A stretch of DNA of 64,000 nucleotides from Marinomonas aquiplantarum (lineage in GTDB: Bacteria; Pseudomonadota; Gammaproteobacteria; Pseudomonadales; Marinomonadaceae), in the NCBI RefSeq assembly GCF_003314975.1, contig NZ_QNRF01000004.1, positions 248,001 through 312,000 of the forward strand, read 5' to 3'. Each line of letters begins with the position of its first letter. Position 1 is the first letter of the stretch. Made by a program: the position numbers and the translations under genes. The notes under the pieces are model-generated. The model saw nothing but the letters and a program-made list of their open reading frames with translations. It searched no databases and was not told the DNA's origin. This document shows, one piece after another, positions 1 through 64,000 of this stretch.

Positions 1-1204
1 CGCGTTTGGGTCCGATCAGGCGGTGTCATTCATTAAGTTAATGTCGAATGACATTGGCAAGCTTAGCAGCGATATAGACAAGCTAGGCAACATAACCAGC
101 ATGCAAAAAGCCATTGATATGGCTAAGGCCATGCGTGATCCGTTTGCACAGGTGGCAGCGGGTATTCGAGGTGTATCTATCGCGGTTTGGCAAAAAGCAT
201 TACCGGCTATTAATCCATTTATTGATTCCATTACAAGCGCCACTTTGGTGATTGTGGAATGGACAGACAAATACCCACATCTAACTAAAGTCATTGGTTT
301 GGCGGCGACAGCATTCATTGGCTTTGTGGCCATCGCTGGCTTGATGAGTATTGCAATTGGTTTGGCCCGATATGCCATGGTAGGGCTGACGATGCGCTTT
401 ATCATCGTTAAGCCCATTGTTTGGGGGGCGCAATTAGTGATGAAGGTATGGACTGCCTCACTGTGGTTAGCAAGAACAGCCTTATTAGCATATGTGCTTT
501 ATGGTCCTGCGTTGGCCGGTGTTTTTATGGCTATGAAGACGGGAATACTAACAAGCTTGCCAGCTATTTGGGCGTTTACGGCGGCTTTATTGGCGAATCC
601 ATTAACTTGGGTCGTGGTGGGTGTTGTCGCATTGATTGCCGCGCTAGTTGCTTTGGTTGTTTATTGGGATGACGTGACTGCAACGGTTAAGCGTTTCTTT
701 TCTGGTATGTCGGCATTGGCCAATACTACGATATTTGAGCCCATTCAACAGTGGTGGGGAGATTTTCAAGTCTGGCTTGGTTCCGTGTCGTTCATGCCTG
801 AATGGGACTTACGGATTGATTTGTTCGAATCCATTAAGCAGTGGTGGGTCAATTTCAAAAACTGGTTAAACACCCTTGATCCGTTCGCATTTCTTGGTGA
901 CAAGGTGGATTGGCTGAAACAAAAGCTAAGTTGGATACCGGGTATTGATGTTGAAAACAGTACCTCACAAGAAGTGGTGTCGAAAGCCGTTAGTCACTCT
1001 GAAACAGTAAACAGCATGGTGTCTCTGCCAGGGACAGGTTCTAGCCAAAGCAGTGGGGAATCTGGCGGGTTGTTTCAATCCATTAGCAATATGTTTGGTG
1101 GTTCTAAGAAGTCGGTTCAAGTAGACAAGATAGAAGTAAACAACCATGGCCAAGGTGTGCGTGGTGACGAGCTTATGTATCAATTGGAAATGGAAGCGGG
1201 CTAA
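1..1204 (+). CDS. Phage tail tape measure protein, C-terminal part (cut by window edge)
   Basis: The frame is open from base 2, so the true start lies left of the window; the GTG at 23 is just an internal codon. About 400 residues are visible. They show a long hydrophobic stretch (visible residues about 95-150 and 185-215) typical of the membrane-inserting part of tape measure proteins. A Trp-rich segment with repeated QWW motifs and a polar Ser/Gly-rich tail follow. Tape measure proteins set tail length and help DNA through the host membrane. The stop overlaps the next start by one base (TAATG), and the downstream order of baseplate genes supports the call. The family is inferred from position and composition; no catalytic motif is expected. 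Confidence 0.75.
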   Translation, partial: AFGSDQAVSFIKLMSNDIGKLSSDIDKLGNITSMQKAIDMAKAMRDPFAQVAAGIRGVSIAVWQKALPAINPFIDSITSATLVIVEWTDKYPHLTKVIGLAATAFIGFVAIAGLMSIAIGLARYAMVGLTMRFIIVKPIVWGAQLVMKVWTASLWLARTALLAYVLYGPALAGVFMAMKTGILTSLPAIWAFTAALLANPLTWVVVGVVALIAALVALVVYWDDVTATVKRFFSGMSALANTTIFEPIQQWWGDFQVWLGSVSFMPEWDLRIDLFESIKQWWVNFKNWLNTLDPFAFLGDKVDWLKQKLSWIPGIDVENSTSQEVVSKAVSHSETVNSMVSLPGTGSSQSSGESGGLFQSISNMFGGSKKSVQVDKIEVNNHGQGVRGDELMYQLEMEAG

Positions 1205-1515
1205 TGGCGAGCATTGATTTATTAATCAAAGATGATGATTTGGATTTGTCCGCTATTGGCGAGCCGCTTTTGGTGTCGGGTGGGGATTGTGTCGCACAAG
1301 ACTTGCGCCACATGATCCGTGAAAAAGCCTATGCATTCAAACTGATTGGTGAACGCAACCCAACTACCATTTCCGCGCTATGCACAGACATTGAAATCCA
1401 AATGGAAAATGATGAGCGCGTTTACCCAGGTACAGCCAGTGTTGCATTAAATGGTGATTCGTTAATGTGTGAAGCGCAAACCGTCTTCGGTGAGCGCATT
1501 ACGGTGACGGTATGA
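1204..1515 (+). CDS. DUF2590-type phage baseplate/tail protein
   Basis: This 103-residue acidic protein sits between the tape measure and baseplate J genes, overlapping both neighbours (ATG inside TAATG; the next ATG starts 4 bases before its end). In P2/kappa-like marine prophages this slot is held by DUF2590 proteins. They may take the place of gpW/gp25, which joins the baseplate wedge to the sheath. Visible features are an LLIKDDDLDL opening and a conserved-looking RHMIREKAYAF stretch. The family assignment rests on memory of the family plus gene order, so the exact role is inferred. Confidence 0.6.
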   Translation: MASIDLLIKDDDLDLSAIGEPLLVSGGDCVAQDLRHMIREKAYAFKLIGERNPTTISALCTDIEIQMENDERVYPGTASVALNGDSLMCEAQTVFGERITVTV

Positions 1516-2666
1516 CAACTGACTTTGAGCAGGTATTGGTTGATAACGGAGTACCCACAACGGAACAGGCCATAACGGCAGAGTTTCGAACGGTTCTTTC
1601 TGAGTCGGGATCGACCATTGCTAACAACTCTGATTATTCACCATTTTGGCGGCTTATTTCTGCGATAGCCACAAAGCCTGTGCAGTCGCTTGTGCAATTA
1701 CTGATTAGAAATGTCATGCCGCAGTTTTTCTTAAAAACAGTGGGTGAATCCTTTATTGAGCTATGGGGAGATAGTTATAACTGCCCACGTAAGCAAGCCC
1801 AGTTTTTGAAAGGCCGCGTCGTATTTACGCGAAGTAATACGGCGGGAGCTTTCAATGTTCCGGCTGGTACCGTGATTTATACCGATTTAATCAATAACAC
1901 CATTTACAGGGTGATGACCGATGTAGATGCCGTATTTGAAGACGGTGAAGCGGGTTTGATTGTGTCCGTTACATCGGAAACGGCAGCAACGGCATATAAC
2001 CTAGAGCCAGGTTATTTTTCAAATTGTGATTTGGACGGAATCAGTGTTAACAACCCTGATAATTGGATTGATAAAGTCGGGGCGGATTTGGAAGACATTG
2101 AAGATTATCGGCCCCGTATTCGTAACGCATTCAATACGCTAAGTCATTACCACACGGACGGCGTTTATAAGTATTTGATTTCATCTTGGGTAGGAGTTAG
2201 TGAGCAAAATATCTGGTTTCAGCACGACGCACCACGAGGACCAGGTACCGCCAATGCTTACATATTGTTTGAGTTAAATGCGCCAGCGCAAAGCTACCTT
2301 GAAACCATTAACCGTCAGATTTCTACGGAAGGCTACCACGGCCATGGTGATGATTTAATCGCGTATGCCATGCCTGAAACTGAGCATGATTTAACGGCCA
2401 CAGTGTATTTTTCGGACACGTTATTAGATGAAGAAAAAGAAGCCAAAAAAACGGTGATTTACAACGCGATTTACGCGGCTTTTCGTGGGAATGCTGCCTA
2501 TCAGATGACGAAAACAGAGCCCTTTTCTCGCTTCTCATTTACCAATTTGGGTGGGGAGCTTTTTGATTTAGTAGAGGGCTTAGAAGATGTGGAATTTAGT
2601 CTTACCAGTATTGTGTCTGAGCTGGCCATTCCTCGTTTAAGTTCGCTAAGTGTGGTCGAGGGCTGA
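1512..2666 (+). CDS. Baseplate J/gp47-family protein
   Basis: This 384-residue protein has the length and architecture of gpJ/gp47 baseplate wedge proteins. The N-terminal helical region (about 1-95) contains the FxKTVGESFxELWG stretch. A beta-rich middle follows, including the AGTVIYTD motif common in this family (VPAGTVIYTDLINNTIYRV, about 117-135). The C-terminal half carries the GPGTANAYILFE and EGYHGHGDDL segments seen in many J proteins. It would form the baseplate wedge that triggers sheath contraction. It overlaps the DUF2590 gene by 4 bases and is followed 2 bases later by the tail protein I gene, so the genes are translationally coupled. Confidence 0.8.
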   Translation: MTTDFEQVLVDNGVPTTEQAITAEFRTVLSESGSTIANNSDYSPFWRLISAIATKPVQSLVQLLIRNVMPQFFLKTVGESFIELWGDSYNCPRKQAQFLKGRVVFTRSNTAGAFNVPAGTVIYTDLINNTIYRVMTDVDAVFEDGEAGLIVSVTSETAATAYNLEPGYFSNCDLDGISVNNPDNWIDKVGADLEDIEDYRPRIRNAFNTLSHYHTDGVYKYLISSWVGVSEQNIWFQHDAPRGPGTANAYILFELNAPAQSYLETINRQISTEGYHGHGDDLIAYAMPETEHDLTATVYFSDTLLDEEKEAKKTVIYNAIYAAFRGNAAYQMTKTEPFSRFSFTNLGGELFDLVEGLEDVEFSLTSIVSELAIPRLSSLSVVEG

Positions 2667-2668
2667 GC

Positions 2669-3277
2669 ATGGAAAAGTATTCGTTACCGGTTTGGATGCG
2701 ACAAGGCGAAAAAGCAAAAGCACTGAAAGCGGCGTTTGATGCATGGTGGGGCAAAGTTGAAAAGTGGCTACAGGTACCGCTCGATCAAATGGATGCGGAA
2801 ACGTGCCATTCAGCATTACTGAAGTATTTGGCTTTCCAAAAAGACGTAAAGCGTTTTTCGAATGAGCCTGAAGAGCTATTTAGAAAGCGAGTGAAATTTG
2901 CGGAACAAAACGCTATGGACGCAGGCTCAAAAGCGGGTTTTATCGCCATTTTTGAGCGTTTGGGAATCGGTTTTTTAGAGATGAAAGAAAGAGAAGATGC
3001 CGAAAGTTGGGATGTTATTTCTCTTCGTCTAAGTGATTCACAGATAGCAAGTAATATCGATTTGCTGAGCTACATCATTCAACAGTATGGGCGTACATGC
3101 CGCCGATATGAGTTGACAGTGCTAACACCGGTTGAGCTTGGCGTCAGTGTTATTGAGGTGGGGTATTCATGGCACCTTGATGTGGCTAAGCAAGTTGTTG
3201 AGCCGTGGGGAGCACAAGTGATTTTGAAGGATATTGATATTGGTCACTCATGGAACCTTGATGTGGCTAGTATCTGA
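2669..3277 (+). CDS. Phage tail protein I-like
   Basis: A 202-residue protein placed directly between baseplate J and the tail fibre, the position of gpI in P2-like phages. The N-terminal 110 residues are helical and charged, with a KWLQVPLDQMDAETC segment and a FRKRVKFAEQNAMDAGSKAGF stretch like gpI wedge proteins. The C-terminal part contains two similar short blocks, YSWHLDVAKQ (about 167) and HSWNLDVASI at the end, a small internal duplication. It is probably a baseplate wedge component linking J to the fibre. The call is by synteny and general resemblance. Confidence 0.65.
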   Translation: MEKYSLPVWMRQGEKAKALKAAFDAWWGKVEKWLQVPLDQMDAETCHSALLKYLAFQKDVKRFSNEPEELFRKRVKFAEQNAMDAGSKAGFIAIFERLGIGFLEMKEREDAESWDVISLRLSDSQIASNIDLLSYIIQQYGRTCRRYELTVLTPVELGVSVIEVGYSWHLDVAKQVVEPWGAQVILKDIDIGHSWNLDVASI

Positions 3278-3296
3278 TTAAAAAGAGAGAGTTGTT

Positions 3297-4877
3297 ATGG
3301 CATTTATTACGATTGATGGACAGAACCACATTGCCAAGAAACAGGGCGATAAAGAACAGCTAAACATTACTAGCTTTGTACTTGCGAACGTTCCGAATCT
3401 TGGTTCCGAACCTGCCACGCGAATAGAGACAATACCAAATAGCTATGTGGTTGATCAGTTACCAGTGACAAAGTCGGGTTATGTAAATCCGAATCAGGTG
3501 GTTTATTCACTCGTAATGGGATCAAACATTGGGAGCTATGAGTTTAACTGGGTGGGGTTAGTTGATGATGATGGCGTTTTAATAGCGGTCACTTATATCC
3601 CTTTAACCACAAAAACGAAAAATGATGGTGCAAAAGCAGGTAACACATTTACACGTAACTTTTTGATTTACTACACGGGGATTCAGCATACCACCTTAGT
3701 GAATGTGCCTGCCGAAACTTGGCAAATAGATTTTAGTACCAGATTAAGCGGCATCGACGAACGCGAACGCCTCTCCAATCTGGACATATATGGCCATGAA
3801 GGCTTTTTGGGCGACGGCTGGAAAGTAACCGGATCGGCAGGAACATATAACGTGGTTTCTGGTGTCGGCTACGTGGGCGGTATTCGCATCAAAAACGCAG
3901 AAGCACAAGAAATCACAACTACGACTTTCCCGAATGAAATTTGGTTAAACGTGAGTCTGCAGGGTGACATTTCAGACATGACCGCTGTGACTGAGTTTGT
4001 GATTGATACAGGACCGTTCGATGACTATGTCGATGCAAATAACTATGGTCATCACTTAGTAAAACTGGCAACACTAGATTCTAATGGTCGAGTGACTGAC
4101 AACCGTATTATCTATGAAAATGTTGCTCAGCATGAAGCGAAAGACGACCCTCACCATCAATATAAAGTGTATGCAGAAGAGCAAGCCAACAAAGCGCTTT
4201 TGGATGCTGCAGAAGACGCGAAAGCGAAAATGGAGCTATATGGATACGGAACATCTGGTTCCAGTTTGCCAAAGATTGAAGATTTTGACACGTTGTTAGT
4301 CGGTGATTTGGCGAATGGTCAAATATTAAGATTCGATCAGGGTTCTCTTAATGCGCCGGCTTCTGGTATTGGTGTGGTTAGTGTGAAAATGTATACATCG
4401 ACTGGGGGGAGCATTGAGTTAGATTATCATCAACTTAATCGTCGGTTTATAAGGTTTGTTACTTCTAATGTGTGGTCTAACTTTGTAGAGGTGATGACGA
4501 CAAAGGGTAAAGCGGAGCATGATGATGTTTCGAGTGGTTCGAATTCTAATTTGTATGTTACTCCAAAATCATTGTTTGATGCTGGGGTTAAATCTGAGCT
4601 AGGCGTAGAGCAAGATCTTAAATCAGTTAGCTATAGTTTAAATACTATATATCAAAATCTAGGTAAAAAAATGAAAGGTTTTTGGATATATTTTGAAACT
4701 ATTAGTACAGCAGTAAATGATGCTGTTGAGATCACAGAAGATCCAGACGATTCAGAAAGTTGGCATGCAGTGGCTAGGCGTAGTCAGAACTCAGAACTAA
4801 ATACACTAATTGTTATTCCTGTTGGTTATTTCTTTCGAATAAAGACGGCATATAAATCAATTTCGGAGATTTCGTAA
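3297..4877 (+). CDS. Tail fibre protein (N-terminal tail-collar fibre domain)
   Basis: A 526-residue protein with RBS AGAGAG just upstream. Residues 1-165 match the N-terminal tail-collar/DUF3751 fibre-attachment domain that docks fibres to the baseplate (MAFITIDGQNHIAKKQG opening, VGLVDDDGVLIAV block). The middle (about 190-300) holds repeated beta segments, then a helical AEEQANKALLDAAEDAKAK linker. The last 170 residues look like a receptor-binding tip and are visibly more AT-rich, with different codon use, suggesting a swapped host-range module. The stop overlaps the ATG of the next gene by one base, typical of a fibre followed by its assembly chaperone. Confidence 0.8.
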   Translation: MAFITIDGQNHIAKKQGDKEQLNITSFVLANVPNLGSEPATRIETIPNSYVVDQLPVTKSGYVNPNQVVYSLVMGSNIGSYEFNWVGLVDDDGVLIAVTYIPLTTKTKNDGAKAGNTFTRNFLIYYTGIQHTTLVNVPAETWQIDFSTRLSGIDERERLSNLDIYGHEGFLGDGWKVTGSAGTYNVVSGVGYVGGIRIKNAEAQEITTTTFPNEIWLNVSLQGDISDMTAVTEFVIDTGPFDDYVDANNYGHHLVKLATLDSNGRVTDNRIIYENVAQHEAKDDPHHQYKVYAEEQANKALLDAAEDAKAKMELYGYGTSGSSLPKIEDFDTLLVGDLANGQILRFDQGSLNAPASGIGVVSVKMYTSTGGSIELDYHQLNRRFIRFVTSNVWSNFVEVMTTKGKAEHDDVSSGSNSNLYVTPKSLFDAGVKSELGVEQDLKSVSYSLNTIYQNLGKKMKGFWIYFETISTAVNDAVEITEDPDDSESWHAVARRSQNSELNTLIVIPVGYFFRIKTAYKSISEIS

Positions 4878-5452
4878 TGGAGTATAGATTTTTTAAAAGT
4901 GCGAATGGAGATATATATTCATATGAAAAAGGTGTTCTGACAGTAGGGGAAAGAGAGGATGCTATAGCTTCATTAGAATTGACTATTGCGCAAAGTGATG
5001 AGTCAAAAAAGTTGAAATTGGCTAAAGCAGCATTAAATGAATCTAGTGATGCTGATTATTTGGAAAAGTTAGAGCGAGTAGCGGCAGCGGAGTTGTTGCT
5101 GAATTCTAAGCCTGAATTAGTAGAGTTAGAGCAAGTAATGTCTTCTAAATGTGTTAAGTCAGGTTTGGTTGAGCTATCTGAAATGGAGTTAATCTCTCAT
5201 CTGAATTCGTCAAAAACGGTCGATGATCAAATATCACTAGCAAACACGGAATGTACACGACGCATTAATGAACATTGGAACCAAGTCGGTCAAATTAATG
5301 CTTCACTTGGTATCTATGGTGAAGAAGACACAGCCGCATGCGCTGCATGGATTTCAGCAAATCGTGAAGCATTAATCGCATTGTTAGACCGTGATGATCT
5401 TACTGAAATCGATGTATCAGACGATCAATACTGGCCGAGTTTTGAAGGCTAG
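4877..5452 (+). CDS. Probable tail fibre assembly/chaperone protein
   Basis: A 191-residue acidic protein immediately after the fibre gene (1-base overlap). The opening MEYRFFKSANGDIYSY resembles the start of many phage fibre-assembly proteins, which read position-specific residues of the fibre tip. Residues 25-120 are helical and Leu/Glu-rich, likely coiled coil. The C-terminal part (about 125-190) has a WNQVGQINASLGIYG stretch. The first two thirds share the AT-rich composition of the fibre tip, so tip and chaperone probably moved together. The function is inferred from position; no enzyme motif is visible. Confidence 0.5.
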   Translation: MEYRFFKSANGDIYSYEKGVLTVGEREDAIASLELTIAQSDESKKLKLAKAALNESSDADYLEKLERVAAAELLLNSKPELVELEQVMSSKCVKSGLVELSEMELISHLNSSKTVDDQISLANTECTRRINEHWNQVGQINASLGIYGEEDTAACAAWISANREALIALLDRDDLTEIDVSDDQYWPSFEG

Positions 5453-5457
5453 AGTGA

Positions 5458-6015
5458 ATGATCATCCTTTCCTTAAATGGTACCCAAATTAAAGGTTATG
5501 GAATTAAGGTAGATTGTGAGTTCAGTCTGCCTGAATCCGATTTATCTGGAAAAAGCTCTTCTACAGCGACAGCCGAAGAAGGCGAGAAAGCATGCCGTTT
5601 GCGAGTATCGCTTAATATCAAGTATTCCGATGCCGACGACCTAAAAACTATTAAGTTACTCAGCATGGATAAAGACAACGACACAGGCACCAGAAAAATC
5701 TACAACATAGATAATCAGACCGCTAAAGCGTTTGCTATCAGACAAGTTAAGTTCTCAGACAAATTAACAGCAAGAGAGCTTGATGATGCTCAAGCCTGGT
5801 TAGTGTCCTTTGTGCTGATTGAGCATCAATCCATTTCCGAAAAAGTGGAATCGCTAAAAATCAAAGAGAATGAGCCAAAAGCGGTACCTGCAGATGAAAA
5901 GGTAATTTCAGAAGAAGCCAGTGCCACAACATCACAACCCACTTGGATAGAAAATGTTTTTGCATACCTAGACGAACAGTTAGCCGGCGAGGACTCGGCA
6001 ACAGATGAAGTATGA
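5458..6015 (+). CDS. Phage baseplate complex protein (unnamed family)
   Basis: A 185-residue protein with a beta-rich first 125 residues (MIILSLNGTQIKGYGIKV opening) and an acidic, Glu/Ala-rich, probably disordered tail. It overlaps the gpD-like gene by 11 bases and belongs to the same operon. Similar short proteins precede the hub gene in kappa-like prophages and are annotated only as baseplate complex proteins. They may act as a LysM-like or tube-hub adaptor, but no LysM or peptidase motif can be pointed to here. Confidence 0.45.
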   Translation: MIILSLNGTQIKGYGIKVDCEFSLPESDLSGKSSSTATAEEGEKACRLRVSLNIKYSDADDLKTIKLLSMDKDNDTGTRKIYNIDNQTAKAFAIRQVKFSDKLTARELDDAQAWLVSFVLIEHQSISEKVESLKIKENEPKAVPADEKVISEEASATTSQPTWIENVFAYLDEQLAGEDSATDEV

Positions 6016-6688
6016 GTACACTCTCAAAATCAATGGTGAAGCTTCAGGACTAATAGCTCATGATATCGTATTAGATTCTGGCATACCTGGTCGTGCTACC
6101 TTCACAATAAACGCAACCGATTCACCAAGTGGCATCGTACTATTTTCATTTAAAGTGAATAACGACCAGCAGCACAATCATTTCTATGGCTATATTGAAC
6201 GAGCAACCAAAATCAGCAATGGTGTTTGGTCGATCTTTTGTCGTGAAAAAGCCAACGCCCTTGAACAGAGGGTACCACTATCACTTCGCAATAAAACACT
6301 AAAAGAAATACTGGATGAAGTGAAAAAGATCACGGGGGTTGGTTTCACAATTCCACAAGCAGACTACACAACCAAAGCCATTCCTTATTGCTTCAATACA
6401 GGGAATGGTTTTCACCTTCTGCAATCATTGGGCAACATGCTTGAGATTAAAGATTATCTTTGGCAACAGAGAAGGGATGGACTCATTTTTGTTGGCTCAT
6501 GGTCCGATGGCCATTGGCCAAAGCAGCCAATTAACATTGCCAATAGCTTGTTTGACAAACAAAGCCCAAACCAAAGTGCTGAGATAATGGCAATACCAGG
6601 CCTAAGGCCAAACTTCATATTGAACGGGACCAGATTAAAAAGCATTCGCATGATAGACGCAAAAATGGTGGCTTCATGGAAAAAGTGA
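6005..6688 (+). CDS. Phage late control D-like baseplate hub protein
   Basis: A 227-residue protein resembling the gpD/gp27-type hub. Beta-rich domains carry DIVLDSGIPGRATFTIN and a YGYIERATKISNGVWSIFCRE block. A NKTLKEILDEVKKITGVGF segment follows, then a FHLLQSLGNMLEIKDYLWQQ stretch typical of late control D proteins, where a short tail-hub fold ends in a W-rich region. It is shorter than P2 gpD (about 390 residues). It would form the trimeric hub carrying the spike encoded next door, whose start it overlaps by 13 bases. Confidence 0.7.
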   Translation: MKYEYTLKINGEASGLIAHDIVLDSGIPGRATFTINATDSPSGIVLFSFKVNNDQQHNHFYGYIERATKISNGVWSIFCREKANALEQRVPLSLRNKTLKEILDEVKKITGVGFTIPQADYTTKAIPYCFNTGNGFHLLQSLGNMLEIKDYLWQQRRDGLIFVGSWSDGHWPKQPINIANSLFDKQSPNQSAEIMAIPGLRPNFILNGTRLKSIRMIDAKMVASWKK

Positions 6689-7416
6689 TCGAACGTGTTT
6701 TAATGCGTAAATACCCAGAACTGAAAAGTGGTTGGCACTTGCCAATGTGGGCAAAAGTGACAGACATACAAAAGCCACTTACCGGACAAACTGCAACGGA
6801 AGAAGAGCCAATATACACAGTATCGGTTCAACTACTGAAAGAGAGCGGGGAAGAAGACAAAGACGTTCCAGTAATGGAAGACGTTCTGTTACCAGTTCCA
6901 GCCGGCGGTGAACAACGTGGCTTCTGGTCAAAGCCAAGTAAGGGAACCATTGTTGAATTGGCCTTTGCTTATGGATCACCAGCACACCCATTCATTCGTT
7001 CCATATTGCCACATGGTTTAAAGCTGCCAAACATAGCCGAGACGGATCAACGCTGGCAACAATCCGAAACCGGATACATGCAAGTGAATAAGGACAACGA
7101 GTGGGAAACCAAAGGAAAGAATAGCCTGACCGAGATTGAACAAGACCTAAAGTTCAAGGCAGGGCAACTAGCCGAAGTCATTGCCACCAAACACCATGCG
7201 GGTGACGACACAACAAACATTTATAGTTTGCTCCACGACCTCATGAACACCGTGGCAGACCTCGCCAAAATTGCAGGAACACACAACCACTCATACACGT
7301 GGAGCGATCCAGGTGGCGCGGCAACCACATCACCGCCTATGAACACATCCAGCTACACACAAAAAAGCGCGGAAGCCACAGAACAAGCGGCCAAGCTGCA
7401 ACCACTACTCAAATAA
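6676..7416 (+). CDS. Baseplate spike protein, gpV-like
   Basis: A 246-residue protein, the last gene of the tail operon. Residues about 20-115 fit an OB-fold (gp5/gpV N-terminal domain) with the LLPVPAGGEQRGFWSKPSKG and AFAYGSPAHPFIRS blocks. The rest contains a short beta-helix-like stretch and an HNH triad (His203, Asn204, His205). In P2 gpV and phi92 gp138 an HxH motif near the apex binds iron. The protein is the membrane-piercing tip of the contractile tail. A strong terminator follows 19 bases after the stop. Confidence 0.7.
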   Translation: MEKVIERVLMRKYPELKSGWHLPMWAKVTDIQKPLTGQTATEEEPIYTVSVQLLKESGEEDKDVPVMEDVLLPVPAGGEQRGFWSKPSKGTIVELAFAYGSPAHPFIRSILPHGLKLPNIAETDQRWQQSETGYMQVNKDNEWETKGKNSLTEIEQDLKFKAGQLAEVIATKHHAGDDTTNIYSLLHDLMNTVADLAKIAGTHNHSYTWSDPGGAATTSPPMNTSSYTQKSAEATEQAAKLQPLLK

Positions 7417-7435
7417 AAACCACATCAACAAACAC

Positions 7436-7460
7436 AAAAGGGCGCATATAGCGCCCTTTT
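7436..7460 (+). terminator. Intrinsic terminator of the phage tail operon
   Basis: A perfect 10-bp stem (AAAAGGGCGC / GCGCCCTTTT) with a 5-base ATATA loop ends in a T-run. It lies 19 bases after the spike gene stop. The arms are A/T-flanked on both sides, so it could act in both directions. Confidence 0.9.
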
Positions 7461-7829
7461 TAATGCCTGAAATCCTTCATGGCGCCACATATCCCAGCCC
7501 CAAAAAGCACTCCTCCCCACGCCTGCGCGCTTTACGCTTTTTTGGATTTCTGCAATTCTAAAAGTGCAATAACATGCCGTCATAGCCTATACACACTGTG
7601 TCTCTATAAAAAATGAAATTGCAGTAAACTGAAATGAAATGCAATTTATGAGGCATTTAAAAAAGCTTTTCAAATCACTGTAGGCCTTTAAATTTGAGAG
7701 GTTAGCAATTATTTCTTAATAAGACTCTAAACCAAAACCTTTTTCTTAGTGGCTAGGTAAGTACTGATTGTATAAGGTGTGTAATAATCATGCGTCATTC
7801 CAAATGAGTTGTGATTAAGGAGTAGTACT
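7461..7829. other. Non-coding junction between phage module and accessory genes
   Basis: No convincing gene is seen. There is an 8-bp inverted repeat AAATTGCA (7616-7623) / TGCAATTT (7640-7647), which could be an operator or recombinase site. A 13-base motif AAAAGTGCAATAA (7560-7572) recurs at 10276-10288 just after the tyrosine recombinase gene. A promoter for the 7830 gene is expected here, but no clear -35/-10 pair stands out. Confidence 0.5.
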
Positions 7830-8111
7830 ATGTTAGATGAAATGTCAACGGAAGAGAAAAGAGCAGAACTCAAAATAGAAATATTTGATGAAGCAATAGA
7901 ATCTATGGAGAAGTATGGGCGTTATTGGAATGGTTACATATCTAGGACGCTTCGTTTCACATTAGTTGACATGCTTGAAGAAGCTGGTTTTGAGAATGTA
8001 CAAGTGCAAGAAATAGCGCCAGATTGGGAGCATGTATTCTATTTACCTGAGCATCATTCCTTGGTTGATAGCATAGCTCAGAAGAGAGGCAATGGTATAA
8101 AAATAGTATAG
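7830..8111 (+). CDS. Hypothetical small acidic protein
   Basis: 93 residues, preceded by a good RBS (AAGGAG about 7 bases before the ATG), which supports it as a real gene. It is mostly helical and acidic in the N-terminal half (EEKRAELKIEIFDEAIESMEKYG), with a RTLRFTLVDMLEEAGFENVQVQE middle and a EHVFYLPEHHSLVD segment. No family is recognised. It stands alone, closed by a terminator at 8191, in the accessory zone after the phage tail operon, so it may be a phage moron or island gene. Confidence 0.6.
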   Translation: MLDEMSTEEKRAELKIEIFDEAIESMEKYGRYWNGYISRTLRFTLVDMLEEAGFENVQVQEIAPDWEHVFYLPEHHSLVDSIAQKRGNGIKIV

Positions 8112-8189
8112 AATTAAAACGATAGCACCGAATTGACACCTATTTTGTTTTATATTATTGAAATTTATAAGAAAGTTTATTCCGGTCCC

Positions 8190-8215
8190 GGGCACCATTT
8201 ATGGTGCCTTTTTTT
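8190..8215 (+). terminator. Terminator hairpin that is also a repeated island element (copy 1)
   Basis: GGCACCA / TGGTGCC (7-bp stem, 4-base loop) followed by seven T's makes an intrinsic terminator 79 bases after the 7830 gene. The same 25 bases (GGGCACCATTTATGGTGCC plus six T's) recur exactly at 16936-16960, and GGGCACCA alone recurs at 13880-13887. The element is therefore both a terminator and a candidate island boundary. Confidence 0.75.
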
Positions 8216-8472
8216 ATGCCCATTAGATACCTACCTTCGAATCCAATTTCTCAAAGAATCTCAGTAATAAAGTCCTAAAACTCCTAGTTTTCATTAGTTG
8301 ATAGCTAATGCGGTACTCTGTATTTATCTTCCCAACCCTCAACGCATTGCCTTATATCGTCTGAATTTAAATAAAAGCTCATCATGCTTGTAATGTTAAG
8401 CCGTTCAGTGCTTTTACATCCCTTGCGCAGAAGGATGAAGGTGAGTGTCTTAGTCGTCTAGGATATGTGAAA
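8216..8472. other. Gene-poor stretch upstream of parDE
   Basis: No ORF with a believable RBS was seen on either strand. The sequence is AT-rich and unstructured apart from the terminator just before it. It probably holds remnants of a decayed gene plus the upstream part of the parDE control region. Confidence 0.4.
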
Positions 8473-8498
8473 TTGACAAAATTACTAAATATTAGTAG
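8473..8498 (+). promoter_or_regulatory. Putative parDE promoter and autoregulatory operator
   Basis: A perfect TTGACA (8473-8478) is followed by a small inverted repeat TACTAA / TTAGTA around 8483-8497, about 28 bases before the parD start. ParD-type antitoxins usually repress their own operon at such palindromes. The -10 element is weak (TAGTTT at about 17-bp spacing), so the promoter call is tentative. Confidence 0.4.
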
Positions 8499-8525
8499 TT
8501 TTAAGGCTAAAGAGAGGGCTTTATT

Positions 8526-8777
8526 ATGGCAACGACCAGTATTGATTTGGGTGAGCATTTCACCAATTTTCTATCCGATTTAAAGGAAACAGGGCGTTAT
8601 CGCAATGCTAGTGAAGCAGTGCGGGCAGGCCTTCGTCTCTTGGAGGAGCAAGAAGCCGAATATCGCACTAAGCTTGAGACCTTGCGCCAAGCTCTGCAAG
8701 CTGGAGAAGATAGCGGCGAGAGTACACTTACACACGCACAGATTATTGCCAAAGCCAAAGCTGAGCTAAATGGCTGA
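8526..8777 (+). CDS. parD: ParD-family (CC2985 type) antitoxin
   Basis: 83 residues with the ribbon-helix-helix N-terminus of ParD antitoxins (TSIDLGEHFTNFLSDL, then GRYRNASEAVRAGLRLLEE, about 25-43). The C-terminal tail is flexible and Ala/Gln/Glu-rich and would wrap the toxin. RBS AGAGAGG precedes the ATG. It overlaps the parE start by 8 bases, the usual antitoxin-first order with coupled translation. Autorepression with ParE is expected from the family. Confidence 0.92.
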   Translation: MATTSIDLGEHFTNFLSDLKETGRYRNASEAVRAGLRLLEEQEAEYRTKLETLRQALQAGEDSGESTLTHAQIIAKAKAELNG

Positions 8778-9069
8778 TAAATACACCTATTCAAAGCTTG
8801 CTGAACAAGACCTGATTGATATTTATCTTTACACCGCCCAAACATGGGGGCGGAAACAGGCTGATGTTTATAGTGCAGGGATTGAACAATCCATAAACAG
8901 GTTAGCGGATTCGCCTAACATTGGCCGAGCTTGCAATGAAATAAAAACAAGCTATCGCCGTTTTGAACATAAGTATCACACTATCTTTTACCGCCAGAGA
9001 CAAACCGGTATTCTGATTGTGCGCATCTTGCATGAATCAATGGATATTCGTCATCACATATCAGGTTGA
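8770..9069 (+). CDS. parE: ParE-family toxin
   Basis: 99 residues of the RelE/ParE fold: YTYSKLAEQDLIDIYLYTAQTWG opening, central ADSPNIGRACNEIKTSYRRFEHKYHTIFYRQ, and ending VRILHESMDIRHHIS. The last piece is the conserved ParE C-terminal I-L-H-x-x-M-D motif. The family poisons DNA gyrase. It overlaps its antitoxin gene. It may stabilise the surrounding island, since it lies beside a recombinase gene. Confidence 0.92.
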   Translation: MADKYTYSKLAEQDLIDIYLYTAQTWGRKQADVYSAGIEQSINRLADSPNIGRACNEIKTSYRRFEHKYHTIFYRQRQTGILIVRILHESMDIRHHISG

Positions 9070-9147
9070 AATTAACCCTTTCTTAAGCCTTACTCCGTAA
9101 AATACAATTATGAATTTAACCGAGGCGGTGGGACGTAGGGGCAAAAG

Positions 9148-9261
9148 ATGAGCAGCCAACCACATAATAATACGATGGATAACAGAGGGTTTAACTCTGT
9201 TAAAGCCTCTGTCAGCAAAGCGGTAGATTTGCGCTGCGTTCCTGTTATGGGGAGCGTTTAA
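9148..9261 (+). CDS. Small ORF translationally coupled to the next gene
   Basis: A 37-residue ORF (MSSQPHNNTMDNRGF opening, VDLRCVPVMGSV end) with a G-rich stretch (TAGGGG) about 8 bases before its ATG. Its TAA shares one base with the ATG of the next ORF, and that gene's RBS lies inside its last codons. No family is recognised. It may be a leader peptide or a remnant of a longer gene. Confidence 0.35.
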   Translation: MSSQPHNNTMDNRGFNSVKASVSKAVDLRCVPVMGSV

Positions 9262-9563
9262 TGGATCAACATTTTGAACAGGCTGAACTCACCCGCAAAG
9301 AAAAACAGCAACAACAAGAAAAAGAAGACTATAACAATGAAATGGTTGGTAATGATACAGGCCGTATCAAACGTTTTAGCGCCAATAAAGAGAACCAAAC
9401 AGAGCAAGATCAAAAAAAGAAACGTGAAAAAAGTCTACAAGATCTCTTGTTAAACGCTGAATACCTAAAAGTTGATAAAGGTATAATTGACTGCATAACG
9501 GCAAGGGGTTTAGTTTTAATCCCACACACACTTTTCAAGGCAAGCCCTTTGCTAACGCATTGA
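9261..9563 (+). CDS. Hypothetical highly charged protein, possibly truncated
   Basis: 100 residues with RBS GGGGAG about 5 bases before the ATG. Residues 1-65 are almost entirely polar (Gln, Lys, Glu, Asn) and likely form a coiled coil or disordered region. From about residue 80 the character changes to a hydrophobic, unrelated-looking tail (CITARGLVLIPHTLFKASPLLTH), which suggests a frameshift or deletion joined an original N-terminus to a foreign frame. No family is recognised. It sits between parDE and the recombinase. Confidence 0.4.
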   Translation: MDQHFEQAELTRKEKQQQQEKEDYNNEMVGNDTGRIKRFSANKENQTEQDQKKKREKSLQDLLLNAEYLKVDKGIIDCITARGLVLIPHTLFKASPLLTH

Positions 9564-9651
9564 TAACAAGAGGATACGGCGGGAATGTCAACTTTCAAAC
9601 AAAAGTTGATAAAGACAAATTCCTAACATTTTCGCCAGAAACTGCCATGCT

Positions 9652-10266
9652 ATGATGCAAAAACGGCGCAATACCAATCACCCACCGAAAGGGGCTGCTA
9701 TTAAAGTTAGTCCCATACGCTCATTAGATGCTATCCAACAGATTAAAAATTCACTCTATGACCAGCCTCGTAACTTGGCTTTATTTACCTTAGGCATTAA
9801 CACCGCCTATCGCGCTAATGAAATTCTTTCTCTCACAGTTGGGCAGGTTAATCACTTAACAGCGGGTGATATTCTTGATCTCAAACAATCGAAAAACAGT
9901 GAATATAGATTAGCGGTGATCAACCACGTAACCGAAACTGCATTGCAAAACTGGCTAGCCTGTCACCCCAGAAAAGACGATCCGAAAGCACCTGTATTCC
10001 TATCGCAACGTCGCCGCAACAAAGCCCTTAGCGTTGCCGCTGTGAACAGACTGGTCAAGCTATGGTGCAAAGATATAGGCTTACCAGAGAATTACGGCTC
10101 TCACACGCTACGCAAAACATGGGGCTACCACCAACGTATACAAAACCAAGCTTCTGTCGCCATCCTCATGCGAGCCTTCGGTCACGCCACTGAAGCCCAG
10201 ACACTAGACTACCTTTGCATACTTCCAGATGAAATTAGGTCGCTATATTTAACCCTAGAGTTGTAA
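9652..10266 (+). CDS. Short tyrosine recombinase/integrase (catalytic domain only)
   Basis: 204 residues containing the tyrosine-recombinase catalytic set: Arg54 (AYRANEILSL), His151 and Arg154 (SHTLRKTW), His178 (FGHATE) and Tyr187 (TLDYLC). Typical phage integrases are 350-420 residues. Here the arm- and core-binding N-terminal domains are missing, so this is either a member of a short integrase family found in genomic islands or a truncated gene. All five catalytic residues being intact argues for function. No clear RBS is seen; ATG at 9652 or 9655 may be used. It may have mobilised the neighbouring SIR2-HerA block. Confidence 0.8.
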   Translation: MMQKRRNTNHPPKGAAIKVSPIRSLDAIQQIKNSLYDQPRNLALFTLGINTAYRANEILSLTVGQVNHLTAGDILDLKQSKNSEYRLAVINHVTETALQNWLACHPRKDDPKAPVFLSQRRRNKALSVAAVNRLVKLWCKDIGLPENYGSHTLRKTWGYHQRIQNQASVAILMRAFGHATEAQTLDYLCILPDEIRSLYLTLEL

Positions 10267-10415
10267 TAGCGAAAAAAAAGTGCAATAAGTTATGTGGTTG
10301 ATTAGTAAATACACTAAACTGAAAAAATTGCCTAAGACCCAAAGCAGACATTAAACAAGACCTGATAAGAAAATATACTTAAAGGACATATCATATAAAA
10401 CAGCAGGTAAAAAGG

Positions 10416-11438
10416 ATGGCTAATGTGGCTGAATTTGATTTTTACAAGCAAGCGCAGAGCTATTATAAGCTAGCCCCTTTAATCGTTCTAGGTAGCGGTG
10501 CTTCAATGGCGTATGGGCTGCCCGGAATGGCAGAGCTTGCTGTCTATATTAAAGATAATGTTGATCCAGCGTTAATACCAAGTGCTGACACCGGATCATG
10601 GAGCGAATTTTGTGGGCTGCTTGATACGGGAACTGACCTAGAAGCAGCCCTTCATCAGGTAAACTTATCCGAAGAAGCTACTGAATTAATTATTCAGGCA
10701 GTTTGGGATCTTATCAATTCCAGAGACGAAGAAATATACCGGCAGTCCATTGGTAAGAACTCTATGTTTCCACTTGGAACTATGCTGTCCCATATGTTTA
10801 AAACCAGCCTTTCTGGGCTGGATGTAGTGACTACAAATTATGACTGCTTAGCAGAATATGCATGTGACCAAGAAGATTTGTACCATTATTCTGGCTTTTC
10901 ACATGGATATACTAGAAGGTTAGCTGAGCCAAATCACATATCATGCCCTAGGAAGGTCAATATTTGGAAAGTTCATGGTTCATTAGATTGGTTCTACTCG
11001 CCACAGGATGAAACCATGTCAATAACAAAATCCTCTCTTAGGCCAGACGATTTTAGACCTCAAATCGTAACCCCAGGTGTTCAAAAGTATCGCAAAACAC
11101 ATTTAGAACCGTACCGCTCAATAATAGGAAATGCAGATACAGCCATTTCAAAAGCATCTTCTTATCTTTGTATTGGCTTTGGCTTCAACGATGAGCATAT
11201 TCAGCCCAAGCTTTTAAAGAAATGTCAAAAGGACGGAGCTTGCATAATTGTTATAACTTACGCTTTGACAGCTCAGGCAAAAGCACTTTTATTGGAAGGT
11301 GGTATATCTAATTATTTGGCAATCGAGCGGGCAGGAAATGATAATCAATCAAGAATATACTCCTCTTTAATTCAAGACCCGATCATAGTTGACGAAGATC
11401 GCTGGAGTTTAGAAGGATTTCTAAGGCTAATAATGTAA
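10416..11438 (+). CDS. SIR2-family NADase, SIR2-HerA defence system
   Basis: 340 residues with a SIR2-like Rossmann core: LIVLGSGASMAYGLPG (GSGAS at 26-30) for NAD binding, TTNYD at 139-143, and the catalytic-type His187 in WKVHGSLDW. The protein stands directly before a HerA ATPase gene (10-base gap), the arrangement of the SIR2-HerA (Nezha) antiphage system. In that system the complex degrades NAD+ or cuts DNA on infection and causes abortive infection. RBS AAAAAGG precedes the ATG. The family and system are established knowledge; activity here is inferred. Confidence 0.88.
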   Translation: MANVAEFDFYKQAQSYYKLAPLIVLGSGASMAYGLPGMAELAVYIKDNVDPALIPSADTGSWSEFCGLLDTGTDLEAALHQVNLSEEATELIIQAVWDLINSRDEEIYRQSIGKNSMFPLGTMLSHMFKTSLSGLDVVTTNYDCLAEYACDQEDLYHYSGFSHGYTRRLAEPNHISCPRKVNIWKVHGSLDWFYSPQDETMSITKSSLRPDDFRPQIVTPGVQKYRKTHLEPYRSIIGNADTAISKASSYLCIGFGFNDEHIQPKLLKKCQKDGACIIVITYALTAQAKALLLEGGISNYLAIERAGNDNQSRIYSSLIQDPIIVDEDRWSLEGFLRLIM

Positions 11439-11448
11439 GGATAAAAGA

Positions 11449-13179
11449 ATGCCTATTTTTAATTTTCAAGATGCCGATGCGTTAGGAAAAGTCTCCACAG
11501 TAGACACAACAACTGTAATTGTAGATGTGTTTAATCTTGAGCAGCTCAAAAGGCTTCAGGTCAACAGGCTTGTAGTTTTACAGAGTAGTAAACCTGGCCA
11601 GCATTTGATCGGTCTGATAAATAAGGTAACAAGAAAAAAACTGGACTCCAATCTAATTGACGAAGATATAGAAGATCAGGCTACCGAGCAAAACCTTTGT
11701 CGTATATCCCTTATTGGAACGCTACTTGATCGCGACGGAGAAAGACAAAATGTATTTCGTCGCACATTGGAAAGTGTCCCGGAAATCGATGCAAATTGCT
11801 TTTCTCTTGAAGAAGACTCTCTTACTGCCTTTATGAGAATTTTATCAAGCACTGCAGAGGAGGGTAAATCACTAACGCTTGGTCGATACACTTTGGATGA
11901 AGGTGCTGTAGCATACTTAAATGGAAATCGCTTTTTTCAAAGACATGCATTCATTGGTGGAAGTACTGGTTCAGGTAAGTCATGGACAACGGCGAAAGTT
12001 ATAGAGCAAATGGCGGAGCTGGATTCCCCAAACGCCATTATTTTTGATCTACATGGCGAATATGAACCGCTGCAAGCGGAAAGTATAAAACATTTTAAGA
12101 TAGCAGGCCCAGGAGATATAGAAGCTGGAAACACACTCGATAATGGTGTCATCCACCTTCCATATTGGCTGCTCTCATATGAGGCTCTCGTCTCAATGTT
12201 TGTAGATAGAAGTGATCAAAATGCTCCGAACCAAACCATGATTATTTCGAGAGAGGTTAATGCTGCTAAGAGAAAGTATTTGGAAAATGGTGGTCACGGA
12301 GAGCTACTCAATAACTTTACTGTTGATAGTCCGGTTCCGTTTGACCTGTCAGCACTTCTAGAGGAACTAAACACCATAAACACCCAAATGGTGCCAGGTT
12401 CTGGAGGCAAGGAGAAGCAGGGGGAATTTTTCGGTAAATTGGCTCGAATGATTGCTCGTCTGGAAAATAAAACTTCAGATAGACGCTTGGGCTTTCTCTT
12501 TCAAGGTGGAAGAAACACTCTAGAATTTAATTGGCTTGATACATTAATTTCGAAACTTATGGGGAGCGCAGGAGAAAATAATAATAAAGGTATCAAGATA
12601 ATCAATTTTTCCGAAGTTCCTTCGGACATACTTCCGCTGATTGTGTCTCTCGTTGCAAGGCTTGCCTTTTCTGTTCAGCAATGGACACCACCACAGCTCA
12701 GACATCCAATAGCATTATTGTGCGATGAGGCCCATCTATATATCCCGCAAAGATCGATGGCGGACGCTGCGGATGATATTTCTATAGATATATTTGAAAG
12801 AATAGCCAAGGAAGGTCGTAAATACGGAACAAGCCTTGTTGTTATTAGCCAGAGACCCTCAGAGGTAAACAAAACAGTTTTAAGCCAGTGCAGTAACTTT
12901 GTTTCTATGCGTTTAACAAATGTTGATGATCAGAATGTAATTAAAAAACTGTTGCCGGATAGCTTGGGCGGGTTTAGTGAAATTTTACCTACCCTTGATA
13001 CTGGAGAGGCGCTTGTTGTTGGTGATGCGAGCTTACTTCCTAGTCGGATACGTATCGATAAGCCTATTCATGAACCAAACAGTGGAACCGTCGATTTTTG
13101 GGATGAGTGGCAAGATGTTGTTCCTGACGACAGGCTAACTCAATCCGTTGATAATTGGCGCAAACAATCAATTCAATAA
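11449..13179 (+). CDS. HerA-like ATPase/helicase, SIR2-HerA defence system
   Basis: 576 residues. The N-terminal HAS-barrel (about 1-130) is followed by a hexameric FtsK/HerA-type motor domain with Walker A GSTGSGKS (Lys177), Walker B LLCDEAH (Asp426-Glu427), and a conserved ISQRPSEV sensor region. The LHGEY motif after Walker A is typical of HerA. It forms the hexamer that assembles with the preceding SIR2 protein. RBS AAGGATAAAAG precedes the ATG. No nuclease partner NurA is present, which separates it from the archaeal HerA-NurA repair pair. Confidence 0.9.
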   Translation: MPIFNFQDADALGKVSTVDTTTVIVDVFNLEQLKRLQVNRLVVLQSSKPGQHLIGLINKVTRKKLDSNLIDEDIEDQATEQNLCRISLIGTLLDRDGERQNVFRRTLESVPEIDANCFSLEEDSLTAFMRILSSTAEEGKSLTLGRYTLDEGAVAYLNGNRFFQRHAFIGGSTGSGKSWTTAKVIEQMAELDSPNAIIFDLHGEYEPLQAESIKHFKIAGPGDIEAGNTLDNGVIHLPYWLLSYEALVSMFVDRSDQNAPNQTMIISREVNAAKRKYLENGGHGELLNNFTVDSPVPFDLSALLEELNTINTQMVPGSGGKEKQGEFFGKLARMIARLENKTSDRRLGFLFQGGRNTLEFNWLDTLISKLMGSAGENNNKGIKIINFSEVPSDILPLIVSLVARLAFSVQQWTPPQLRHPIALLCDEAHLYIPQRSMADAADDISIDIFERIAKEGRKYGTSLVVISQRPSEVNKTVLSQCSNFVSMRLTNVDDQNVIKKLLPDSLGGFSEILPTLDTGEALVVGDASLLPSRIRIDKPIHEPNSGTVDFWDEWQDVVPDDRLTQSVDNWRKQSIQ

Positions 13180-13206
13180 GCGACGCTAACTATCAGGGAG
13201 AAGCAG

Positions 13207-13500
13207 TTGGCTGCCAATGATAAAAAAACTCAGTCTTTAAGTATCTTTCTCATTAAGGAAGAGTACAAATCAGTGGAAGAAATAGTTTTGGCTTCAGGCT
13301 GTAGCAGCCCCATAGTTATACCTATTACAGAGTTAGGTGATGCCCAGCTCTACATCAAAAGAAATCCCACAAGGTTTCCTAAAACAAACTGTGGTACGTC
13401 GTTAGCAGATTTATCAAATGTCCGCTCCTGGCCGAAAGACGACACTCCAATCTGCTCAGGTTTGATATGGTGCAACCCTGAGCAGTTCATTGTAGCCTAA
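13207..13500 (+). pseudogene. Truncated gene, N-terminus resembling TIGR04141/DUF6119 proteins
   Basis: 97 residues from a TTG start 27 bases after herA; a GGGAG RBS lies at 13196-13200. The opening (SLSIFLIKEEYKSVEEIV, then a DAQLYIKRNPTRFPK block near 50-64) looks like the N-terminus of the sporadically distributed TIGR04141 family, whose members exceed 500 residues and often sit in defence islands. After about residue 64 the sequence no longer fits and soon stops, so this is probably a remnant left by a deletion. The family match is from memory and tentative. Confidence 0.4.
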
Positions 13501-13501
13501 T

Positions 13502-13639
13502 TCACCATTCCATTTTTCGTTTAGTCTTGGCCTTCACTTTATGGGCATCATTACTCAAAGAAGTGTCCTTAAGCATCTCTTCCCAGTGGGCTAGGATTTG
13601 GAATAATTGGTGTTCTTCTATTTCCGTAACTTCCACCAT
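13502..13639 (-). CDS. Small helical ORF or gene remnant
   Basis: A 45-residue minus-strand ORF (MVEVTEIEEHQLFQILAHW opening, KTKRKMEW end). Its composition is amphipathic and more protein-like than the overlapping plus-strand frame. A stop lies five codons upstream of its ATG. It lies downstream of the 13887 small ORF on the same strand, so they may once have formed one operon. No family is recognised. Confidence 0.3.
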   Translation of the reverse strand: MVEVTEIEEHQLFQILAHWEEMLKDTSLSNDAHKVKAKTKRKMEW

Positions 13640-13701
13640 AAAGCCGTCTTTTTATGTGCGCCTTCGCTACGTCACCGCCCCCCAAACCTTAGACGACTAT
13701 C

Positions 13702-13887
13702 TTAAGGCTCTTTGTCTGGATAAGGAGGCATGAGCCCTGATACAGGCGATTTTTCCAAGCATTCATTCCATTTATCCAACTCTTTAAACAACGCCTCATA
13801 TTGATGAATATGGCCTTCTTGAAGCGTTTTCCATTCCTCAGTCAGGTTGTCATTTTGGTTTGATTTGTTTCCATAACTGGGCACCAA
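13702..13887 (-). CDS. Small conserved acidic protein (paralogue 1 of 2)
   Basis: 61 residues from a TTG start, helical and acidic (EEWKTLQEGHIHQYEALFKEL, DKWNECLEK). It is clearly paralogous to the minus-strand ORF at 16747-16944: both begin MVPSYG, carry NQ about four residues later, and share (Y/F)(E/F)EL(D/E)(K/R)WNECLEK. The start region forms part of the GGGCACCA repeat. Two homologous copies in the same orientation flanking the toxin-like cluster suggest a real gene and a duplication. Function unknown. Confidence 0.5.
   Translation of the reverse strand: MVPSYGNKSNQNDNLTEEWKTLQEGHIHQYEALFKELDKWNECLEKSPVSGLMPPYPDKEP
13855..13887 (+). repeat. Island repeat, copy 2 (degenerate)
   Basis: About 33 bases here match 16912-16943 with a few changes, including TTTCCATA(A/G)CTGGGCACCA. 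Homology ends abruptly after GGGCACCA at 13887, while the copies at 8190 and 16936 continue into TTTATGGTGCC and a T-run. Such a common core with diverging flank is what a site-specific recombination junction would leave. Confidence 0.5.
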
Positions 13888-14290
13888 CGATACAAGCTAT
13901 TGATTTTAAATAACTTTATGAAAAATCAAATTACTGCACTTCCCTTCAATTCACTCCCATATCACTGATTTATAAAGATTTATAGTGGTTCGATTCCCGT
14001 TCAATCTATTGATGCAACAACAGGGATAAAATCAATAAAACCCTAGACTATTATTATCATTGGACTTCAATAATTATACGTCTGATTTTAATTACTCCAA
14101 TATGCCTTTAATCAAAAAAATTATAAGTTTTATGGAACGTAATAAGCTCAGTGCTCGCCAAAGATTGGTATTGCTCCGAATGAGGATACTCTCATGGTGG
14201 AAGCCGAAAGATAATGCAGGCATTGCGTTCGCTAAAGCCATGTTAATATAAAATTAATTTTTAATCGCTAGAGTATGCTCATCAGCATGA
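13888..14290. other. Gene-poor stretch with a doubtful small ORF
   Basis: The best candidate is a TTG-started frame at 14060-14251 (63 residues) whose basic part from ATG 14102 (MPLIKKIISFMERNKLSARQ) looks weakly protein-like but lacks an RBS. A T-arm-like piece (GTGGTTCGATTCCCGT, near 13986-14001) is present, but its stem does not pair and no tRNA body precedes it. Otherwise nothing is recognised. Confidence 0.35.
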
Positions 14291-14335
14291 GTGCATTATA
14301 TTAAGAGTAATATACGCATACATTCGGGAGAAAAA

Positions 14336-14740
14336 ATGGCTCAACTAAAGAAATATGATGACAATAGTGTTGAATTTATTGTTACACCAGAAGAATTAAA
14401 TGATTTAAAAACTATCTTGGCATACACAGGAGAAAATTTCGACAAGACTGATCTCACGTATGATGGATGCGATAGTATAGAAATTAAATCTCTCTCTGAA
14501 AAATTCAGAAAAATCAATGAAGTCCATTTTGTACTCTCCAGAGAAGATGCACTCACATTGAATAGATCAGTCTATGCCTGCACAGAAATGGATACCAGTG
14601 GCCTCACAACCGATAGAATGAAAAAAATATTTAACGACTTTTATCAATTTGATTTTAGAAAAGAATTTTATGGCATTCAAATTAGCGAAGGCTTTGAAAA
14701 AGATCGAGAAGCCTTCTTAGCTGAGCTGACAGGAGAGTGA
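14336..14740 (+). CDS. Hypothetical protein, possible immunity protein
   Basis: 134 residues from ATG 14336, chosen over the upstream ATG at 14291 because GGGAG lies 5 bases before it. It is acidic with a mixed alpha/beta look (AQLKKYDDNSVEFIVTPEEL opening; FYQFDFRKEFYGIQISEGF near the end). It directly precedes the toxin-like frame at 14742. Small acidic proteins beside toxin C-terminal fragments are often immunity proteins, here perhaps for an upstream toxin that has been lost. No family is recognised; the role is inferred from context. Confidence 0.5.
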   Translation: MAQLKKYDDNSVEFIVTPEELNDLKTILAYTGENFDKTDLTYDGCDSIEIKSLSEKFRKINEVHFVLSREDALTLNRSVYACTEMDTSGLTTDRMKKIFNDFYQFDFRKEFYGIQISEGFEKDREAFLAELTGE

Positions 14741-14741
14741 T

Positions 14742-15113
14742 ATAGTAAGCTCATCTGAAATTATTGCCTCTGTCGCCTCTGGCCACGCTCTAAAAAAACA
14801 TGGGCAAGCTGAGATGGGTTTAAATACCCCCCGACAGATGGCAGCACGTATCCAAGAGACAATCAACCACCCCGATACAAAAGCCGAAATGTTTCAAGAC
14901 ACACATAAAAATGTGCAATTAATTATTAAAAACGAACGAACGAACACATTCATACATTTAAGTGCGAGTCCCAAAAATGGTGATTTGGGGACAATCTATG
15001 AACCACGTGTCGGAGCACATCGAGCGTTTCAAGAAAAGCTACTCAGCTCTATAGGAAGAACTAACTCTAGCGCCACTCCCTCTGACACGTTAAAAATCTT
15101 GGATGATTTTTAA
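14742..15113 (+). pseudogene. Orphan toxin-like C-terminal domain without its own start
   Basis: The frame opens after a stop at 14727 and encodes about 120 residues starting SSEIIASVASGHALKKHG, then LGTIYEPRVGAHRAF near residue 85. The order GHA-x2-KH, helical middle, beta pair, GT-x-(Y/F)-x-P resembles nuclease-type C-terminal domains of polymorphic contact-dependent toxins. No start codon precedes the conserved-looking segment; the first ATG is at 14814, inside it. It therefore looks like a displaced toxin tip separated from its delivery domain. The frame ends at TAA 15111-15113 but stays open beyond it to 16358. The match is by eye. Confidence 0.45.
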
Positions 15114-16358
15114 CGTGTCAATATTGATAGATCACCGAACCCAAATCATCCTGACACAATAACAGACAAAACAATCAGACAAAATGTTCAATCAAAAGAC
15201 GTGCAAGAATTAGCGACAAGTATAGAAGTACGTCAAGAAAATATTACGCAATCAAGAATAGAAACAAACGAAAAACTCAAAATCACCAATCAAGACCTAC
15301 AAGAGCAAGTAATCATACGGAAAGACGTTGAATTATTTGCAAAACAAGACGGCATAATCTACGCAGAAGATACTGATTCACTTTTGATGGAATCAAAAGA
15401 TAGTAAGACTGTAGACATAAAAAAATATCCCGATGGTAGTGCACAAGTCACCATCACGTCGACGGATGGCACAGAACCAATAAGCAAAGATCTAAATTTA
15501 CGAAACACATCAAAAATGCTTAAAGCTATTGGCAAAGCAATTCCACTTCTAAGTTTAGGAATTGCAGCTGTGGAAGCCAACAGCATGGAACATCAAGCTG
15601 AAGAACTTGTACAAGACAATATGCTTACTCCCGAGCTCGCGCAAAGCTATAGTGACCTCATTATTTCAGCGCATATCCTTCAAATTTCCATTGATCCGAC
15701 TCCAGCTTCAGAAATAGGAGTACAAAAACTATTTGATGAATGGTGTGAAACTAATAACATCTCCCCTGAGATGCGTGAAAAACTTGAACCCCCGTCAACA
15801 CTTGAGGACATAGCCCACATTAATCTGGGAAATGAAATCTCCAATGCGAGGGAGTTTGCTCAAAAATTGCCGCGTATTCCTAATGAAAATCAGCCAGAAG
15901 ATGTACAAATATTTGCTGAGTTCAACCAAAAAATTGATATAGCTAACGCCAAAATAGACGAAATTAAAAGCAGTGATCAAGTAACACGTCGAGACACAAG
16001 AGCAATATCAATGCAGTATTTAACGATCCAGCATTTAGACAAACAAATCGCCGATCATTATGAGAATCTTGCTGAAAATAATAATTTACAAAAGATCGTA
16101 GATTTTTCTCAGCAGAACGTAGAGGATTTGAATGTTGAACCTGTTACTACGTCAGGTATAGAAAATGAAGACGTCATCCACATCATCACTAATGCGCAAA
16201 ATCCTCATGATATATTGCCAGATATAGTTACATCTGACAAAGCTGTAGTACTAAGCTCGAATGGTCAAGAAACACCGCTTTCTGAATTTCAACAAAACAA
16301 AGAGCAAAGCCCAATACCGTCTCTACACTCATATAATCACAGCGTCGCAATGCCTTAA
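15114..16358 (+). CDS. Large hypothetical protein, in frame with the toxin-like domain
   Basis: About 414 codons are open from 15114. The first usual start is GTG 15201 (385 residues) without an RBS, so read-through of the single TAA or a recent nonsense mutation is as likely as an independent gene. Content: helical polar region (1-45), a beta segment YPDGSAQVTITSTDG near 75-90, one hydrophobic helix (LKAIGKAIPLLSLGIAAVEA, about 109-128), and an acidic helical remainder with Asn/Asp-rich tail. No family is recognised. The single hydrophobic helix could suit a membrane-acting or translocation segment of a toxin. Confidence 0.45.
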   Translation, partial: RVNIDRSPNPNHPDTITDKTIRQNVQSKDVQELATSIEVRQENITQSRIETNEKLKITNQDLQEQVIIRKDVELFAKQDGIIYAEDTDSLLMESKDSKTVDIKKYPDGSAQVTITSTDGTEPISKDLNLRNTSKMLKAIGKAIPLLSLGIAAVEANSMEHQAEELVQDNMLTPELAQSYSDLIISAHILQISIDPTPASEIGVQKLFDEWCETNNISPEMREKLEPPSTLEDIAHINLGNEISNAREFAQKLPRIPNENQPEDVQIFAEFNQKIDIANAKIDEIKSSDQVTRRDTRAISMQYLTIQHLDKQIADHYENLAENNNLQKIVDFSQQNVEDLNVEPVTTSGIENEDVIHIITNAQNPHDILPDIVTSDKAVVLSSNGQETPLSEFQQNKEQSPIPSLHSYNHSVAMP

Positions 16359-16381
16359 AGATCAACAGTATAAGCAACCAC

Positions 16382-16729
16382 ATGACCCGCGATAAAAACA
16401 TATTACCGCCTATTGACGACGTACCAATTCTGGATGCCGCTTCAAATAATATGAAGATCTCCCTCGCAACTGGGGACTCTGGAAAAATTTATATTTTCCA
16501 TGAATCTCCATTCCCTGAACCTGTAAGTTGGATCGAATATAATATGGATGAATATTATATGACCTTTATTTCAGAAGTAGGTAGATTACAGCCATTAGGT
16601 ATTGCCATTCCTGATAAGATTGCCAAAACTATAGGCACTCAAGATCATATTATAGTTACGCATCTGATTGATGGAAAAGAACGTGGATCTGTTAAAATTC
16701 CTTTAATGAGGCAAAAATACGATAATTAA
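16382..16729 (+). CDS. Hypothetical protein, possible immunity protein
   Basis: 115 residues, 23 bases after the large frame, same strand. It is acidic and mixed alpha/beta with a MTRDKNILPPIDDVPILDAA opening and a FISEVGRLQPLGIAIPDKIA centre. No RBS is evident, consistent with coupling to the upstream frame. Its size and place at the end of the toxin-like cluster fit an immunity protein, but no family is recognised. Confidence 0.45.
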   Translation: MTRDKNILPPIDDVPILDAASNNMKISLATGDSGKIYIFHESPFPEPVSWIEYNMDEYYMTFISEVGRLQPLGIAIPDKIAKTIGTQDHIIVTHLIDGKERGSVKIPLMRQKYDN

Positions 16730-16746
16730 ATTATCTACACATCACA

Positions 16747-16944
16747 CTAGCTAGAATTAGGGCTATTTATGTTTGACCTTACGCACTCTGATGGTTTTTC
16801 CAAACACTCATTCCATCTCTCTAACTCTTCAAAAAAAGCGTCACATTGATCAAAATCCATATCCTGAAGTGACGAATGAATGGCTTTACTATCTTTTTCT
16901 ATGTCTTCGCTTTGGTTTAATTGTTTTCCATAGCTGGGCACCAT
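16747..16944 (-). CDS. Small conserved acidic protein (paralogue 2 of 2)
   Basis: 65 residues from ATG 16944, paralogous to the 13702-13887 minus-strand ORF (shared MVPSYG start and WNECLEK block). Mostly helical and acidic. Its first codons lie in the 25-base repeat that also occurs at 8190. Function unknown; the persistence of coding similarity in two copies is the main support for it being real. Confidence 0.5.
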   Translation of the reverse strand: MVPSYGKQLNQSEDIEKDSKAIHSSLQDMDFDQCDAFFEELERWNECLEKPSECVRSNINSPNSS

Positions 16945-16960
16945 TTATGGTGCCTTTTTT
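16936..16960. repeat. Island repeat, copy 3 (25 bp, identical to 8190-8214)
   Basis: The 25 bases here, GGGCACCATTTATGGTGCC plus six T's, equal those at 8190-8214. They contain a 7-bp stem hairpin and T-run, so the copy is also a possible plus-strand terminator for the 16382 gene. Together the two perfect copies bracket the recombinase, SIR2-HerA and toxin-like genes. Confidence 0.7.
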
Positions 16961-17078
16961 GTTTCTGCACCTTTCTAAATTCTTTCTATCCCTTCTATAC
17001 TAAGCCTTTCAGGCGTTTTCTCTATTTTATAAATACCGTTTTTTTAAAAAAGGTATCGCTTCCTAGCACCTATTCACC

Positions 17079-18254
17079 TTACTTTAGGGTGTTCTTGGCT
17101 TTTTTAATGAAAGATAGGCCGATTAAAAAAGCCAATAAAGTCGCTGATGACAAGACTAACCAGTAGGGCAAGAGAGCGTGTTCTGGACCAATTTGCGGCT
17201 GTATTTCAATATGGAATTGAGCGGCAAGAAAGTTAATCAAGTAACCGCACATTAGCGCGCCACCAATCACACCAATTAAATACCCGAGTAATGTCTTTTT
17301 GCCCATTTCTTTGCCGATTACGCCTAATGTGGCGATGTTGGTTGCCGGTCCCGCCATCATAAACACCAAAACGGCACCTGGTGATACACCGGCTAAAAGC
17401 AGTCCTGCGGCAATGGGTGTGGAAGCTGTTGCGCAAATGTACATGGGAATAGAAATGATGACCATGATGAGCATCGCGAGAATGCCGTCTCCCCATTGGG
17501 CTAAAAAGCCACTGGGTAAATAAGCTTGTACTAATGCGGCAAAACCGATGCCGATTATTAACCACATACTGATGTCATCCACCAAGTTAGTGGCTGAAAA
17601 GCGTAATCCTTTTTGTATTTTTTGGGCCGCGTTGTTCATACGGTTGGATTTTTGGGTGCTGCAGCAGGAATTAGGTGCGACGTTGTTTTGCTGTTTCTTG
17701 TTGATTGAACAACAAGAGTTTGAGGTGTTTTTGTCTTTGGACGAATTTGCCGCCGTGTTGTGAGCGGATTTTGGCATTATTGAGTTAGATGAGGCACAAC
17801 AGGATGACGTATTGTCTGTTGGCTTGTCGTCAACGGAATAAGAGGATTTGCTTTGATTATCTAATGAGTTTACGAATAAGCCCGCAAGAATGGCGCTGAA
17901 AATGGCTGCAATTGGTCGAACAAGGGCCATGAAAGGTCCAAGCATAACGTAGGATACGGAGATAGAATCGATGCCTGTTTCCGGTGTTGAAACGAGAAAA
18001 GAGCTGGTGGCGGCTTTTGAGGCTCCGGCTCGGCGTAAACCCATGGCCGCTGGAATCACACCACATGAACAGAGAGGCAAGGGAGCGCCGATGAAGGCGG
18101 CTTTTACTGTGGTTTTGATGTCATGACCACCCAGCTGTTGGTTCATCCAATTTATTGGAATACAGGTTTTCATTATGCCAGCCAAAGCAAGGCCAAAAAT
18201 GAACCATGGAGCGGATTCTAAAAACAATTGATAAAAGTGAGATAAAAACAACAT
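17079..18254 (-). CDS. SO_0444-family Cu/Zn efflux permease
   Basis: 391 residues. The start at 18254 is chosen over 18287 because AAGGAG lies 9 bases before it and it begins just after the regulator's stop. Two blocks of membrane helices are separated by a hydrophilic loop (about 135-225) rich in paired cysteines (SSCCASS, SCCSINKK, SCCSTQ). The N-terminal block contains the AAFIGAPLPLCSCGVIPAA motif of the DUF318/ArsP permease family. A Cys-rich loop in this family marks SO_0444-type exporters, reported for Cu/Zn efflux. It is co-transcribed with a MerR-type sensor. Confidence 0.85.
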   Translation of the reverse strand: MLFLSHFYQLFLESAPWFIFGLALAGIMKTCIPINWMNQQLGGHDIKTTVKAAFIGAPLPLCSCGVIPAAMGLRRAGASKAATSSFLVSTPETGIDSISVSYVMLGPFMALVRPIAAIFSAILAGLFVNSLDNQSKSSYSVDDKPTDNTSSCCASSNSIMPKSAHNTAANSSKDKNTSNSCCSINKKQQNNVAPNSCCSTQKSNRMNNAAQKIQKGLRFSATNLVDDISMWLIIGIGFAALVQAYLPSGFLAQWGDGILAMLIMVIISIPMYICATASTPIAAGLLLAGVSPGAVLVFMMAGPATNIATLGVIGKEMGKKTLLGYLIGVIGGALMCGYLINFLAAQFHIEIQPQIGPEHALLPYWLVLSSATLLAFLIGLSFIKKAKNTLK

Positions 18255-18255
18255 G

Positions 18256-18702
18256 TCATTGATCTCCTTGATGAACGGAAGATTCATATTGGACTTCGTT
18301 TGTGTCTTGTTCTAATGCTTCTAGAATGGTGCAATGAACGGCACTTTCATGGCCACCACAGCAGGCATCGGAGAGTTTTTTTAACGAGCTCTGAAAGCAT
18401 TTTAATTCGGCTATTTTAGCTTCGATTTCAGTCAATTTATCGTCTACCAGCTGCTTTACATCTGAGCAAGAATTGCTCTCTTTGTTGATTTCAATGGACA
18501 GCAATTCTTGGGTTTCAGCTAGGGTAAATCCCACTCCTTTGGCTCGTAATATGAAATGTAAAATGTCTTTGTCTTGTTCCGAATACAGTCGATAGCCTGA
18601 GTCTGAGCGAGCTGATGCATGCAATAATCCGCTTTTTTCATAAAAGCGTAAGGTGTCTTTATTGATCTTGTAGAGTGTCGCGAGTTCGCCAATTCGATAC
18701 AT
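18256..18702 (-). CDS. zntR: MerR-family Zn(II)-responsive regulator, ZntR-like
   Basis: 148 residues. The MerR winged helix-turn-helix is at 1-70 (YRIGELATLYKINKDTLRFYEKSGLL). A dimerisation helix follows, then a C-terminal metal loop with CCGGHESAVHC (about 113-123), plus Cys near 79. This Cys/His pattern is that of ZntR. Family members sit on promoters with over-long spacers and underwind them when metal binds; such a promoter lies directly upstream. The gene leads a two-gene operon with the exporter, so metal would induce both. Confidence 0.85.
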   Translation of the reverse strand: MYRIGELATLYKINKDTLRFYEKSGLLHASARSDSGYRLYSEQDKDILHFILRAKGVGFTLAETQELLSIEINKESNSCSDVKQLVDDKLTEIEAKIAELKCFQSSLKKLSDACCGGHESAVHCTILEALEQDTNEVQYESSVHQGDQ

Positions 18703-18740
18703 GGTGTTTAGATCCGTCTGGTCACGAAGTGTTAGAAGGA

Positions 18741-18772
18741 ATTATAAACCTTGGAGTTAGGTCCAAGGTCAA
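18741..18772 (-). promoter_or_regulatory. MerR-type promoter with long spacer and operator dyad
   Basis: On the minus strand, TTGACC (18772-18767) and TATAAT (18746-18741) are 20 bp apart, or 19 if TTATAA is taken. The spacer holds a perfect 7-bp dyad CCTTGGA / TCCAAGG (18749-18768). The 19-20 bp spacing with a centred dyad is the hallmark of MerR/ZntR-controlled promoters. It lies 39 bases before the zntR start. Confidence 0.88.
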
Positions 18773-18933
18773 GCAAAGGCAAAATTTAATTGCTCAAACA
18801 AACATTCGTATCAAATTGATCAACGTTTTCTTTTGTCACTATGTATAGGAAAGGTATTTGAATGCTCAATGTCTCGCTTGCATCGGCTACTTTGTTATCT
18901 AAGCAATTAGGCAGCTTTTTAGGGGAAGGTTAC

Positions 18934-19848
18934 TCATCCATTGCTCTGTTCTTCAAATACCTCTTTGGCGATTTTTTGAAAAGACTGAAAGGCGAATTGC
19001 TCCTGTAAAGGACTGACACACCATAGGTACAAATCGCGGGAGACAGGTAGAATGTGTTCGAGCTTAAGTTCACAGATCGAAAATTCTTCTTTGATCACGG
19101 TAACAGGGAAGTGAGGTAGTGCGGCGAGATAGCGGCCAGACGCTAACATTTTCATGAGCATATAAGCATCATTGCGGAATACGGCTTTGGTTCTTGCGCC
19201 GTGGATGCCATAGGATGAGAGCATTTCAGTAGTTTGTTGTTCAAAGTAAGAAGCGATTCCTAAGCTTAACCAGTCAAGAGACATAAAGTCATCAATCTGA
19301 ATATCACTTCTATTGGCCAGTGGGTGTTGTTGGCCGCAGAAGATGCCTATTTTGTCTTCTTTTAGTCGTTCGCTATAAAGGCTGGTGGTGTTTCTGTCTG
19401 ATGATTGCGGTGCAATGACGATATCAAATTGATCATCGAGTAACCCTTCCAATGCAACAGAGGGGTTTAAGCAGGTTATGGTCAAAGACACGTCTGGGTG
19501 TTCTTCAATCATGCGATCAATCACTTTGGGCAATACTCCCATTGCTAAAAGGGAGCCAGAAGCAATGCGCAAATTTTGTTTAATGCCTAATTTATATCGA
19601 GAAACTTGTTCCTGTGCGGCACCTAGACGACGGGTAATGGCTCGGCCTTCTCTAGCAAGGGATTCTCCTACTTGGGTACTGGTTACGCCAAAGCGGCTGC
19701 GAGTAAAAAGCTGGGTGCCGGCTTGCATCTCTAAGGTCGCCATTGCTCGGGTCAGAGTGGGCTGAGCAAGATTAAGGTATTCTGCCGCCGCGGTAATGGA
19801 GCCTTTATCAAGAATGGTGGCTAAGTATATAAGGTGTTTGGACTCCAT
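18934..19848 (-). CDS. LysR-family transcriptional regulator
   Basis: 304 residues: winged HTH at 1-60 (ATILDKGSITAAAEYLNLAQ, PTLTRAMATLE) and a periplasmic-binding-fold effector domain at about 90-295. It starts 19 bases after the SulP gene on the same strand, so both are probably one transcript. It faces the divergent TAXI-TRAP-sulfatase operon, which it most likely controls along with SulP. The effector is unknown, perhaps the imported sulfate ester or a product. Confidence 0.85.
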   Translation of the reverse strand: MESKHLIYLATILDKGSITAAAEYLNLAQPTLTRAMATLEMQAGTQLFTRSRFGVTSTQVGESLAREGRAITRRLGAAQEQVSRYKLGIKQNLRIASGSLLAMGVLPKVIDRMIEEHPDVSLTITCLNPSVALEGLLDDQFDIVIAPQSSDRNTTSLYSERLKEDKIGIFCGQQHPLANRSDIQIDDFMSLDWLSLGIASYFEQQTTEMLSSYGIHGARTKAVFRNDAYMLMKMLASGRYLAALPHFPVTVIKEEFSICELKLEHILPVSRDLYLWCVSPLQEQFAFQSFQKIAKEVFEEQSNG

Positions 19849-19867
19849 AAGGGCATTCTCTTATTCG

Positions 19868-21634
19868 TCAATTGTTTATCTTATTGCGTTTATTATTTGG
19901 AAATTGGCGACACTCGTTGAATATTCTCGATTCGCAAACGGCGCATTTTTGTTTGTCTATCTTATCCAGCATCATGCTGATGGCTTGGTTTGAATTATCG
20001 AATATATGATGCTTTAACAGGTTCTGAAAGGTTGGCATCGAGTCAATTTCATCGGATACCGTACCTTTTAAGGAACACATAAGTAAATCCCCGCCGAGTT
20101 TATTGATGCGCTCTATTTCTGATTCCAGCAAAAGCACCCCTGATGCATCCATGAAATTAATGCCTTTAGCAACCAGTATTAGGTTACTAGGGCCTTGCTG
20201 TGTGTGCTTAGCGATTTCCTTTTGAACATAATCAACAGAGCCAAAATACAATGAACCATCGATGCGGATCATTTGGAATTGTGGGCATGTGTTTAAATTG
20301 TATCGATCAATGTTGCGAATCATTCGATGTTTTGCGGTTTGCAAGGGAGCGACTTTAATGAGGCGTGGACGTGAGGTTCTACGTAGATAAAAGCCGAGGG
20401 ATAAAATGATGCCTAAGTAGATGGCGTATTCTAATGGGATAAATAGGGTCGATAAAAATGTCCCTATTAAAATACAAGCTTCAGCATGATTCAGTTTTAT
20501 CGTATCGATAATGTGTTTGCTGTCGATCAAATTCCAAGCGATCAGTAGGACACTTCCAGCCATCGCAGGTAAAGGCAAATAAGCGGTACTAGATGGAATA
20601 AAGCAAATAACCAATGCAACAATAATGGCAGCAAATACCGCGGCTAAAGGGCTTGCTGCTCCAGCATCGTAGTTGGCACCTGAGCGAGTGAAAGAACCTG
20701 AACTGGTATAGCAGGAAAAGAACCCTCCGATCATATTTGACATGCCTTGGCCAATAAACTCTTGATTGCCATCAATGACTTGCTTAGAGCGTACCGAAAT
20801 GGCACGAGCAATTGAGACTGCTTCGATCAGACCCAGTAGTGCGACAGCAAAAGCGCCTGAAAACAGAGATTGTATAGTTGTTAAAGACAGGTCTGGAATT
20901 GACACTGGGGGTAAACTGCCAGACATGCTTTCTACCATGGCAACATTATGATGCTGTGCGTTTAACAAAAGACACAGTAGGCTTCCTGTTAGCATTCCAA
21001 TCAGCAAATAGGGGAGTCTGCGGTTAATGGCTTTCACCAGTATTGAAGAGATAAAGGTTGTTACACCGATGGCGAGAGCGTAGAGATTGGTGTTGCTTAG
21101 GGTATGAAATAAAGCATTGATTTCGGCGATAAAGTTTAAATCAGACGGCAGTGATACTCCTAATAAATGTTTGATTTGGCTGGTGGCGATGAGGATGGCA
21201 GCGCCTGTTGTAAAACCAATGATGACAGTGTGCGAAATGAAATTTACCAAAGCCCCTAGTCTCAAAGTGCCAAGAGAGAATTGAATCATGCCAACTAAAA
21301 AGCTCAACGTGACGACTATGGTTAATTGCTCGCTGAGACCATTGTATGTCATTTGGTTCACAACAGAGGCGACAACGATGGAAAGGGCAGCCGTTGGGCC
21401 GGATATCATATGGAAGGAACTGCCGAATAATGAGGCAACGGCAGCAGATACTATGGCGGTATACAGGCCAAACTCAGGAGGTAATCCAGCAATGTAGGCA
21501 TAGGCCACACCTTGTGGAAGGACTAACACGGCACCGGTTATGCCTGCCATGAAGTCTTTTTTGAGATCTCCGGCGGTAAGTTGTTTGCCCCAAGAGATAA
21601 AAGGGAACAAGGTGAGAAGTAGAGATTTTAACAT
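19868..21634 (-). CDS. SulP-family anion transporter with STAS domain
   Basis: 588 residues from ATG 21634. That start gives the usual SulP opening, whereas the in-frame extension to 21703 lacks typical features. About 10-12 membrane helices carry the family signatures GAVLVLPQGVAYAYIAGLPP (about 33-52) and a GLYTAIVSA segment. A cytoplasmic STAS domain sits at about 430-545 and the tail is Cys-containing (KCAVCESRIF). SulP proteins move sulfate, bicarbonate or related anions with Na+ or H+. Divergent from a TRAP-sulfatase operon, it plausibly handles the sulfate released by the sulfatase. Confidence 0.88.
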   Translation of the reverse strand: MLKSLLLTLFPFISWGKQLTAGDLKKDFMAGITGAVLVLPQGVAYAYIAGLPPEFGLYTAIVSAAVASLFGSSFHMISGPTAALSIVVASVVNQMTYNGLSEQLTIVVTLSFLVGMIQFSLGTLRLGALVNFISHTVIIGFTTGAAILIATSQIKHLLGVSLPSDLNFIAEINALFHTLSNTNLYALAIGVTTFISSILVKAINRRLPYLLIGMLTGSLLCLLLNAQHHNVAMVESMSGSLPPVSIPDLSLTTIQSLFSGAFAVALLGLIEAVSIARAISVRSKQVIDGNQEFIGQGMSNMIGGFFSCYTSSGSFTRSGANYDAGAASPLAAVFAAIIVALVICFIPSSTAYLPLPAMAGSVLLIAWNLIDSKHIIDTIKLNHAEACILIGTFLSTLFIPLEYAIYLGIILSLGFYLRRTSRPRLIKVAPLQTAKHRMIRNIDRYNLNTCPQFQMIRIDGSLYFGSVDYVQKEIAKHTQQGPSNLILVAKGINFMDASGVLLLESEIERINKLGGDLLMCSLKGTVSDEIDSMPTFQNLLKHHIFDNSNQAISMMLDKIDKQKCAVCESRIFNECRQFPNNKRNKINN

Positions 21635-21881
21635 GTGTTTTCCAATTGATTGGCGAAATGGAGGAAACAAGACCGACCCAAGTTGGCTGAAGATAGTAAA
21701 CAATCAACTTGTATTCGTAAAATGATAAAAGAAAGCTCTTAATCGACAAAAATGAATGTGTGAGGCTCATAATGTATTCATTTTTGATTGATTAGTGTCT
21801 TAAATAAGTATTTTACGGATATCAATTCTCAGGTTAGATTGATCACACCTATTAAAAATAATAAGCAAGGTGGAATTCAAA

Positions 21882-22880
21882 ATGCAGAATTTGAAAAGAC
21901 AGTTGCGTCAAGGATTGAACATAGTCGGCTTAATGTGCGCGGGTAGCTTGGTCAGTAGTGCTGCTATCGCTGAAAAAATTGGTATGGAATCTGCCACACC
22001 AAATAGCGTTTTAGGTATGTTGCCCCAGGCAATGGCACCTTATTGGTCTGAGCAGGGGGTTGATGTTCAACTGTCTCTCAATCAAACACTGACTAAATCG
22101 TTGCTAAAATTGGCGAAAGGAAGTTTAGATTCTGCCGTCATTCCGCCTCCCGCCTTTACCGCCATGAAAAAAGGCGTTGGCCCTTATGCAAAAATGGCCG
22201 AAAAGGCGCAGCAAATGTCTCACAATGTTCGTGGCCTCTTTACCATCCCAGGTAGTTATTATCATGCTATTACGCGTGCCGACTCTGGTATTGGATCTTG
22301 GCCCGAAGCAAAAGGTAAGCGTGTTTTCATCGGTCCTCCAGCTGGCGTTGCCAATTCTCAAATAAGTCGTTTAGCCGCAGCGGGTGGTTTGCCTGTTGGT
22401 GAATACGATCCAGTTAAAGCGCCTTGGGGAGCTGCCGTTCAAAGTTTCCAAGACGGTCAATTTGACGTGTTTGTGGGGACCTTTTCACTTGGTTCACAAT
22501 CAGTCGCAGAACTCAGCTTAACCAACCCGATTCGTATTTTAGGCATTCCTGGGGAAAAAATGATGCCGCCAGAAGGCTTGGGTATGCAACCTGCGGAAAT
22601 TCCAGTCAATACTTACCCTGGCCAAGTTAATGAATTGCCGGTTTTAACATGGCAAACCATTATGATGATGGCGGTGAATAAAGACCTGTCAGACGATATC
22701 GCTTATACATTGACGAAAGAGTTTATCGAACATCGCGGTGCTCTGGCGGACTCAAATGCTTTGTTTAATGACATTCTTACCACAGACTTTTTTGTTGGTG
22801 TGAATGCGCCGTTGCATCCTGGTGCAGTTCGTTACTACCAGGAAGCTGGGATTCCAATACCGAAAAAGTTAATGCCTTAA
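21882..22880 (+). CDS. TAXI-type TRAP transporter solute-binding protein
   Basis: 332 residues from ATG 21882 (RBS AAGG 12-15 bases upstream), preferred over the upstream GTG. A signal peptide is clear (GLNIVGLMCAGSLVSSAAIA, about 12-31, cut near AAIA-EK). The body has the TAXI fold with GVGPYAKMAEKAQQM, a SGIGSWPEAKGKRVFIGPP segment and a GQFDVFVGTFSLGS block. It would bind the substrate in the periplasm and hand it to the fused TRAP permease encoded next. The binding specificity is unknown; the sulfatase in the operon suggests a sulfate ester. Confidence 0.88.
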   Translation: MQNLKRQLRQGLNIVGLMCAGSLVSSAAIAEKIGMESATPNSVLGMLPQAMAPYWSEQGVDVQLSLNQTLTKSLLKLAKGSLDSAVIPPPAFTAMKKGVGPYAKMAEKAQQMSHNVRGLFTIPGSYYHAITRADSGIGSWPEAKGKRVFIGPPAGVANSQISRLAAAGGLPVGEYDPVKAPWGAAVQSFQDGQFDVFVGTFSLGSQSVAELSLTNPIRILGIPGEKMMPPEGLGMQPAEIPVNTYPGQVNELPVLTWQTIMMMAVNKDLSDDIAYTLTKEFIEHRGALADSNALFNDILTTDFFVGVNAPLHPGAVRYYQEAGIPIPKKLMP

Positions 22881-22919
22881 GCGGTTAACCATCTACTTTC
22901 TCCAATGACGATTGATTAA

Positions 22920-22936
22920 GTGAGGCGTCGCCTCAC
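22920..22936 (+). promoter_or_regulatory. Intergenic hairpin between binding protein and permease genes
   Basis: Perfect 7-bp dyad GTGAGGC / GCCTCAC with a 3-base loop, no T-run, 5 bases before the permease RBS (GGAG 22941-22944). Such hairpins after binding-protein genes usually protect the upstream mRNA and lower permease expression. Confidence 0.65.
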
Positions 22937-22949
22937 TTATGGAGTGACT

Positions 22950-24893
22950 ATGTTTTTCTCGTCTCAAATGTGTTCGAAACTGCTTTCATGGATGGTGGCG
23001 GGCTTTAGTTTGGTGATTGCATTTTATGGCTTAGCGAATGTTATGCCCGCAATCGGCGACTTTCGTTTAGGACCTTTCCCTTTAGTGGAGTTCCGAGCAT
23101 CCTTTTTTGCTTTATGTGTTATTACCATCGCTTTGGGCATTTGTCTTAGATATTTACAAGGCGAAACGTCTGTTGTGAATGCCATTATCAGCGTTGGGTT
23201 GTTATTTGTATTGTTGTATTGCAGTTGGTCTTTCTATCAGGTCAGCAGTGAATTAGATGACGGTATGTTTTTGTTTGGTGCCAAAGATATGTGGATTTCT
23301 GTCTTGGCAGCATTTGGCGCTTTGTATTTTTGTTGGCGTATTTGGGGAGTGCCGGTTGCCTTACTGGGTGTGGTTGGGATCTTGTATATGGCAACTGGTC
23401 AATACTGGCCAGGTCCATTGCAGACGGTGAGTCATGATGTAAATGAAACCTTGGCTCAAAACCTTTTGTACAGTTTGGATACCGGTATATTAGGCAGCAC
23501 GTTTGCCATTGTGATTACGACGGTGTTTCCTTTTATCATTTTGGGGGCCTTGTTAGAGGGCGTCGGTGCTGGTGATTCTATGATTCGAATTGCCTTTCAC
23601 TGGATGAGGAGAACGGCTGGTGGGCCAGCACATGCGGCGGTACTGTCGTCGGCTTTATTTGGTACGGTCTCGGGTAGCGCGGTTGGTAACGTGGTCGGCA
23701 CAGGCGTCATTACCATTCCTATGATCAAACGCCGTGGTTTCTCTGCAAACTTTGCCGGTGCAGTAGAGGCGTCTGCTTCAACTGGAGGGCAGATTATGCC
23801 ACCGATTATGGGCGCGGCAGCGTTAGTCATGGCAGACTTTGTTGGCGTCAACTATATGACGGTGATTATTGCCGTATTGGTGCCATCTATTGCTTATTAC
23901 GCCAGTTTGTTTGCCATGATTGTGTTTGAGTCTCGCCGTTTGGGGATACAAGCCAGTGAGACAGTAGAAGGCGTAGATGCGCCGGTGAAACAAGATTATT
24001 TAAATTTAATGCTAATCTTTGTGCCATTAGCCATCATTGTTTGTTTGCTGTTGTATGGGTTATCGCCTTCAGGGGCTTCGATTACCGCGTTGGCTGTACT
24101 GTTTCCATTGAGTCTCATTAATCCTGAGATTCGCTCTAAACCGATAAAACTAATACAGAGTTTACAAGTTGGTGGACGCACGTTTGCTGGGTTGTTAATG
24201 GCCATTGCCGCCGTCAGTATTGTTATTTCTGCATTGTCAGCCACCGGTGTGCCGGTTAAATTCAGCGTCTTATTATCTAGTATTGTCTCGGATTCCTTAC
24301 TGATTTCCTTATTGCTCGCAGCCTTGTGTTGCATCGTTTTGGGAATGGGTATGCCTACTTTGCCAGCCTACGTCACGGTAGCGACCATCGCGATTCCAGC
24401 AATGGAGCAACTTGGTTTGGCGCCATTGACGGCTCATATGTTCGTATTCTTTATTGCCGTTGGCTCTGCAATTACGCCACCTGTGGCGATCGCTGCCTTT
24501 GCCGCAGCAAGTATCTCTGGTGGTGGCCCAATAGGCACCTCTGTGCAAGCGTCGAAAGTCGGCATTATGATTTTTGTGATTCCGTTCACCTTTGCTTTTA
24601 ACCCCATGTTACTTAGCGTTGCTCAATCTGGTGTGCCATTTGAACTGTTGTCTTGGCTTTGGTTGGTGATCAAGCTAATGGTAGGGATTTTGTTGTTGGC
24701 GACAGCCTTAAGTGGTTTTCATACACATAAATTGTCTTGGCCTGAAGTGGTTGGTCGTTTAATGGCGGCTGGGATGCTATTCGCTCCTGGTGTGGTTTGG
24801 GATCAAATAGGCGCCGTTTCTGCTTTGATACTTTGGCTATGGCATTTGCGTCACGACATGAAAATTATTCAGCGTTTTAAAGGAGTAGAGTAA
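22950..24893 (+). CDS. TRAP transporter permease, fused small and large subunits
   Basis: 647 residues from ATG 22950 (GGAG at 22941-22944); the GTG at 22920 lies in a hairpin and is rejected. The N-terminal part (about 1-160) has four or more helices like DctQ. The remainder is the DctM domain with about 12 helices, including HAAVLSSALFGTVSGSAVGN and EASASTGGQIMPPIMGAAA, signature motifs of the fused TAXI-TRAP permeases. It imports its substrate with Na+ together with the preceding binding protein. The stop overlaps the sulfatase start by one base. Confidence 0.9.
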   Translation: MFFSSQMCSKLLSWMVAGFSLVIAFYGLANVMPAIGDFRLGPFPLVEFRASFFALCVITIALGICLRYLQGETSVVNAIISVGLLFVLLYCSWSFYQVSSELDDGMFLFGAKDMWISVLAAFGALYFCWRIWGVPVALLGVVGILYMATGQYWPGPLQTVSHDVNETLAQNLLYSLDTGILGSTFAIVITTVFPFIILGALLEGVGAGDSMIRIAFHWMRRTAGGPAHAAVLSSALFGTVSGSAVGNVVGTGVITIPMIKRRGFSANFAGAVEASASTGGQIMPPIMGAAALVMADFVGVNYMTVIIAVLVPSIAYYASLFAMIVFESRRLGIQASETVEGVDAPVKQDYLNLMLIFVPLAIIVCLLLYGLSPSGASITALAVLFPLSLINPEIRSKPIKLIQSLQVGGRTFAGLLMAIAAVSIVISALSATGVPVKFSVLLSSIVSDSLLISLLLAALCCIVLGMGMPTLPAYVTVATIAIPAMEQLGLAPLTAHMFVFFIAVGSAITPPVAIAAFAAASISGGGPIGTSVQASKVGIMIFVIPFTFAFNPMLLSVAQSGVPFELLSWLWLVIKLMVGILLLATALSGFHTHKLSWPEVVGRLMAAGMLFAPGVVWDQIGAVSALILWLWHLRHDMKIIQRFKGVE

Positions 24894-26206
24894 TGACCAA
24901 TATTATTTACATTGTGGCAGACGATTTAGGTTACGCAGATTTAGGTTGTTATGGTGGTCGTGATGCTCAATTTGGTAAGGTGTCGCCAAATATCGATAAG
25001 CTGGCTGAAGAAGGCATGATGTTTGTCGATGGTTATGCAAACTCTCCTGTTTGCTCACCCACACGATTTGCCTTAATGACAATGGCTTACCAGTATCGTC
25101 TTCGTGGGGCGTTAGAAGAACCCATTAACAGTAAAAGCATTGGCAGCGATACATTGGGGTTGCCTCCCCATATTCCCACTTTACCGGGTCAGTTAAAGAA
25201 GTCTGGTTACTACACTGGACTAATGGGGAAGTGGCATCTTGGGTATCCTCCTCATTTTGGACCAAGGTCGTCAGGTTATGATGAATTTTTCGGCATTATG
25301 GCTGGCGGTGTTGATTATTTTTCCCATAAAAGTGGTCATGGTGATCACGACCTTTGGATTAATGAAGAGGAACACAAAGAAATTGGTTACCTTACGGATC
25401 TGATTTCTGAGCATTCTTTAGAATTTATTCATCGTCGCGCAAAGGACGCACCAGAGCAGCCATTTTTCTTAAGTATTCATTACACCGCGCCCCATTGGCC
25501 GTGGGAAACCCGTGATGATGAACATCTCTCTGGAAAAATGTCGACTTTATTTCACCTTGAAGGTGGCAACATTCATACCTACCGAAAAATGATTCATCAC
25601 ATGGATGAAGGCATAGGTAAAATTATGGCGGCATTAGATGAACATGGTTTGACCGAGGATACTTTGATCGTTTTTACCAGTGATAATGGTGGTGAACGCT
25701 TCTCTGATAATTGGCCTTTGGTTGGCGGTAAAATGGATCTAACCGAGGGCGGAATTCGAGTGCCTTGGATTGCTCGTTGGCCGAAAAAAATAGAGGCTGG
25801 AAAAGTGAGTGATCAGCACTGTATGACAATGGATTGGTCGCGCACTTTACTGGAAGTAGGGGAAGGGCCATTTGACCCTGATTATCCCGTAGATGGTGTT
25901 TCTCTTATGCCTATTTTAAAAGGAGAGGTTGAGCGTTTTGAACGTCCTTTGTATTGGCGTATGAAGCATCGCAGTCAAAGAGCATTACGTTTAGCGGATT
26001 GGAAATATTTAAAAGTCGATGAGCATGAATATCTTTTTAATATTACAAATGATGCTAGAGAGCGTGCCAATCTAGGCAAACGTTACCCAGATAAATTGGC
26101 GGAAATGAGACAGCAATGGTTGGATTGGAATGCAACCATGCCCGCTATTCCTGAGGATGCTGTTGTCAGTCTTGGTTACAGTGTTGCGGACATGCCGCAA
26201 CGTTAA
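24893..26206 (+). CDS. Type I sulfatase (arylsulfatase family)
   Basis: 437 residues with the sulfatase signatures: N-terminal metal site VADDLGYADLG (Asp10, Asp11), the formylglycine motif CSPTR (Cys54), GKWHLG near 110, and the second metal site TSDNGGE (about 262-268). Cys54 must be oxidised by a maturation enzyme, which is not in this window. There is no signal peptide, so the enzyme is cytoplasmic and acts on an imported ester. The start overlaps the TRAP permease stop with AAAGGAG as RBS, linking transport to hydrolysis. Substrate unknown. Confidence 0.9.
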   Translation: MTNIIYIVADDLGYADLGCYGGRDAQFGKVSPNIDKLAEEGMMFVDGYANSPVCSPTRFALMTMAYQYRLRGALEEPINSKSIGSDTLGLPPHIPTLPGQLKKSGYYTGLMGKWHLGYPPHFGPRSSGYDEFFGIMAGGVDYFSHKSGHGDHDLWINEEEHKEIGYLTDLISEHSLEFIHRRAKDAPEQPFFLSIHYTAPHWPWETRDDEHLSGKMSTLFHLEGGNIHTYRKMIHHMDEGIGKIMAALDEHGLTEDTLIVFTSDNGGERFSDNWPLVGGKMDLTEGGIRVPWIARWPKKIEAGKVSDQHCMTMDWSRTLLEVGEGPFDPDYPVDGVSLMPILKGEVERFERPLYWRMKHRSQRALRLADWKYLKVDEHEYLFNITNDARERANLGKRYPDKLAEMRQQWLDWNATMPAIPEDAVVSLGYSVADMPQR

Positions 26207-26232
26207 ACAGAGTGTTATCCAGTTGTGCCTTC

Positions 26233-26267
26233 AGCCAATCTTTCATTAAGGGGGATTGGCTTTTTTT
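26233..26267 (+). terminator. Intrinsic terminator after the sulfatase operon
   Basis: Stem AGCCAATC (26233-26240) / GATTGGCT (26254-26261), 13-base loop, then a T-run. It ends the TRAP-sulfatase transcript and rules out the longest upstream start for nnrDE, which would run through it. Confidence 0.85.
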
Positions 26268-26359
26268 ATTTTTACGTGACACATAGATGTTCGCTATTTG
26301 TTATCTATTTTAATGGGGGTAGGATGGGTTTAGTAACCAATTCTAAGGGGCTCATTGAT

Positions 26360-27856
26360 ATGAGATGCGATCAACACGTCTTACTGACACCTAAACAGAT
26401 GGCTTTGGCAGATCAAGAGGCCGTTTATTTAGGGGTTCCTGCATTTGATTTAATGGCTGCGGCTGGTCAAGCCGTAGCGGAAGCCATTATGGCGAAATGG
26501 ACAAAACGTCCTGTTCTAGTGATGGCAGGTCCTGGCAATAATGGTGGCGATGGTTTTGTGATTGCAGAGCAATTGCGCCAGCATAATTGGCCTGTGACTC
26601 TGGCCTTTATGGGGCATTTAGACAATATGTCCGCTGAAGCTCAGGCGCACGCAAAGGCATGGAAAGGTGAGTGGCATCCTCTGTCACAAACTCTGTTAAA
26701 TGACGCTAAGTTGGTGGTTGATGCCTTGTTCGGCGCGGGCTTGTCGCGGCCAATTGAAGGTCAGGTTCAGCATATGTTGGAGGCCGTTGCTCAGTCAGGC
26801 TTGCCGGTATGCGCTGTTGATGTCCCAAGTGGTCTAGACGGCGCGACAGGCCAAGCGCTCGGAGTAGTGGCTAAAGCCGATTTGACGGTGACTTTTTTCC
26901 GTAAAAAGCCCGGGCATTTGCTGTTTCCTGGGCGTACTTTTTGCGGTGATTTGCTGGTAAGGGGGATTGGTATCCCCGCTAAGGTACTGACGGATTTACG
27001 CATACAGACAGCGGAAAATCATCCAGATCTTTGGCTGTCTGATTACCCTCTAATGAAACAAGATGGTCATAAATTTCACCGTGGTCATGTGCTGATTTAT
27101 GGTGGTCAATGGATGACAGGGGCCAGTCGTTTAAGTGCGCGAGCGGCGCAACGAATCGGGGCTGGGTTGGTGTCATTAGCCGTACCGGAAAGCAGTTGGC
27201 CAATTTATGCGGCTGCTATGTTGTCAGTGATGGTAAAACCTTTGGCTGCACATCAATCAGAACACGCGTTTCAGCAGATGTTGAACGACTCTCGTTTTAA
27301 TGTGGTGGTGATTGGTCCTGGTGCTGGGTTAGAAGGAAACGACAAGCATCGTGTTAAACACGCCGTGCTAGAGACGCTTAAATGTGGTCGAGCTTGTGTG
27401 TTGGATGCGGATGCATTGACGGCCTTTTCTGAACGGCCAAAAGCATTGTTTGAGGCCATTCATGATGCTTGCATCCTGACACCTCATGAAGGAGAGTTTG
27501 CGCGCTTGTTTCCTCATCTTTCTGAGCAATCAGGAAAGGATAAACTGAGCAGAGCCAAACAAGCAGCGCGTGAGAGTGGAGCCATTGTCTTGCTAAAAGG
27601 CGCGGATACTGTCATCGCTTCGCCAGATGGACACGCCATTATTAACACAAATGCACCAGCTGAACTGGCCACTGGTGGTGCGGGGGATGTGCTGGCGGGG
27701 TTTATTGCCGGCTTGGTCGCACAAGGCATGACACCATTTTATGCTACCGCCGCTGCAGTATGGCTGCATGGCGAAGTGGCAAATGAATTTGGTGTGGGGT
27801 TAATTGCTGAGGATCTTACCGATGCCTTACCAAATGTGTTGCAACAACTAAAATAA
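26360..27856 (+). CDS. nnrD: Bifunctional NAD(P)H-hydrate epimerase / ADP-dependent dehydratase
   Basis: 498 residues from ATG 26360 (TAAGGGG 9 bases upstream); ATG 26324 is an alternative. The N-terminal YjeF/epimerase domain (about 1-215) has VMAGPGNNGGDGFVIAEQL and VDALFGAGLSRPIEG with VDVPSGLDGATG. The C-terminal ribokinase-like dehydratase domain has GPGAGLEGND, the ILTPHEGEFARLF motif and the glycine-rich NAPAELATGGAGDVLAGFIA. The enzyme repairs damaged NADHX and NADPHX in the cytoplasm. It stands alone between two transcription units. Confidence 0.93.
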   Translation: MRCDQHVLLTPKQMALADQEAVYLGVPAFDLMAAAGQAVAEAIMAKWTKRPVLVMAGPGNNGGDGFVIAEQLRQHNWPVTLAFMGHLDNMSAEAQAHAKAWKGEWHPLSQTLLNDAKLVVDALFGAGLSRPIEGQVQHMLEAVAQSGLPVCAVDVPSGLDGATGQALGVVAKADLTVTFFRKKPGHLLFPGRTFCGDLLVRGIGIPAKVLTDLRIQTAENHPDLWLSDYPLMKQDGHKFHRGHVLIYGGQWMTGASRLSARAAQRIGAGLVSLAVPESSWPIYAAAMLSVMVKPLAAHQSEHAFQQMLNDSRFNVVVIGPGAGLEGNDKHRVKHAVLETLKCGRACVLDADALTAFSERPKALFEAIHDACILTPHEGEFARLFPHLSEQSGKDKLSRAKQAARESGAIVLLKGADTVIASPDGHAIINTNAPAELATGGAGDVLAGFIAGLVAQGMTPFYATAAAVWLHGEVANEFGVGLIAEDLTDALPNVLQQLK

Positions 27857-27923
27857 TTCAGCGAGCAAAGTGAGCTATATTTCTTTACTACACCGTAAAT
27901 TTATGCGTATCTATTCTCGTTTA

Positions 27924-28805
27924 TTATGAATAAGTATGGATAAGCGTATCCAGCATGGAAGCGGCTGCAACGGAGAGGCTTGATCTCGGTTGGCAAATGA
28001 CACCCACTCGCCATTGGATGCTGGGCTCGGTAATGTTACGACAGAGAGAGCCTTGTTCGATGGCTTGTTGTCGACACAGTTCCGGCACCACAGCTACTCC
28101 CATGCCTTCGCTGACCATGCGTCCGACTGTGGTTAATTGATGTGCATCGAATGCGACATTGAGCTCAATGCCGACCTTATTAAGGGAATTTTCGATTTTT
28201 GCCCTGACACTCGAAGGACGCTGTAGGGTAATAAAGTCGTATTCTAAAAGTGCTCGCCAAGAGATGGTGTCGTGCTTTTCCAATGGGTGGTTTTGCGGAA
28301 CTATGGCGATGAATCTGTCTTCGTATAATGGGTAGAAAGATAAATCCACTAGGTTGCTTGGTTCAAAAGAGATACCCAATTCAACTTGGTTATTACGGAC
28401 CATTTCTACCACCACATCCGATAACACATCATTAATGGCAACCTGAACATTAGGGTAGCTAGCATGATAATTTTGAATAGCTTTAGGTAATAACGAGGCC
28501 GCAAAAGATGGCATGGATGCAATGGTGATTTTCCCTAGCTGTAAAGCGAAGCGTTGCTTCATTTCATCTTCCGCATTTTCCCATTGCGCTAATAATCGTC
28601 TCGCAATTGGCAGCAACGCCTGACCCTCTGGCGTTAATGAAATATGACGCGTGGTTCGAGTGAGTAATTTTCCACCTAAATCCTCTTCTAAGCTTTTAAT
28701 GGATAAACTTAATGCTGGTTGTGATAGATGTAGCTGAGTCGCGGCACTGGCAAAGCTCATCGATTGTGCCACGGCTAAAAAAGCTCGAACTTGTTTGATA
28801 TTCAT
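27924..28805 (-). CDS. LysR-family regulator, likely of the acetoacetate/short-chain fatty acid operon
   Basis: 293 residues: HTH at 1-60 (MNIKQVRAFLAVAQSMSFAS, QPALSLSIKSLEEDLG) and a substrate-binding domain with VPQNHPL. It is divergent from the CoA-transferase operon with a 150-base shared control region, so it most likely regulates that operon, as is usual for LysR pairs. It belongs to the CbbR/CynR-like general type; the effector is not deducible. Confidence 0.85.
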   Translation of the reverse strand: MNIKQVRAFLAVAQSMSFASAATQLHLSQPALSLSIKSLEEDLGGKLLTRTTRHISLTPEGQALLPIARRLLAQWENAEDEMKQRFALQLGKITIASMPSFAASLLPKAIQNYHASYPNVQVAINDVLSDVVVEMVRNNQVELGISFEPSNLVDLSFYPLYEDRFIAIVPQNHPLEKHDTISWRALLEYDFITLQRPSSVRAKIENSLNKVGIELNVAFDAHQLTTVGRMVSEGMGVAVVPELCRQQAIEQGSLCRNITEPSIQWRVGVICQPRSSLSVAAASMLDTLIHTYS

Positions 28806-28955
28806 GTTGGGTCTCTGAACGAAGGCTATGGCACTGAATGTGCGGTTTTATTTATTTGATATTCTTATTAATAAAAAGAAAAAACAAATTTAATTAATTT
28901 ATTCCATTAGGTCAAACTGGACGGAATTCAAAAATAATAAAATAGGAGATTCTTA

Positions 28956-29660
28956 ATGGCCGGTTTTGATAAAGTTGTGGCTTCTTATGAAGAAGCGATG
29001 GCAGGTCTGCAAGACAATATGACCATTCTAGCAGGCGGCTTTGGTCTGTGCGGTATTCCTGAGAACTTAATTGCTGAGATTAAACGAAAAGGCAGTAAAG
29101 GTTTAACGGTTGTATCGAACAATTGTGGTGTCGATGGTTTTGGCTTAGGCATTCTGCTCGAAGACAAGCAAATCCGCAAAATGGTTTCGTCTTATGTTGG
29201 CGAAAACGCTCTGTTTGAAAAACAGCTATTAGACGGTGAGCTTGAAGTAGAGCTGACACCTCAAGGTACTTTGGCTGAGAAAATGCGTGCTGGTGGTGCG
29301 GGAATCCCTGCGTTTTATACAGCAACCGGTGTAGGCACACCCGTAGCCGAAGGCAAAGAAACAAAACAATTCCATGGTCGCGAATATTTATTAGAAGAAG
29401 CCATTACAGGTGACTTTGCGATTGTAAAAGGCTGGAAAGCCGACCGATACGGTAATGTTGTTTATCGTCATACCGCTCAAAACTTTAATCCTCTGGCTGC
29501 CACTGCTGGCAAGATCACCGTTGTCGAAGTCGAAGAAATTGTCGAAGTCGGTGAATTGGATCCTGCGCACATTCACACTCCTGGTATTTATGTCGATCGT
29601 GTCGTGCTCGGCACCTTTGAAAAACGCATCGAAAAAAGAACCGTTACGCCAACAGAATAA
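28956..29660 (+). CDS. scoA: 3-oxoacid/acetate CoA-transferase subunit A
   Basis: 234 residues of the SCOT alpha family: [13 protein letters not shown] (about 27-39), [35 protein letters not shown] and the [13 protein letters not shown] ending. With subunit B encoded 13 bases downstream it transfers CoA from succinyl-CoA or acetyl-CoA to acetoacetate or related acids. RBS AGGAG precedes the ATG. Followed by a thiolase and AtoE, the set would convert acetoacetate or butyrate-type acids to acetyl-CoA. Confidence 0.92.
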
Positions 29661-29673
29661 GAAGAGGTTTCCT

Positions 29674-30333
29674 ATGTCACTTACAAGAGAGCAAATGGCG
29701 CAACGTGTTGCCCAAGAGTTACAAGATGGCTTTTACGTTAATCTTGGGATTGGTATTCCTACCTTGGTTGCCAACTTCGTCCCAAATAATATGAGCGTTA
29801 TGCTGCAATCTGAAAATGGTTTGCTTGGTATGGGCGAGTTCCCAACGGAAGACACCATTGATGCCGATATGATTAATGCCGGTAAACAAACTGTCACCAC
29901 AGTGAAAGGTGCTTCTATTTTTTCCTCTGCTGAGTCCTTTGCCATGATCCGTGGTGGTCATGTGGATTTAACCGTATTAGGTGCATTTGAAGTGGACGTG
30001 CAGGGAAACATCGCGTCTTGGATGATCCCAAATAAACTGATCAAAGGTATGGGGGGTGCCATGGATTTGGTGGCCGGTGCAGAGAATATTATTGTTACTA
30101 TGACTCATGCGTCGAAAAATGGCGATTCAAAGCTGCTTTCTAATTGCTCTTTGCCATTAACGGGAAAAGGTTGTATTAAGAAAGTGCTGACCGATTTGGC
30201 TTGGCTAGAAATTGAAAACGGTGCCTTTATCTTAAAAGAGAGGGCGCCAGGTGTTTCAGTTGAAGAGATTGTTGAAAAAACTCAAGGTAAATTGATCGTA
30301 CCGGATGATGTACCGGAAATGACTTTTTCCTAG
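29674..30333 (+). CDS. scoB: 3-oxoacid/acetate CoA-transferase subunit B
   Basis: 219 residues from ATG 29674 (RBS GAAGAGG); a longer in-frame extension back to 29455 is an artefact overlapping subunit A. It has the catalytic Glu47 in SENGLLGMG, a GIGIPTLVANF motif (24-34) and DLVAGAENIIVTMTHASK. It forms the active heteromer with subunit A. The length matches the family. Confidence 0.92.
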   Translation: MSLTREQMAQRVAQELQDGFYVNLGIGIPTLVANFVPNNMSVMLQSENGLLGMGEFPTEDTIDADMINAGKQTVTTVKGASIFSSAESFAMIRGGHVDLTVLGAFEVDVQGNIASWMIPNKLIKGMGGAMDLVAGAENIIVTMTHASKNGDSKLLSNCSLPLTGKGCIKKVLTDLAWLEIENGAFILKERAPGVSVEEIVEKTQGKLIVPDDVPEMTFS

Positions 30334-30366
30334 AGAGAACCACAAATAATAATTATAGGAGCTGCT

Positions 30367-31542
30367 ATGAAAGCTGTAATCGTTGCTGCTGCAAGAACCC
30401 CAATTGGTGCGTTTAACGGTGCTTTGTCTTCTCTGAGTGCCGTGCAATTAGGCACTCAGTTATTGTCTGGTATGTTAGCCAAACAACCTGTTTTAAAAGA
30501 TCACATAGAAGAGGTCATTTTAGGCCAAGTTTTGGCGGCAGGGTGTGGCCAAAATCCTGCCAGACAGACGGCGTTGAACGCTGGGCTGCCTAAACACGTT
30601 GGCGCGATGACCATTAATAAGGTGTGTGGCTCAGGTTTAAAAGCGGTGCAGTTAGCGGCGCAATCTGTGTTGAGTGGTGACTCTGCTATGGTGGTCGCTG
30701 GTGGTCAAGAAAGCATGAGTCAAGCGGCTCATGTTCTGCCAAGTAGTCGCAATGGTAAAAAAATGGGCTCTTGGGAATTGCTGGATACCATGGTAGTTGA
30801 TGGACTTTGGGATGCTTTCAACGATTATCATATGGGACAAACCGCCGAAAATATCGCCGATCGTTGGCATATTAATCGCGACGAGCAGGACGCATTTGCT
30901 GTGCACTCTCAACAAAAAGCGGCCCAAGCTCAAACGTCGGGACGTTTTGCCGAAGAAATTCTCCCTATTACGATCCCTCAGCGTAAAGGTGATCCTGTCA
31001 TTGTCGAAGCAGATGAGCAAATCCGCCCTAATACCAGCTTAGATTCATTAGCAAAACTTCGTCCAGCCTTTGTTAAAGATGGCACTGTGACTGCGGGCAA
31101 TGCATCGACTTTGAACGATGGTGCTGCCATGGTGGTGGTGACCTCTGATGAAGAAGCGGAGCGTTTAGGCTTGCCTATTTTGGCGGTGATTGAAGCAGCC
31201 AGTGGTGCAGGTGTCGAACCTGAAATCATGGGAACGGGTCCAATCGTTGCGACTCAAAAAGTACTTGAAAAGGCGCATTGGCAAGTTGCCGATCTGGATT
31301 TAATCGAAGCCAATGAGGCCTTTGCTGTACAAGCCTTATGTGTCAATAAAGAATTGGGCTTAGACCCAGAAAAAGTCAATGTAAATGGTGGCGCTATCGC
31401 TCTTGGCCACCCAATAGGTGCTTCAGGCTGTCGAGTTTTGGTCAGCTTGGTTCATGAAATGCCTCGTCGAGATGCCCATAAAGGGTTGGCGACCCTGTGT
31501 ATCGGAGGCGGTATGGGCGTCGCTATGTTGATCTCTCGATAA
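30367..31542 (+). CDS. atoB: Acetyl-CoA C-acetyltransferase (thiolase)
   Basis: 391 residues of the thiolase II family: nucleophilic Cys87 (NKVCGSGLKAV), VVAGGQESMSQA near 115, NGGAIALGHPIGASGCR (about 345-361) with the catalytic His, and CIGGGMG with the second catalytic Cys near the end. It would cleave acetoacetyl-CoA made by the upstream CoA-transferase into two acetyl-CoA. RBS AGGAG before the ATG; 33 bases after subunit B. A terminator separates it from atoE. Confidence 0.93.
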   Translation: MKAVIVAAARTPIGAFNGALSSLSAVQLGTQLLSGMLAKQPVLKDHIEEVILGQVLAAGCGQNPARQTALNAGLPKHVGAMTINKVCGSGLKAVQLAAQSVLSGDSAMVVAGGQESMSQAAHVLPSSRNGKKMGSWELLDTMVVDGLWDAFNDYHMGQTAENIADRWHINRDEQDAFAVHSQQKAAQAQTSGRFAEEILPITIPQRKGDPVIVEADEQIRPNTSLDSLAKLRPAFVKDGTVTAGNASTLNDGAAMVVVTSDEEAERLGLPILAVIEAASGAGVEPEIMGTGPIVATQKVLEKAHWQVADLDLIEANEAFAVQALCVNKELGLDPEKVNVNGGAIALGHPIGASGCRVLVSLVHEMPRRDAHKGLATLCIGGGMGVAMLISR

Positions 31543-31587
31543 CGATAAAATCATCAAATAATGGAATCTAATTAAAGCGAAATTCCA

Positions 31588-31623
31588 GTAAGGAAGGCGT
31601 TTAGTCGTCTTCCTTACTTTTTT
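31588..31623 (+). terminator. Terminator between atoB and atoE
   Basis: Perfect 9-bp stem GTAAGGAAG (31588-31596) / CTTCCTTAC (31609-31617), 12-base loop, then six T's. It ends 33 bases before atoE, so atoE is either expressed from read-through at a lower level or from its own promoter. Confidence 0.88.
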
Positions 31624-31656
31624 GCTGTCCAAAAAATATAAAAATAGGATATACCG

Positions 31657-33030
31657 ATGAATACATTAGAACAAAAAAAGACAGGCCTACAAAAAGTCAG
31701 TCAGTTCTTTGTCACACTTCTACAGCGCTATCTGCCTGACCCTTTTATTTTCGCTATAGTCTTAACGATTGTGGTGTTCTTGTTTGTTATGCCAAGTACG
31801 GGACAAGGACCAATGCAGGTGGTCAATGCTTGGGCTGGCGGTTTTTGGAACTTACTGAGTTTCTCTATGCAGATGGCCATGGTCGTTGTGACAGGTCATG
31901 CTATGGCCAGTGCGCCAGCTTTTAAGCGTAAATTAGCCATGTTAGCTGGGGCTGCAAAAACGCCGGGACAGGCGATTATCTTAGTCACCGTAATCAGTGC
32001 AATGGCTTGTTGGGTGAACTGGGGTTTTGGTTTGGTTGTTGGGGCGATTTTTGCTCGTGAAATTGCTGCACGAGTGAAAGGCGTTGATTATCGTTTGCTG
32101 ATTGCTTCGGCATACAGTGGTTTCTTATTCTGGCATGGTGGATTATCGGGTTCTGTTCCGTTGTCTATTGCTGGTGGAAAAAATATTGAGACGGTGACAA
32201 ATGGTGCCGTAACAGCAGCGATTCCAACATCAGAAACCATTTTTTCCACGATGAACTTGGCGATTCTTGCTGTTATGTTTGTCTCTATTCCATTATTAAA
32301 CCGTTTAATGCATCCCGCGCCTCAAGACACCATCACCATAGATGCTGAACTGTTGGCAGAGACAGAAGCTGAGGTGACAGAAAAAAGTAAAATGACACCG
32401 GCAGAGCGCCTAGAAAATAGCCGTACTTTGTCATGGATTCTGGGTGTAATGGGCTTTGCCTATATCATTTATTACTTTGTTACGAACGGCTTCGCGCTTA
32501 ATTTGAACATTGTGAATTTCACCTTCCTGTTTTCCGCTATCTTGTTGCATGGCACACCTAAGAGTTTACTTAATTCAATTTCTCAAGGCGCGCGTAACTG
32601 CTCTGGTATTTTGCTGCAGTTCCCTTTCTATGCAGGCATCATGGGGATGATGACGGCAACGGGAGATTCTGGTGTATCACTGGCTGGTGTAATTTCACAG
32701 GCATTCGTGTCTATCTCCAATGAGACAACTTTCCCTCTGTTTACTTTCTTAAGTGCTGGCATTGTGAATTTCTTTGTGCCATCTGGTGGTGGTCAATGGG
32801 CAGTGCAAGCGCCAATTATGATGCCCGCTGGTGCCGCGCTGGGTGTTGATGCTGCGAAAACGGCCATGGCGATAGCATGGGGAGATGCTTGGACTAACAT
32901 GATTCAGCCTTTTTGGGCGTTGCCTGCCTTGGCGATTGCTGGGTTGGGAGCGAAAGATGTCATGGGTTACTGTCTGATGGCACTGATTGGTTCTGGCGTT
33001 ATTATTTCTTTAGGTTTTTTAATCTTCTAA
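31657..33030 (+). CDS. atoE: Short-chain fatty acid transporter, AtoE family
   Basis: 457 residues, about 11-12 membrane helices, with the family opening LQRYLPDPFIFAIVLTIVVF (about 23-42), a AGGFWNLLSFSMQMAMVVVTG block and the PSGGGQWAVQAPIMMPAG motif (about 369-386). It would import acetoacetate or short-chain fatty acids for the CoA-transferase and thiolase just upstream. RBS AGGA precedes the ATG. Confidence 0.9.
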   Translation: MNTLEQKKTGLQKVSQFFVTLLQRYLPDPFIFAIVLTIVVFLFVMPSTGQGPMQVVNAWAGGFWNLLSFSMQMAMVVVTGHAMASAPAFKRKLAMLAGAAKTPGQAIILVTVISAMACWVNWGFGLVVGAIFAREIAARVKGVDYRLLIASAYSGFLFWHGGLSGSVPLSIAGGKNIETVTNGAVTAAIPTSETIFSTMNLAILAVMFVSIPLLNRLMHPAPQDTITIDAELLAETEAEVTEKSKMTPAERLENSRTLSWILGVMGFAYIIYYFVTNGFALNLNIVNFTFLFSAILLHGTPKSLLNSISQGARNCSGILLQFPFYAGIMGMMTATGDSGVSLAGVISQAFVSISNETTFPLFTFLSAGIVNFFVPSGGGQWAVQAPIMMPAGAALGVDAAKTAMAIAWGDAWTNMIQPFWALPALAIAGLGAKDVMGYCLMALIGSGVIISLGFLIF

Positions 33031-33078
33031 AGAGCCATTACTTTAAATCAATCCTTATCCATTATTGATGTTTAATCA

Positions 33079-33113
33079 AGCCGCATCTTGCTCGTTCCAA
33101 GGTGCGGCTTTTT
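33079..33113 (+). terminator. Terminator after atoE
   Basis: 11-bp stem AGCCGCATCTT (33079-33089) / AAGGTGCGGCT (33099-33109) with one mismatched position (T opposite G), 9-base loop, and T's. It closes the acid-degradation operon. Confidence 0.85.
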
Positions 33114-33261
33114 ACTGGAAAGACATAGTTAAAATACTTTTTTAAGCCACTTTTATTACACGTCTTCTCAATATTTTGAATACTATGCACAAAACCGCGA
33201 TTTACTTTCTTATTCTTATACCTCTTGCTTACTCTAGTCTGGAAGACGCTCATTTATACTA

Positions 33262-33344
33262 TAAGGCAATATAGATTGACTCGAATTTCAAACAGGTTTG
33301 AATGAATAATGACCAGACTAAACGCAGTAAGACATATTGCCTTA
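33262..33344. repeat. 11-bp inverted repeat spanning the lpxR-like start
   Basis: TAAGGCAATAT (33262-33272) and ATATTGCCTTA (33334-33344) are perfect reverse complements separated by 61 bases. They enclose the ATG at 33309 and could pair in the mRNA, burying this start, or be a two-half-site operator. Confidence 0.55.
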
Positions 33345-34358
33345 CATGATGTTGCTAAGAAGAGGGCTGTTCCTGTCGTAATGAATTGCCTACTGATAGG
33401 GGCAACAATGCTGACTTCTATGAACGGGTATGCGAAAGCCGACTGGATGTCTGTTACGTTAGATAATGACTTTTTTGTCAACGAAGACAATGGCTACACC
33501 AACGGTCTTTATTTGTCTTCTTACGAAATTGATGAAGCACCAAGCTTTGTGCCAAATCCAGATATATGGGTAAAACCTTTTATGTGGAGCATGCCAAGCG
33601 GCCCTGCTTTAACGACCGTCAAGGCGCACAGCCTTAGTCAAACCTTGATGACGCCTAGTGACTTAACTTTGACTAATCCGCCTGAAGGTTCGTTCCCCTA
33701 TGCTGGATTATTGAGTTATACCAATACCTATATCTCAGTGAGTGCCGATTATGCGGATAAAATCAGCACGACATTGGGTGTAGTTGGCCCCTTGGCTTTA
33801 GGGAAGCAGACGCAGAAAACCATTCATAAAATGATTGGCGCACAAGACCCGAAAGGCTGGGATACTCAGTTAAAAAACGAACCTGTTTTCATGATTTCAA
33901 GAAGTCGAACTTGGCGTGCTTGGGTATCGGAAAGTGGCAATATGGATTTGCTAGTGGGGGGCGGGGTGAACGTCGGAACCATTAGGAGTGGTGTCAATAG
34001 TGGCGTAGTGTGGCGCTATGGCAACCGAATGGAGAACTCTTTTGCCAGTATTTTATTGTCTAGCAATCGTATTTCGAACCCAATCGCCATTGATCACGGC
34101 TGGTTTGTGTTTGCCGGTGCATTATTCAGTTATGACTTCAATCAAATCTTCATGGACGGTAATACTTTCAGAGACAGCCGTTCGATTGATTATGACCATG
34201 AGAATAATATTTTCTCTACAGGGTTAAGTTATTCCTGGGGTGACGCTTCTTTGGCCTTTGCTATCAATACACCCTTTTCCATCAATGGTGACTCTCGTGA
34301 CAGAGAATTAGATAAATACTTACGATATGGCACGTTAACCTTTGCTTGGTCTCTGTAA
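33309..34358 (+). CDS. LpxR-family lipid A deacylase-like outer membrane protein
   Basis: 349 residues. A signal peptide ends near AKA (about 38-40); the start may really be ATG 33381 (MNCLLIGATMLTSMNGYAKA). The mature part opens with VTLDNDFFVNEDNGYTNGLY, the hallmark of the LpxR/DUF2219 family, where an acidic and Asn-rich segment near the N-terminus binds calcium. The rest is a beta-barrel with alternating aromatic strands and a C-terminal aromatic pattern (TLTFAWSL). LpxR removes 3'-acyl chains from lipid A. Monocistronic, closed by a terminator. Confidence 0.85.
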   Translation: MTRLNAVRHIALHDVAKKRAVPVVMNCLLIGATMLTSMNGYAKADWMSVTLDNDFFVNEDNGYTNGLYLSSYEIDEAPSFVPNPDIWVKPFMWSMPSGPALTTVKAHSLSQTLMTPSDLTLTNPPEGSFPYAGLLSYTNTYISVSADYADKISTTLGVVGPLALGKQTQKTIHKMIGAQDPKGWDTQLKNEPVFMISRSRTWRAWVSESGNMDLLVGGGVNVGTIRSGVNSGVVWRYGNRMENSFASILLSSNRISNPIAIDHGWFVFAGALFSYDFNQIFMDGNTFRDSRSIDYDHENNIFSTGLSYSWGDASLAFAINTPFSINGDSRDRELDKYLRYGTLTFAWSL

Positions 34359-34388
34359 CTCTACTAGTTACCTGTCATACAAAGTGTG

Positions 34389-34419
34389 AAAGCCTTTCGT
34401 TTAGCGAAAGGCTTTTTTT
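34389..34419 (+). terminator. Terminator after the LpxR-like gene
   Basis: Perfect 11-bp stem AAAGCCTTTCG (34389-34399) / CGAAAGGCTTT (34405-34415), 5-base loop, T-run. It lies between convergent genes and could serve both, although the minus-strand side has only a short T tract. Confidence 0.9.
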
Positions 34420-34448
34420 GTGAAGCCGTTCTTTTTGAGCCGCTGTTA

Positions 34449-35072
34449 TTATTTAAGCAAGTCTGTGACATACTCTAAAAAGGCATCGGGTTGGCCATAA
34501 TATTGGCTGTGTTGAAGACGAATTAGTTGATCTTTGTTTTGTAAAAATAAAGTCGGAAACCCAGATACTTGCCAAGTATTCATCATTTTCTGGTTGTACT
34601 GAATATTCTTTAGAGAATGCTCTTTTACTTCGTGCATGGCAGCTTGCCAAGCGGATTCTTCTATGCCTAATTGTTGTGCGAGAGCTTGTAATTGGTCTTC
34701 TTGATGAAGCGCCATGCCTTCAATGTAGTGCGCGTGTTGTAAATGTCCAAGCATAGTCTGTGCCTTGAAGCCCAGTGTTTGCCCAGCCCAAAATGCTTGC
34801 GTTGGTAAATACGAATCCAGAATAAATTCGGCACCGGAGGTGACTCTTTGTTGGTATTTTTGGCCAAATGTTACCTTAGCCATTCTGGCTATATGCTGAT
34901 CCGCTTGCACAATATGTTGGCGAAAACCTAGGTCGATAGCACGTTTCGGAATCATACCACCAGGGTAGTAGTGAATATCGAATTGCGCTGATTCAGCCAG
35001 CGTTTGTAATAGAGGTGAAGCTGCATAGCACCAGCCACACATAGGGTCAAAGAAATAATGAATACGGTGCAT
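34449..35072 (-). CDS. DsbA/FrnE-like thioredoxin-fold protein
   Basis: 207 residues with a CGWC active site (Cys12, Cys15) in FFDPMCGWCYAASPLL, an all-helical insert and a SGFPTLFLQ cis-Pro region (about 170-178). There is no signal peptide, so it is cytoplasmic, like FrnE-type DsbA-family oxidoreductases or 2-hydroxychromene isomerase relatives. RBS AAGGA upstream. It is divergent from the LysR gene at 35208, its possible regulator. Confidence 0.88.
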   Translation of the reverse strand: MHRIHYFFDPMCGWCYAASPLLQTLAESAQFDIHYYPGGMIPKRAIDLGFRQHIVQADQHIARMAKVTFGQKYQQRVTSGAEFILDSYLPTQAFWAGQTLGFKAQTMLGHLQHAHYIEGMALHQEDQLQALAQQLGIEESAWQAAMHEVKEHSLKNIQYNQKMMNTWQVSGFPTLFLQNKDQLIRLQHSQYYGQPDAFLEYVTDLLK

Positions 35073-35207
35073 TGTGAGTCCTTATAGAAAATCATTCTAC
35101 TAAGCTTACTCTCTTGATTAGTGCTGAAAAATAGTCAAAAATGATCCAGGTTGTTTCTTATATTGTTCAAATGGAATCGCCCTAAATTTACCGTCAGAGA
35201 CAAAACA

Positions 35208-36146
35208 ATGGACAGAGTGCTAGCGGCAAAAGTTTTTATTGATGTGACGGAAACTCGCAGTTTTACCAAAACCGCGGAACGCCTAGCCATGTCTCGCCCC
35301 ATGGTGACCCGTTACGTTGATACCATAGAGACTTGGTTGCAGCGACGATTACTGCATCGCACCACACGACAGGTGTCGCTCACTAGCGACGGAGAAGCTT
35401 ACTTGGCTGAGATCACTTCTTGGTATCAACAGGCTGAGCGATTATCCAGTCTTGCCGAGCAGAGTGATGAACTGTCTGGCTCGATTCGTGTGGCGACCAG
35501 TATGTCATTTGGCTATGCTCAGCTGATGCCGGCGTTAAAAGAATTTATGGCTTTGCATCCGCAAGTGGAAGTGGATGTGGATTTAGCGGATTCTACAGCA
35601 GATTTGGTAGAACGACGTATCGATTTGACCTTACGCATTGCCTCAAATCCCGACCCTTCGCTGATAGGTAAACCCATTGCTCAATGTGAGTCTGTCTTGG
35701 TTGCATCACCGCAATACCTTGCGCAAGCCGATAAGGCGCTCATTCTCCAGCCAGAAGACCTAAAGCACCATGATTGTTTAGGTTACAAGAACTTTGAACA
35801 AACCATTTGGCATCTTTCGAGCAATAAATTGAATGACAAAGTGGCTTCTTTAGACACATCGTCATTGGATAAAACCATGGTGTCGGTTGAGACTCATTGC
35901 CGTTTAACCTGCAACGAAACCTCCGCCTTGTTACACGCTTGTCTATTAGGCATGGGCATTGCCATGCAGCCAACTTATCTGGTCAATCCCTATCTACAGC
36001 GTGGCGAATTGTGTCAAGTATTGCCGCAATGGCGACCCAAAGACTTAACCATTTATGCGCTCTATTCATCACGAAAACACCTGTCACCCAAAGTCAGAGC
36101 GCTGATTGACTTTCTCGCTCAGTATTTTCAGCAACACCCTTGGTGA
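35208..36146 (+). CDS. LysR-family regulator
   Basis: 312 residues from ATG 35208. The longer in-frame start at 35151 adds an unusual hydrophobic stretch, while MDRVLAAKVFIDVTETRSFT is a normal LysR opening. The HTH (TKTAERLAMSRPMVTRYVDTIE) and effector domain are complete. It is divergent from the DsbA-like gene with a 135-base gap, so it may control it. No clear RBS. Confidence 0.85.
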   Translation: MDRVLAAKVFIDVTETRSFTKTAERLAMSRPMVTRYVDTIETWLQRRLLHRTTRQVSLTSDGEAYLAEITSWYQQAERLSSLAEQSDELSGSIRVATSMSFGYAQLMPALKEFMALHPQVEVDVDLADSTADLVERRIDLTLRIASNPDPSLIGKPIAQCESVLVASPQYLAQADKALILQPEDLKHHDCLGYKNFEQTIWHLSSNKLNDKVASLDTSSLDKTMVSVETHCRLTCNETSALLHACLLGMGIAMQPTYLVNPYLQRGELCQVLPQWRPKDLTIYALYSSRKHLSPKVRALIDFLAQYFQQHPW

Positions 36147-36296
36147 GTGTATATACTTGCTACAAAATGAAGCAATTCAATAATATACATGTGTTTTAAG
36201 CTTGGTTATGCTTTGGATGTTCTAAGATTTGGTAGAAAAAAAGGGGTAGACTAATACTACTTTGGTGTGTATCGGTGAAGGGATTTCGAAAATAAC

Positions 36297-39200
36297 ATGA
36301 CAAAACTCCAATCCAACTTTGCTTTTCTCAAAGGTCACAATGACCTTTTGCTATCCATTGCTCAAGCGGCTGAGAATAATTACCCAGATGATCCGAATAC
36401 TACACTCGTTAAGTTGCGAATTTTTGGCGAATACGTGGCGAATCATCTTGGCACCTTGCTCAATATTGACCCACAAGAAACCCAGTTTAAATTGCTCGAA
36501 GAAATTCAACGTAAAACGAAAATAGATGAAACCATTCTGGATGTGTTTCATAAACTTCGTAGCATTGGCAACCAAGCGGTTCATAAATACCATAATGATT
36601 TAAACGACGCCGAAATGTGCCTGAGGTTGTCGTTTCGTTTAGCGGTTTGGTATTACCGCTTGATTAGCCAAGACAAAGATTTCCCCTCGCCGTTATTTCA
36701 ATTACCCAGTAAGCAAGATCAGCAAGCAACTCAACAGGCGTTTCAACAAGAAATAGGCTCACTTAAACAGGCCTTAATGAAAGCCGAGCAAGCCGCTTTG
36801 CAAAATGAACATAAAAGCCAAGCTGAGATTGAAGCACAGCAAACCGAATTAGCCGAGCTAAAAGGCCGTTTGTCGGTTTTTGAAAGTACCAAGCAAGAAA
36901 CCCAAGCCCAAAGCGACGCACGCATTGCCGCCTTAGAAGCTCAACTGAAAGCCAAAGACGATGAATTAACCAGTTTAACCGAAGAAGACCGTAAAACTTT
37001 CCACAGCCAAGCCAAGACTCAAGCGAGCCAAAACAAGCTCAATTTAGATGAACAAGAAACCCGCTATTTGATCGACGAGCAATTGCGCCTTGCGGGTTGG
37101 GATGCGGACACTCAGAATCTCAAACACAGTAATGGCACGCGTCCACAAATCGGCCGTAACATGGCGATTGCCGAATGGCCAACGGGAATCGACGAAACAA
37201 ACAAGGTAGGTTTTGCCGATTACGTCTTGTTTATTGGTCTTACGCCCGTTGGTGTGGTGGAAGCCAAGCGTTACAACATAGATGTTGCTAGCAAACTCAA
37301 CGAAGCCTACCGCTACAGCCAAACCTTTGATGTCCTGGCGTACCAAAACGAATTGGCTAAACGCGCTGCCAATGATGATGAGATGATGGCGCAGGTCAGC
37401 GAGCTAAGAATTAACCAATATAATGCCACTGGCTATAATATTCCTTTTTGCTTCTCTGCTAATGGGCGTGGTTACAGCGCCGCGGTAAAAAGCAAAAGCG
37501 GCATTTGGTATCGGGACACGCGATTAGCAACCAACCAGCCGGATGCCTTGCCTCAATGGTTTACCCCAGACGAGTTGCTAAGCAAGCTTAATCAAAACAT
37601 CGGTCAATTAAACAACTGGTTTGCCACCCATGCCGACATGAGCGAATTGGGCTTGCGTTACTATCAAGAAGACGCGGTGCGTGCCGTGGAAAAAGCCGTC
37701 GTCGCAGGAAATCGTAGTGCCTTACTGGCCATGGCAACGGGTACAGGCAAAACCCGCACCGCCATCGCCATCATGTATCGCATGATCCAATCCCAGCGGT
37801 TTAAACGTGTGTTGTTCTTGGTGGATCGCCGCTCCTTGGGCAATCAAGCGGTTGGTTCGTTCGACGACACCCGCATTCAAGGGCAAACCTTTAATAGCAT
37901 TTTTAACATCAAAGGGCTGACTGATCGTTTCCCAGAAGACAGCACCAAAATTCACGTTGCCACCGTGCAATCCTTGGTGAAGCGCGTTTTGCAAAATGAC
38001 GAATTTATCCCTGTTGGCTTGTACGACGCCATTATCATAGACGAAGCCCACCGAGGCTATATTCTCGACAAAGAGCAAACCGAAGGGGAATTGGCATTTC
38101 GTGATCAGCGAGATTATATCTCGGCCTATCGCCGCGTGATCGACCAATTTGATGCATTCAAACTGGCGCTGACCGCCACGCCAGTCTTGCATACTACCGA
38201 GATATTTGGCCGCCCGATTTTTAATTATTCTTACCGCACCGCCGTGATTGATGGCTACTTAAACGACTATCAGCCGCCGATTAAAATTAATACCGAGCTC
38301 AACACCAAAGGCATTGCTTTTGCCAAAGGCGAGCAAGTTCAACGTCTTGCTGTCACTGGCGATTTACAACTGGATGAACTAGAAGACGAGCAGAACTTCG
38401 AGGTCGATCATTTCAACAAGCAAATCATCGCGCCGAATTTTACCAAGGCCATTTGCCAAGAACTGACCAACTGGCTTGACCCAAACAGCCAGCAGAAAAC
38501 CCTCATTTTTTGTGTCAATAACGAACACGCCGACATGGTGGTTGAAACGTTACGAGACGCCTTTCGACAATCAGGCAACCCGACATACGCCAACTTAGAA
38601 CACGACGCCATTATTAAGATCACGGGCAACGCCGACAAAGACGCTAACAAGGTACAAAGCCTGATCACCCGCTTTGAAAAAGAACGCCTGCCGAACATCG
38701 TCGTCACCGTCGATTTATTAACCACGGGCATCGACATTCGCAGCATTTGCAATCTGGTGTTTTTGCGCAAAGTGCGCAGTCGCATCTTATACGAGCAAAT
38801 GAAAGGCCGCGCCACACGTTTGTGTCCCGAAGTCGGCAAAACAAGTTTCCGTATTTTTGATGCCGTAGACGTGTTTGCTACGCTGGAATCCGTCGACACC
38901 ATGCAAGCCGTTGTGGTGCGACCTAACGTCAGCTTATCGACCTTGGTGGCCGAAATCCGCGACGAAAAAGCCTACACAGTGATCGAAAGTAACGACAAAT
39001 CTTTTGCCGACAACAGCCATGAACAGCTGGTGTCCAAATTACAGCGAGTGATCACCCAAGCGAATTACCAAAAAGATCGCAGCCGCGAGGTCGAACAGCA
39101 AGTGCAGCAATTGGATGAACGCCTAACCAACGTGGTTGGCTGTGATTTTGCCCAGTTTGCCAACACCCTAAAAAGCCAAGGCGCGAAGCAATCCGCCGAG

Positions 39201-39848
39201 TATTTTGCCAAGTTACCCACTGTGATCGAGCAAATCGAAGGTTTAAAACGCACGATAAACAGCTTGCGAGATCGCCCGATTTTTACCGATATCGAAGACA
39301 AGGTGATTGGCGTGGAAACCCTGTATGGCGATTACAACCAGCCCGACGACTTCCTCGATGCTTTTGATCGGCTGGTAAAAGACAACATCAACCAACTGGC
39401 GGCGCTCGATGCGGTGGTTAATCGGCCGCGAGATCTCACCCGCAAGGGGCTGGTGGAATTGCAAGAATGGTTCGATGCCAAGCACTTTGACGAATCCGCT
39501 TTGCAAACCGCGTGGAAACAGAAAACCAACCAAGACATTGCCGCCAAGCTGGTCGGGCACATTCGCCGTGCCAGCATGAGAAACCCACAACTCTTGCCCT
39601 TTGACGTGCGTGTCGATCATGCCCTTGAGCGCATAAAAAGCGAAAACGACTGGAACCCAGTGCAAATCAAATGGCTGGATCGTCTCGCCAGCTCGATAAA
39701 AGACAAGGTCGTATTGGACGATGATGTCTATAAAATCGGCAATTACAAACGCGATGGCGGCAAACGCAAACTGCAAGACGCCTTCGACAATGAACTGGAC
39801 GAGATTCTGCAAAAATTTAACGAGTATATCTGGGACGAGCTGGCTTAG
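36297..39848 (+). CDS. hsdR: Type I restriction enzyme subunit R (EcoEI-like)
   Basis: 1183 residues. Domains in order: DUF4145-type N-terminus (about 1-125), coiled coil (about 135-235), HSDR-type PD-(D/E)xK nuclease (about 245-360, with VGVVEAKR), DEAD helicase with ATGTGKT (Lys485) and DEAH (582-585), helicase C domain with TGIDIRSICNLVFLRKVRS and QMKGRATR (about 800-840), and EcoEI-type C-terminal region. It translocates and cuts DNA lacking the host methylation pattern, together with M and S encoded downstream. No frameshift is seen. C-rich codon use differs from the flanking genes, suggesting acquisition. Confidence 0.95.
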   Translation: MTKLQSNFAFLKGHNDLLLSIAQAAENNYPDDPNTTLVKLRIFGEYVANHLGTLLNIDPQETQFKLLEEIQRKTKIDETILDVFHKLRSIGNQAVHKYHNDLNDAEMCLRLSFRLAVWYYRLISQDKDFPSPLFQLPSKQDQQATQQAFQQEIGSLKQALMKAEQAALQNEHKSQAEIEAQQTELAELKGRLSVFESTKQETQAQSDARIAALEAQLKAKDDELTSLTEEDRKTFHSQAKTQASQNKLNLDEQETRYLIDEQLRLAGWDADTQNLKHSNGTRPQIGRNMAIAEWPTGIDETNKVGFADYVLFIGLTPVGVVEAKRYNIDVASKLNEAYRYSQTFDVLAYQNELAKRAANDDEMMAQVSELRINQYNATGYNIPFCFSANGRGYSAAVKSKSGIWYRDTRLATNQPDALPQWFTPDELLSKLNQNIGQLNNWFATHADMSELGLRYYQEDAVRAVEKAVVAGNRSALLAMATGTGKTRTAIAIMYRMIQSQRFKRVLFLVDRRSLGNQAVGSFDDTRIQGQTFNSIFNIKGLTDRFPEDSTKIHVATVQSLVKRVLQNDEFIPVGLYDAIIIDEAHRGYILDKEQTEGELAFRDQRDYISAYRRVIDQFDAFKLALTATPVLHTTEIFGRPIFNYSYRTAVIDGYLNDYQPPIKINTELNTKGIAFAKGEQVQRLAVTGDLQLDELEDEQNFEVDHFNKQIIAPNFTKAICQELTNWLDPNSQQKTLIFCVNNEHADMVVETLRDAFRQSGNPTYANLEHDAIIKITGNADKDANKVQSLITRFEKERLPNIVVTVDLLTTGIDIRSICNLVFLRKVRSRILYEQMKGRATRLCPEVGKTSFRIFDAVDVFATLESVDTMQAVVVRPNVSLSTLVAEIRDEKAYTVIESNDKSFADNSHEQLVSKLQRVITQANYQKDRSREVEQQVQQLDERLTNVVGCDFAQFANTLKSQGAKQSAEYFAKLPTVIEQIEGLKRTINSLRDRPIFTDIEDKVIGVETLYGDYNQPDDFLDAFDRLVKDNINQLAALDAVVNRPRDLTRKGLVELQEWFDAKHFDESALQTAWKQKTNQDIAAKLVGHIRRASMRNPQLLPFDVRVDHALERIKSENDWNPVQIKWLDRLASSIKDKVVLDDDVYKIGNYKRDGGKRKLQDAFDNELDEILQKFNEYIWDELA

Positions 39849-39881
39849 CTCGGTATCATACGCACCAACTATTACCTTGAT

Positions 39882-39909
39882 GCGCCTTAGCCCAACATGG
39901 CTAAAGCGC
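39882..39909 (+). terminator. Hairpin between hsdR and hsdM
   Basis: GCGCCTTAGCC (39882-39892) / GGCTAAAGCGC (39899-39909) with one mismatch and a 6-base loop, followed by TCTTATTTACT. The weak T tract makes it a partial terminator or an mRNA processing/stability hairpin that could lower hsdM read-through. Confidence 0.45.
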
Positions 39910-39944
39910 TCTTATTTACTAGTGTTACAACATAGAGAAGTTTT

Positions 39945-41591
39945 ATGAACAACAACGAGCTGGTCGCCAAACTCTGGAAGCTGTGCGACAACCTTCGCGA
40001 CGGCGGTGTGTCCTACCAAAACTACGTCAACGAACTGGCGTCTTTGCTGTTTCTAAAAATGTGCGAACAAACCGGCCAAGACGAAGATCTCTTGCCTGAA
40101 GGCTACCGCTGGAAAGATCTGACCAGCAAAATTGGCATAGAACAACACAGCTTTTACAAAACCTTATTAAACAAGCTAGATGGCGATCATCATGCCATCG
40201 TGCAAGCCATCTTTTTGAACGCCACTACAACCATTACACAACCTGCGCAATTGACCGAATTGATCACCAACATGGACAAGTTGGATTGGTACGACAACGA
40301 CGGCACAGGCAAAGGCCGCGACGACTTTGGTGACATGTACGAAGGCTTGTTACAGAAAAACGCTAACGAAACCAAATCTGGCGCGGGGCAATACTTCACG
40401 CCGCGCCCGCTGATTAGCGCCATTGTGGAACTGATGAAACCGCAACCGCGCGAAATCATTCAAGACCCAGCGGCAGGCACAGCAGGCTTCTTGATCGAAG
40501 CCGACAAATACATCAAAGCCCACAGCAACAACCTAGACGACTTGCCCGACGACATTCAAACGTTCCAGATGGAGCGCGCTTTTATTGGCCTAGAGTTAGT
40601 GCCAGAAACTCGCCGCCTTGCCTTGATGAACTGTTTATTGCACGACATCGAAGGCGACAGCGAACACGGCGCGATTCGTTTGGGCAACACCTTGGGCGCG
40701 GATGGCGAAAGTGTGCCCAAAGCCAATGTGGTCTTGTCTAATCCGCCGTTTGGCAGCGCGTCGAGTAGCAACATTACCCGTAAGTTTGTTCACCCAACGG
40801 GTAACAAACAACTGTGCTTTATGCAGCACATAGTTGAAACACTGGAACCCGGTGGCCGCGCGGCGGTGGTGATTCCCGACAACGTATTATTCGAAGGCGG
40901 CAAAGGCACCGACATTCGCCGCGACCTAATGAACAAGTGCAACCTGCACACCATTTTACGGTTACCCACAGGCATCTTCTACGCCGCGGGCGTGAAAACC
41001 AACGTACTGTTTTTCCAAAAAGGCACACCAGACAACCCACAACAAGACACCAACTGTACTCAAGAGACCTGGGTCTACGACATGCGTACCAACATGCAAA
41101 CTTTTGGCAAACGCCGCATGCTTACCGACGCCCATTTTGACGCTTTCATTGCCGCCTACGGGGAAGACGCCAACGGCCAATCACCACGGGAAGAGGGCGT
41201 TTTTACTGGGAAAAGCCAGCAGCTTGGCGAGATTGAAGGGCTGGGTGAAGAGGAAGGCGTTGACAACGCCCGCTGGCGCAAATTCAGCCGTGACTACATT
41301 CGCGAGCAAAAAGGCGACAGCCTAGACATCACATGGCTCAAAGACCTCGAAGCCAGCAACTCGGAAAACCTGCCCGAGCCAGACATACTGGCAGGCGAAG
41401 CCATGGCGGAACTCACCGAAGCCATGAGTGAACTCTACCAACTCATGCAAGCCCTCGGCGCCGATGACGAAGCCGAAGCGCAAAAACAACTGCTAGAAGC
41501 TTCCTTTGGATTGGAAGAAAAAGCCGTCGAAGGCAATCCAGAGCAAGGCAATCAAAAAGGCCAAGGTGAGCTATTTGGAGGCCAAGCGTGA
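39945..41591 (+). CDS. hsdM: Type I modification methyltransferase subunit M
   Basis: 548 residues with an N-terminal helical HsdM domain (about 1-130), SAM-binding motif DPAAGTAGFLI, and catalytic N6-adenine motif NPPFG (Asn266). The GQYFTPRPLISAIVELM segment before motif I is typical. The C-terminal acidic tail contacts S. The HsdS start (GTG 41588) overlaps the stop by 4 bases, coupling the two. It methylates adenine in the target set by HsdS. RBS AGAGAAG upstream. Confidence 0.96.
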   Translation: MNNNELVAKLWKLCDNLRDGGVSYQNYVNELASLLFLKMCEQTGQDEDLLPEGYRWKDLTSKIGIEQHSFYKTLLNKLDGDHHAIVQAIFLNATTTITQPAQLTELITNMDKLDWYDNDGTGKGRDDFGDMYEGLLQKNANETKSGAGQYFTPRPLISAIVELMKPQPREIIQDPAAGTAGFLIEADKYIKAHSNNLDDLPDDIQTFQMERAFIGLELVPETRRLALMNCLLHDIEGDSEHGAIRLGNTLGADGESVPKANVVLSNPPFGSASSSNITRKFVHPTGNKQLCFMQHIVETLEPGGRAAVVIPDNVLFEGGKGTDIRRDLMNKCNLHTILRLPTGIFYAAGVKTNVLFFQKGTPDNPQQDTNCTQETWVYDMRTNMQTFGKRRMLTDAHFDAFIAAYGEDANGQSPREEGVFTGKSQQLGEIEGLGEEEGVDNARWRKFSRDYIREQKGDSLDITWLKDLEASNSENLPEPDILAGEAMAELTEAMSELYQLMQALGADDEAEAQKQLLEASFGLEEKAVEGNPEQGNQKGQGELFGGQA

Positions 41592-42922
41592 GCGAATTGC
41601 CGAAGGGGTGGGTTGAGACGACGATTGGAGTTGCTGTTCTTAATGTGAATAATTTAAGGGAGCCAATATCATTAAAGAAACGTTCTGAAATTCAAGGTCA
41701 ATATCCATATTATGGTGCGACTGGGCAAATAGATTCACTTAATGATTTTACTCATGAAGGCGATCATATTTTAGTAGGAGAGGATGGCGCTAACCTTTTA
41801 TCCAAATCAAAACCTTTAGCTTTTATTGCTAAAGGAAAGTATTGGGTTAACAATCATGCTCATTCATTACGATCATTGGCTAATATGCCGAGTTTATATA
41901 TTTGCTTATACATAGATTCATTAGATTTAACTCCTTGGGTTACAGGATCAGCTCAGCCAAAGTTAACTAGAGGAAATTTAGATAAAATTCCGTTACCGCT
42001 CGCCCCACTTGCCGAACAAAAACGCATTGTCGAAAAACTGGATCAAGTCTTAGCGCAGGTGGACACCATCAAAGCCCGCCTCGACGGCATCCCCGCCATC
42101 CTCAAACGCTTCCGCCAATCCGTCCTCGCCGCCGCTGTTAGTGGGAAATTGAGTGAGGGGTGGCGAAAGAAAACGCATCTGTCATTAAGTTCATGGTCGT
42201 TTGAGGCTGCTGAAAAAGCCTGCACTAAAGTTCAAAGCGGATCTACACCTAGAAATAATCCATTCGATCAAGGCGGTACTATTCCTTTCTTAAAAGTTTA
42301 TAACATCGTTGAGCAAGAAATAAGCTTTGATTATAAGCCTCAATTTGTCACAAAGGATGTCCATAGCGGCGCTCTAGGAAGATCTATAGCGCTTCCTAAC
42401 GATGTGCTAATGAATATAGTTGGCCCACCACTTGGCAAGGTCGCAATTCTCACAGATCAATTTCCTGAATGGAACATCAATCAGGCTATCACTCTATTTA
42501 GAACCGATGAAAATACTTTGTCGCATAAATTTTTATACTACGTTTTACGCGAAGGTGAGCTAGTCCGAAAAGTTATGCCTGACACCAAAGGTAGTGTAGG
42601 CCAAGTTAATATATCTTTATCACAATGTAGAAATGCAATAATTCCTGTGCCATCTCTTAAAGAACAAACCGAAATCGTCCGTCTTGTGGATCAATACTTT
42701 GCTTTTGCCGACACCATCGAACAACAAGTGCAAAAAGCCCAACAGCGTGTCGATAAACTCACCCAATCCATCCTAGCCAAAGCCTTCCGTGGTGAACTCG
42801 TGCCGCAAGATCCAACCGACGAACCCGCCGACGAACTGCTGAAACGAATCGCCGCCGCCCGCGCCGAAAGCGACGCCCTTGCCAAGGCCGCGAAGAAAGT
42901 AGGGAAGAAAACGGCTAAATAA
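41588..42922 (+). CDS. hsdS: Type I specificity subunit S
   Basis: 444 residues from a GTG start in the hsdM stop. Two target-recognition domains (about 1-140 and 190-355) are each followed by a conserved helical region (about 141-185, LAEQKRIVEKLDQVLAQVDT; and about 356-410, LKEQTEIVRLVDQYFAFADT). The C-terminus is Ala/Lys-rich. The TRDs are sharply AT-rich, while the helical regions share the C-rich codon use of hsdR and hsdM, a mosaic typical of TRD exchange. The target site cannot be deduced. Confidence 0.95.
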   Translation: MSELPKGWVETTIGVAVLNVNNLREPISLKKRSEIQGQYPYYGATGQIDSLNDFTHEGDHILVGEDGANLLSKSKPLAFIAKGKYWVNNHAHSLRSLANMPSLYICLYIDSLDLTPWVTGSAQPKLTRGNLDKIPLPLAPLAEQKRIVEKLDQVLAQVDTIKARLDGIPAILKRFRQSVLAAAVSGKLSEGWRKKTHLSLSSWSFEAAEKACTKVQSGSTPRNNPFDQGGTIPFLKVYNIVEQEISFDYKPQFVTKDVHSGALGRSIALPNDVLMNIVGPPLGKVAILTDQFPEWNINQAITLFRTDENTLSHKFLYYVLREGELVRKVMPDTKGSVGQVNISLSQCRNAIIPVPSLKEQTEIVRLVDQYFAFADTIEQQVQKAQQRVDKLTQSILAKAFRGELVPQDPTDEPADELLKRIAAARAESDALAKAAKKVGKKTAK

Positions 42923-42979
42923 ATATCACTTTTAAAATACCCTAATAGAAAGCTAACTCATTATTAAAAAGGATAAACT

Positions 42980-43630
42980 ATGTCATCGACGATAAAAAAA
43001 GTACTCACTTCCATCGATTCTTTCTTCGGATTCCTTGCCTCTGTTTTAATGCGAGTTCTTTTATACGTGTTTTCATTTATTGTGTGTGTGTTGACTGTGT
43101 TGGATGTTCTAACCACACCTTTTTATGATGAATCAAGTGACGCTATATTCAGTTTTAGCCTCAATGAGCTAGATAATTTGGAAGCAGTGGTTATTCTTAC
43201 TTTTATTTTTGTGACGGTGCGTTTCTTTAGGCGCAGTAAAGCAGAAGGTGTGACGCTTTGGCCATGTTTAAAATCTTATGTGTTTGTGTCTGCTGTCTCT
43301 GTGGCGTTTTCATCGATTATTTATTTACTTGTGCTTATGCTGGTGATGTTTGATCGCGGTGAAATTAGCCTTTCTGTTTTTGATGAGCACTCTGATTTAC
43401 AGTATTTCTCCAACGCAATTTTCACTATGTTAGCCTTGTATGCTTTTGCCCCTTTGCCAAAGTTGGGTTGGTTGCAAAAAATGAGCGGTAAGCAAGAAGA
43501 GGTTGTGTCTGAACCAGATCAATCAAATGACTTTACTCACTCTGAAAAAGGTTCTGTGGATTCAAATATGAACGAAACAGACTCTTCACATTCAAGCTCT
43601 TTTCATTTAGATAAGACAGATAACAAATAA
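42980..43630 (+). CDS. Hypothetical membrane protein (first gene of an unknown three-gene operon)
   Basis: 216 residues, RBS AAAGGA. Three to four membrane helices are visible: about 14-45 (FLASVLMRVLLYVFSFIVCV), 68-85, 102-130 (VFVSAVSVAFSSIIYLLVLM) and 145-160. A cytoplasmic Ser/Asp/Glu-rich tail of about 50 residues follows. No family is recognised. It lies between hsdS and the 43646 gene with a 15-base gap to the latter, so it is one operon in the middle of a defence island. Confidence 0.7.
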   Translation: MSSTIKKVLTSIDSFFGFLASVLMRVLLYVFSFIVCVLTVLDVLTTPFYDESSDAIFSFSLNELDNLEAVVILTFIFVTVRFFRRSKAEGVTLWPCLKSYVFVSAVSVAFSSIIYLLVLMLVMFDRGEISLSVFDEHSDLQYFSNAIFTMLALYAFAPLPKLGWLQKMSGKQEEVVSEPDQSNDFTHSEKGSVDSNMNETDSSHSSSFHLDKTDNK

Positions 43631-43645
43631 GAAAGGGATTTTAAA

Positions 43646-44023
43646 ATGACTTTAAATAATCGTGTTGTATTCGTGTTGTTGTCTTTGGCGTTAAGTAGCC
43701 ATGCCTTTTCCCGTAGTGACATTCCTTTAAAGAAAGGCGCTGATTTTTTAGTGAGTGCTTGCCAAGAAGTCGTTGATATTTATGATGCGCATGGTGAAGC
43801 GAAGTTTCTAGCATCTCAGCGTACGTCTTTGGCAGAAGGTATTCGTACGGGTTATTGTCTTGGCGTTATTGTGCAATACCGAGAAAGTGCTGGTTATTGT
43901 CGTTATTCAAAAAATAATGTACTAGAAATGGCTCAAGCGATTGCTCGTACCAATCTGACTGAGTCTCAGTTAAAACGAACGGATACTTCTGACATTTTAG
44001 AAGAAGCGTATTGTGGACTCTAG
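43646..44023 (+). CDS. Small secreted protein, Rap1a/Tai-like (tentative)
   Basis: 125 residues with RBS AAAGGG. A signal peptide is visible (NRVVFVLLSLALSSHAFS, about 5-22). The mature part has four Cys (VSACQE, GYCLGV, GYCRYS and EAYCGL at the end). The layout, with a Cys followed by a helix and a (G)YCxG block, loosely resembles the Rap1a/Tai periplasmic family, which includes immunity proteins of type VI effectors. The match is weak. It is translated in one operon with the genes on both sides. Confidence 0.65.
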   Translation: MTLNNRVVFVLLSLALSSHAFSRSDIPLKKGADFLVSACQEVVDIYDAHGEAKFLASQRTSLAEGIRTGYCLGVIVQYRESAGYCRYSKNNVLEMAQAIARTNLTESQLKRTDTSDILEEAYCGL

Positions 44024-44681
44024 ATTTTACAGTATTCCTGAGGCGCTGAGACTGTTATTTGGTTCAGACATGCTGAGAGAGGTTCCCTCGTTACGAACCA
44101 AGGCAAATTCTTTTTTGCGCAACGGCCTTTTGACTTTTAAAGAGGATTTAATTGTTCATAAGAAGAGCAAGTTTATCCCTGAAACAGAGCTGGATACCTT
44201 GTTTAACGCTATGTTGTTGAGCTCTATTTTTACCGATTCAAAGGAAGTGAAAGCGATTTTCTGTGAGCCTGAAAAACGCGCTCAATGTGCCGAGGTCGTG
44301 AAAGCCATGTTCACTCGCCAGCATTCGCTGGCGGGGATCGCTCTTTCTAGTAGCAAGACGACGACTTTTGTTACTTGTCTCGAAGGGGATTTTGACCTTA
44401 GGGCGAACCGTTTACCGAATCCGTTTAAAACCTTGCCTCAAGCTACGCTTGGCAGTAACGGCTCTTTGCTTCGTGTCTTGTTGGCTCAAGCGGCGGTGCT
44501 TGAGCCAATGGACAGTATTCTAATGAAATACTTGGATGGTGAATGGCTTGAGGCTCAAGCTTTGATCAGTCAATTGGATATAAATTTAGCGGGTGTTGCC
44601 GAGCTAAAGGCGGAGATAGACAAGAAAATCCATGAAGCGGAAGAAGTGGATGATTTGTTAGATTTTATGCGTGGTCTTTAA
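44013..44681 (+). CDS. Hypothetical protein (third gene of the unknown operon)
   Basis: 222 residues from GTG 44013, overlapping the previous gene by 11 bases, so likely coupled. It is mostly helical, with no membrane segments. The opening SIPEALRLLFGSDMLREVPS could be a small DNA- or peptide-binding helix bundle. A beta-containing middle (AGIALSSSKTTTFVTCLEGD) and an acidic tail (EAEEVDDLLDFMRGL) follow. No family is recognised. Confidence 0.6.
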   Translation: MDSRFYSIPEALRLLFGSDMLREVPSLRTKANSFLRNGLLTFKEDLIVHKKSKFIPETELDTLFNAMLLSSIFTDSKEVKAIFCEPEKRAQCAEVVKAMFTRQHSLAGIALSSSKTTTFVTCLEGDFDLRANRLPNPFKTLPQATLGSNGSLLRVLLAQAAVLEPMDSILMKYLDGEWLEAQALISQLDINLAGVAELKAEIDKKIHEAEEVDDLLDFMRGL

Positions 44682-44722
44682 GGCCTCGCATAAAAAATAA
44701 AAAATAGTTAGAAATCGCTTTG

Positions 44723-44737
44723 TTGTGCAGTGCACAA
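44723..44737. promoter_or_regulatory. Palindromic site A upstream of the GRDP-like gene
   Basis: TTGTGCA-G-TGCACAA, a perfect 15-base palindrome, 55 bases before ATG 44793. The same 15 bases occur at 45467-45481 before the viperin gene. It is a likely operator for one regulator controlling both genes. Confidence 0.75.
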
Positions 44738-44792
44738 ATTCAACCTTGGTTTTGTTGGCAACATCCCGTTGACAACGAAACGGAGGTTCAAT

Positions 44793-45353
44793 ATGAAAAC
44801 ATTCACTTTAGCTACACCTGCTACTCAAAAGCAATTTGGGCAGCAAGCAATCACATTGGCGTCAGATTTAAACGCAGCTGATGGTATTAATAAATCAGTG
44901 CATGCGATTAATTTTCAGAAGCTAAAATGGAAACTTACCAAGTCAGCCGAGGCCACTTGGAGCGATGAAATGTGTGACTTTGCAGAGTTAGAGTATAAGA
45001 AGTTTCTAACACTAAAGCTTCTCTATCCAAAAGTCTCTTTTGTTCCAAGTAAGATCGTCGATAAGTTTTGGCATGAGCATATATTAGATACAAAATCTTA
45101 TGCCGAAGACTGCATGATGCTATTTGGTTCGTTTCTGCATCATTATCCGTATTTTGGCATATATGGCGATGACGATCAGCGAGCTCTTCAAGCTGCTTTT
45201 GATGAGACGATTGAGCTGTATGAATCCCACTTTGGCTCGTACCCAACTGATGCATTATTTAGCCAACAGAGTGTTGAGGCAGCACGCTGTAGTGATCATG
45301 CATGTCATGTTCCATCATCTTGCGCATGTCGTGTACCAGGTGCGTGTAAATAA
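44793..45353 (+). CDS. GRDP-like (DUF1399-type) protein with cysteine-rich tail
   Basis: 186 residues from ATG 44793 (GGAGG 7 bases upstream). The core (about 60-150) has the signature of glycine-rich-domain-protein-like families: KFWHEHILDTKSYAEDC (Trp93, His94, His96) then GSFLHHYPYFGIYG (His116, His117). The His pairs could bind a metal. The last 23 residues hold five Cys (166, 171, 177, 179, 185), like a metal-binding or modifiable tail. It has its own terminator, yet it shares with the viperin gene an identical palindrome, the CCCGTTGACAA and GGAGGTTCAA blocks and the first codons ATGAAAACA. A functional link is inferred; the role is unknown. Confidence 0.75.
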   Translation: MKTFTLATPATQKQFGQQAITLASDLNAADGINKSVHAINFQKLKWKLTKSAEATWSDEMCDFAELEYKKFLTLKLLYPKVSFVPSKIVDKFWHEHILDTKSYAEDCMMLFGSFLHHYPYFGIYGDDDQRALQAAFDETIELYESHFGSYPTDALFSQQSVEAARCSDHACHVPSSCACRVPGACK

Positions 45354-45374
45354 GCTCTAAATCATATTACTTGA

Positions 45375-45410
45375 GACAATATCAGCTGATGACGGCTGAT
45401 ATTGTCTTTT
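45375..45410 (+). terminator. Terminator after the GRDP-like gene
   Basis: Perfect 12-bp stem GACAATATCAGC (45375-45386) / GCTGATATTGTC (45395-45406), 8-base loop, TTTT. It means the viperin gene must be transcribed from its own promoter, consistent with its own copy of the palindrome. Confidence 0.85.
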
Positions 45411-45466
45411 ATTAATGGCGACTGGCAGTCGCTTCCAAGAAAAATAATCATGAAATAATTACTATG

Positions 45467-45481
45467 TTGTGCAGTGCACAA
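45467..45481. promoter_or_regulatory. Palindromic site B upstream of the viperin gene
   Basis: A second exact copy of TTGTGCAGTGCACAA, 40 bases before ATG 45522. Downstream, both leaders carry CCGTT...AACGG (a small 5-bp dyad) immediately before GGAGGTTCAA and the start codon, so the whole leader is duplicated with 15 bases deleted here. Confidence 0.75.
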
Positions 45482-45521
45482 GTTGAATCTAGATCCCGTT
45501 GACAAAAAACGGAGGTTCAAC

Positions 45522-46490
45522 ATGAAAACATCTATTTCGAAAACGCTTCATTCAAACTTACGAGTTTCAAGTGCACAGGATTTAAACACACAAACGGCAA
45601 AGACCGAACTGGTTATCAATTTTCACATGACAGAAAGCTGCAACTATCAGTGCAGCTACTGCTATGCCACTTGGGATGACTTAGAAGCCAAAAATGAGCT
45701 TCATCGTTTGTCAGGGCAAGTGGAATCCCTTCTACAAAATCTTGCAGACTATTTCCTACGTCCTAATCCATTGCAGTCTGAAATGGGTTATCAGAACGTA
45801 CGCCTTAATTTTGCTGGCGGTGAGCCTATGTTGCTCGGGCAACGTTTTTTGGATGCTGTTAAGTTTGCGAATCAGTTAGGTTTTCGCACGTCTTTGATTA
45901 CCAATGGACATTATCTTACTGAGGATATTTTGGATGAATTAGCACCCTCTTTGGATGTGTTAGGGATGAGTTACGATACCGCGGATCATGCTTTGGCACA
46001 GGGTATTGGCCGTGTTGATCGCAAAAAACGTTGGATTGATGCTGAACAATTGGTGCAGATGTGCGCCCGTTATCGGTCGTTGAACCCGACGGGCGTTTTA
46101 AAGCTAAACACAGTGGTAAATGCTGTGAACTGCAATGACAGTTTGTTTGGTCTGATGAGTGAAATTAAGCCTAACAAATGGAAGTTGTTACGTGTTTTGC
46201 CTGTGCATGATCACCAGTTAACGATTACTCAGGCTGAGTATCAAGCTTATGTTCAGCGACATTCTGCGCTATCTAGCATCATTGTAGAAGAAGACAATGA
46301 TGCCATGACGCATACGTATTTGATGATCAATCCAGAAGGGCGTTTTTACCAAAATTCCGATGCAGGTTGCGGCTACATCGTCAGTAATTCGATTTTGACT
46401 GCGGGTGTTGAAAAAGCACTGAGTCAGGTTCCTTTTAACATCTCTGGGTTTAAGCAGCGTTACCAGCTTATTCCTTCGGTGATGGTTTGA
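45522..46490 (+). CDS. Prokaryotic viperin-family radical SAM enzyme
   Basis: 322 residues from ATG 45522 (GGAGG 6 bases upstream). The radical SAM cluster motif is CNYQCSYC (Cys40, Cys44, Cys47), preceded by INFHMTES as in bacterial viperins. NFAGGEP, SYDTADH and KLNTVVNAVN follow. The C-terminal region (WKLLRVLPV, YLMINPEGRFYQN, GVEKALSQVPF, FKQRY) parallels human viperin's. Viperins turn CTP, UTP or GTP into 3'-deoxy-3',4'-didehydro ribonucleotides that stop phage polymerases. No (d)NMP kinase, a common pVip partner, is next to it; a RelE-like gene follows 10 bases later. Confidence 0.9.
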   Translation: MKTSISKTLHSNLRVSSAQDLNTQTAKTELVINFHMTESCNYQCSYCYATWDDLEAKNELHRLSGQVESLLQNLADYFLRPNPLQSEMGYQNVRLNFAGGEPMLLGQRFLDAVKFANQLGFRTSLITNGHYLTEDILDELAPSLDVLGMSYDTADHALAQGIGRVDRKKRWIDAEQLVQMCARYRSLNPTGVLKLNTVVNAVNCNDSLFGLMSEIKPNKWKLLRVLPVHDHQLTITQAEYQAYVQRHSALSSIIVEEDNDAMTHTYLMINPEGRFYQNSDAGCGYIVSNSILTAGVEKALSQVPFNISGFKQRYQLIPSVMV

Positions 46491-46500
46491 GGAGGAATTT

Positions 46501-46749
46501 ATGATGAAGCAGATTATAAATGGACTCGAGTCAATTCCTTTTTCGTTGCGAGAAAAGGCACGTCAAGAAGTCTCAGATTTACTTAAATTAGGAAAGCGAT
46601 CCAGAAGGTGGAAAAAGCTATCAAACAAGAAAGACTGGATAAGTTGCAAGTTGAATAAGTGTTATCGATTGGTTGTCAGGCTTTCGAGGGTTTCTACTGG
46701 ACCGTATATCTGTATGAACCATTCGGACTACGATAAGCGCTTTAGGTAA
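46501..46749 (+). CDS. RelE/ParE-fold-like small protein co-transcribed with viperin
   Basis: 82 residues starting 10 bases after the viperin stop with a strong GAGGAGG RBS. The pattern WKKLSNKKDWISCKLNKCYR (about 37-56), then VVRL and ending YICMNHSDYDKRFR, is that of RelE/ParE-superfamily toxins (KLKG-x-R-x-RxNxxYRL, then a NHDxYDK end). It lacks an obvious antitoxin partner. The operon with viperin is seen; a functional link is inferred. Confidence 0.65.
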   Translation: MMKQIINGLESIPFSLREKARQEVSDLLKLGKRSRRWKKLSNKKDWISCKLNKCYRLVVRLSRVSTGPYICMNHSDYDKRFR

Positions 46750-46759
46750 CGTTAGAAAG

Positions 46760-47065
46760 TTAGTGGGAGTAAATAACCACACCAGATTCTCGAATTTGTT
46801 TTAACAGGGCTTGGTTGGTGAGATTTTTCTCATCCACCAAGTTGATCATGTAGGGGCTGTTTAAGTCGTCTAGTTCAATACGAAGAGAGGGGATGATGTC
46901 TTCTTTTGGTGTTGAAATAGAAAGGTCTATGTCTGAGCCGTTACGAAAATTGCCTGTGGCGCGGGAGCCGAACAGAGTCACTTTTTCAATGTCTGGATAC
47001 TTTGAAAAGGTCTCAGACATTTTTTGTAACAAGTTTGTTGGAATGCCGAATTTGGAAAGGGTCAT
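46760..47065 (-). CDS. mntA: MntA-like nucleotidyltransferase antitoxin
   Basis: 101 residues of the minimal nucleotidyltransferase family: GSRATG (33-38) and GSDIDL (43-48) with catalytic Asp45 and Asp47. In HepT-MntA systems the enzyme AMPylates a tyrosine of HepT and neutralises it. It overlaps the hepT stop by 4 bases. The gene is convergent with the viperin operon, ending 10 bases from the RelE-like gene. Confidence 0.9.
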   Translation of the reverse strand: MTLSKFGIPTNLLQKMSETFSKYPDIEKVTLFGSRATGNFRNGSDIDLSISTPKEDIIPSLRIELDDLNSPYMINLVDEKNLTNQALLKQIRESGVVIYSH

Positions 47066-47502
47066 AGGGTAGACAATTTTTCTTTCAGTTGAATGAAGCA
47101 GGCGTTGTAACTTTCCCGTACTTTTGAATATTCCGTTCCAAGAATACTCGCATCGTAGGCGTGTACCGTTTTGTTACGACTTTCGATCATGTCCATCCAT
47201 GTTTGACCGTCTTGGATGAGACCTAGGTTAAACGCCAGCCTTGTCGCGGTTCTTGATCCTGTAATGTTTTGATGACCTTCGTATTCAAGGTAGTCTTTTA
47301 AAACTTTCCAAGCCAGTTCGTGAGTGAATTCGAATCTCTGTAGAACGCCTTCCTTTATGATGTTTGGCGATTTTTCGTCGTAGGCTTCTACGGCTTCGTT
47401 TAGTTGCAGTAAGACTTTTTTATAGTTTTGAAACCGTTGTCTCCAACGTTCTGCTAGCTGACTATCTTCGGTTATATCTTTGTCGTCTCTTTGGCCTAGC
47501 AC
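47062..47502 (-). CDS. hepT: HepT-like HEPN RNase toxin
   Basis: 146 residues from a GTG start, HI0074-type substrate-binding/HEPN fold (FEFTHELAWKVLKDYLEYEG, about 57-76). The RX4HXY motif is intact as Arg109, His114, Tyr116 in SRNKTVHAY, the RNase site plus the tyrosine that MntA AMPylates. Toxin first and antitoxin second is the usual order for this type VII system. Neither gene is disrupted. Confidence 0.9.
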   Translation of the reverse strand: MLGQRDDKDITEDSQLAERWRQRFQNYKKVLLQLNEAVEAYDEKSPNIIKEGVLQRFEFTHELAWKVLKDYLEYEGHQNITGSRTATRLAFNLGLIQDGQTWMDMIESRNKTVHAYDASILGTEYSKVRESYNACFIQLKEKLSTL

Positions 47503-47554
47503 GTTTTAGCATTATGTCACAGATTACGTTGAGTAAAAGAGCGGGGCGTTCAGC

Positions 47555-48409
47555 CTATTTCCTAAAATACTCCGCCAGCGCTTGCCATTGTTGTTCTGAT
47601 TGAGCGGCGAGCATTTCGCCATCTAGCATGCTTGGACTGTATTCTTCGCCGCTGAGTAGACGGCACACACCACCCGTTTCCGTGAAGATCAGCACCCCAG
47701 CTGCGTGGTCCCAAGGCATCATTTTATAGGTTAGGCTAAATTGAAAGTGCCCGAGTGCCATCTGTCGGTAAGCCGGACAAGAGGGCAGGTTGTTGATGCG
47801 AGCGAAGCGTGTGGCCTTGATCGCAAAGTCTTTTTTTCTGTCACCGACATAGGAATGAATCGACATGATGCCAGCATGTTGTTCCAGCGGTGTGTCTGCT
47901 TGAATATGTAGTGGGACAGGGGCGGTTTCAGGAATCGCGTAGTTACCTCGCTCTGCCTGAGTCGTCGCTTGATAGTAAGCGCCTTGTCCTTTATTAGCAT
48001 AAATCCAATCATCGTTTACTGGGTCATAAAGCACACCAAAACGAGTAGTGCCTTTGACGACGACCGCTAAAATGATGCCGAAGTCTGAAAGTCCGTGAGC
48101 GAAGTTCCAAGTACCATCAATGGGATCAATGATGACACAAGTATCAGCACGGCTAATTTTGTCCGTGGTTGATGGGTCTTCAGCGACAGCTTCTTCACCG
48201 ACAATGGCCCAGTCAGGAAAACAGTGTTGAATTTCTTTGGTAATAAAGTCTTCACTGGCTTGATCGGCAATGGTGACCAAATCACTGCGACTGGTTTTTT
48301 CTTTGATATCTTGACTGTCGAGTTGGCGAAAGTGTGGCATAACAATCTCTTGGCCAGTACGACGTAAAATATTGATTAACGTGTCTTGTGTGTTTTGGTC
48401 GAGATTCAT
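47555..48409 (-). CDS. Inositol monophosphatase-family protein
   Basis: 284 residues with the IMPase metal motifs: IVGEEAV (about 74-80) and IIDPIDGTWNFAHG (about 93-106), and a WDHAAGVLIFTETGG motif near 230-245. These enzymes dephosphorylate inositol phosphate, 3'-phosphoadenosine phosphates or sugar phosphates with Mg2+. Start at ATG 48409. It is divergent from the transketolase operon, whose operators lie between the two, so it may be in the same regulon. Confidence 0.88.
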   Translation of the reverse strand: MNLDQNTQDTLINILRRTGQEIVMPHFRQLDSQDIKEKTSRSDLVTIADQASEDFITKEIQHCFPDWAIVGEEAVAEDPSTTDKISRADTCVIIDPIDGTWNFAHGLSDFGIILAVVVKGTTRFGVLYDPVNDDWIYANKGQGAYYQATTQAERGNYAIPETAPVPLHIQADTPLEQHAGIMSIHSYVGDRKKDFAIKATRFARINNLPSCPAYRQMALGHFQFSLTYKMMPWDHAAGVLIFTETGGVCRLLSGEEYSPSMLDGEMLAAQSEQQWQALAEYFRK

Positions 48410-48559
48410 AAAGCCTAACTCCGCTGCTTTTCTTTGTGAACAACCATTATACGGTATCAGTATGACAATTAGTTTATTGAGTTTGGAAATCTTGCCATGA
48501 CATTTTTTAGAGGAGGTGTTGACAAGGTTGAGATAAAGTACAAGAATAAAGATTCGAAT

Positions 48560-48575
48560 ATGAATATATATTCAA
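48560..48575. promoter_or_regulatory. Operator 1 of the sugar regulon
   Basis: TGAATATATATTCA (48561-48574), a perfect 14-base palindrome, 106 bases before the transketolase start. A TTGACA at 48519-48524 could be the -35 of a promoter just upstream, though no good -10 follows. Near-identical palindromes recur at 48633 and 52167. Confidence 0.7.
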
Positions 48576-48596
48576 AATTAAGATCAATAAACAAAC

Positions 48597-48622
48597 AGAC
48601 TCTAGATTTGGAGTCTTTTTTT
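48597..48622 (+). terminator. Terminator-like hairpin in the transketolase operon leader
   Basis: AGACTC (48597-48602) / GAGTCT (48611-48616), 8-base loop, seven T's. No plus-strand gene ends nearby, and it lies between two operators upstream of the transketolase gene. It fits an attenuator, or a guard against read-through. Confidence 0.55.
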
Positions 48623-48632
48623 GGTCTCTGGT

Positions 48633-48648
48633 TGAATATATATATTCA
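48633..48648. promoter_or_regulatory. Operator 2 of the sugar regulon
   Basis: TGAATATATATATTCA (48633-48648), the same palindrome with two extra central bases, 32 bases before the transketolase start. With operator 1 it forms a pair that could loop. Confidence 0.65.
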
Positions 48649-48680
48649 TAGTGGAATTTTAATCTTAGATAGGAGGGGTT

Positions 48681-49511
48681 ATGAATCCTTTCCAGCTTGA
48701 TGTGGATGAGCTTGAGAAAAAAGCTCGATCGATTAGACGTAAAATCATTCGGCTTAATGCCGACAGTCCAGCTGGTGGACACACAGGTGCCGATCTTTCA
48801 CAAGTTGAGATTGTGACGTCTTTGTATTTTCGCTTATTGAACTGTGCTCCTGACCGTTTGTCGGATGATGATCGTGATATTTACATCCAATCTAAAGGAC
48901 ATGCGGCAGGCGGTTATTACTGTTGCCTTGCTGAGGCGGGGTATTTTCCTGAAGATTGGTTACCTAGCTATCAGCATAATGATTCACATTTGCCTGGTCA
49001 CCCTGTTCGTCAGAAAACGCCAGGAGTCGAATTAAATACGGGCGCACTAGGGCATGGCTTGCCTGTAGCCGTTGGTCTGGCATTGGCCGCTAAGCGTGAT
49101 GGCCGTTCGAGAAAGGTTTATGTACTAACTGGTGATGGTGAGTTGGCCGAAGGCAGTAATTGGGAAGCCGCTTTAGTGGCGTCGCATTATCAGCTCGACA
49201 ATCTGATTGTTATTAATGACAAGAATAAACTGCAATTGGCAGGGCCGACTGAAACCATTATGAAAACCGATCCGCTGGACCCAAAATGGCAAGCGTTCGG
49301 TTTTTCGGTGACGCAGTGTGATGGTAATGATGTCGCTTCAATTGTCAGTACGCTAGAGGGACTAAAAGCCGAAGGCAAGCCAAATGTAGTGATTGCGAAT
49401 ACTACTAAAGGCGCTGGTGTGTCTTTTATTGCGGGACGTCCAGAATGGCATCATAGGGTGCCAAAAGGTGAAGAAATTGATCTTGCATTGAAGGAGCTAG
49501 CCGATGTCTAA
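48681..49511 (+). CDS. Transketolase, N-terminal (TPP-binding) subunit
   Basis: 276 residues with RBS AGGAGGGG. It carries the TPP and metal site (SKGHAAGGYYCCLAEAG near 73-89, LTGDGELAEGSNWEAAL near 152-168, NDKNKLQLAG near 180). It is a split transketolase: the pyrimidine-binding and C-terminal parts are the next gene, whose start it overlaps by 8 bases. Two-subunit transketolases of this kind occur in sugar catabolic operons, including the apulose-4-phosphate type. Together with the FGGY kinase it would act on a phosphorylated ketose. Confidence 0.92.
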   Translation: MNPFQLDVDELEKKARSIRRKIIRLNADSPAGGHTGADLSQVEIVTSLYFRLLNCAPDRLSDDDRDIYIQSKGHAAGGYYCCLAEAGYFPEDWLPSYQHNDSHLPGHPVRQKTPGVELNTGALGHGLPVAVGLALAAKRDGRSRKVYVLTGDGELAEGSNWEAALVASHYQLDNLIVINDKNKLQLAGPTETIMKTDPLDPKWQAFGFSVTQCDGNDVASIVSTLEGLKAEGKPNVVIANTTKGAGVSFIAGRPEWHHRVPKGEEIDLALKELADV

Positions 49512-50454
49512 CAGTGAGCATTTAGCCAATGTTATGGTGCAGTGTTTCATCGACGCGGTGAATAACGGTGTCGATTTGGTACCTGTGGTGGCGGATTCGA
49601 CTTCCACCTCTAAAATAAAGCCGTTTGTTGAAGCTTTTCCAGATCGCTTGGTCAATGTTGGCATTGCAGAGCAAGTGATGGTTGGCACGGCTGCCGGTTT
49701 GGCGCTAGCCGGAAAAGTTGCGGTAACCTGCAATGCCGCGCCTTTCTTGATTTCTCGAAGCAATGAGCAAGTTAAGGTGGATGTTTGTTATAACAACACC
49801 AATGTGAAGTTGTTTGGTTTGAATTCTGGTGCCAGTTACGGGCCGCTTGCGAGTACCCATCATTCAATTGATGATATTAGTGTGATGCGCGGCTTTGGCA
49901 ATATTCAGATTTTTGCTCCAGGGTGTCCGGTTGAGTGTAAGCAAATAATTGATTACGCCATACAGCATGAGGGGCCAGTTTACATTCGCATGGATGGTAA
50001 AGCTTTACCTGTATTACACGATGCCGAATTTCAATTTACTGCAGGTGAACCTTCTTTGCTAAGAGAGGGGCAGCAAGTGGTGATTTGTGCACTCGGGTCG
50101 GTTGTGCATGAAGCGGTTGCTGCAGCTGATAAGCTCAAAGAAGATGGAATGGACGTTGCTGTGGTAAATGTATCGTCAATTCGTCCTTTGAATCGACAAA
50201 GTTTAGCCAATCAATTGAATGACGCTCGTCATGTTGTCAGTGTAGAAGAGCACAACGTGAATGGCGGTTTAGGAAGTGTCGTGGCAGAACTTATGTCCGA
50301 ACAGGGGATAGCTGCAAAGTTGGTACGATTGGGTGTTGAAGATGGCGGCTACGCCGCGGCAGGTGATCGTCCTTATACTCGAAAAATGCTTTCTATCGAC
50401 AGTGCGGGTATCGTGAAGGTTTGTCAGCAACTTATTAATGAAACATCGATGTAA
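49504..50454 (+). CDS. Transketolase, C-terminal subunit
   Basis: 316 residues, overlapping the N-terminal subunit, with RBS AAGGAG. It holds the pyrimidine-binding domain (VNVGIAEQVMVGTAAGLAL, about 58-76, with the catalytic Glu) and the transketolase C-terminal domain (LPVLHDAEFQFTAGE region onward). It forms the active heteromer with the preceding protein. Confidence 0.92.
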   Translation: MSNSEHLANVMVQCFIDAVNNGVDLVPVVADSTSTSKIKPFVEAFPDRLVNVGIAEQVMVGTAAGLALAGKVAVTCNAAPFLISRSNEQVKVDVCYNNTNVKLFGLNSGASYGPLASTHHSIDDISVMRGFGNIQIFAPGCPVECKQIIDYAIQHEGPVYIRMDGKALPVLHDAEFQFTAGEPSLLREGQQVVICALGSVVHEAVAAADKLKEDGMDVAVVNVSSIRPLNRQSLANQLNDARHVVSVEEHNVNGGLGSVVAELMSEQGIAAKLVRLGVEDGGYAAAGDRPYTRKMLSIDSAGIVKVCQQLINETSM

Positions 50455-50466
50455 AGTGAGGCTGGA

Positions 50467-51948
50467 ATGCGCCGTGTAATTCTTGCGATAGATGAAGGTA
50501 CGACCAATGTTAAATCCTTGCTGTTGAATCCGCAGGGTGAGGTGATCGGTAAGGGGATGGCGTCTCTATCGATTCGTTTTCCTGCGGCGGGTTTGGTTGA
50601 ACAAGATCCGTTTGAAATCATTGAAAAGATGAAAGCTTCTATCACCTTGGCAATCGATTCTGTGGAAGACGATGTGGCGATTGACGCAGTGGCTATCAGT
50701 AATCAGCGTGAATCTGTTGTTCTTTGGGAGCGAAGTACTGGCAAGCCTTTAACCCAAGTGATGAGCTGGCAGTGTCGTCGCTCTGAGTCTTTGTGTGACA
50801 CCTTGCGTCAGGATCAGACGTTTAGTCGCTATGTGCAAGATGCAACTGGCTTGGTGCTCGATCCCATGTTTCCAGCCACTAAAGTGTCAATGGCGTTAGA
50901 GCAAATTCCTGATGGTCATGTCAGAGCGGAGAGAGGCGAGATTTGTGTTGGTACCGTTAACTCTTGGATGATCTGGAATATGACTCAAGATGTGTTTGTT
51001 ACAGATGCATCGAATGCGGCTCGAACTCAACTTTACAATATTGGCGAGCAAGGGTGGGATAAAACCATTCTAGCGCGTTTGGGCATTGCTTCAGAGACGT
51101 TACCAGAAGTGGTTTCTTCTTCTCAGGTTGTCGGGATGACAAAAACGTTTGGCTCACTTAAGTCTGGAATTCCGATTGCTTCTCAAATCGGAGATTCCCA
51201 TGCGGCACTATTTGGCCATGGTGGCTATAAAGCCGGAGTGGTTAAAGCTACCTATGGAACGGGCAGTTCGGTGATGGCGGCCATGCCGACATTACCAAGC
51301 ATTCGTCATGAAATCAGTACCACCATTGCTTGGCAGGATGACACGTTATTTTATGGCCTTGAGGGCAACATTACTCACACTGGTTCGGCGATAGATTGGG
51401 CTAGACGAATGCTTGGCGTGGAGAGTATTGAGGCCATGTGTCAGCTGGCTGGACAAGCGGATCCAAATCATTCCGTTTTCTTTGTACCGGCTCTGTCTGG
51501 GCTGGGTGCACCTTATTGGGATTTAGAGGCAACAGGAGTTTTTTGCGGTCTAAAAAGCTCAACAGAGCGAGCGGACATTGCGCGATCGGCGTTTGAGTCT
51601 GTAATTTTTCAAGTCGCGGATGTGTTTAATGTGATCTCAGATGAGTTACCGGAAAAGATAGAGTATTTGTGTGTCGATGGTGGACCAACACAGAATGATT
51701 GGCTTATGCAAGCTCAGGCTGATTTATTAGGCGTTACGATCCGTCGCGGTGAGGTGGCCGAAGTATCGGCAGTGGGCGCTGGGTTGCTGGCAGGATTAGC
51801 GATCGGCTGGTGGCAATCGAAAGATGAACTCGAAGATTTAGAGAATACATTTACTTTGTTTTCACCAAGACAGGATAAGCATGAATATTGGCAAGACCGT
51901 TATCAGTTGTGGTCTTTGGCGATAAAAAAAGCGCGCTTGGCTTTTTAA
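50467..51948 (+). CDS. FGGY-family carbohydrate kinase
   Basis: 493 residues: N-terminal actin-like ATPase fold (LAIDEGTTNVKSLLLNP, 6-22), SNQRESVVLWERSTGKPL (about 78-95), and the C-terminal FGGY domain with VPALSGLGAPYWD (about 339-351), YGTGSSVMA near 266 and VDGGPTQNDWLMQAQADLLG (about 399-418). The length and motifs are those of glycerol/ribulose/xylulose/apulose kinases. It is 12 bases after the transketolase pair and before the ABC transporter. The substrate is not decided by the sequence alone. Confidence 0.9.
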   Translation: MRRVILAIDEGTTNVKSLLLNPQGEVIGKGMASLSIRFPAAGLVEQDPFEIIEKMKASITLAIDSVEDDVAIDAVAISNQRESVVLWERSTGKPLTQVMSWQCRRSESLCDTLRQDQTFSRYVQDATGLVLDPMFPATKVSMALEQIPDGHVRAERGEICVGTVNSWMIWNMTQDVFVTDASNAARTQLYNIGEQGWDKTILARLGIASETLPEVVSSSQVVGMTKTFGSLKSGIPIASQIGDSHAALFGHGGYKAGVVKATYGTGSSVMAAMPTLPSIRHEISTTIAWQDDTLFYGLEGNITHTGSAIDWARRMLGVESIEAMCQLAGQADPNHSVFFVPALSGLGAPYWDLEATGVFCGLKSSTERADIARSAFESVIFQVADVFNVISDELPEKIEYLCVDGGPTQNDWLMQAQADLLGVTIRRGEVAEVSAVGAGLLAGLAIGWWQSKDELEDLENTFTLFSPRQDKHEYWQDRYQLWSLAIKKARLAF

Positions 51949-52156
51949 AATAGCCAGCTGGTTTTCAAGGACAGAGTGCTCGCGAGTAGAGTGCTTAAGA
52001 GTTGTAATCGTTTCAGTGATGGTGGTTTTCTCTATTACTGTGACTTAAGGAAAATGGATTTTTGGGGGTTCCAACATAAAAAATCAGACCGTTAGATTTT
52101 TTACTCTAGTGATATAGACATCTCTTGAGGTGTTTATTACACTTTGCTTTGAATAA

Positions 52157-53128
<972 letters not shown>

Positions 53129-53133
53129 GGCTT

Positions 53134-53165
53134 AAGCAGAAGCAAACCAAGTTTTGCTTCTGCTT
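53134..53165 (+). promoter_or_regulatory. Hairpin after the binding-protein gene
   Basis: Perfect 13-bp stem AAGCAGAAGCAAA (53134-53146) / TTTGCTTCTGCTT (53153-53165), 6-base loop, and only a short T-rich tail (TCTTTT). It probably stabilises the upstream mRNA and partly terminates, so binding protein exceeds permease. Confidence 0.75.
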
Positions 53166-53197
53166 TCTTTTACGCTAAATGAGTATCAAGGGTAGCA

Positions 53198-53791
53198 ATG
53201 ATGTCTAACTATTCTGTATTTAAAGTCCTCTTATTGAGCCTTGCTTTGGTGGGATTGGTCGGCTGTCATGTGGTGGATTTGGATGAAAATGGTGAGCCCA
53301 TTATTCCAATGTCTGCGGCAGATGCTGAGCTGCTAAAGAATATGACGCCGAATGCCATTGCCGATAAGCTTTGGCCTTCTATTAAAAAGGATGCGCAACA
53401 TAACGCAGTGGCCTTGTCGTCGATTGAAAAAGACTCGAGTGTGGTGTCTTTCGTACGTTTTCAAGGCGTAGTGAGTCGCTTCGACGAGTCTAAACTTAAA
53501 ACGTCTCTCGTCGTAAACTCGGCGGGTTATGATATCGCATTACAATTTGGAAAAATCATCAAAGGAAATTCCATTCGTGATGCAGCATCGATGATTTCGT
53601 TCAATCAATTCAAGAATCAAATTCAATTCGCACAATTATCCAAATCTCTAAATAAAAAAGCCATTGCTCAGGTAGTAAAGCCCGATAGTAGCTGGGTAGA
53701 TCAGCCTGTAAGCGTGTTGGCAGCAGTGACAATAAAAGCGAATAAGGTGATGCATGCGGTGCCTCTAGAAATCAGTAAAGAGGGAATGTGA
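53198..53791 (+). CDS. DUF2291-type lipoprotein
   Basis: 197 residues with a lipoprotein signal peptide, lipobox LVGC (Cys23). The mature part begins with an acidic stretch and has a VSFVRFQGVVSRFDESK segment. DUF2291 lipoproteins are found in ABC-type sugar operons (for example erythritol-type clusters) and may assist binding-protein function; the mechanism is unknown. The next gene's start overlaps the stop by one base. A start at 53201 is equally possible. Confidence 0.75.
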   Translation: MMSNYSVFKVLLLSLALVGLVGCHVVDLDENGEPIIPMSAADAELLKNMTPNAIADKLWPSIKKDAQHNAVALSSIEKDSSVVSFVRFQGVVSRFDESKLKTSLVVNSAGYDIALQFGKIIKGNSIRDAASMISFNQFKNQIQFAQLSKSLNKKAIAQVVKPDSSWVDQPVSVLAAVTIKANKVMHAVPLEISKEGM

Positions 53792-55308
53792 TGTCTATTT
53801 CAGATGAAAACGTCATTTTACGTGCTGAGGACATTTGTATGGTGTTTCCTGGTACGAAGGCTCTCGATCATGTGACTTATAAGGTTTATCAAGGCGCGGT
53901 GAACGTCATTATTGGAGAGAATGGCGCTGGTAAATCCACCTTAATGAAGATTATTTCCGGCGTACAATCACCAACGCATGGCCAACTTTATTTGAAGGGC
54001 GAGAAAGTTCACATCACAGGACCTCGCTCCGCAGCTCAACATGGCATTGGCATGGTGCATCAAGAGCTGAATTTATCTGAAAATCTAACGGTGGCGGAGA
54101 ACTTGTTTTTAGGAAGAGAGCAGCAAAAGGGCATTTCACCTATTGATGAACGCCATCAAAATACCATCGCTAAGCAAACAATGGCTCGATTGAAGCAAAA
54201 TATCGCACCGAATGAGTTGGTGGCCAATTTAAAGGTTGGCCAGAAACAGTTGGTGGAGATTGCTAAGTCCTTAATTGCTGATGTCGATATTCTCATCTTG
54301 GATGAGCCTACATCGGCATTGAGCAAAAAAGAAGTGCAGGTTCTGTTTGAGGTGATTAATGATTTAACCCAGCAGGGTGTGTCTATTGTTTATATTTCTC
54401 ATCGGCTTGAAGAACTGATGGAGATCGGCCAGTACATTACTATTTTACGGGATGGTAAGTTCCAATCAGAGGCCATGGTTAAAGACATTGATGTTGCTTG
54501 GATTGTTCGTGAGATGCTGGGTAGCGAGCCTGTCACCAATTTCTTAACAGCAGACCGTTCTTTTGGTGAGGTCGTGCTTCAGGCCAGTCACATTAATCTG
54601 ATCAATGAAGCGGAAGTCACGCTAGTAGACGATGTTTCGTTTTCATTAAGAGCCGGAGAAATCGTAGGTATTTATGGTTTGATGGGAGCGGGGCGAACTG
54701 AATTATTCGAGTGTCTGCTGGGGAAGGAACGTTTTTCTGGCGAATTTACGCTAGACAAGCAAAAGGTGAATACCCATATGAGTACCTCTGAGCGCATTAA
54801 GATGGGGTTAGGCTTGGTTCCTGAAGACAGAAAGCAATCTGGCATTTTTCCGATTAGCTCGGTTGCCAATAACTTGTCTATGTCGAGTTTATGGAAGCGC
54901 CTAAAAGGCTTAGCCATCAATGAGGTGTCTGAAAAAGAAGCGGTCACCAAAACAATTGATGAACTCTCTATAAAAGTTTCCTCACCTCAAGTTGAAATAC
55001 AAGCGTTAAGCGGTGGTAATCAACAGAAAGTGGTGATTGGTCGTGCTCTATTAACAGAGCCTAAAGTACTGTTATTGGATGAGCCAACCAGAGGCATTGA
55101 TATTGGTGCAAAAGGTGATGTATTCGAAATGATGGTTAAGTTGTCGGAGCAAGGTATTGGTATTTTGTTTTCTACGTCGGACTTAAAAGAAATTATGGCG
55201 GTTTCTGATCGAATATTGGTTATGTCTAATGGCAAGTTAACGGCCGATTTAATGAGAGACGAAACGAATGAATCACAATTAGTTCATGCCAGTGCTCAAG
55301 GATTTTAA
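53791..55308 (+). CDS. Sugar ABC transporter ATP-binding protein
   Basis: 505 residues from ATG 53791 (the GTG at 53788 is in frame too). It contains two ABC domains, as in RbsA/XylG-type ATPases: the N-terminal one with GENGAGKST (Walker A) and ILDEPTSALSKKE (Walker B), and the C-terminal one with GLMGAGRTELFE and LSGGNQQKVVIGRAL then LLLDEPTRGIDIGAK. The second Walker A is degenerate, as usual. It energises uptake with the permease encoded downstream. Confidence 0.93.
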   Translation: MSISDENVILRAEDICMVFPGTKALDHVTYKVYQGAVNVIIGENGAGKSTLMKIISGVQSPTHGQLYLKGEKVHITGPRSAAQHGIGMVHQELNLSENLTVAENLFLGREQQKGISPIDERHQNTIAKQTMARLKQNIAPNELVANLKVGQKQLVEIAKSLIADVDILILDEPTSALSKKEVQVLFEVINDLTQQGVSIVYISHRLEELMEIGQYITILRDGKFQSEAMVKDIDVAWIVREMLGSEPVTNFLTADRSFGEVVLQASHINLINEAEVTLVDDVSFSLRAGEIVGIYGLMGAGRTELFECLLGKERFSGEFTLDKQKVNTHMSTSERIKMGLGLVPEDRKQSGIFPISSVANNLSMSSLWKRLKGLAINEVSEKEAVTKTIDELSIKVSSPQVEIQALSGGNQQKVVIGRALLTEPKVLLLDEPTRGIDIGAKGDVFEMMVKLSEQGIGILFSTSDLKEIMAVSDRILVMSNGKLTADLMRDETNESQLVHASAQGF

Positions 55309-55310
55309 TT

Positions 55311-56369
55311 ATGAATATCAAAAATAATAACCATGTACTTCGTTCCGGCAATCTTGGGTTAATCCTTCTTAAAATGAGAACCTTCATTGCGCTCTTTATT
55401 ATTTTAGGCTTTTTCTCTTTGACTGTTGATGGTTTTCTGGCCCCTGCCAGTTTGATCATTATGATTAAGCATATTTCCATTAATGCTTTTCTTGCGTTAG
55501 GCATTACCTTTGTCATCATTACCGCAGGCATTGATTTATCCATCGGTGCAACATTGGGTTTTTGTGGCATGGTGGCAGGTTACCTGATCTCTCATGGCTT
55601 AGTGATTGAGCCGTTGGGAATTGCTATTTTTCCAAGTGTTTGGGTTGTTGTCCCTGTTGTGATAATAATCGGCGGCTTCATTGGGGCCATAAATGGTTTT
55701 ATTATAACGCGCTATAAAGTTGCCCCTTTCATTTGTACTCTAGGCACTATGTACATTATTCGTGGTGCGGCCATGTTGTTGTCTGGTGGCGAAACCTTCG
55801 CGGGTTTACAGGGCAACCCTGAGCTAGGAAACACTGGGTTCGATGCTATTGGCTCTGGCTATCTATTTGGGCTTCCTATTGCTATTTGGTTGATGTTCAT
55901 TATGGCGGGCGTTATTGCTTATATCGCTAAAAAACTGCCTTTTGGTCGTCATGTGTATGCGATCGGTGATAATGAAAAAGCAGCAGAATTATCTGGCATC
56001 AAGGTCAATAACGTCAAAGTGTGGGTTTATACGATTGCGGGGATATGTGCTGCAATTGCTGGGATTGTGGTGACCTCCCAATTGGTGGCAAGCCATCCCG
56101 CGACTGGTACGACTTTCGAGATGAACGCGATTGCCGCAGTGGTTTTGGGGGGAACTTCCTTAGCAGGAGGTCGAGGTACCATCACTGGTACTTTAATTGG
56201 TGCATTTGTGATTGGTATATTGGCGGATGGCTTGGTGATGATGGGCGTCAGTGAGTTTTGGCAGATGGTGATTAAAGGGGTGGTCATTATCATCGCCGTG
56301 ATCATCGACCAGATGCAAAATAAAATGCAGTATAAAGCGGCCATTGGCTCTCAGAAGGCGGTTTGTTAA
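55311..56369 (+). CDS. Sugar ABC transporter permease
   Basis: 352 residues with about 8-10 membrane helices, RbsC-type. Visible are GITFVIITAGIDLSIGATLG (about 64-83), NGFIITRYKVAPFICTLGTM, and IAAVVLGGTSLAGGRGTITG (about 273-292), the conserved EAA-like motif of this family. It starts 2 bases after the ATPase stop. A terminator overlaps the end of the convergent regulator gene. Confidence 0.93.
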   Translation: MNIKNNNHVLRSGNLGLILLKMRTFIALFIILGFFSLTVDGFLAPASLIIMIKHISINAFLALGITFVIITAGIDLSIGATLGFCGMVAGYLISHGLVIEPLGIAIFPSVWVVVPVVIIIGGFIGAINGFIITRYKVAPFICTLGTMYIIRGAAMLLSGGETFAGLQGNPELGNTGFDAIGSGYLFGLPIAIWLMFIMAGVIAYIAKKLPFGRHVYAIGDNEKAAELSGIKVNNVKVWVYTIAGICAAIAGIVVTSQLVASHPATGTTFEMNAIAAVVLGGTSLAGGRGTITGTLIGAFVIGILADGLVMMGVSEFWQMVIKGVVIIIAVIIDQMQNKMQYKAAIGSQKAVC

Positions 56370-56419
56370 TAGCCTGATAACATACATGCTGTTAGGCAGT
56401 GATGTATTTAAGAAGATTG

Positions 56420-56462
56420 AACAGAAACGGTTAAATACATTTAGTCGTTTCTGTTGTTTTTT
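56420..56462 (+). terminator. Terminator of the sugar transporter operon
   Basis: 10-bp stem AACAGAAACG (56420-56429) / CGTTTCTGTT (56446-56455), 16-base loop, then GTTTTTT. It ends the plus-strand operon; the minus-strand regulator's stop lies inside the T-run. Confidence 0.8.
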
Positions 56463-57414
56463 AATGAGCGCCTAAAATCGCTTCTGCAGTCACTCTGTCT
56501 GTAATCAACACATCAATGTAGTTACCTGATAACGCCCCTTTGATGGCATCTACTTTGTCCAATCCACCCGCAAGGGCAACAACCAATTCACAAGCTTCAA
56601 GCTGCTCAAGTGACATGCCGATCACAGGGTCATCTTCAGGGTCGATAACCGGACGGCCACTTTCATCGTAATAGTGCAAACAGATATCGCCTACAGCGCC
56701 TTTGTCTGCGAGTTCTTTGAGGCGTGTTTTGTCGTAGTAATTACCAGAGTTCCGCAACAGATTCGATGGTTCCAGCATACCAATACCGACAATCGCAAGG
56801 TTGACCTTGTTGAACATTTCCACCACGTCAGACACTTCTGCGGTGTCGAGCATTTTGAGTTTGTCTTTTAGGGAGTGCTCTATACTTTGAGCTGGCAACA
56901 TAAAGGCATCGCACGAGAGAATGTCCGCCATCGTTTGTGTCAATATGGTCGCTTGGATATTGCCGTTATGTCCTACACCACCGAGCACTTGAATGACCCC
57001 TTTGGCTTTTACTTTGGTGGTGTGCAAATGATCGACCATTGAGCGAATGGTGTCGCTCCAAGAGGAGATACCAATGAGGTCTCCGTCTCTTAGTGAGGTA
57101 TCTAAATAATGGGCTGCAGAAGACCCAATAGCTCGTTTAATTTGTGCATCAGAAGGGTTGTCTTGAACGTCCACAACGATGACATTCGACACCCCGAAAC
57201 GCTGCTGAATTTTGGTTTCTAATCCAATAAAAACAGAAGGCGGCTGAATGACACTGATTTTGACAATGCCTTCTTTGAGGCATCGAGTAATTGATCGAGA
57301 GACTTGAGATTGTGAAAGTCGAAGTGTTTTAGCAATATCGGCTTGTTTTAATCCATCCTGATAGTACAGAGTGGCGATTTTGAGTAACAATCGTTTTTCA
57401 TCAATTTTTGACAT
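56461..57414 (-). CDS. SorC-family (sugar-binding) transcriptional regulator
   Basis: 317 residues: an N-terminal HTH (YYQDGLKQADIAKTLRLSQS, about 18-37, QVSRSITRCLKEG) and a large sugar-phosphate-binding domain (about 55-315) with the phosphosugar motif LGGVGHNG and VALAGGLDKVDAIKGAL. SorC proteins bind phosphorylated sugar ligands to release or engage operators. It is convergent with the transporter operon and is the natural candidate for the TGAATAT palindromes. Confidence 0.9.
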   Translation of the reverse strand: MSKIDEKRLLLKIATLYYQDGLKQADIAKTLRLSQSQVSRSITRCLKEGIVKISVIQPPSVFIGLETKIQQRFGVSNVIVVDVQDNPSDAQIKRAIGSSAAHYLDTSLRDGDLIGISSWSDTIRSMVDHLHTTKVKAKGVIQVLGGVGHNGNIQATILTQTMADILSCDAFMLPAQSIEHSLKDKLKMLDTAEVSDVVEMFNKVNLAIVGIGMLEPSNLLRNSGNYYDKTRLKELADKGAVGDICLHYYDESGRPVIDPEDDPVIGMSLEQLEACELVVALAGGLDKVDAIKGALSGNYIDVLITDRVTAEAILGAH

Positions 57415-57530
57415 TCTTTCGCAGTCTCTACACGGGCTTTTAGCGTTACTATAATTTTAATGGTGGTATCTGAAAATTACTATCCCTAATGTTATTTCAT
57501 AACGCTGGCCCGTGAATTCGACACAAAAGA

Positions 57531-58520
57531 TTAGGCCAGTCGACGTTGTTGCGGATGAGTTTGTTGGCTTTGTTGTAAGTTTTCTACGGTCGTTTGCGCA
57601 ATATGGTTTAGGGCTTCATCTGTAAAGTAGCCTTGATGACCAGTTACCACAACGTTAGGGAAGGTCAACATGAGTTGGAATACACTGTCTTGAATAATAT
57701 GCGAGGACATATCTTCAAAGAAAATTTTGTTTTCTTGTTCATATACGTCTAATCCCAAATAACCGATTTTTCCGCTGTATAAAGCATCGATGGCTTCTTG
57801 AGCATGAACTAATGCACCACGGCTGGTGTTAATGATCATCACACCATCTTTCATTTTTTGTAGGCTCTGTTGGTTAATCAGATGATGAGTCGCCTTGGTT
57901 AACGGACAGTGTAAGCTGATAATGTCACTTTTTTGATAGATGTCATCCAGAGACAGGTACTGACAACCTTGATCAATGAGCTCTTGTGATGGAGATAGGT
58001 CATAGCATAATACTTCACAGCCGAAGCCCTTCATAATGCGACAAAAAGCCGCACCGATACGGCCAGTGCCAATACAACCAACGGTTTTTCCTTGTAGGTT
58101 AAAGCCCAACAAACCTTCCAAGGCAAAATTGCCTTCTTTTACTCTGTGGTAAGCTCGATGGGTTTTGCGGTTGAGGGTCATGATAAGGGCGACAGCGTGT
58201 TCAGCGACTGACGTTGGGCTGTAATCTGGAACATGAAATACCTTCATTTCCTGTTGTTTTGCCGTATCCAAGTCTACATTGTTAAAGCCTGCGCAGCGTA
58301 ACGCAATGGTGTTCACGCCTTGTTGTTTTAATTGGCAAATGACTTCTGCATTCACATCGTCGTTAACAAAACAGGAAACCGCATCGAACCCTTGTACCAA
58401 ACTGATGGTTTCTAGACTTAAACGACTTTCGAAAAACGTCATTTCAAGGTCTGTGCCTGAGATGTAATGATTTAGCGTTCTTTTATCGTAGGGCTTACAA
58501 GAGAAAACCGCGATTTTCAT
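57531..58520 (-). CDS. ldhA: D-lactate dehydrogenase, LdhA-type
   Basis: 329 residues, the same length as E. coli LdhA, of the D-2-hydroxyacid dehydrogenase family. It has the NAD-binding GTGRIGAAFCRIMKGFG motif (about 153-169), catalytic-type Arg and Glu in NTSRGALVHAQEA (about 234-246) and DVYEQE, and His in VTGHQGYFTDEAL (about 295-307). The enzyme reduces pyruvate to D-lactate. Monocistronic, with its own upstream region. A promoter is not clear. Confidence 0.88.
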   Translation of the reverse strand: MKIAVFSCKPYDKRTLNHYISGTDLEMTFFESRLSLETISLVQGFDAVSCFVNDDVNAEVICQLKQQGVNTIALRCAGFNNVDLDTAKQQEMKVFHVPDYSPTSVAEHAVALIMTLNRKTHRAYHRVKEGNFALEGLLGFNLQGKTVGCIGTGRIGAAFCRIMKGFGCEVLCYDLSPSQELIDQGCQYLSLDDIYQKSDIISLHCPLTKATHHLINQQSLQKMKDGVMIINTSRGALVHAQEAIDALYSGKIGYLGLDVYEQENKIFFEDMSSHIIQDSVFQLMLTFPNVVVTGHQGYFTDEALNHIAQTTVENLQQSQQTHPQQRRLA

Positions 58521-58851
58521 AACAAATGTCCTATTAATTTATGAAAGATATACAGGTTATAGCGTATATCTCTCTTAGAAAGTAAATTCCTTAGACTTTT
58601 TTTGATATGCAGCAAGTTTTTATAATAAATATTTATGAGACATCATTGAGAAGAGGGTTTTCGTTTACATAAAGAAATAGTTAATTTGTATCTGGTAAGG
58701 AATTGTAATTTTTTATTTATATATCACATAACAGGATGAAGAGGGCGATAGGTTTCGACTAGACTAACCATATTGATTCACATTAACAACGGATGCCCCT
58801 AACGACTCAGCTTTCATCACGCTTTAGGGGAGTTTTTGCCTGGAGGCAAAA
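58521..58851 (+). promoter_or_regulatory. Long intergenic control region and structured leader of the hybrid kinase
   Basis: No gene is seen in these 331 bases. Two hairpins lie just before the kinase start: CCCCTAA (58796-58802) / TTAGGGG (58824-58830), and TTTTGCC / GGCAAAA (about 58834-58850) with the TGGA loop. The second includes the ribosome site (GGAGG 58842-58846), so it could expose or hide the RBS. No known riboswitch class is recognised. Confidence 0.5.
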
Positions 58852-61800
58852 GTGTATTGGACTTCTTCTAATAATATTTTCAATCGCTGGGTGATTTTGA
58901 CCTTAGTGCTCGGTTGTTTCTTATCCGTTTATGTCACTTATCGTGTGCATACTTCCAACCAAGACATTATCGATCAATCAGCAGCACAGGCATCAGAGGA
59001 AGTCTTACAGCAGGTCGTCACTCGGATTCAGCTCTATCAATATGGTTTGAGAGGGGCTCGAGGAGTGGTACTGACCGCAGGCGAAAAAGACATCACACGT
59101 GATGACTTTTATCAATACAGTGTGACCCGAGATATCGACACAGAATTCCCCGGTGCCAATGGTTTTGGTTTTATCCGTCGGGTACCGCAGGAATCGATGG
59201 ACGAGTACTTGTCTCAAATTCGGACTTCAAGCTGGCCAGATTTTAAGATCAAGGAATTGTCTTCGAATTTCAGTGAGCGTTACATCATTGAATTTGTTGA
59301 ACCTATTGGTCCCAATCAGCAGGCAATTGGCCTAGATATCGCTTCTGAAGTCAACCGCAGAGAAGCCGCGCTGTCTGCTATCTATGATGGTGAGGTTCGA
59401 ATAACAGGGCCCATTACACTTGTGCAAGCTTCCGGTAAAACATCCCAATCGGTACTCATTCTGATGCCCATTTATCGGAATGGTAAGGTGCCTAGGGACA
59501 CGCAAGGGCGCTACCGTGACGGTTTTGGTTGGAGTTATGCGCCTTTGATTATGGAAGATGTATTGATGGGGTTGGAAATCGACCAGAGTAAGATTCATTT
59601 TGAACTCTATGATGTCACCGATTTGGACGACCAAGTCGGTTTTTATTCTAATGATGGAAAAGGCTCTATCGAGCAGCTTCATATTACCGAAACCGAAATA
59701 TATGGTCGTAAATGGCAGAATCGGTTGAGTGTTACGGATGCTTATATCCGTGAGTTACGTCTTTCTGACCCTTATGTCTTTCTGTTTTTTGGTTGCACGT
59801 TGAGTGTTCTGGCTGGCATTTTAGTTGCCGTCATTCGTGTCAACATGGCTCGTCGACAAGAGGTCGTTGCTCATCAATCTCGCATTGCCGCTGTGGTCGA
59901 AAGCTCGGCAGATGGCATTATTAGCTTGAATCTTGAAGGCATGATTACGAGTTGGAACCGAGGTGCTGAGCAAATCTATGGCTATCAGCAAAGAGAAGTT
60001 ATCGGCCTGTCTGCGCTGCAAACTCTAGTACCGAGTGAGCTGCAAACTGATGATAAGAAAATGTTTCTACAGGTTCGACAGCAAAAACAAGCCTTGTCAA
60101 TTGAAACCCGAATTCAAACAAAATCAGGCTCTCAAGTACCAGTATCGCTTACCATCTCCCCCATTTTTGATGCTAATCAGTCCATTGTAGGGATCTCACA
60201 AAGTGTGCGCGATATTTCCGAACGTAAAAAGGCGGAAGCCAAAATTCGAGAGCTTAATATTCGTTTAGAAGATCAAGTGAAAGCTCGTACCGCAGAGTTG
60301 GAAGATTTAAACCGATTGCTAAACGACGTATTACAAGCATCGTCTGAAATTGCCATTGTGGCGACCGATAAGAAAGGCTTAATTACCTTGTTTAACAAGG
60401 GAGCCGAACGCATGTTGGGTTATCAAGCAGAGGAAGTCTTGGCAGAGAGAACGCCGGTGGTGTTTCATACCACGGCGGAAATTGATCAACATCGTGCGGT
60501 CATTTTTGAAGAATACGGTAGCTATGTATCAGACCCGATGGAAGTGCTGATATTCAAAGCTAAACAACAAAATTATGACCGTCAAGAATGGACCTATGTA
60601 CATAAGAGTGGCTCGCGACAGCCTGTGTCACTCGTCATCACGCCGATGAAGAATGCGCGTGGTGATATTGTTGGTTATCTTGGTATGGCGATGGATATTT
60701 CAGAGCAGAAGAGAAATCAGCAAGCCTTAGTCGCAGCGAGAGATCAGCTATTAATTGCTGCGGAGGTTGCTCAATTAGGTGTGTGGAGCTGGGATCTTGA
60801 GCAAGATGTCTTAGAGTGGAGTGATATGATGTATGACATTTATCACTACCCTAAGAACTTAAATGAAGACGGAGTAACCTTACTTGATTGGCAAGCAAGA
60901 TTGCATCCAGAGGATAAAGAAAAAACCCTTAATCACTTTAATCAATCTGTGCGTAACGGCAAATTATACAGTGATGTGTTTCGTATTATTTTGCCAGATG
61001 ACAGTGTGCGATTTATTCAAGCTGGCGCATACATTGAAAAAGATTCGCAAGGTAACACGTTACGTTTAACTGGGGTGAATCAAGACATCACGTCAGAGCG
61101 AGAACTTGAAACCTGGTTGCGACATGCGAAAGATGAAGCTGATGCGGCCAGTGCGGCTAAGTCCACTTTCCTTGCGAATATGAGTCATGAAATCCGTACT
61201 CCAATGAATGCCATTTTAGGCATGTTGCAGTTAGTAAAACGCACTCCGTTGTCTGATCAGCAAGACGATTACATTTCCAAAGCGCAAATCTCGGCTCAGT
61301 CATTATTAGGCTTGATCAATGATGTATTGGACTTCTCTAAGGTCGACGCGGGTAAGTTAGAGTTAGAACAAGTGGTTTTTGATTTTGAAGCGTTATTATC
61401 TGAATTGTCGACGGTGTTGTCTGGCAGTCCAATTCGAGACCAAGTGGAATTGGTTTTTGATGTTGACCAGCACCTTCCAAGTCATTTTGTCGGCGATAAA
61501 TTACGCCTGTTACAGGTCCTTATTAACTTATTAAGTAATGCTATTAAGTTTACTTTAGAAGGCTGTATCACCCTTGAAATAAAATGCTTACAACAAGAGC
61601 AAGGCATGGCTCAATTAGCCGTTGCAGTGAAGGATACGGGCATTGGTATTTCACAAGAAAACATAGATTCTATTTTCGAGGTATTTTCTCAAGCTGAATC
61701 TTCCACTACTAGACGTTTTGGTGGGACTGGATTAGGTCTGGTGATTTGTCGACGCTTCGTTGAATTAATGGGCGGAGAGTTAACGGTCGAGAGTCAATTT

Positions 61801-63240
61801 GGTAAGGGCAGTTGTTTCTCTTTCTGTATTGACTTGCCTATCGCTGATGAGGCTTCTCGTAAGCCTATTCAACAACCGGTCACACAGCAAAAAAGCATTA
61901 AGGTGTTAATTGCAGAAAGTAATTTGGCTTCACAAATTATTTTAACTCGAATGGCGCAAAACCTTGGTTGGCAAACGGAGGCCATCGATGATTATGCTGC
62001 GATCAGCCATGTACTTAAACAGGCTCATACTGACAGCAAACCTTTTGATGTTGTATTGATTGATGTAAAACTGCCTAATTTTTATGGGCAGTCTAGTCTC
62101 GATGAACTTGGTCAGATTATCCCTGATGGCGCCCCACTTCCCAAGAGTATTTTGTTGCTCAATGCGACAAATGAAAACGCTCATGAAACGACATTACCGA
62201 ATACGGTTAAGTTACTGAAACCTGTGACCTTGAGTCGTTTATCTGAAACCGTTTACCAAACATTGGCAGTAAAACAAACTGTTCAAGTGGCGCCAGTAAT
62301 GGCTCAGCAAGAGGATAAAGTGCTGCAAGGCATTAACTTATTGTTGGTTGAGGATAACGAATTTAATCGTCAAGTCGCGACAGAGTTATTGATGATTGAA
62401 GGGGCTAATGTGTCCGTAGCAACAGGCGGTGCAGAAGGCGTCTCGATGGTACTAAATCAAACGCTTCCGGTATTTGATTTAGTCTTAATGGACATGCAAA
62501 TGCCGGACGTGGACGGTTTAGAGGCCACTCGAGAAATTCGAATGGATTCACGTTTTGCGAATTTACCGATTGTTGCTATGACGGCTAATGTGTCGGCCAC
62601 AGATCGTCAAGCTTGTCTAGATGCTGGTATGAATGATCACTTAGGTAAGCCATTGGACATAGGGCAAATCATTGCTTGTATTCTGCGACTTATTCCCGAC
62701 AAACAACCTAAAATTCATCCTGAGAGTGAGGATGGAGTGCGGCTTTCTAAGCACTCTGCCAGTGTTTCTGAAAACGATGTACCTGAAACGCATGTATCGA
62801 AAAAGAAGGTACTGGAAAAGAAGGTATCTGACGAGAGTGCTAAGGTAGGCACTGTCGAAGCAGACAATTCCCTTGATGCTGAAAAAGTAGAAGATATTTT
62901 AGATCGTTTTGGGGGCAGTATTGAGCTTTATCGTAGTGTTATGAGTGGCTTTGAAAGTGAAGCCGATACCCTCATTGAACAGCTTAGAAAAGCGGTTGAT
63001 GAACAAGATGTTGGTCAGCTGATAGAAGTCTTACACAGTTTAAAAGGGTCTGGGTTGACCATGGGGTTAGTGAAGTCTTCTGCTGTACTTGGTCAATACG
63101 AGGCGGAATTAAAGGCCTCTTCTGATGCAGATGCTCATGCAAGCTGTATAGACGGTCTGAGTCAGTTGGATGTGAAAAAAATGATTGATGATGAATTAAC
63201 TGATATTCATCGAAGAGTGGAGCAATTCGCAGATTATTAA
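58852..63240 (+). CDS. Hybrid sensor histidine kinase with CHASE, PAS, two receiver and HPt domains
   Basis: 1462 residues from GTG 58852 (GGAGG 5 bases upstream). Order: TM1 (about 13-33), CHASE-type sensor (about 55-255), TM2 (about 309-331), three PAS/PAC domains (about 343-462, 490-620, 630-755), HisKA with phospho-His779 (MSHEIRTPMN), HATPase_c (about 885-1000), REC1 (Asp1071 in LIDVKLP; weak acid pocket), REC2 (Asp1214 in LMDMQMPDVDG) and HPt (His1395 in LHSLKGSG). It is a phosphorelay kinase for an unknown extracellular signal, output likely through a separate regulator. A helical, low-complexity linker (about 1290-1345) precedes the HPt. Confidence 0.92.
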   Translation: MYWTSSNNIFNRWVILTLVLGCFLSVYVTYRVHTSNQDIIDQSAAQASEEVLQQVVTRIQLYQYGLRGARGVVLTAGEKDITRDDFYQYSVTRDIDTEFPGANGFGFIRRVPQESMDEYLSQIRTSSWPDFKIKELSSNFSERYIIEFVEPIGPNQQAIGLDIASEVNRREAALSAIYDGEVRITGPITLVQASGKTSQSVLILMPIYRNGKVPRDTQGRYRDGFGWSYAPLIMEDVLMGLEIDQSKIHFELYDVTDLDDQVGFYSNDGKGSIEQLHITETEIYGRKWQNRLSVTDAYIRELRLSDPYVFLFFGCTLSVLAGILVAVIRVNMARRQEVVAHQSRIAAVVESSADGIISLNLEGMITSWNRGAEQIYGYQQREVIGLSALQTLVPSELQTDDKKMFLQVRQQKQALSIETRIQTKSGSQVPVSLTISPIFDANQSIVGISQSVRDISERKKAEAKIRELNIRLEDQVKARTAELEDLNRLLNDVLQASSEIAIVATDKKGLITLFNKGAERMLGYQAEEVLAERTPVVFHTTAEIDQHRAVIFEEYGSYVSDPMEVLIFKAKQQNYDRQEWTYVHKSGSRQPVSLVITPMKNARGDIVGYLGMAMDISEQKRNQQALVAARDQLLIAAEVAQLGVWSWDLEQDVLEWSDMMYDIYHYPKNLNEDGVTLLDWQARLHPEDKEKTLNHFNQSVRNGKLYSDVFRIILPDDSVRFIQAGAYIEKDSQGNTLRLTGVNQDITSERELETWLRHAKDEADAASAAKSTFLANMSHEIRTPMNAILGMLQLVKRTPLSDQQDDYISKAQISAQSLLGLINDVLDFSKVDAGKLELEQVVFDFEALLSELSTVLSGSPIRDQVELVFDVDQHLPSHFVGDKLRLLQVLINLLSNAIKFTLEGCITLEIKCLQQEQGMAQLAVAVKDTGIGISQENIDSIFEVFSQAESSTTRRFGGTGLGLVICRRFVELMGGELTVESQFGKGSCFSFCIDLPIADEASRKPIQQPVTQQKSIKVLIAESNLASQIILTRMAQNLGWQTEAIDDYAAISHVLKQAHTDSKPFDVVLIDVKLPNFYGQSSLDELGQIIPDGAPLPKSILLLNATNENAHETTLPNTVKLLKPVTLSRLSETVYQTLAVKQTVQVAPVMAQQEDKVLQGINLLLVEDNEFNRQVATELLMIEGANVSVATGGAEGVSMVLNQTLPVFDLVLMDMQMPDVDGLEATREIRMDSRFANLPIVAMTANVSATDRQACLDAGMNDHLGKPLDIGQIIACILRLIPDKQPKIHPESEDGVRLSKHSASVSENDVPETHVSKKKVLEKKVSDESAKVGTVEADNSLDAEKVEDILDRFGGSIELYRSVMSGFESEADTLIEQLRKAVDEQDVGQLIEVLHSLKGSGLTMGLVKSSAVLGQYEAELKASSDADAHASCIDGLSQLDVKKMIDDELTDIHRRVEQFADY

Positions 63241-63248
63241 TTGATTGT

Positions 63249-63266
63249 CTAAGCTCAATAGCTTAG
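63249..63266 (+). terminator. Weak terminator-like hairpin after the hybrid kinase
   Basis: CTAAGCT / AGCTTAG (7-bp stem, 4-base loop) then TGGATTATTTTT. Without an immediate T-run, it may be only partial, so the chemotaxis-type gene may be co-expressed. Confidence 0.5.
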
Positions 63267-63328
63267 TGGATTATTTTTAGCTTGATTAGGTTGAACGATA
63301 GATAACGGTTGGAATTAGGAGAATAGGA

Positions 63329-64000
63329 ATGTTTAACGCTGGTTTGAAAAATGACATAAAAGCGCTAAAGGAACAGCTTTACTCACTTAATCAGGTTAAG
63401 GATAGCCTAGACGAAGAAATGTTAGTAATGAACTTAAGCCCAGAAGGCATCATTGTTAACGTGAATAAAAAATTGATGGCTGAGTTAGATTGCTCAGAAG
63501 CGTATTTTGTTGGTAAGACCTTGTCGGACTTGACCCCTCAATATGCAAAAGGCACCCCCCACTTTAAAGCCATACAAGACGCCATGAAAACGGTTCGTCA
63601 TTGGGCCGGCGCAATTGAAGTGATGCGTGAAGATGGTAAGGAAGCATGGTTACGCGGAATTTTCCAACCAGTGCTTTGTTCTGAAGGGAAGGTGAAAGCT
63701 TTTTCAATTCACTGTAACGATTTGACTCGAACCATTACCAAGTCTCGTGAAGATGAAAACATAATTGCAGCACTGCAACGATCGACGGCAGTTATTGAAT
63801 TTGATTTGTCAGGAAACATTTTAGGTGCGAATAGCTTGTTTTTGGATGGAATGGGGTATTCTTTAGAGCAAATTAAAGGTCAGCATCACCGTATGTTTTG
63901 TGAGCCAGAAGAAACTAACTCAAGTGAATACATTAAATTTTGGGAGCGTTTAGGGCAAGGTCAATTTTCCACTGGTCGATTTAAACGCGTCGACAGTCGT
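63329..64000 (+). CDS. PAS-containing methyl-accepting chemotaxis-type protein, N-terminal part
   Basis: ATG 63329 (GGA-type RBS); 224 codons open to the window edge, so the C-terminus is missing. A short helix (about 1-25) is followed by two PAS domains (about 28-130 and 145-224). The second has the LEQIKGQHHRMFCEPEE stretch, which is common in PAS domains of soluble (BdlA/Aer-like) chemotaxis receptors. No membrane segment appears in the visible part. A C-terminal MCP signalling domain is expected but not visible, so a diguanylate cyclase or kinase output is possible. Confidence 0.6.
   Translation, partial: MFNAGLKNDIKALKEQLYSLNQVKDSLDEEMLVMNLSPEGIIVNVNKKLMAELDCSEAYFVGKTLSDLTPQYAKGTPHFKAIQDAMKTVRHWAGAIEVMREDGKEAWLRGIFQPVLCSEGKVKAFSIHCNDLTRTITKSREDENIIAALQRSTAVIEFDLSGNILGANSLFLDGMGYSLEQIKGQHHRMFCEPEETNSSEYIKFWERLGQGQFSTGRFKRVDSR

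Follow-up and report, generated by a model that had tools for sequence, protein, structure and literature searches.

Viperin and a cysteine-tailed GRDP-like protein as alternative passengers of one conserved cassette with the same two-hairpin leader

The question raised by this locus is which of its genes belong together. The window, a 64,000-nucleotide stretch of Marinomonas aquiplantarum DNA, carries a viperin gene flanked by a GRDP-like gene and a ParE/RelE-like gene, and an earlier, sequence-only reading had taken these three as one candidate defence module under common control. Analysis of the locus and its relatives showed that the constant part is an upstream core of three unnamed, tightly packed genes (42980-44681) together with a leader, and that the cargo slot holds GRDP, viperin, both, or kinase and radical-SAM genes. 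We give a probability of roughly 0.55 to the reading that the six genes of the window form a phage-defence cassette, with a control part (MEM, U125, U222) and a cargo part, that works as proposed below. The features of the locus are as follows.

42980..43630, + strand: MEM, 216 aa, predicted multi-pass membrane protein (hydrophobic segments), first core gene
43646..44023, + strand: U125, small protein with invariant Cys39, Cys71 and Cys123
44013..44681, + strand: U222, 222 aa, overlapping U125, candidate regulator
44723..44795, + strand: leader copy 1, palindrome 44723-44737 and Shine-Dalgarno hairpin, ending at the GRDP start codon, z -4.48
44793..45353, + strand: GRDP-like protein, 186 aa, ATG at 44793, helical domain and conserved Cys/His tail
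45373..45408, + strand: terminator-like stem-loop, 16-pair stem after the GRDP gene, between the two leader-gene units
45467..45524, + strand: leader copy 2, palindrome 45467-45481 and Shine-Dalgarno hairpin, ending at the viperin start codon, z -4.33
45522..46490, + strand: prokaryotic viperin, 322 aa, ATG start at 45522, stop ending at 46490
46501..46749, + strand: ParE/RelE-like protein, 82 aa, without a leader of its own

The radical-SAM gene was a full member of the prokaryotic viperins (pVips) by score, length and motif, as the earlier reading had it. It scored 329.7 bits against a cut-off of 180 for NCBIfam NF038283 and 312.8 bits with the PADLOC pVip model "not associated with kinases", and neither Cys40/44/47 (CxxxCxxC) nor G99-G100-E101 (the GGE of NFAGGEP) varied in any of the 15 rows aligned. 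The ORF list also gives it a longer GTG-start frame from 45474. Kinases, also by PADLOC model names, are described as neighbours in known pVip sets. No nucleotide kinase was found among the genes neighbouring the window viperin, which falls outside the kinase-associated pVips; a kinase, which had been taken as the usual alternative partner, was present in the Marinomonas sister locus L140, where one of the PDC-M51 type (208 bits) follows viperin-ParE, and stood beside viperin in Pseudoalteromonas.

The GRDP-like neighbour flanks viperin as described, and its five tail cysteines were confirmed. Among the matches listed (120 of 558), each GRDP homologue had at least five cysteines in its last 35 residues, and these 120 are assigned to the newer family PF27765. 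The "PF07173-type" label held in part: the structure model matched the Harvfovirus GRDP-like protein (E 4.5e-5), a likeness of fold to one member of this family of plant AtGRDPs and giant-virus proteins, but the window protein scored 15.4 bits, under the cut-off of 22.7, and has a distinct Cys/His tail. The fold had no match in the PDB at E 0.001. The tail is short and very conserved, is of low confidence in the structure model and belongs to a protein that adjoins a radical-SAM enzyme, all of which would suit a peptide precursor with a cysteine tail modified by the viperin-like enzyme. We regard this as very improbable. All 42 tailed-GRDP loci surveyed lacked viperin within up to 8 kb on each side, the enzyme came out as a viperin equivalog, with scores far under the cut-offs of peptide-maturase models, and the tail was alike with and without a nearby radical-SAM gene (L052 versus L066); on these three grounds the tail was rejected as a viperin substrate.

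The RelE/ParE-like gene does begin 10 bases past the viperin stop, and its 82-aa product scored 40.9 bits against a cut-off of 24.4 for PF24732 (ParE_like). The genes next downstream, a nucleotidyltransferase/HI0074 pair, lie on the other strand. The ParE gene is 3' of viperin in the window and between U222 and GRDP in many other loci, and clustering placed one in 25 of the 42 tailed-GRDP loci, the L041 member falling just under the PF24732 cut-off. A ParE/RelE neighbour of viperin is already published and is not new: Gerdes 2024 (mBio, PMC10865869) describes HicA or RelE neighbours for pVips, and its section 10 places relE beside pVip genes, so that a RelE-fold gene adjoins viperin as in the window. 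The upstream core, the leader and GRDP are absent from the pVip account of that section. The small gene 3' of viperin in L244 and L245 looked HicA-like by eye, and an NCBIfam scan of the L245 gene returned no family.

The core had been left out of the earlier interpretation. MEM starts 58 bp past hsdS, with the type I restriction-modification operon hsdRMS immediately upstream, and MEM homologues precede U125-U222 in Marinomonas and Pseudomonas-type loci. The N-terminus of U125, judged by eye, resembles a signal peptide. No Pfam, NCBIfam or PADLOC family was over threshold for MEM or U222, and no Pfam family reached E 0.001 for any of 25 U125 members (best chance hit 0.011). A PADLOC scan of the eight nearest genes gave no match at E 0.01 for MEM, U125, U222 or GRDP, and U222 and GRDP of locus L055 had none either. 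The three core genes and the leader of this pVip locus had no over-threshold match in the searches of Pfam, NCBIfam, PADLOC and Rfam. The U222 model has a winged-helix-like N-terminal part and a helical C-terminal part, and no RNA-binding domain was recognised. Its N-terminal 85 residues aligned with the MerR-type regulators CvkR (7xn2) and SoxR (2zhh) at 2.6-2.7 A over 70-73 residues, a weak, low-scoring match; U222 has no Pfam match, and its C-terminal helical part is unlike the MerR types.

In Marinomonas, U222 was found in 7 and viperin in 6 of 48 genomes, and U222 lay upstream of viperin in all six viperin loci, with GRDP between them in two; an overlap of 0.88 would be expected by chance (P 6e-7 if genomes are treated as independent). 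The GTDB family that includes the Pseudoalteromonas genome G419, which we take to be the Alteromonadaceae (the family surveyed for G428 being presumably the Pseudomonadaceae), was surveyed in 345 genomes: U222 was present in 9, viperin in 11 and both in 3 (P 0.002); the two genes were adjacent in two of the three and separated by a kinase gene in the other. U222 was also upstream of GRDP in 34 of the 42 tailed-GRDP loci.

These counts did not bear out GRDP, viperin and RelE as one fixed partner set. GRDP accompanied viperin in two of six Marinomonas viperin loci, and none of the 42 tailed-GRDP loci of a genome scan had viperin nearby (up to 8 kb on each side, over loci other than those of the window's genome and G003, both of which have GRDP and viperin). 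Two of those 42 genomes had viperin on other contigs. GRDP was accordingly rejected as a regular viperin partner. Of 369 genomes of the class, the window's own included, 5 had viperin and 20 had GRDP relatives; both occurred only in the window's genome and in G093, where they are on different contigs and the GRDP tail differs; G093 was left out of the counts. What stood of the earlier interpretation was the identity of the three proteins, the leader common to two of their genes and the idea of joint control.

The cargo behind the core was exchanged between related loci: viperin-ParE in G012, G025, G028 and G033, GRDP-viperin-ParE in G000 and G003, and GRDP alone in G010. The core also adjoins viperin in L244/L245 and within the Pseudoalteromonas clade. 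In three loci (L052, L074 and L284), ParE-GRDP is preceded by genes for a 438-aa protein and a kinase. The L052 pair, the only one scanned, consisted of a B12 radical-SAM protein and a dTMP-kinase-like protein, which matched PADLOC PDC-M51A/B, a candidate two-gene system, at 540 and 239 bits; it fills the slot that cargo takes in the window and has the same leader in front, L074 and L284 share its gene order and look alike, and PDC-M51 was absent from the eight nearest genes scanned in the window. In a U222 tree of 56 rows, the loci with viperin did not group together but fell in separate places, and supported branches forced at least three changes of cargo label. Genes were called with a simple ORF script that missed GRDP in L050, L053, L061 and L078, so the tree labels these "none" despite their tailed GRDP; the corrected labels are GRDP 40, none 5, VIP 9 and both 2, with L081 (M. 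communis) and L141 (G010) being the same locus with identical U222.

A plainer account would be a stand-alone viperin in a defence island behind the restriction-modification operon, with its neighbours as passengers and the repeated leader a mere scar of the homologous recombination that inserted GRDP. The adjacent hsdRMS genes fit it, as do the many sampled viperins that lack the core (in the G419 family, 8 of 11), and the two leader copies of the window would be alike enough to serve as a recombination substrate. We consider it distinctly unlikely, because the linkage and covariation counts already speak against it: the core stood by viperin in all six Marinomonas loci as well as in L244/L245 and the Pseudoalteromonas clade, 34 of the 42 tailed-GRDP loci, which have no viperin nearby, share this core, and the leader covaries and shows a second doubling in L131 and L247, where it precedes kinase and viperin.

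For the six-gene cassette, the leader is a further line of evidence. Its parts, in order, are a 15-base palindrome (P1), a hairpin (P2) in which the Shine-Dalgarno sequence is paired, and the start codon; in the six leaders folded, P1 formed six base pairs around a three-base loop. TTGTGCAGTGCACAA at 44723 and 45467 made up the sole two exact copies in the window, and no other site with at most one mismatch was found in the 3.77 Mb genome. One 55-position covariance model fitted both full leaders, at 2.3e-12 for the copy at 45467 (itself a training row) and 2.6e-6 for the copy at 44723 (held out of training), so the duplication that had been claimed is real. The model matched 54 of 56 searched loci in addition to both window copies, missing L048 (without U222) and L280; 34 of the matched loci gave training rows and 20 did not, and two of these 20 (L059 and L141) repeat a training leader. 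The leader was present in 55 of 56 U222 loci. In its structure 85.7% of cells were paired and 43 cells were changed on both sides, versus 35-49% and 4-23 cells when the structure was slid as a control. RNAalifold alone kept P1 only and P2 was named from the sequences and then counted, so the P2 pairing share is partly by construction, the two-sided changes less so.

Two leaders were found in two lineages, each time before separate cargos: before GRDP and before viperin in the window and L136, and before a kinase and before viperin (the latter via a short ORF) in L131 and L247. Conservation, covariation and this second doubling favour the idea of common control. Terminator-like sites in the region numbered four against 3.7 expected from shuffles, a count near chance, so only the length of the 45373-45408 stem speaks for it; promoter-like sites in the region were no more numerous than chance. 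Rfam gave five matches in window positions 44000-48000, none of which lay at a leader or came near its gathering score, and none at the leaders of L057, L131 and L244, where only a tRNA matched; the leader was rejected as a known Rfam element.

P1-type palindromes go with U222 and not with the U222-less loci checked. A palindrome with arms of at least 6, within 75 bp past U222, was found in 43 of 53 non-redundant loci, which include several closely related Marinomonas loci and L243, whose palindrome is not P1; shuffled sequences gave a mean of 4.5 (maximum 9) and random windows a mean of 4.3 (maximum 10). In 23 upstream regions from 20 U222-less viperin or GRDP loci, the best palindrome was never of the GTG[CG]...[CG]CAC kind. 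These observations bear on whether the leader acts purely post-transcriptionally, with P1 and P2 as two RNA hairpins, P2 opening in response to temperature, the state of the ribosome, a small RNA or a protein that binds RNA, for which the ParE/RelE-fold protein may be a candidate, U222 serving another role and its coincidence with P1 reflecting common descent. The small stem and loop of P1 would suit this, and P2 holds the Shine-Dalgarno sequence in six of six folded leaders (in one of them with a single base unpaired), at z values from -4.3 to -6.9. The P1-to-start distance is narrow, 53-60 nt in most of 50 distinct leaders and 72-75 in the rest (two of 52 extracted rows were cut at an inner GTG), and P2-like hairpins without P1 precede viperin in the U222-less L262, L263 and L265. 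However, those matches are weak (E 0.007 in L265 and 0.37 in L262, in 575 kb), U222 has a winged-helix-like end in the model and no recognised RNA-binding domain, and P1-type palindromes were found with U222 and not in the 20 U222-less loci. We judge a purely post-transcriptional leader unlikely, though it is the strongest of the alternatives.

The cargo slot just 3' of U222 takes a GRDP-like gene, viperin or both; a leader stands ahead of the first of the cargo genes and, at some loci, ahead of a second one too. For the six-gene cassette we infer the following working. MEM and the putatively exported U125 would sense envelope disturbance at infection, a U222 dimer would bind P1 through its winged-helix-like end and control transcription, probably as a repressor, and P2 would hold translation low until the leader is opened, so that the cassette would keep its presumed antiviral effectors off until triggered. 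Chain-terminating nucleotides of the ddhNTP type would be the product of viperin once the cassette is switched on, and the GRDP-like and ParE-like proteins may be separate effectors or auxiliaries.

A broader reading, which we offer tentatively and hold to be somewhat less than an even chance, is that a membrane protein, an exported sensor, a wHTH-type regulator and a two-hairpin operator/riboregulator leader make up an undescribed Gram-negative signalling chassis driving interchangeable anti-phage effectors, among which Cys-tailed GRDP would be a new class. If so, the chassis would parallel, in bacteria, the inducible expression of viperin. We know of no description of a mechanism that switches on bacterial viperins, and a compact leader with three regulator candidates makes this switching testable in one operon. 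Since a common leader stands before viperin, the PADLOC candidate pair and GRDP, GRDP is nominated as a defence effector through shared control and not mere proximity, and the covariance model provides a search key for further effectors.

Mobile elements and viruses were searched as well. A GRDP search of viral contigs gave 4 distant relatives, and a viperin search kept 80 loci, of which only the best three were viperin-like by coverage and served as controls only, in the leader-model search. One Pseudomonas-type leader pattern had two matches on viral contigs, each within a coding sequence that has no relation to the cassette, and the leader was rejected there. On plasmids, one Pseudomonas-type leader used as query and the window U222 had no match; the Pseudoalteromonas form of U222 matched three Pseudoalteromonas plasmids.

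The cassette, in which three core genes (MEM, a predicted membrane protein; U125, a small cysteine protein; and U222, a candidate regulator) lie upstream of cargo genes that follow a leader, is probably a regulated slot, a reading to which we give a probability of about 0.75. The window is on contig 4 of a 3.77 Mb assembly in 30 contigs, a Marinomonas-like genome by its best named homologues, and open reading frames, start codons, and spacing were taken directly from its sequence:

44793-45353, GRDP-like gene; PF07173 score under the cut-off, homologues listed belonging to PF27765
45522-46490, viperin; above the curated cut-off
46501-46749, ParE-like gene; above the PF24732 cut-off
46760-47502, minus strand, pair of a nucleotidyltransferase and an HI0074-type substrate-binding protein; converges on the ParE-like gene, ending 10 bp from it

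The identities of viperin and the RelE/ParE-like gene in the sequence-only reading were upheld. Its assignment of the third gene to GRDP-like PF07173 proteins held in part: the family score was sub-threshold, the homologues listed belong to PF27765, and an AlphaFold2 model (pLDDT 79) resembles a Harvfovirus GRDP-like protein (E 4.5e-5). The tail was modeled with low confidence, yet its sequence is nearly invariant, with Arg-Cys, His, Cys-His, Cys, Cys-Arg, and Cys in all 36 aligned rows. The convergent pair is possibly an MNT/HEPN-like toxin-antitoxin pair; sister loci L010 and L011 retain nucleotidyltransferase fragments.

Viperin was found in six of 48 genomes from the genus Marinomonas, and its neighbours were sought by tblastn. 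At all six loci viperin is preceded by U222 and followed by a ParE-like gene, and MEM, U125, and U222 were all present when wider loci were considered. The U222 query matched seven of the 48 genomes, the seventh (G010) having GRDP in place of viperin. GRDP occurred in four of the 48 genomes: three were tailed, each adjoining U222, and the fourth (G035) was a 39% relative, whose locus of 12 kb showed neither a core gene nor viperin.

The GRDP alignment was also scanned against 84,980 genomes, a set that may omit records close to the window's genome. Among the best 80 of 112 loci, 42 (L041-L082) aligned to the query through the tail; the others were more distant, and their tails differ. GRDP tails seem to diversify by subfamily, since distant relatives (L034-L038, L083-L119) bear other cysteine motifs, ending in CxPQRCP, YCA repeats, or CGG runs. 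U222 was upstream of tailed GRDP at 34 of the 42 loci, and a ParE-like gene was present at 25. No viperin was found near any of the 42, with up to 8 kb examined on each side; the window's genome and G003, which have both genes, do not belong to the 42. In two of the 42 genomes viperin was on a separate contig. GRDP, viperin, and the RelE-like gene had been proposed as one candidate defence module. The ParE-like gene accompanied viperin at all six genus loci and GRDP at only two of them, and these counts do not bear out GRDP as a regular viperin neighbour.

In the leader, palindrome P1 is followed by a second hairpin, P2, which encloses a GGAG ribosome-binding site, and then by the start codon. 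P1 recurs past the U222 stop, and its letters differ between lineages: Marinomonas has TTGTGCAnTGCACAA, Pseudomonas TTGTGGAATCCACAA, Colwellia TTTGTGCGCAGCACAAA, and L244/L245 TTAGTGCAnTGCACTAA. A palindrome with arms of at least 6 was present in 43 of 53 non-redundant loci versus 4.5 expected, that of L243 not being P1. In a sequence-only alignment of 35 leaders, standard pairs filled 85.7% of cells versus 35-49% in slid controls, and two-sided changes numbered 43 versus 4-23; neither the count of pairs showing a two-sided change (7) nor that of pair types (18) exceeded the slid controls. A covariance model trained on these leaders recovered 54 of the 56 loci searched, missing L048 (without U222) and L280 (with U222); 20 of the 54 were outside the training set, including two whose leader duplicates one used in training and several whose leader closely resembles one. 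The model also found both window copies, and the leader is doubled elsewhere, before GRDP and viperin in L136, as in the window, and before the kinase and viperin in L131 and L247, which supports the earlier claim of a shared leader. At L131 and L247, the start codon of the second leader begins a short reading frame overlapping the viperin start. In 45 control sources, which, L016-L018 and L145-L147 apart, were checked and showed no U222, there were four weak matches, including one at the L065 GRDP start and two at viperin starts (L262, L265). Because these were P2-like hairpins only, P1 is an accompaniment of U222, and P2-like hairpins may be wider than U222 loci.

Beyond Marinomonas, samples were drawn from two larger families. 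U222 was found in 9 of 345 genomes from the GTDB family of G419, with GRDP at three loci, viperin at three (G555, plus a kinase; G677; G746), and neither at three; in one of these three, a different radical-SAM gene lies some 850 bp further on. The L243 locus (4943-6905, minus strand) of genome G493 encodes, about 850 bp past core-ParE, a radical-SAM protein weakly similar to viperin (36 bits) together with an AAA-domain protein. In the family of Pseudomonas G428, U222 was found in 11 of 378 genomes, with tailed GRDP at six loci, untailed or degenerate GRDP at three (L281, L282, L284), and no GRDP recognised at two. Pseudoalteromonas plasmids L131 and L132 encode, in this order, U125, U222, a kinase (L131 only), viperin, and DUF4145, and the record of plasmid match H26 includes the Pseudoalteromonas U222; no core gene was found on the three viperin plasmids examined (L133-L135). 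In a U222 tree of 56 rows, viperin-bearing loci fell in a Pseudoalteromonas clade, in L244/L245, and in Marinomonas. Two or three viperin acquisitions are possible from this tree, as support for joining L244/L245 to Marinomonas is weak (90/60).

The U222 model (pLDDT 81) has a winged-helix-like end and a helical part; among solved structures, TPR-like helices and MerR-type regulators resembled it best, all of them weakly. Several hydrophobic segments were predicted in MEM. At the threshold applied to MEM, no such segment was seen in U125, which has a short signal-peptide-like start (by eye) and invariant cysteines. Together, these features suggest that MEM, U125, and U222 would form an envelope-to-DNA signalling line. 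U222 has about an even chance of acting through P1 in its DNA form. PMC10865869 places RelE and HicA beside pVip; among the matches listed from open PMC literature on viperin neighbourhood, regulation, and GRDP, there was no description of the core, the leader, or GRDP as defence.

The cargo of the cassette is defence-like. At L052, L074, and L284, a 438-aa protein and a kinase are placed between the leader and ParE-GRDP. Of the three, L052 was scanned: its 438-aa protein is a B12 radical-SAM protein that scores 540 bits on PADLOC PDC-M51A, and its kinase scores 239 bits on M51B. Another M51B-like kinase (208 bits) lies behind viperin-ParE at Marinomonas L140. The genes hsdR-hsdM-hsdS precede the window cassette by 58 bp, MzaB and MzaC lie downstream of GRDP in L062, and AbiEi/AbiEii lie upstream of the core in L245; these neighbours were hand-picked for testing and are no random sample. 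Whether GRDP is itself an anti-phage effector we regard as evenly balanced.

A zinc-finger-like protein of ~117 aa ending in HLTK follows viperin at L262, L263, L264, and L265 and tailed GRDP at L056, L065, L070, L075, L076, and L079, and is a further partner common to both. At the U222-less loci L241, L259, L260, L262, L263, and L265, a gene for a ~900-950-aa protein is divergent from viperin; the two tested match PADLOC 'Ankyrin' PDLC02908 (L241, 1507 bits; L259, 790 bits). L261 (5695-7208) and L264, where U222 is absent, have another unnamed pair (309 and 192-196 aa) upstream of ParE-viperin, perhaps an alternative control part.
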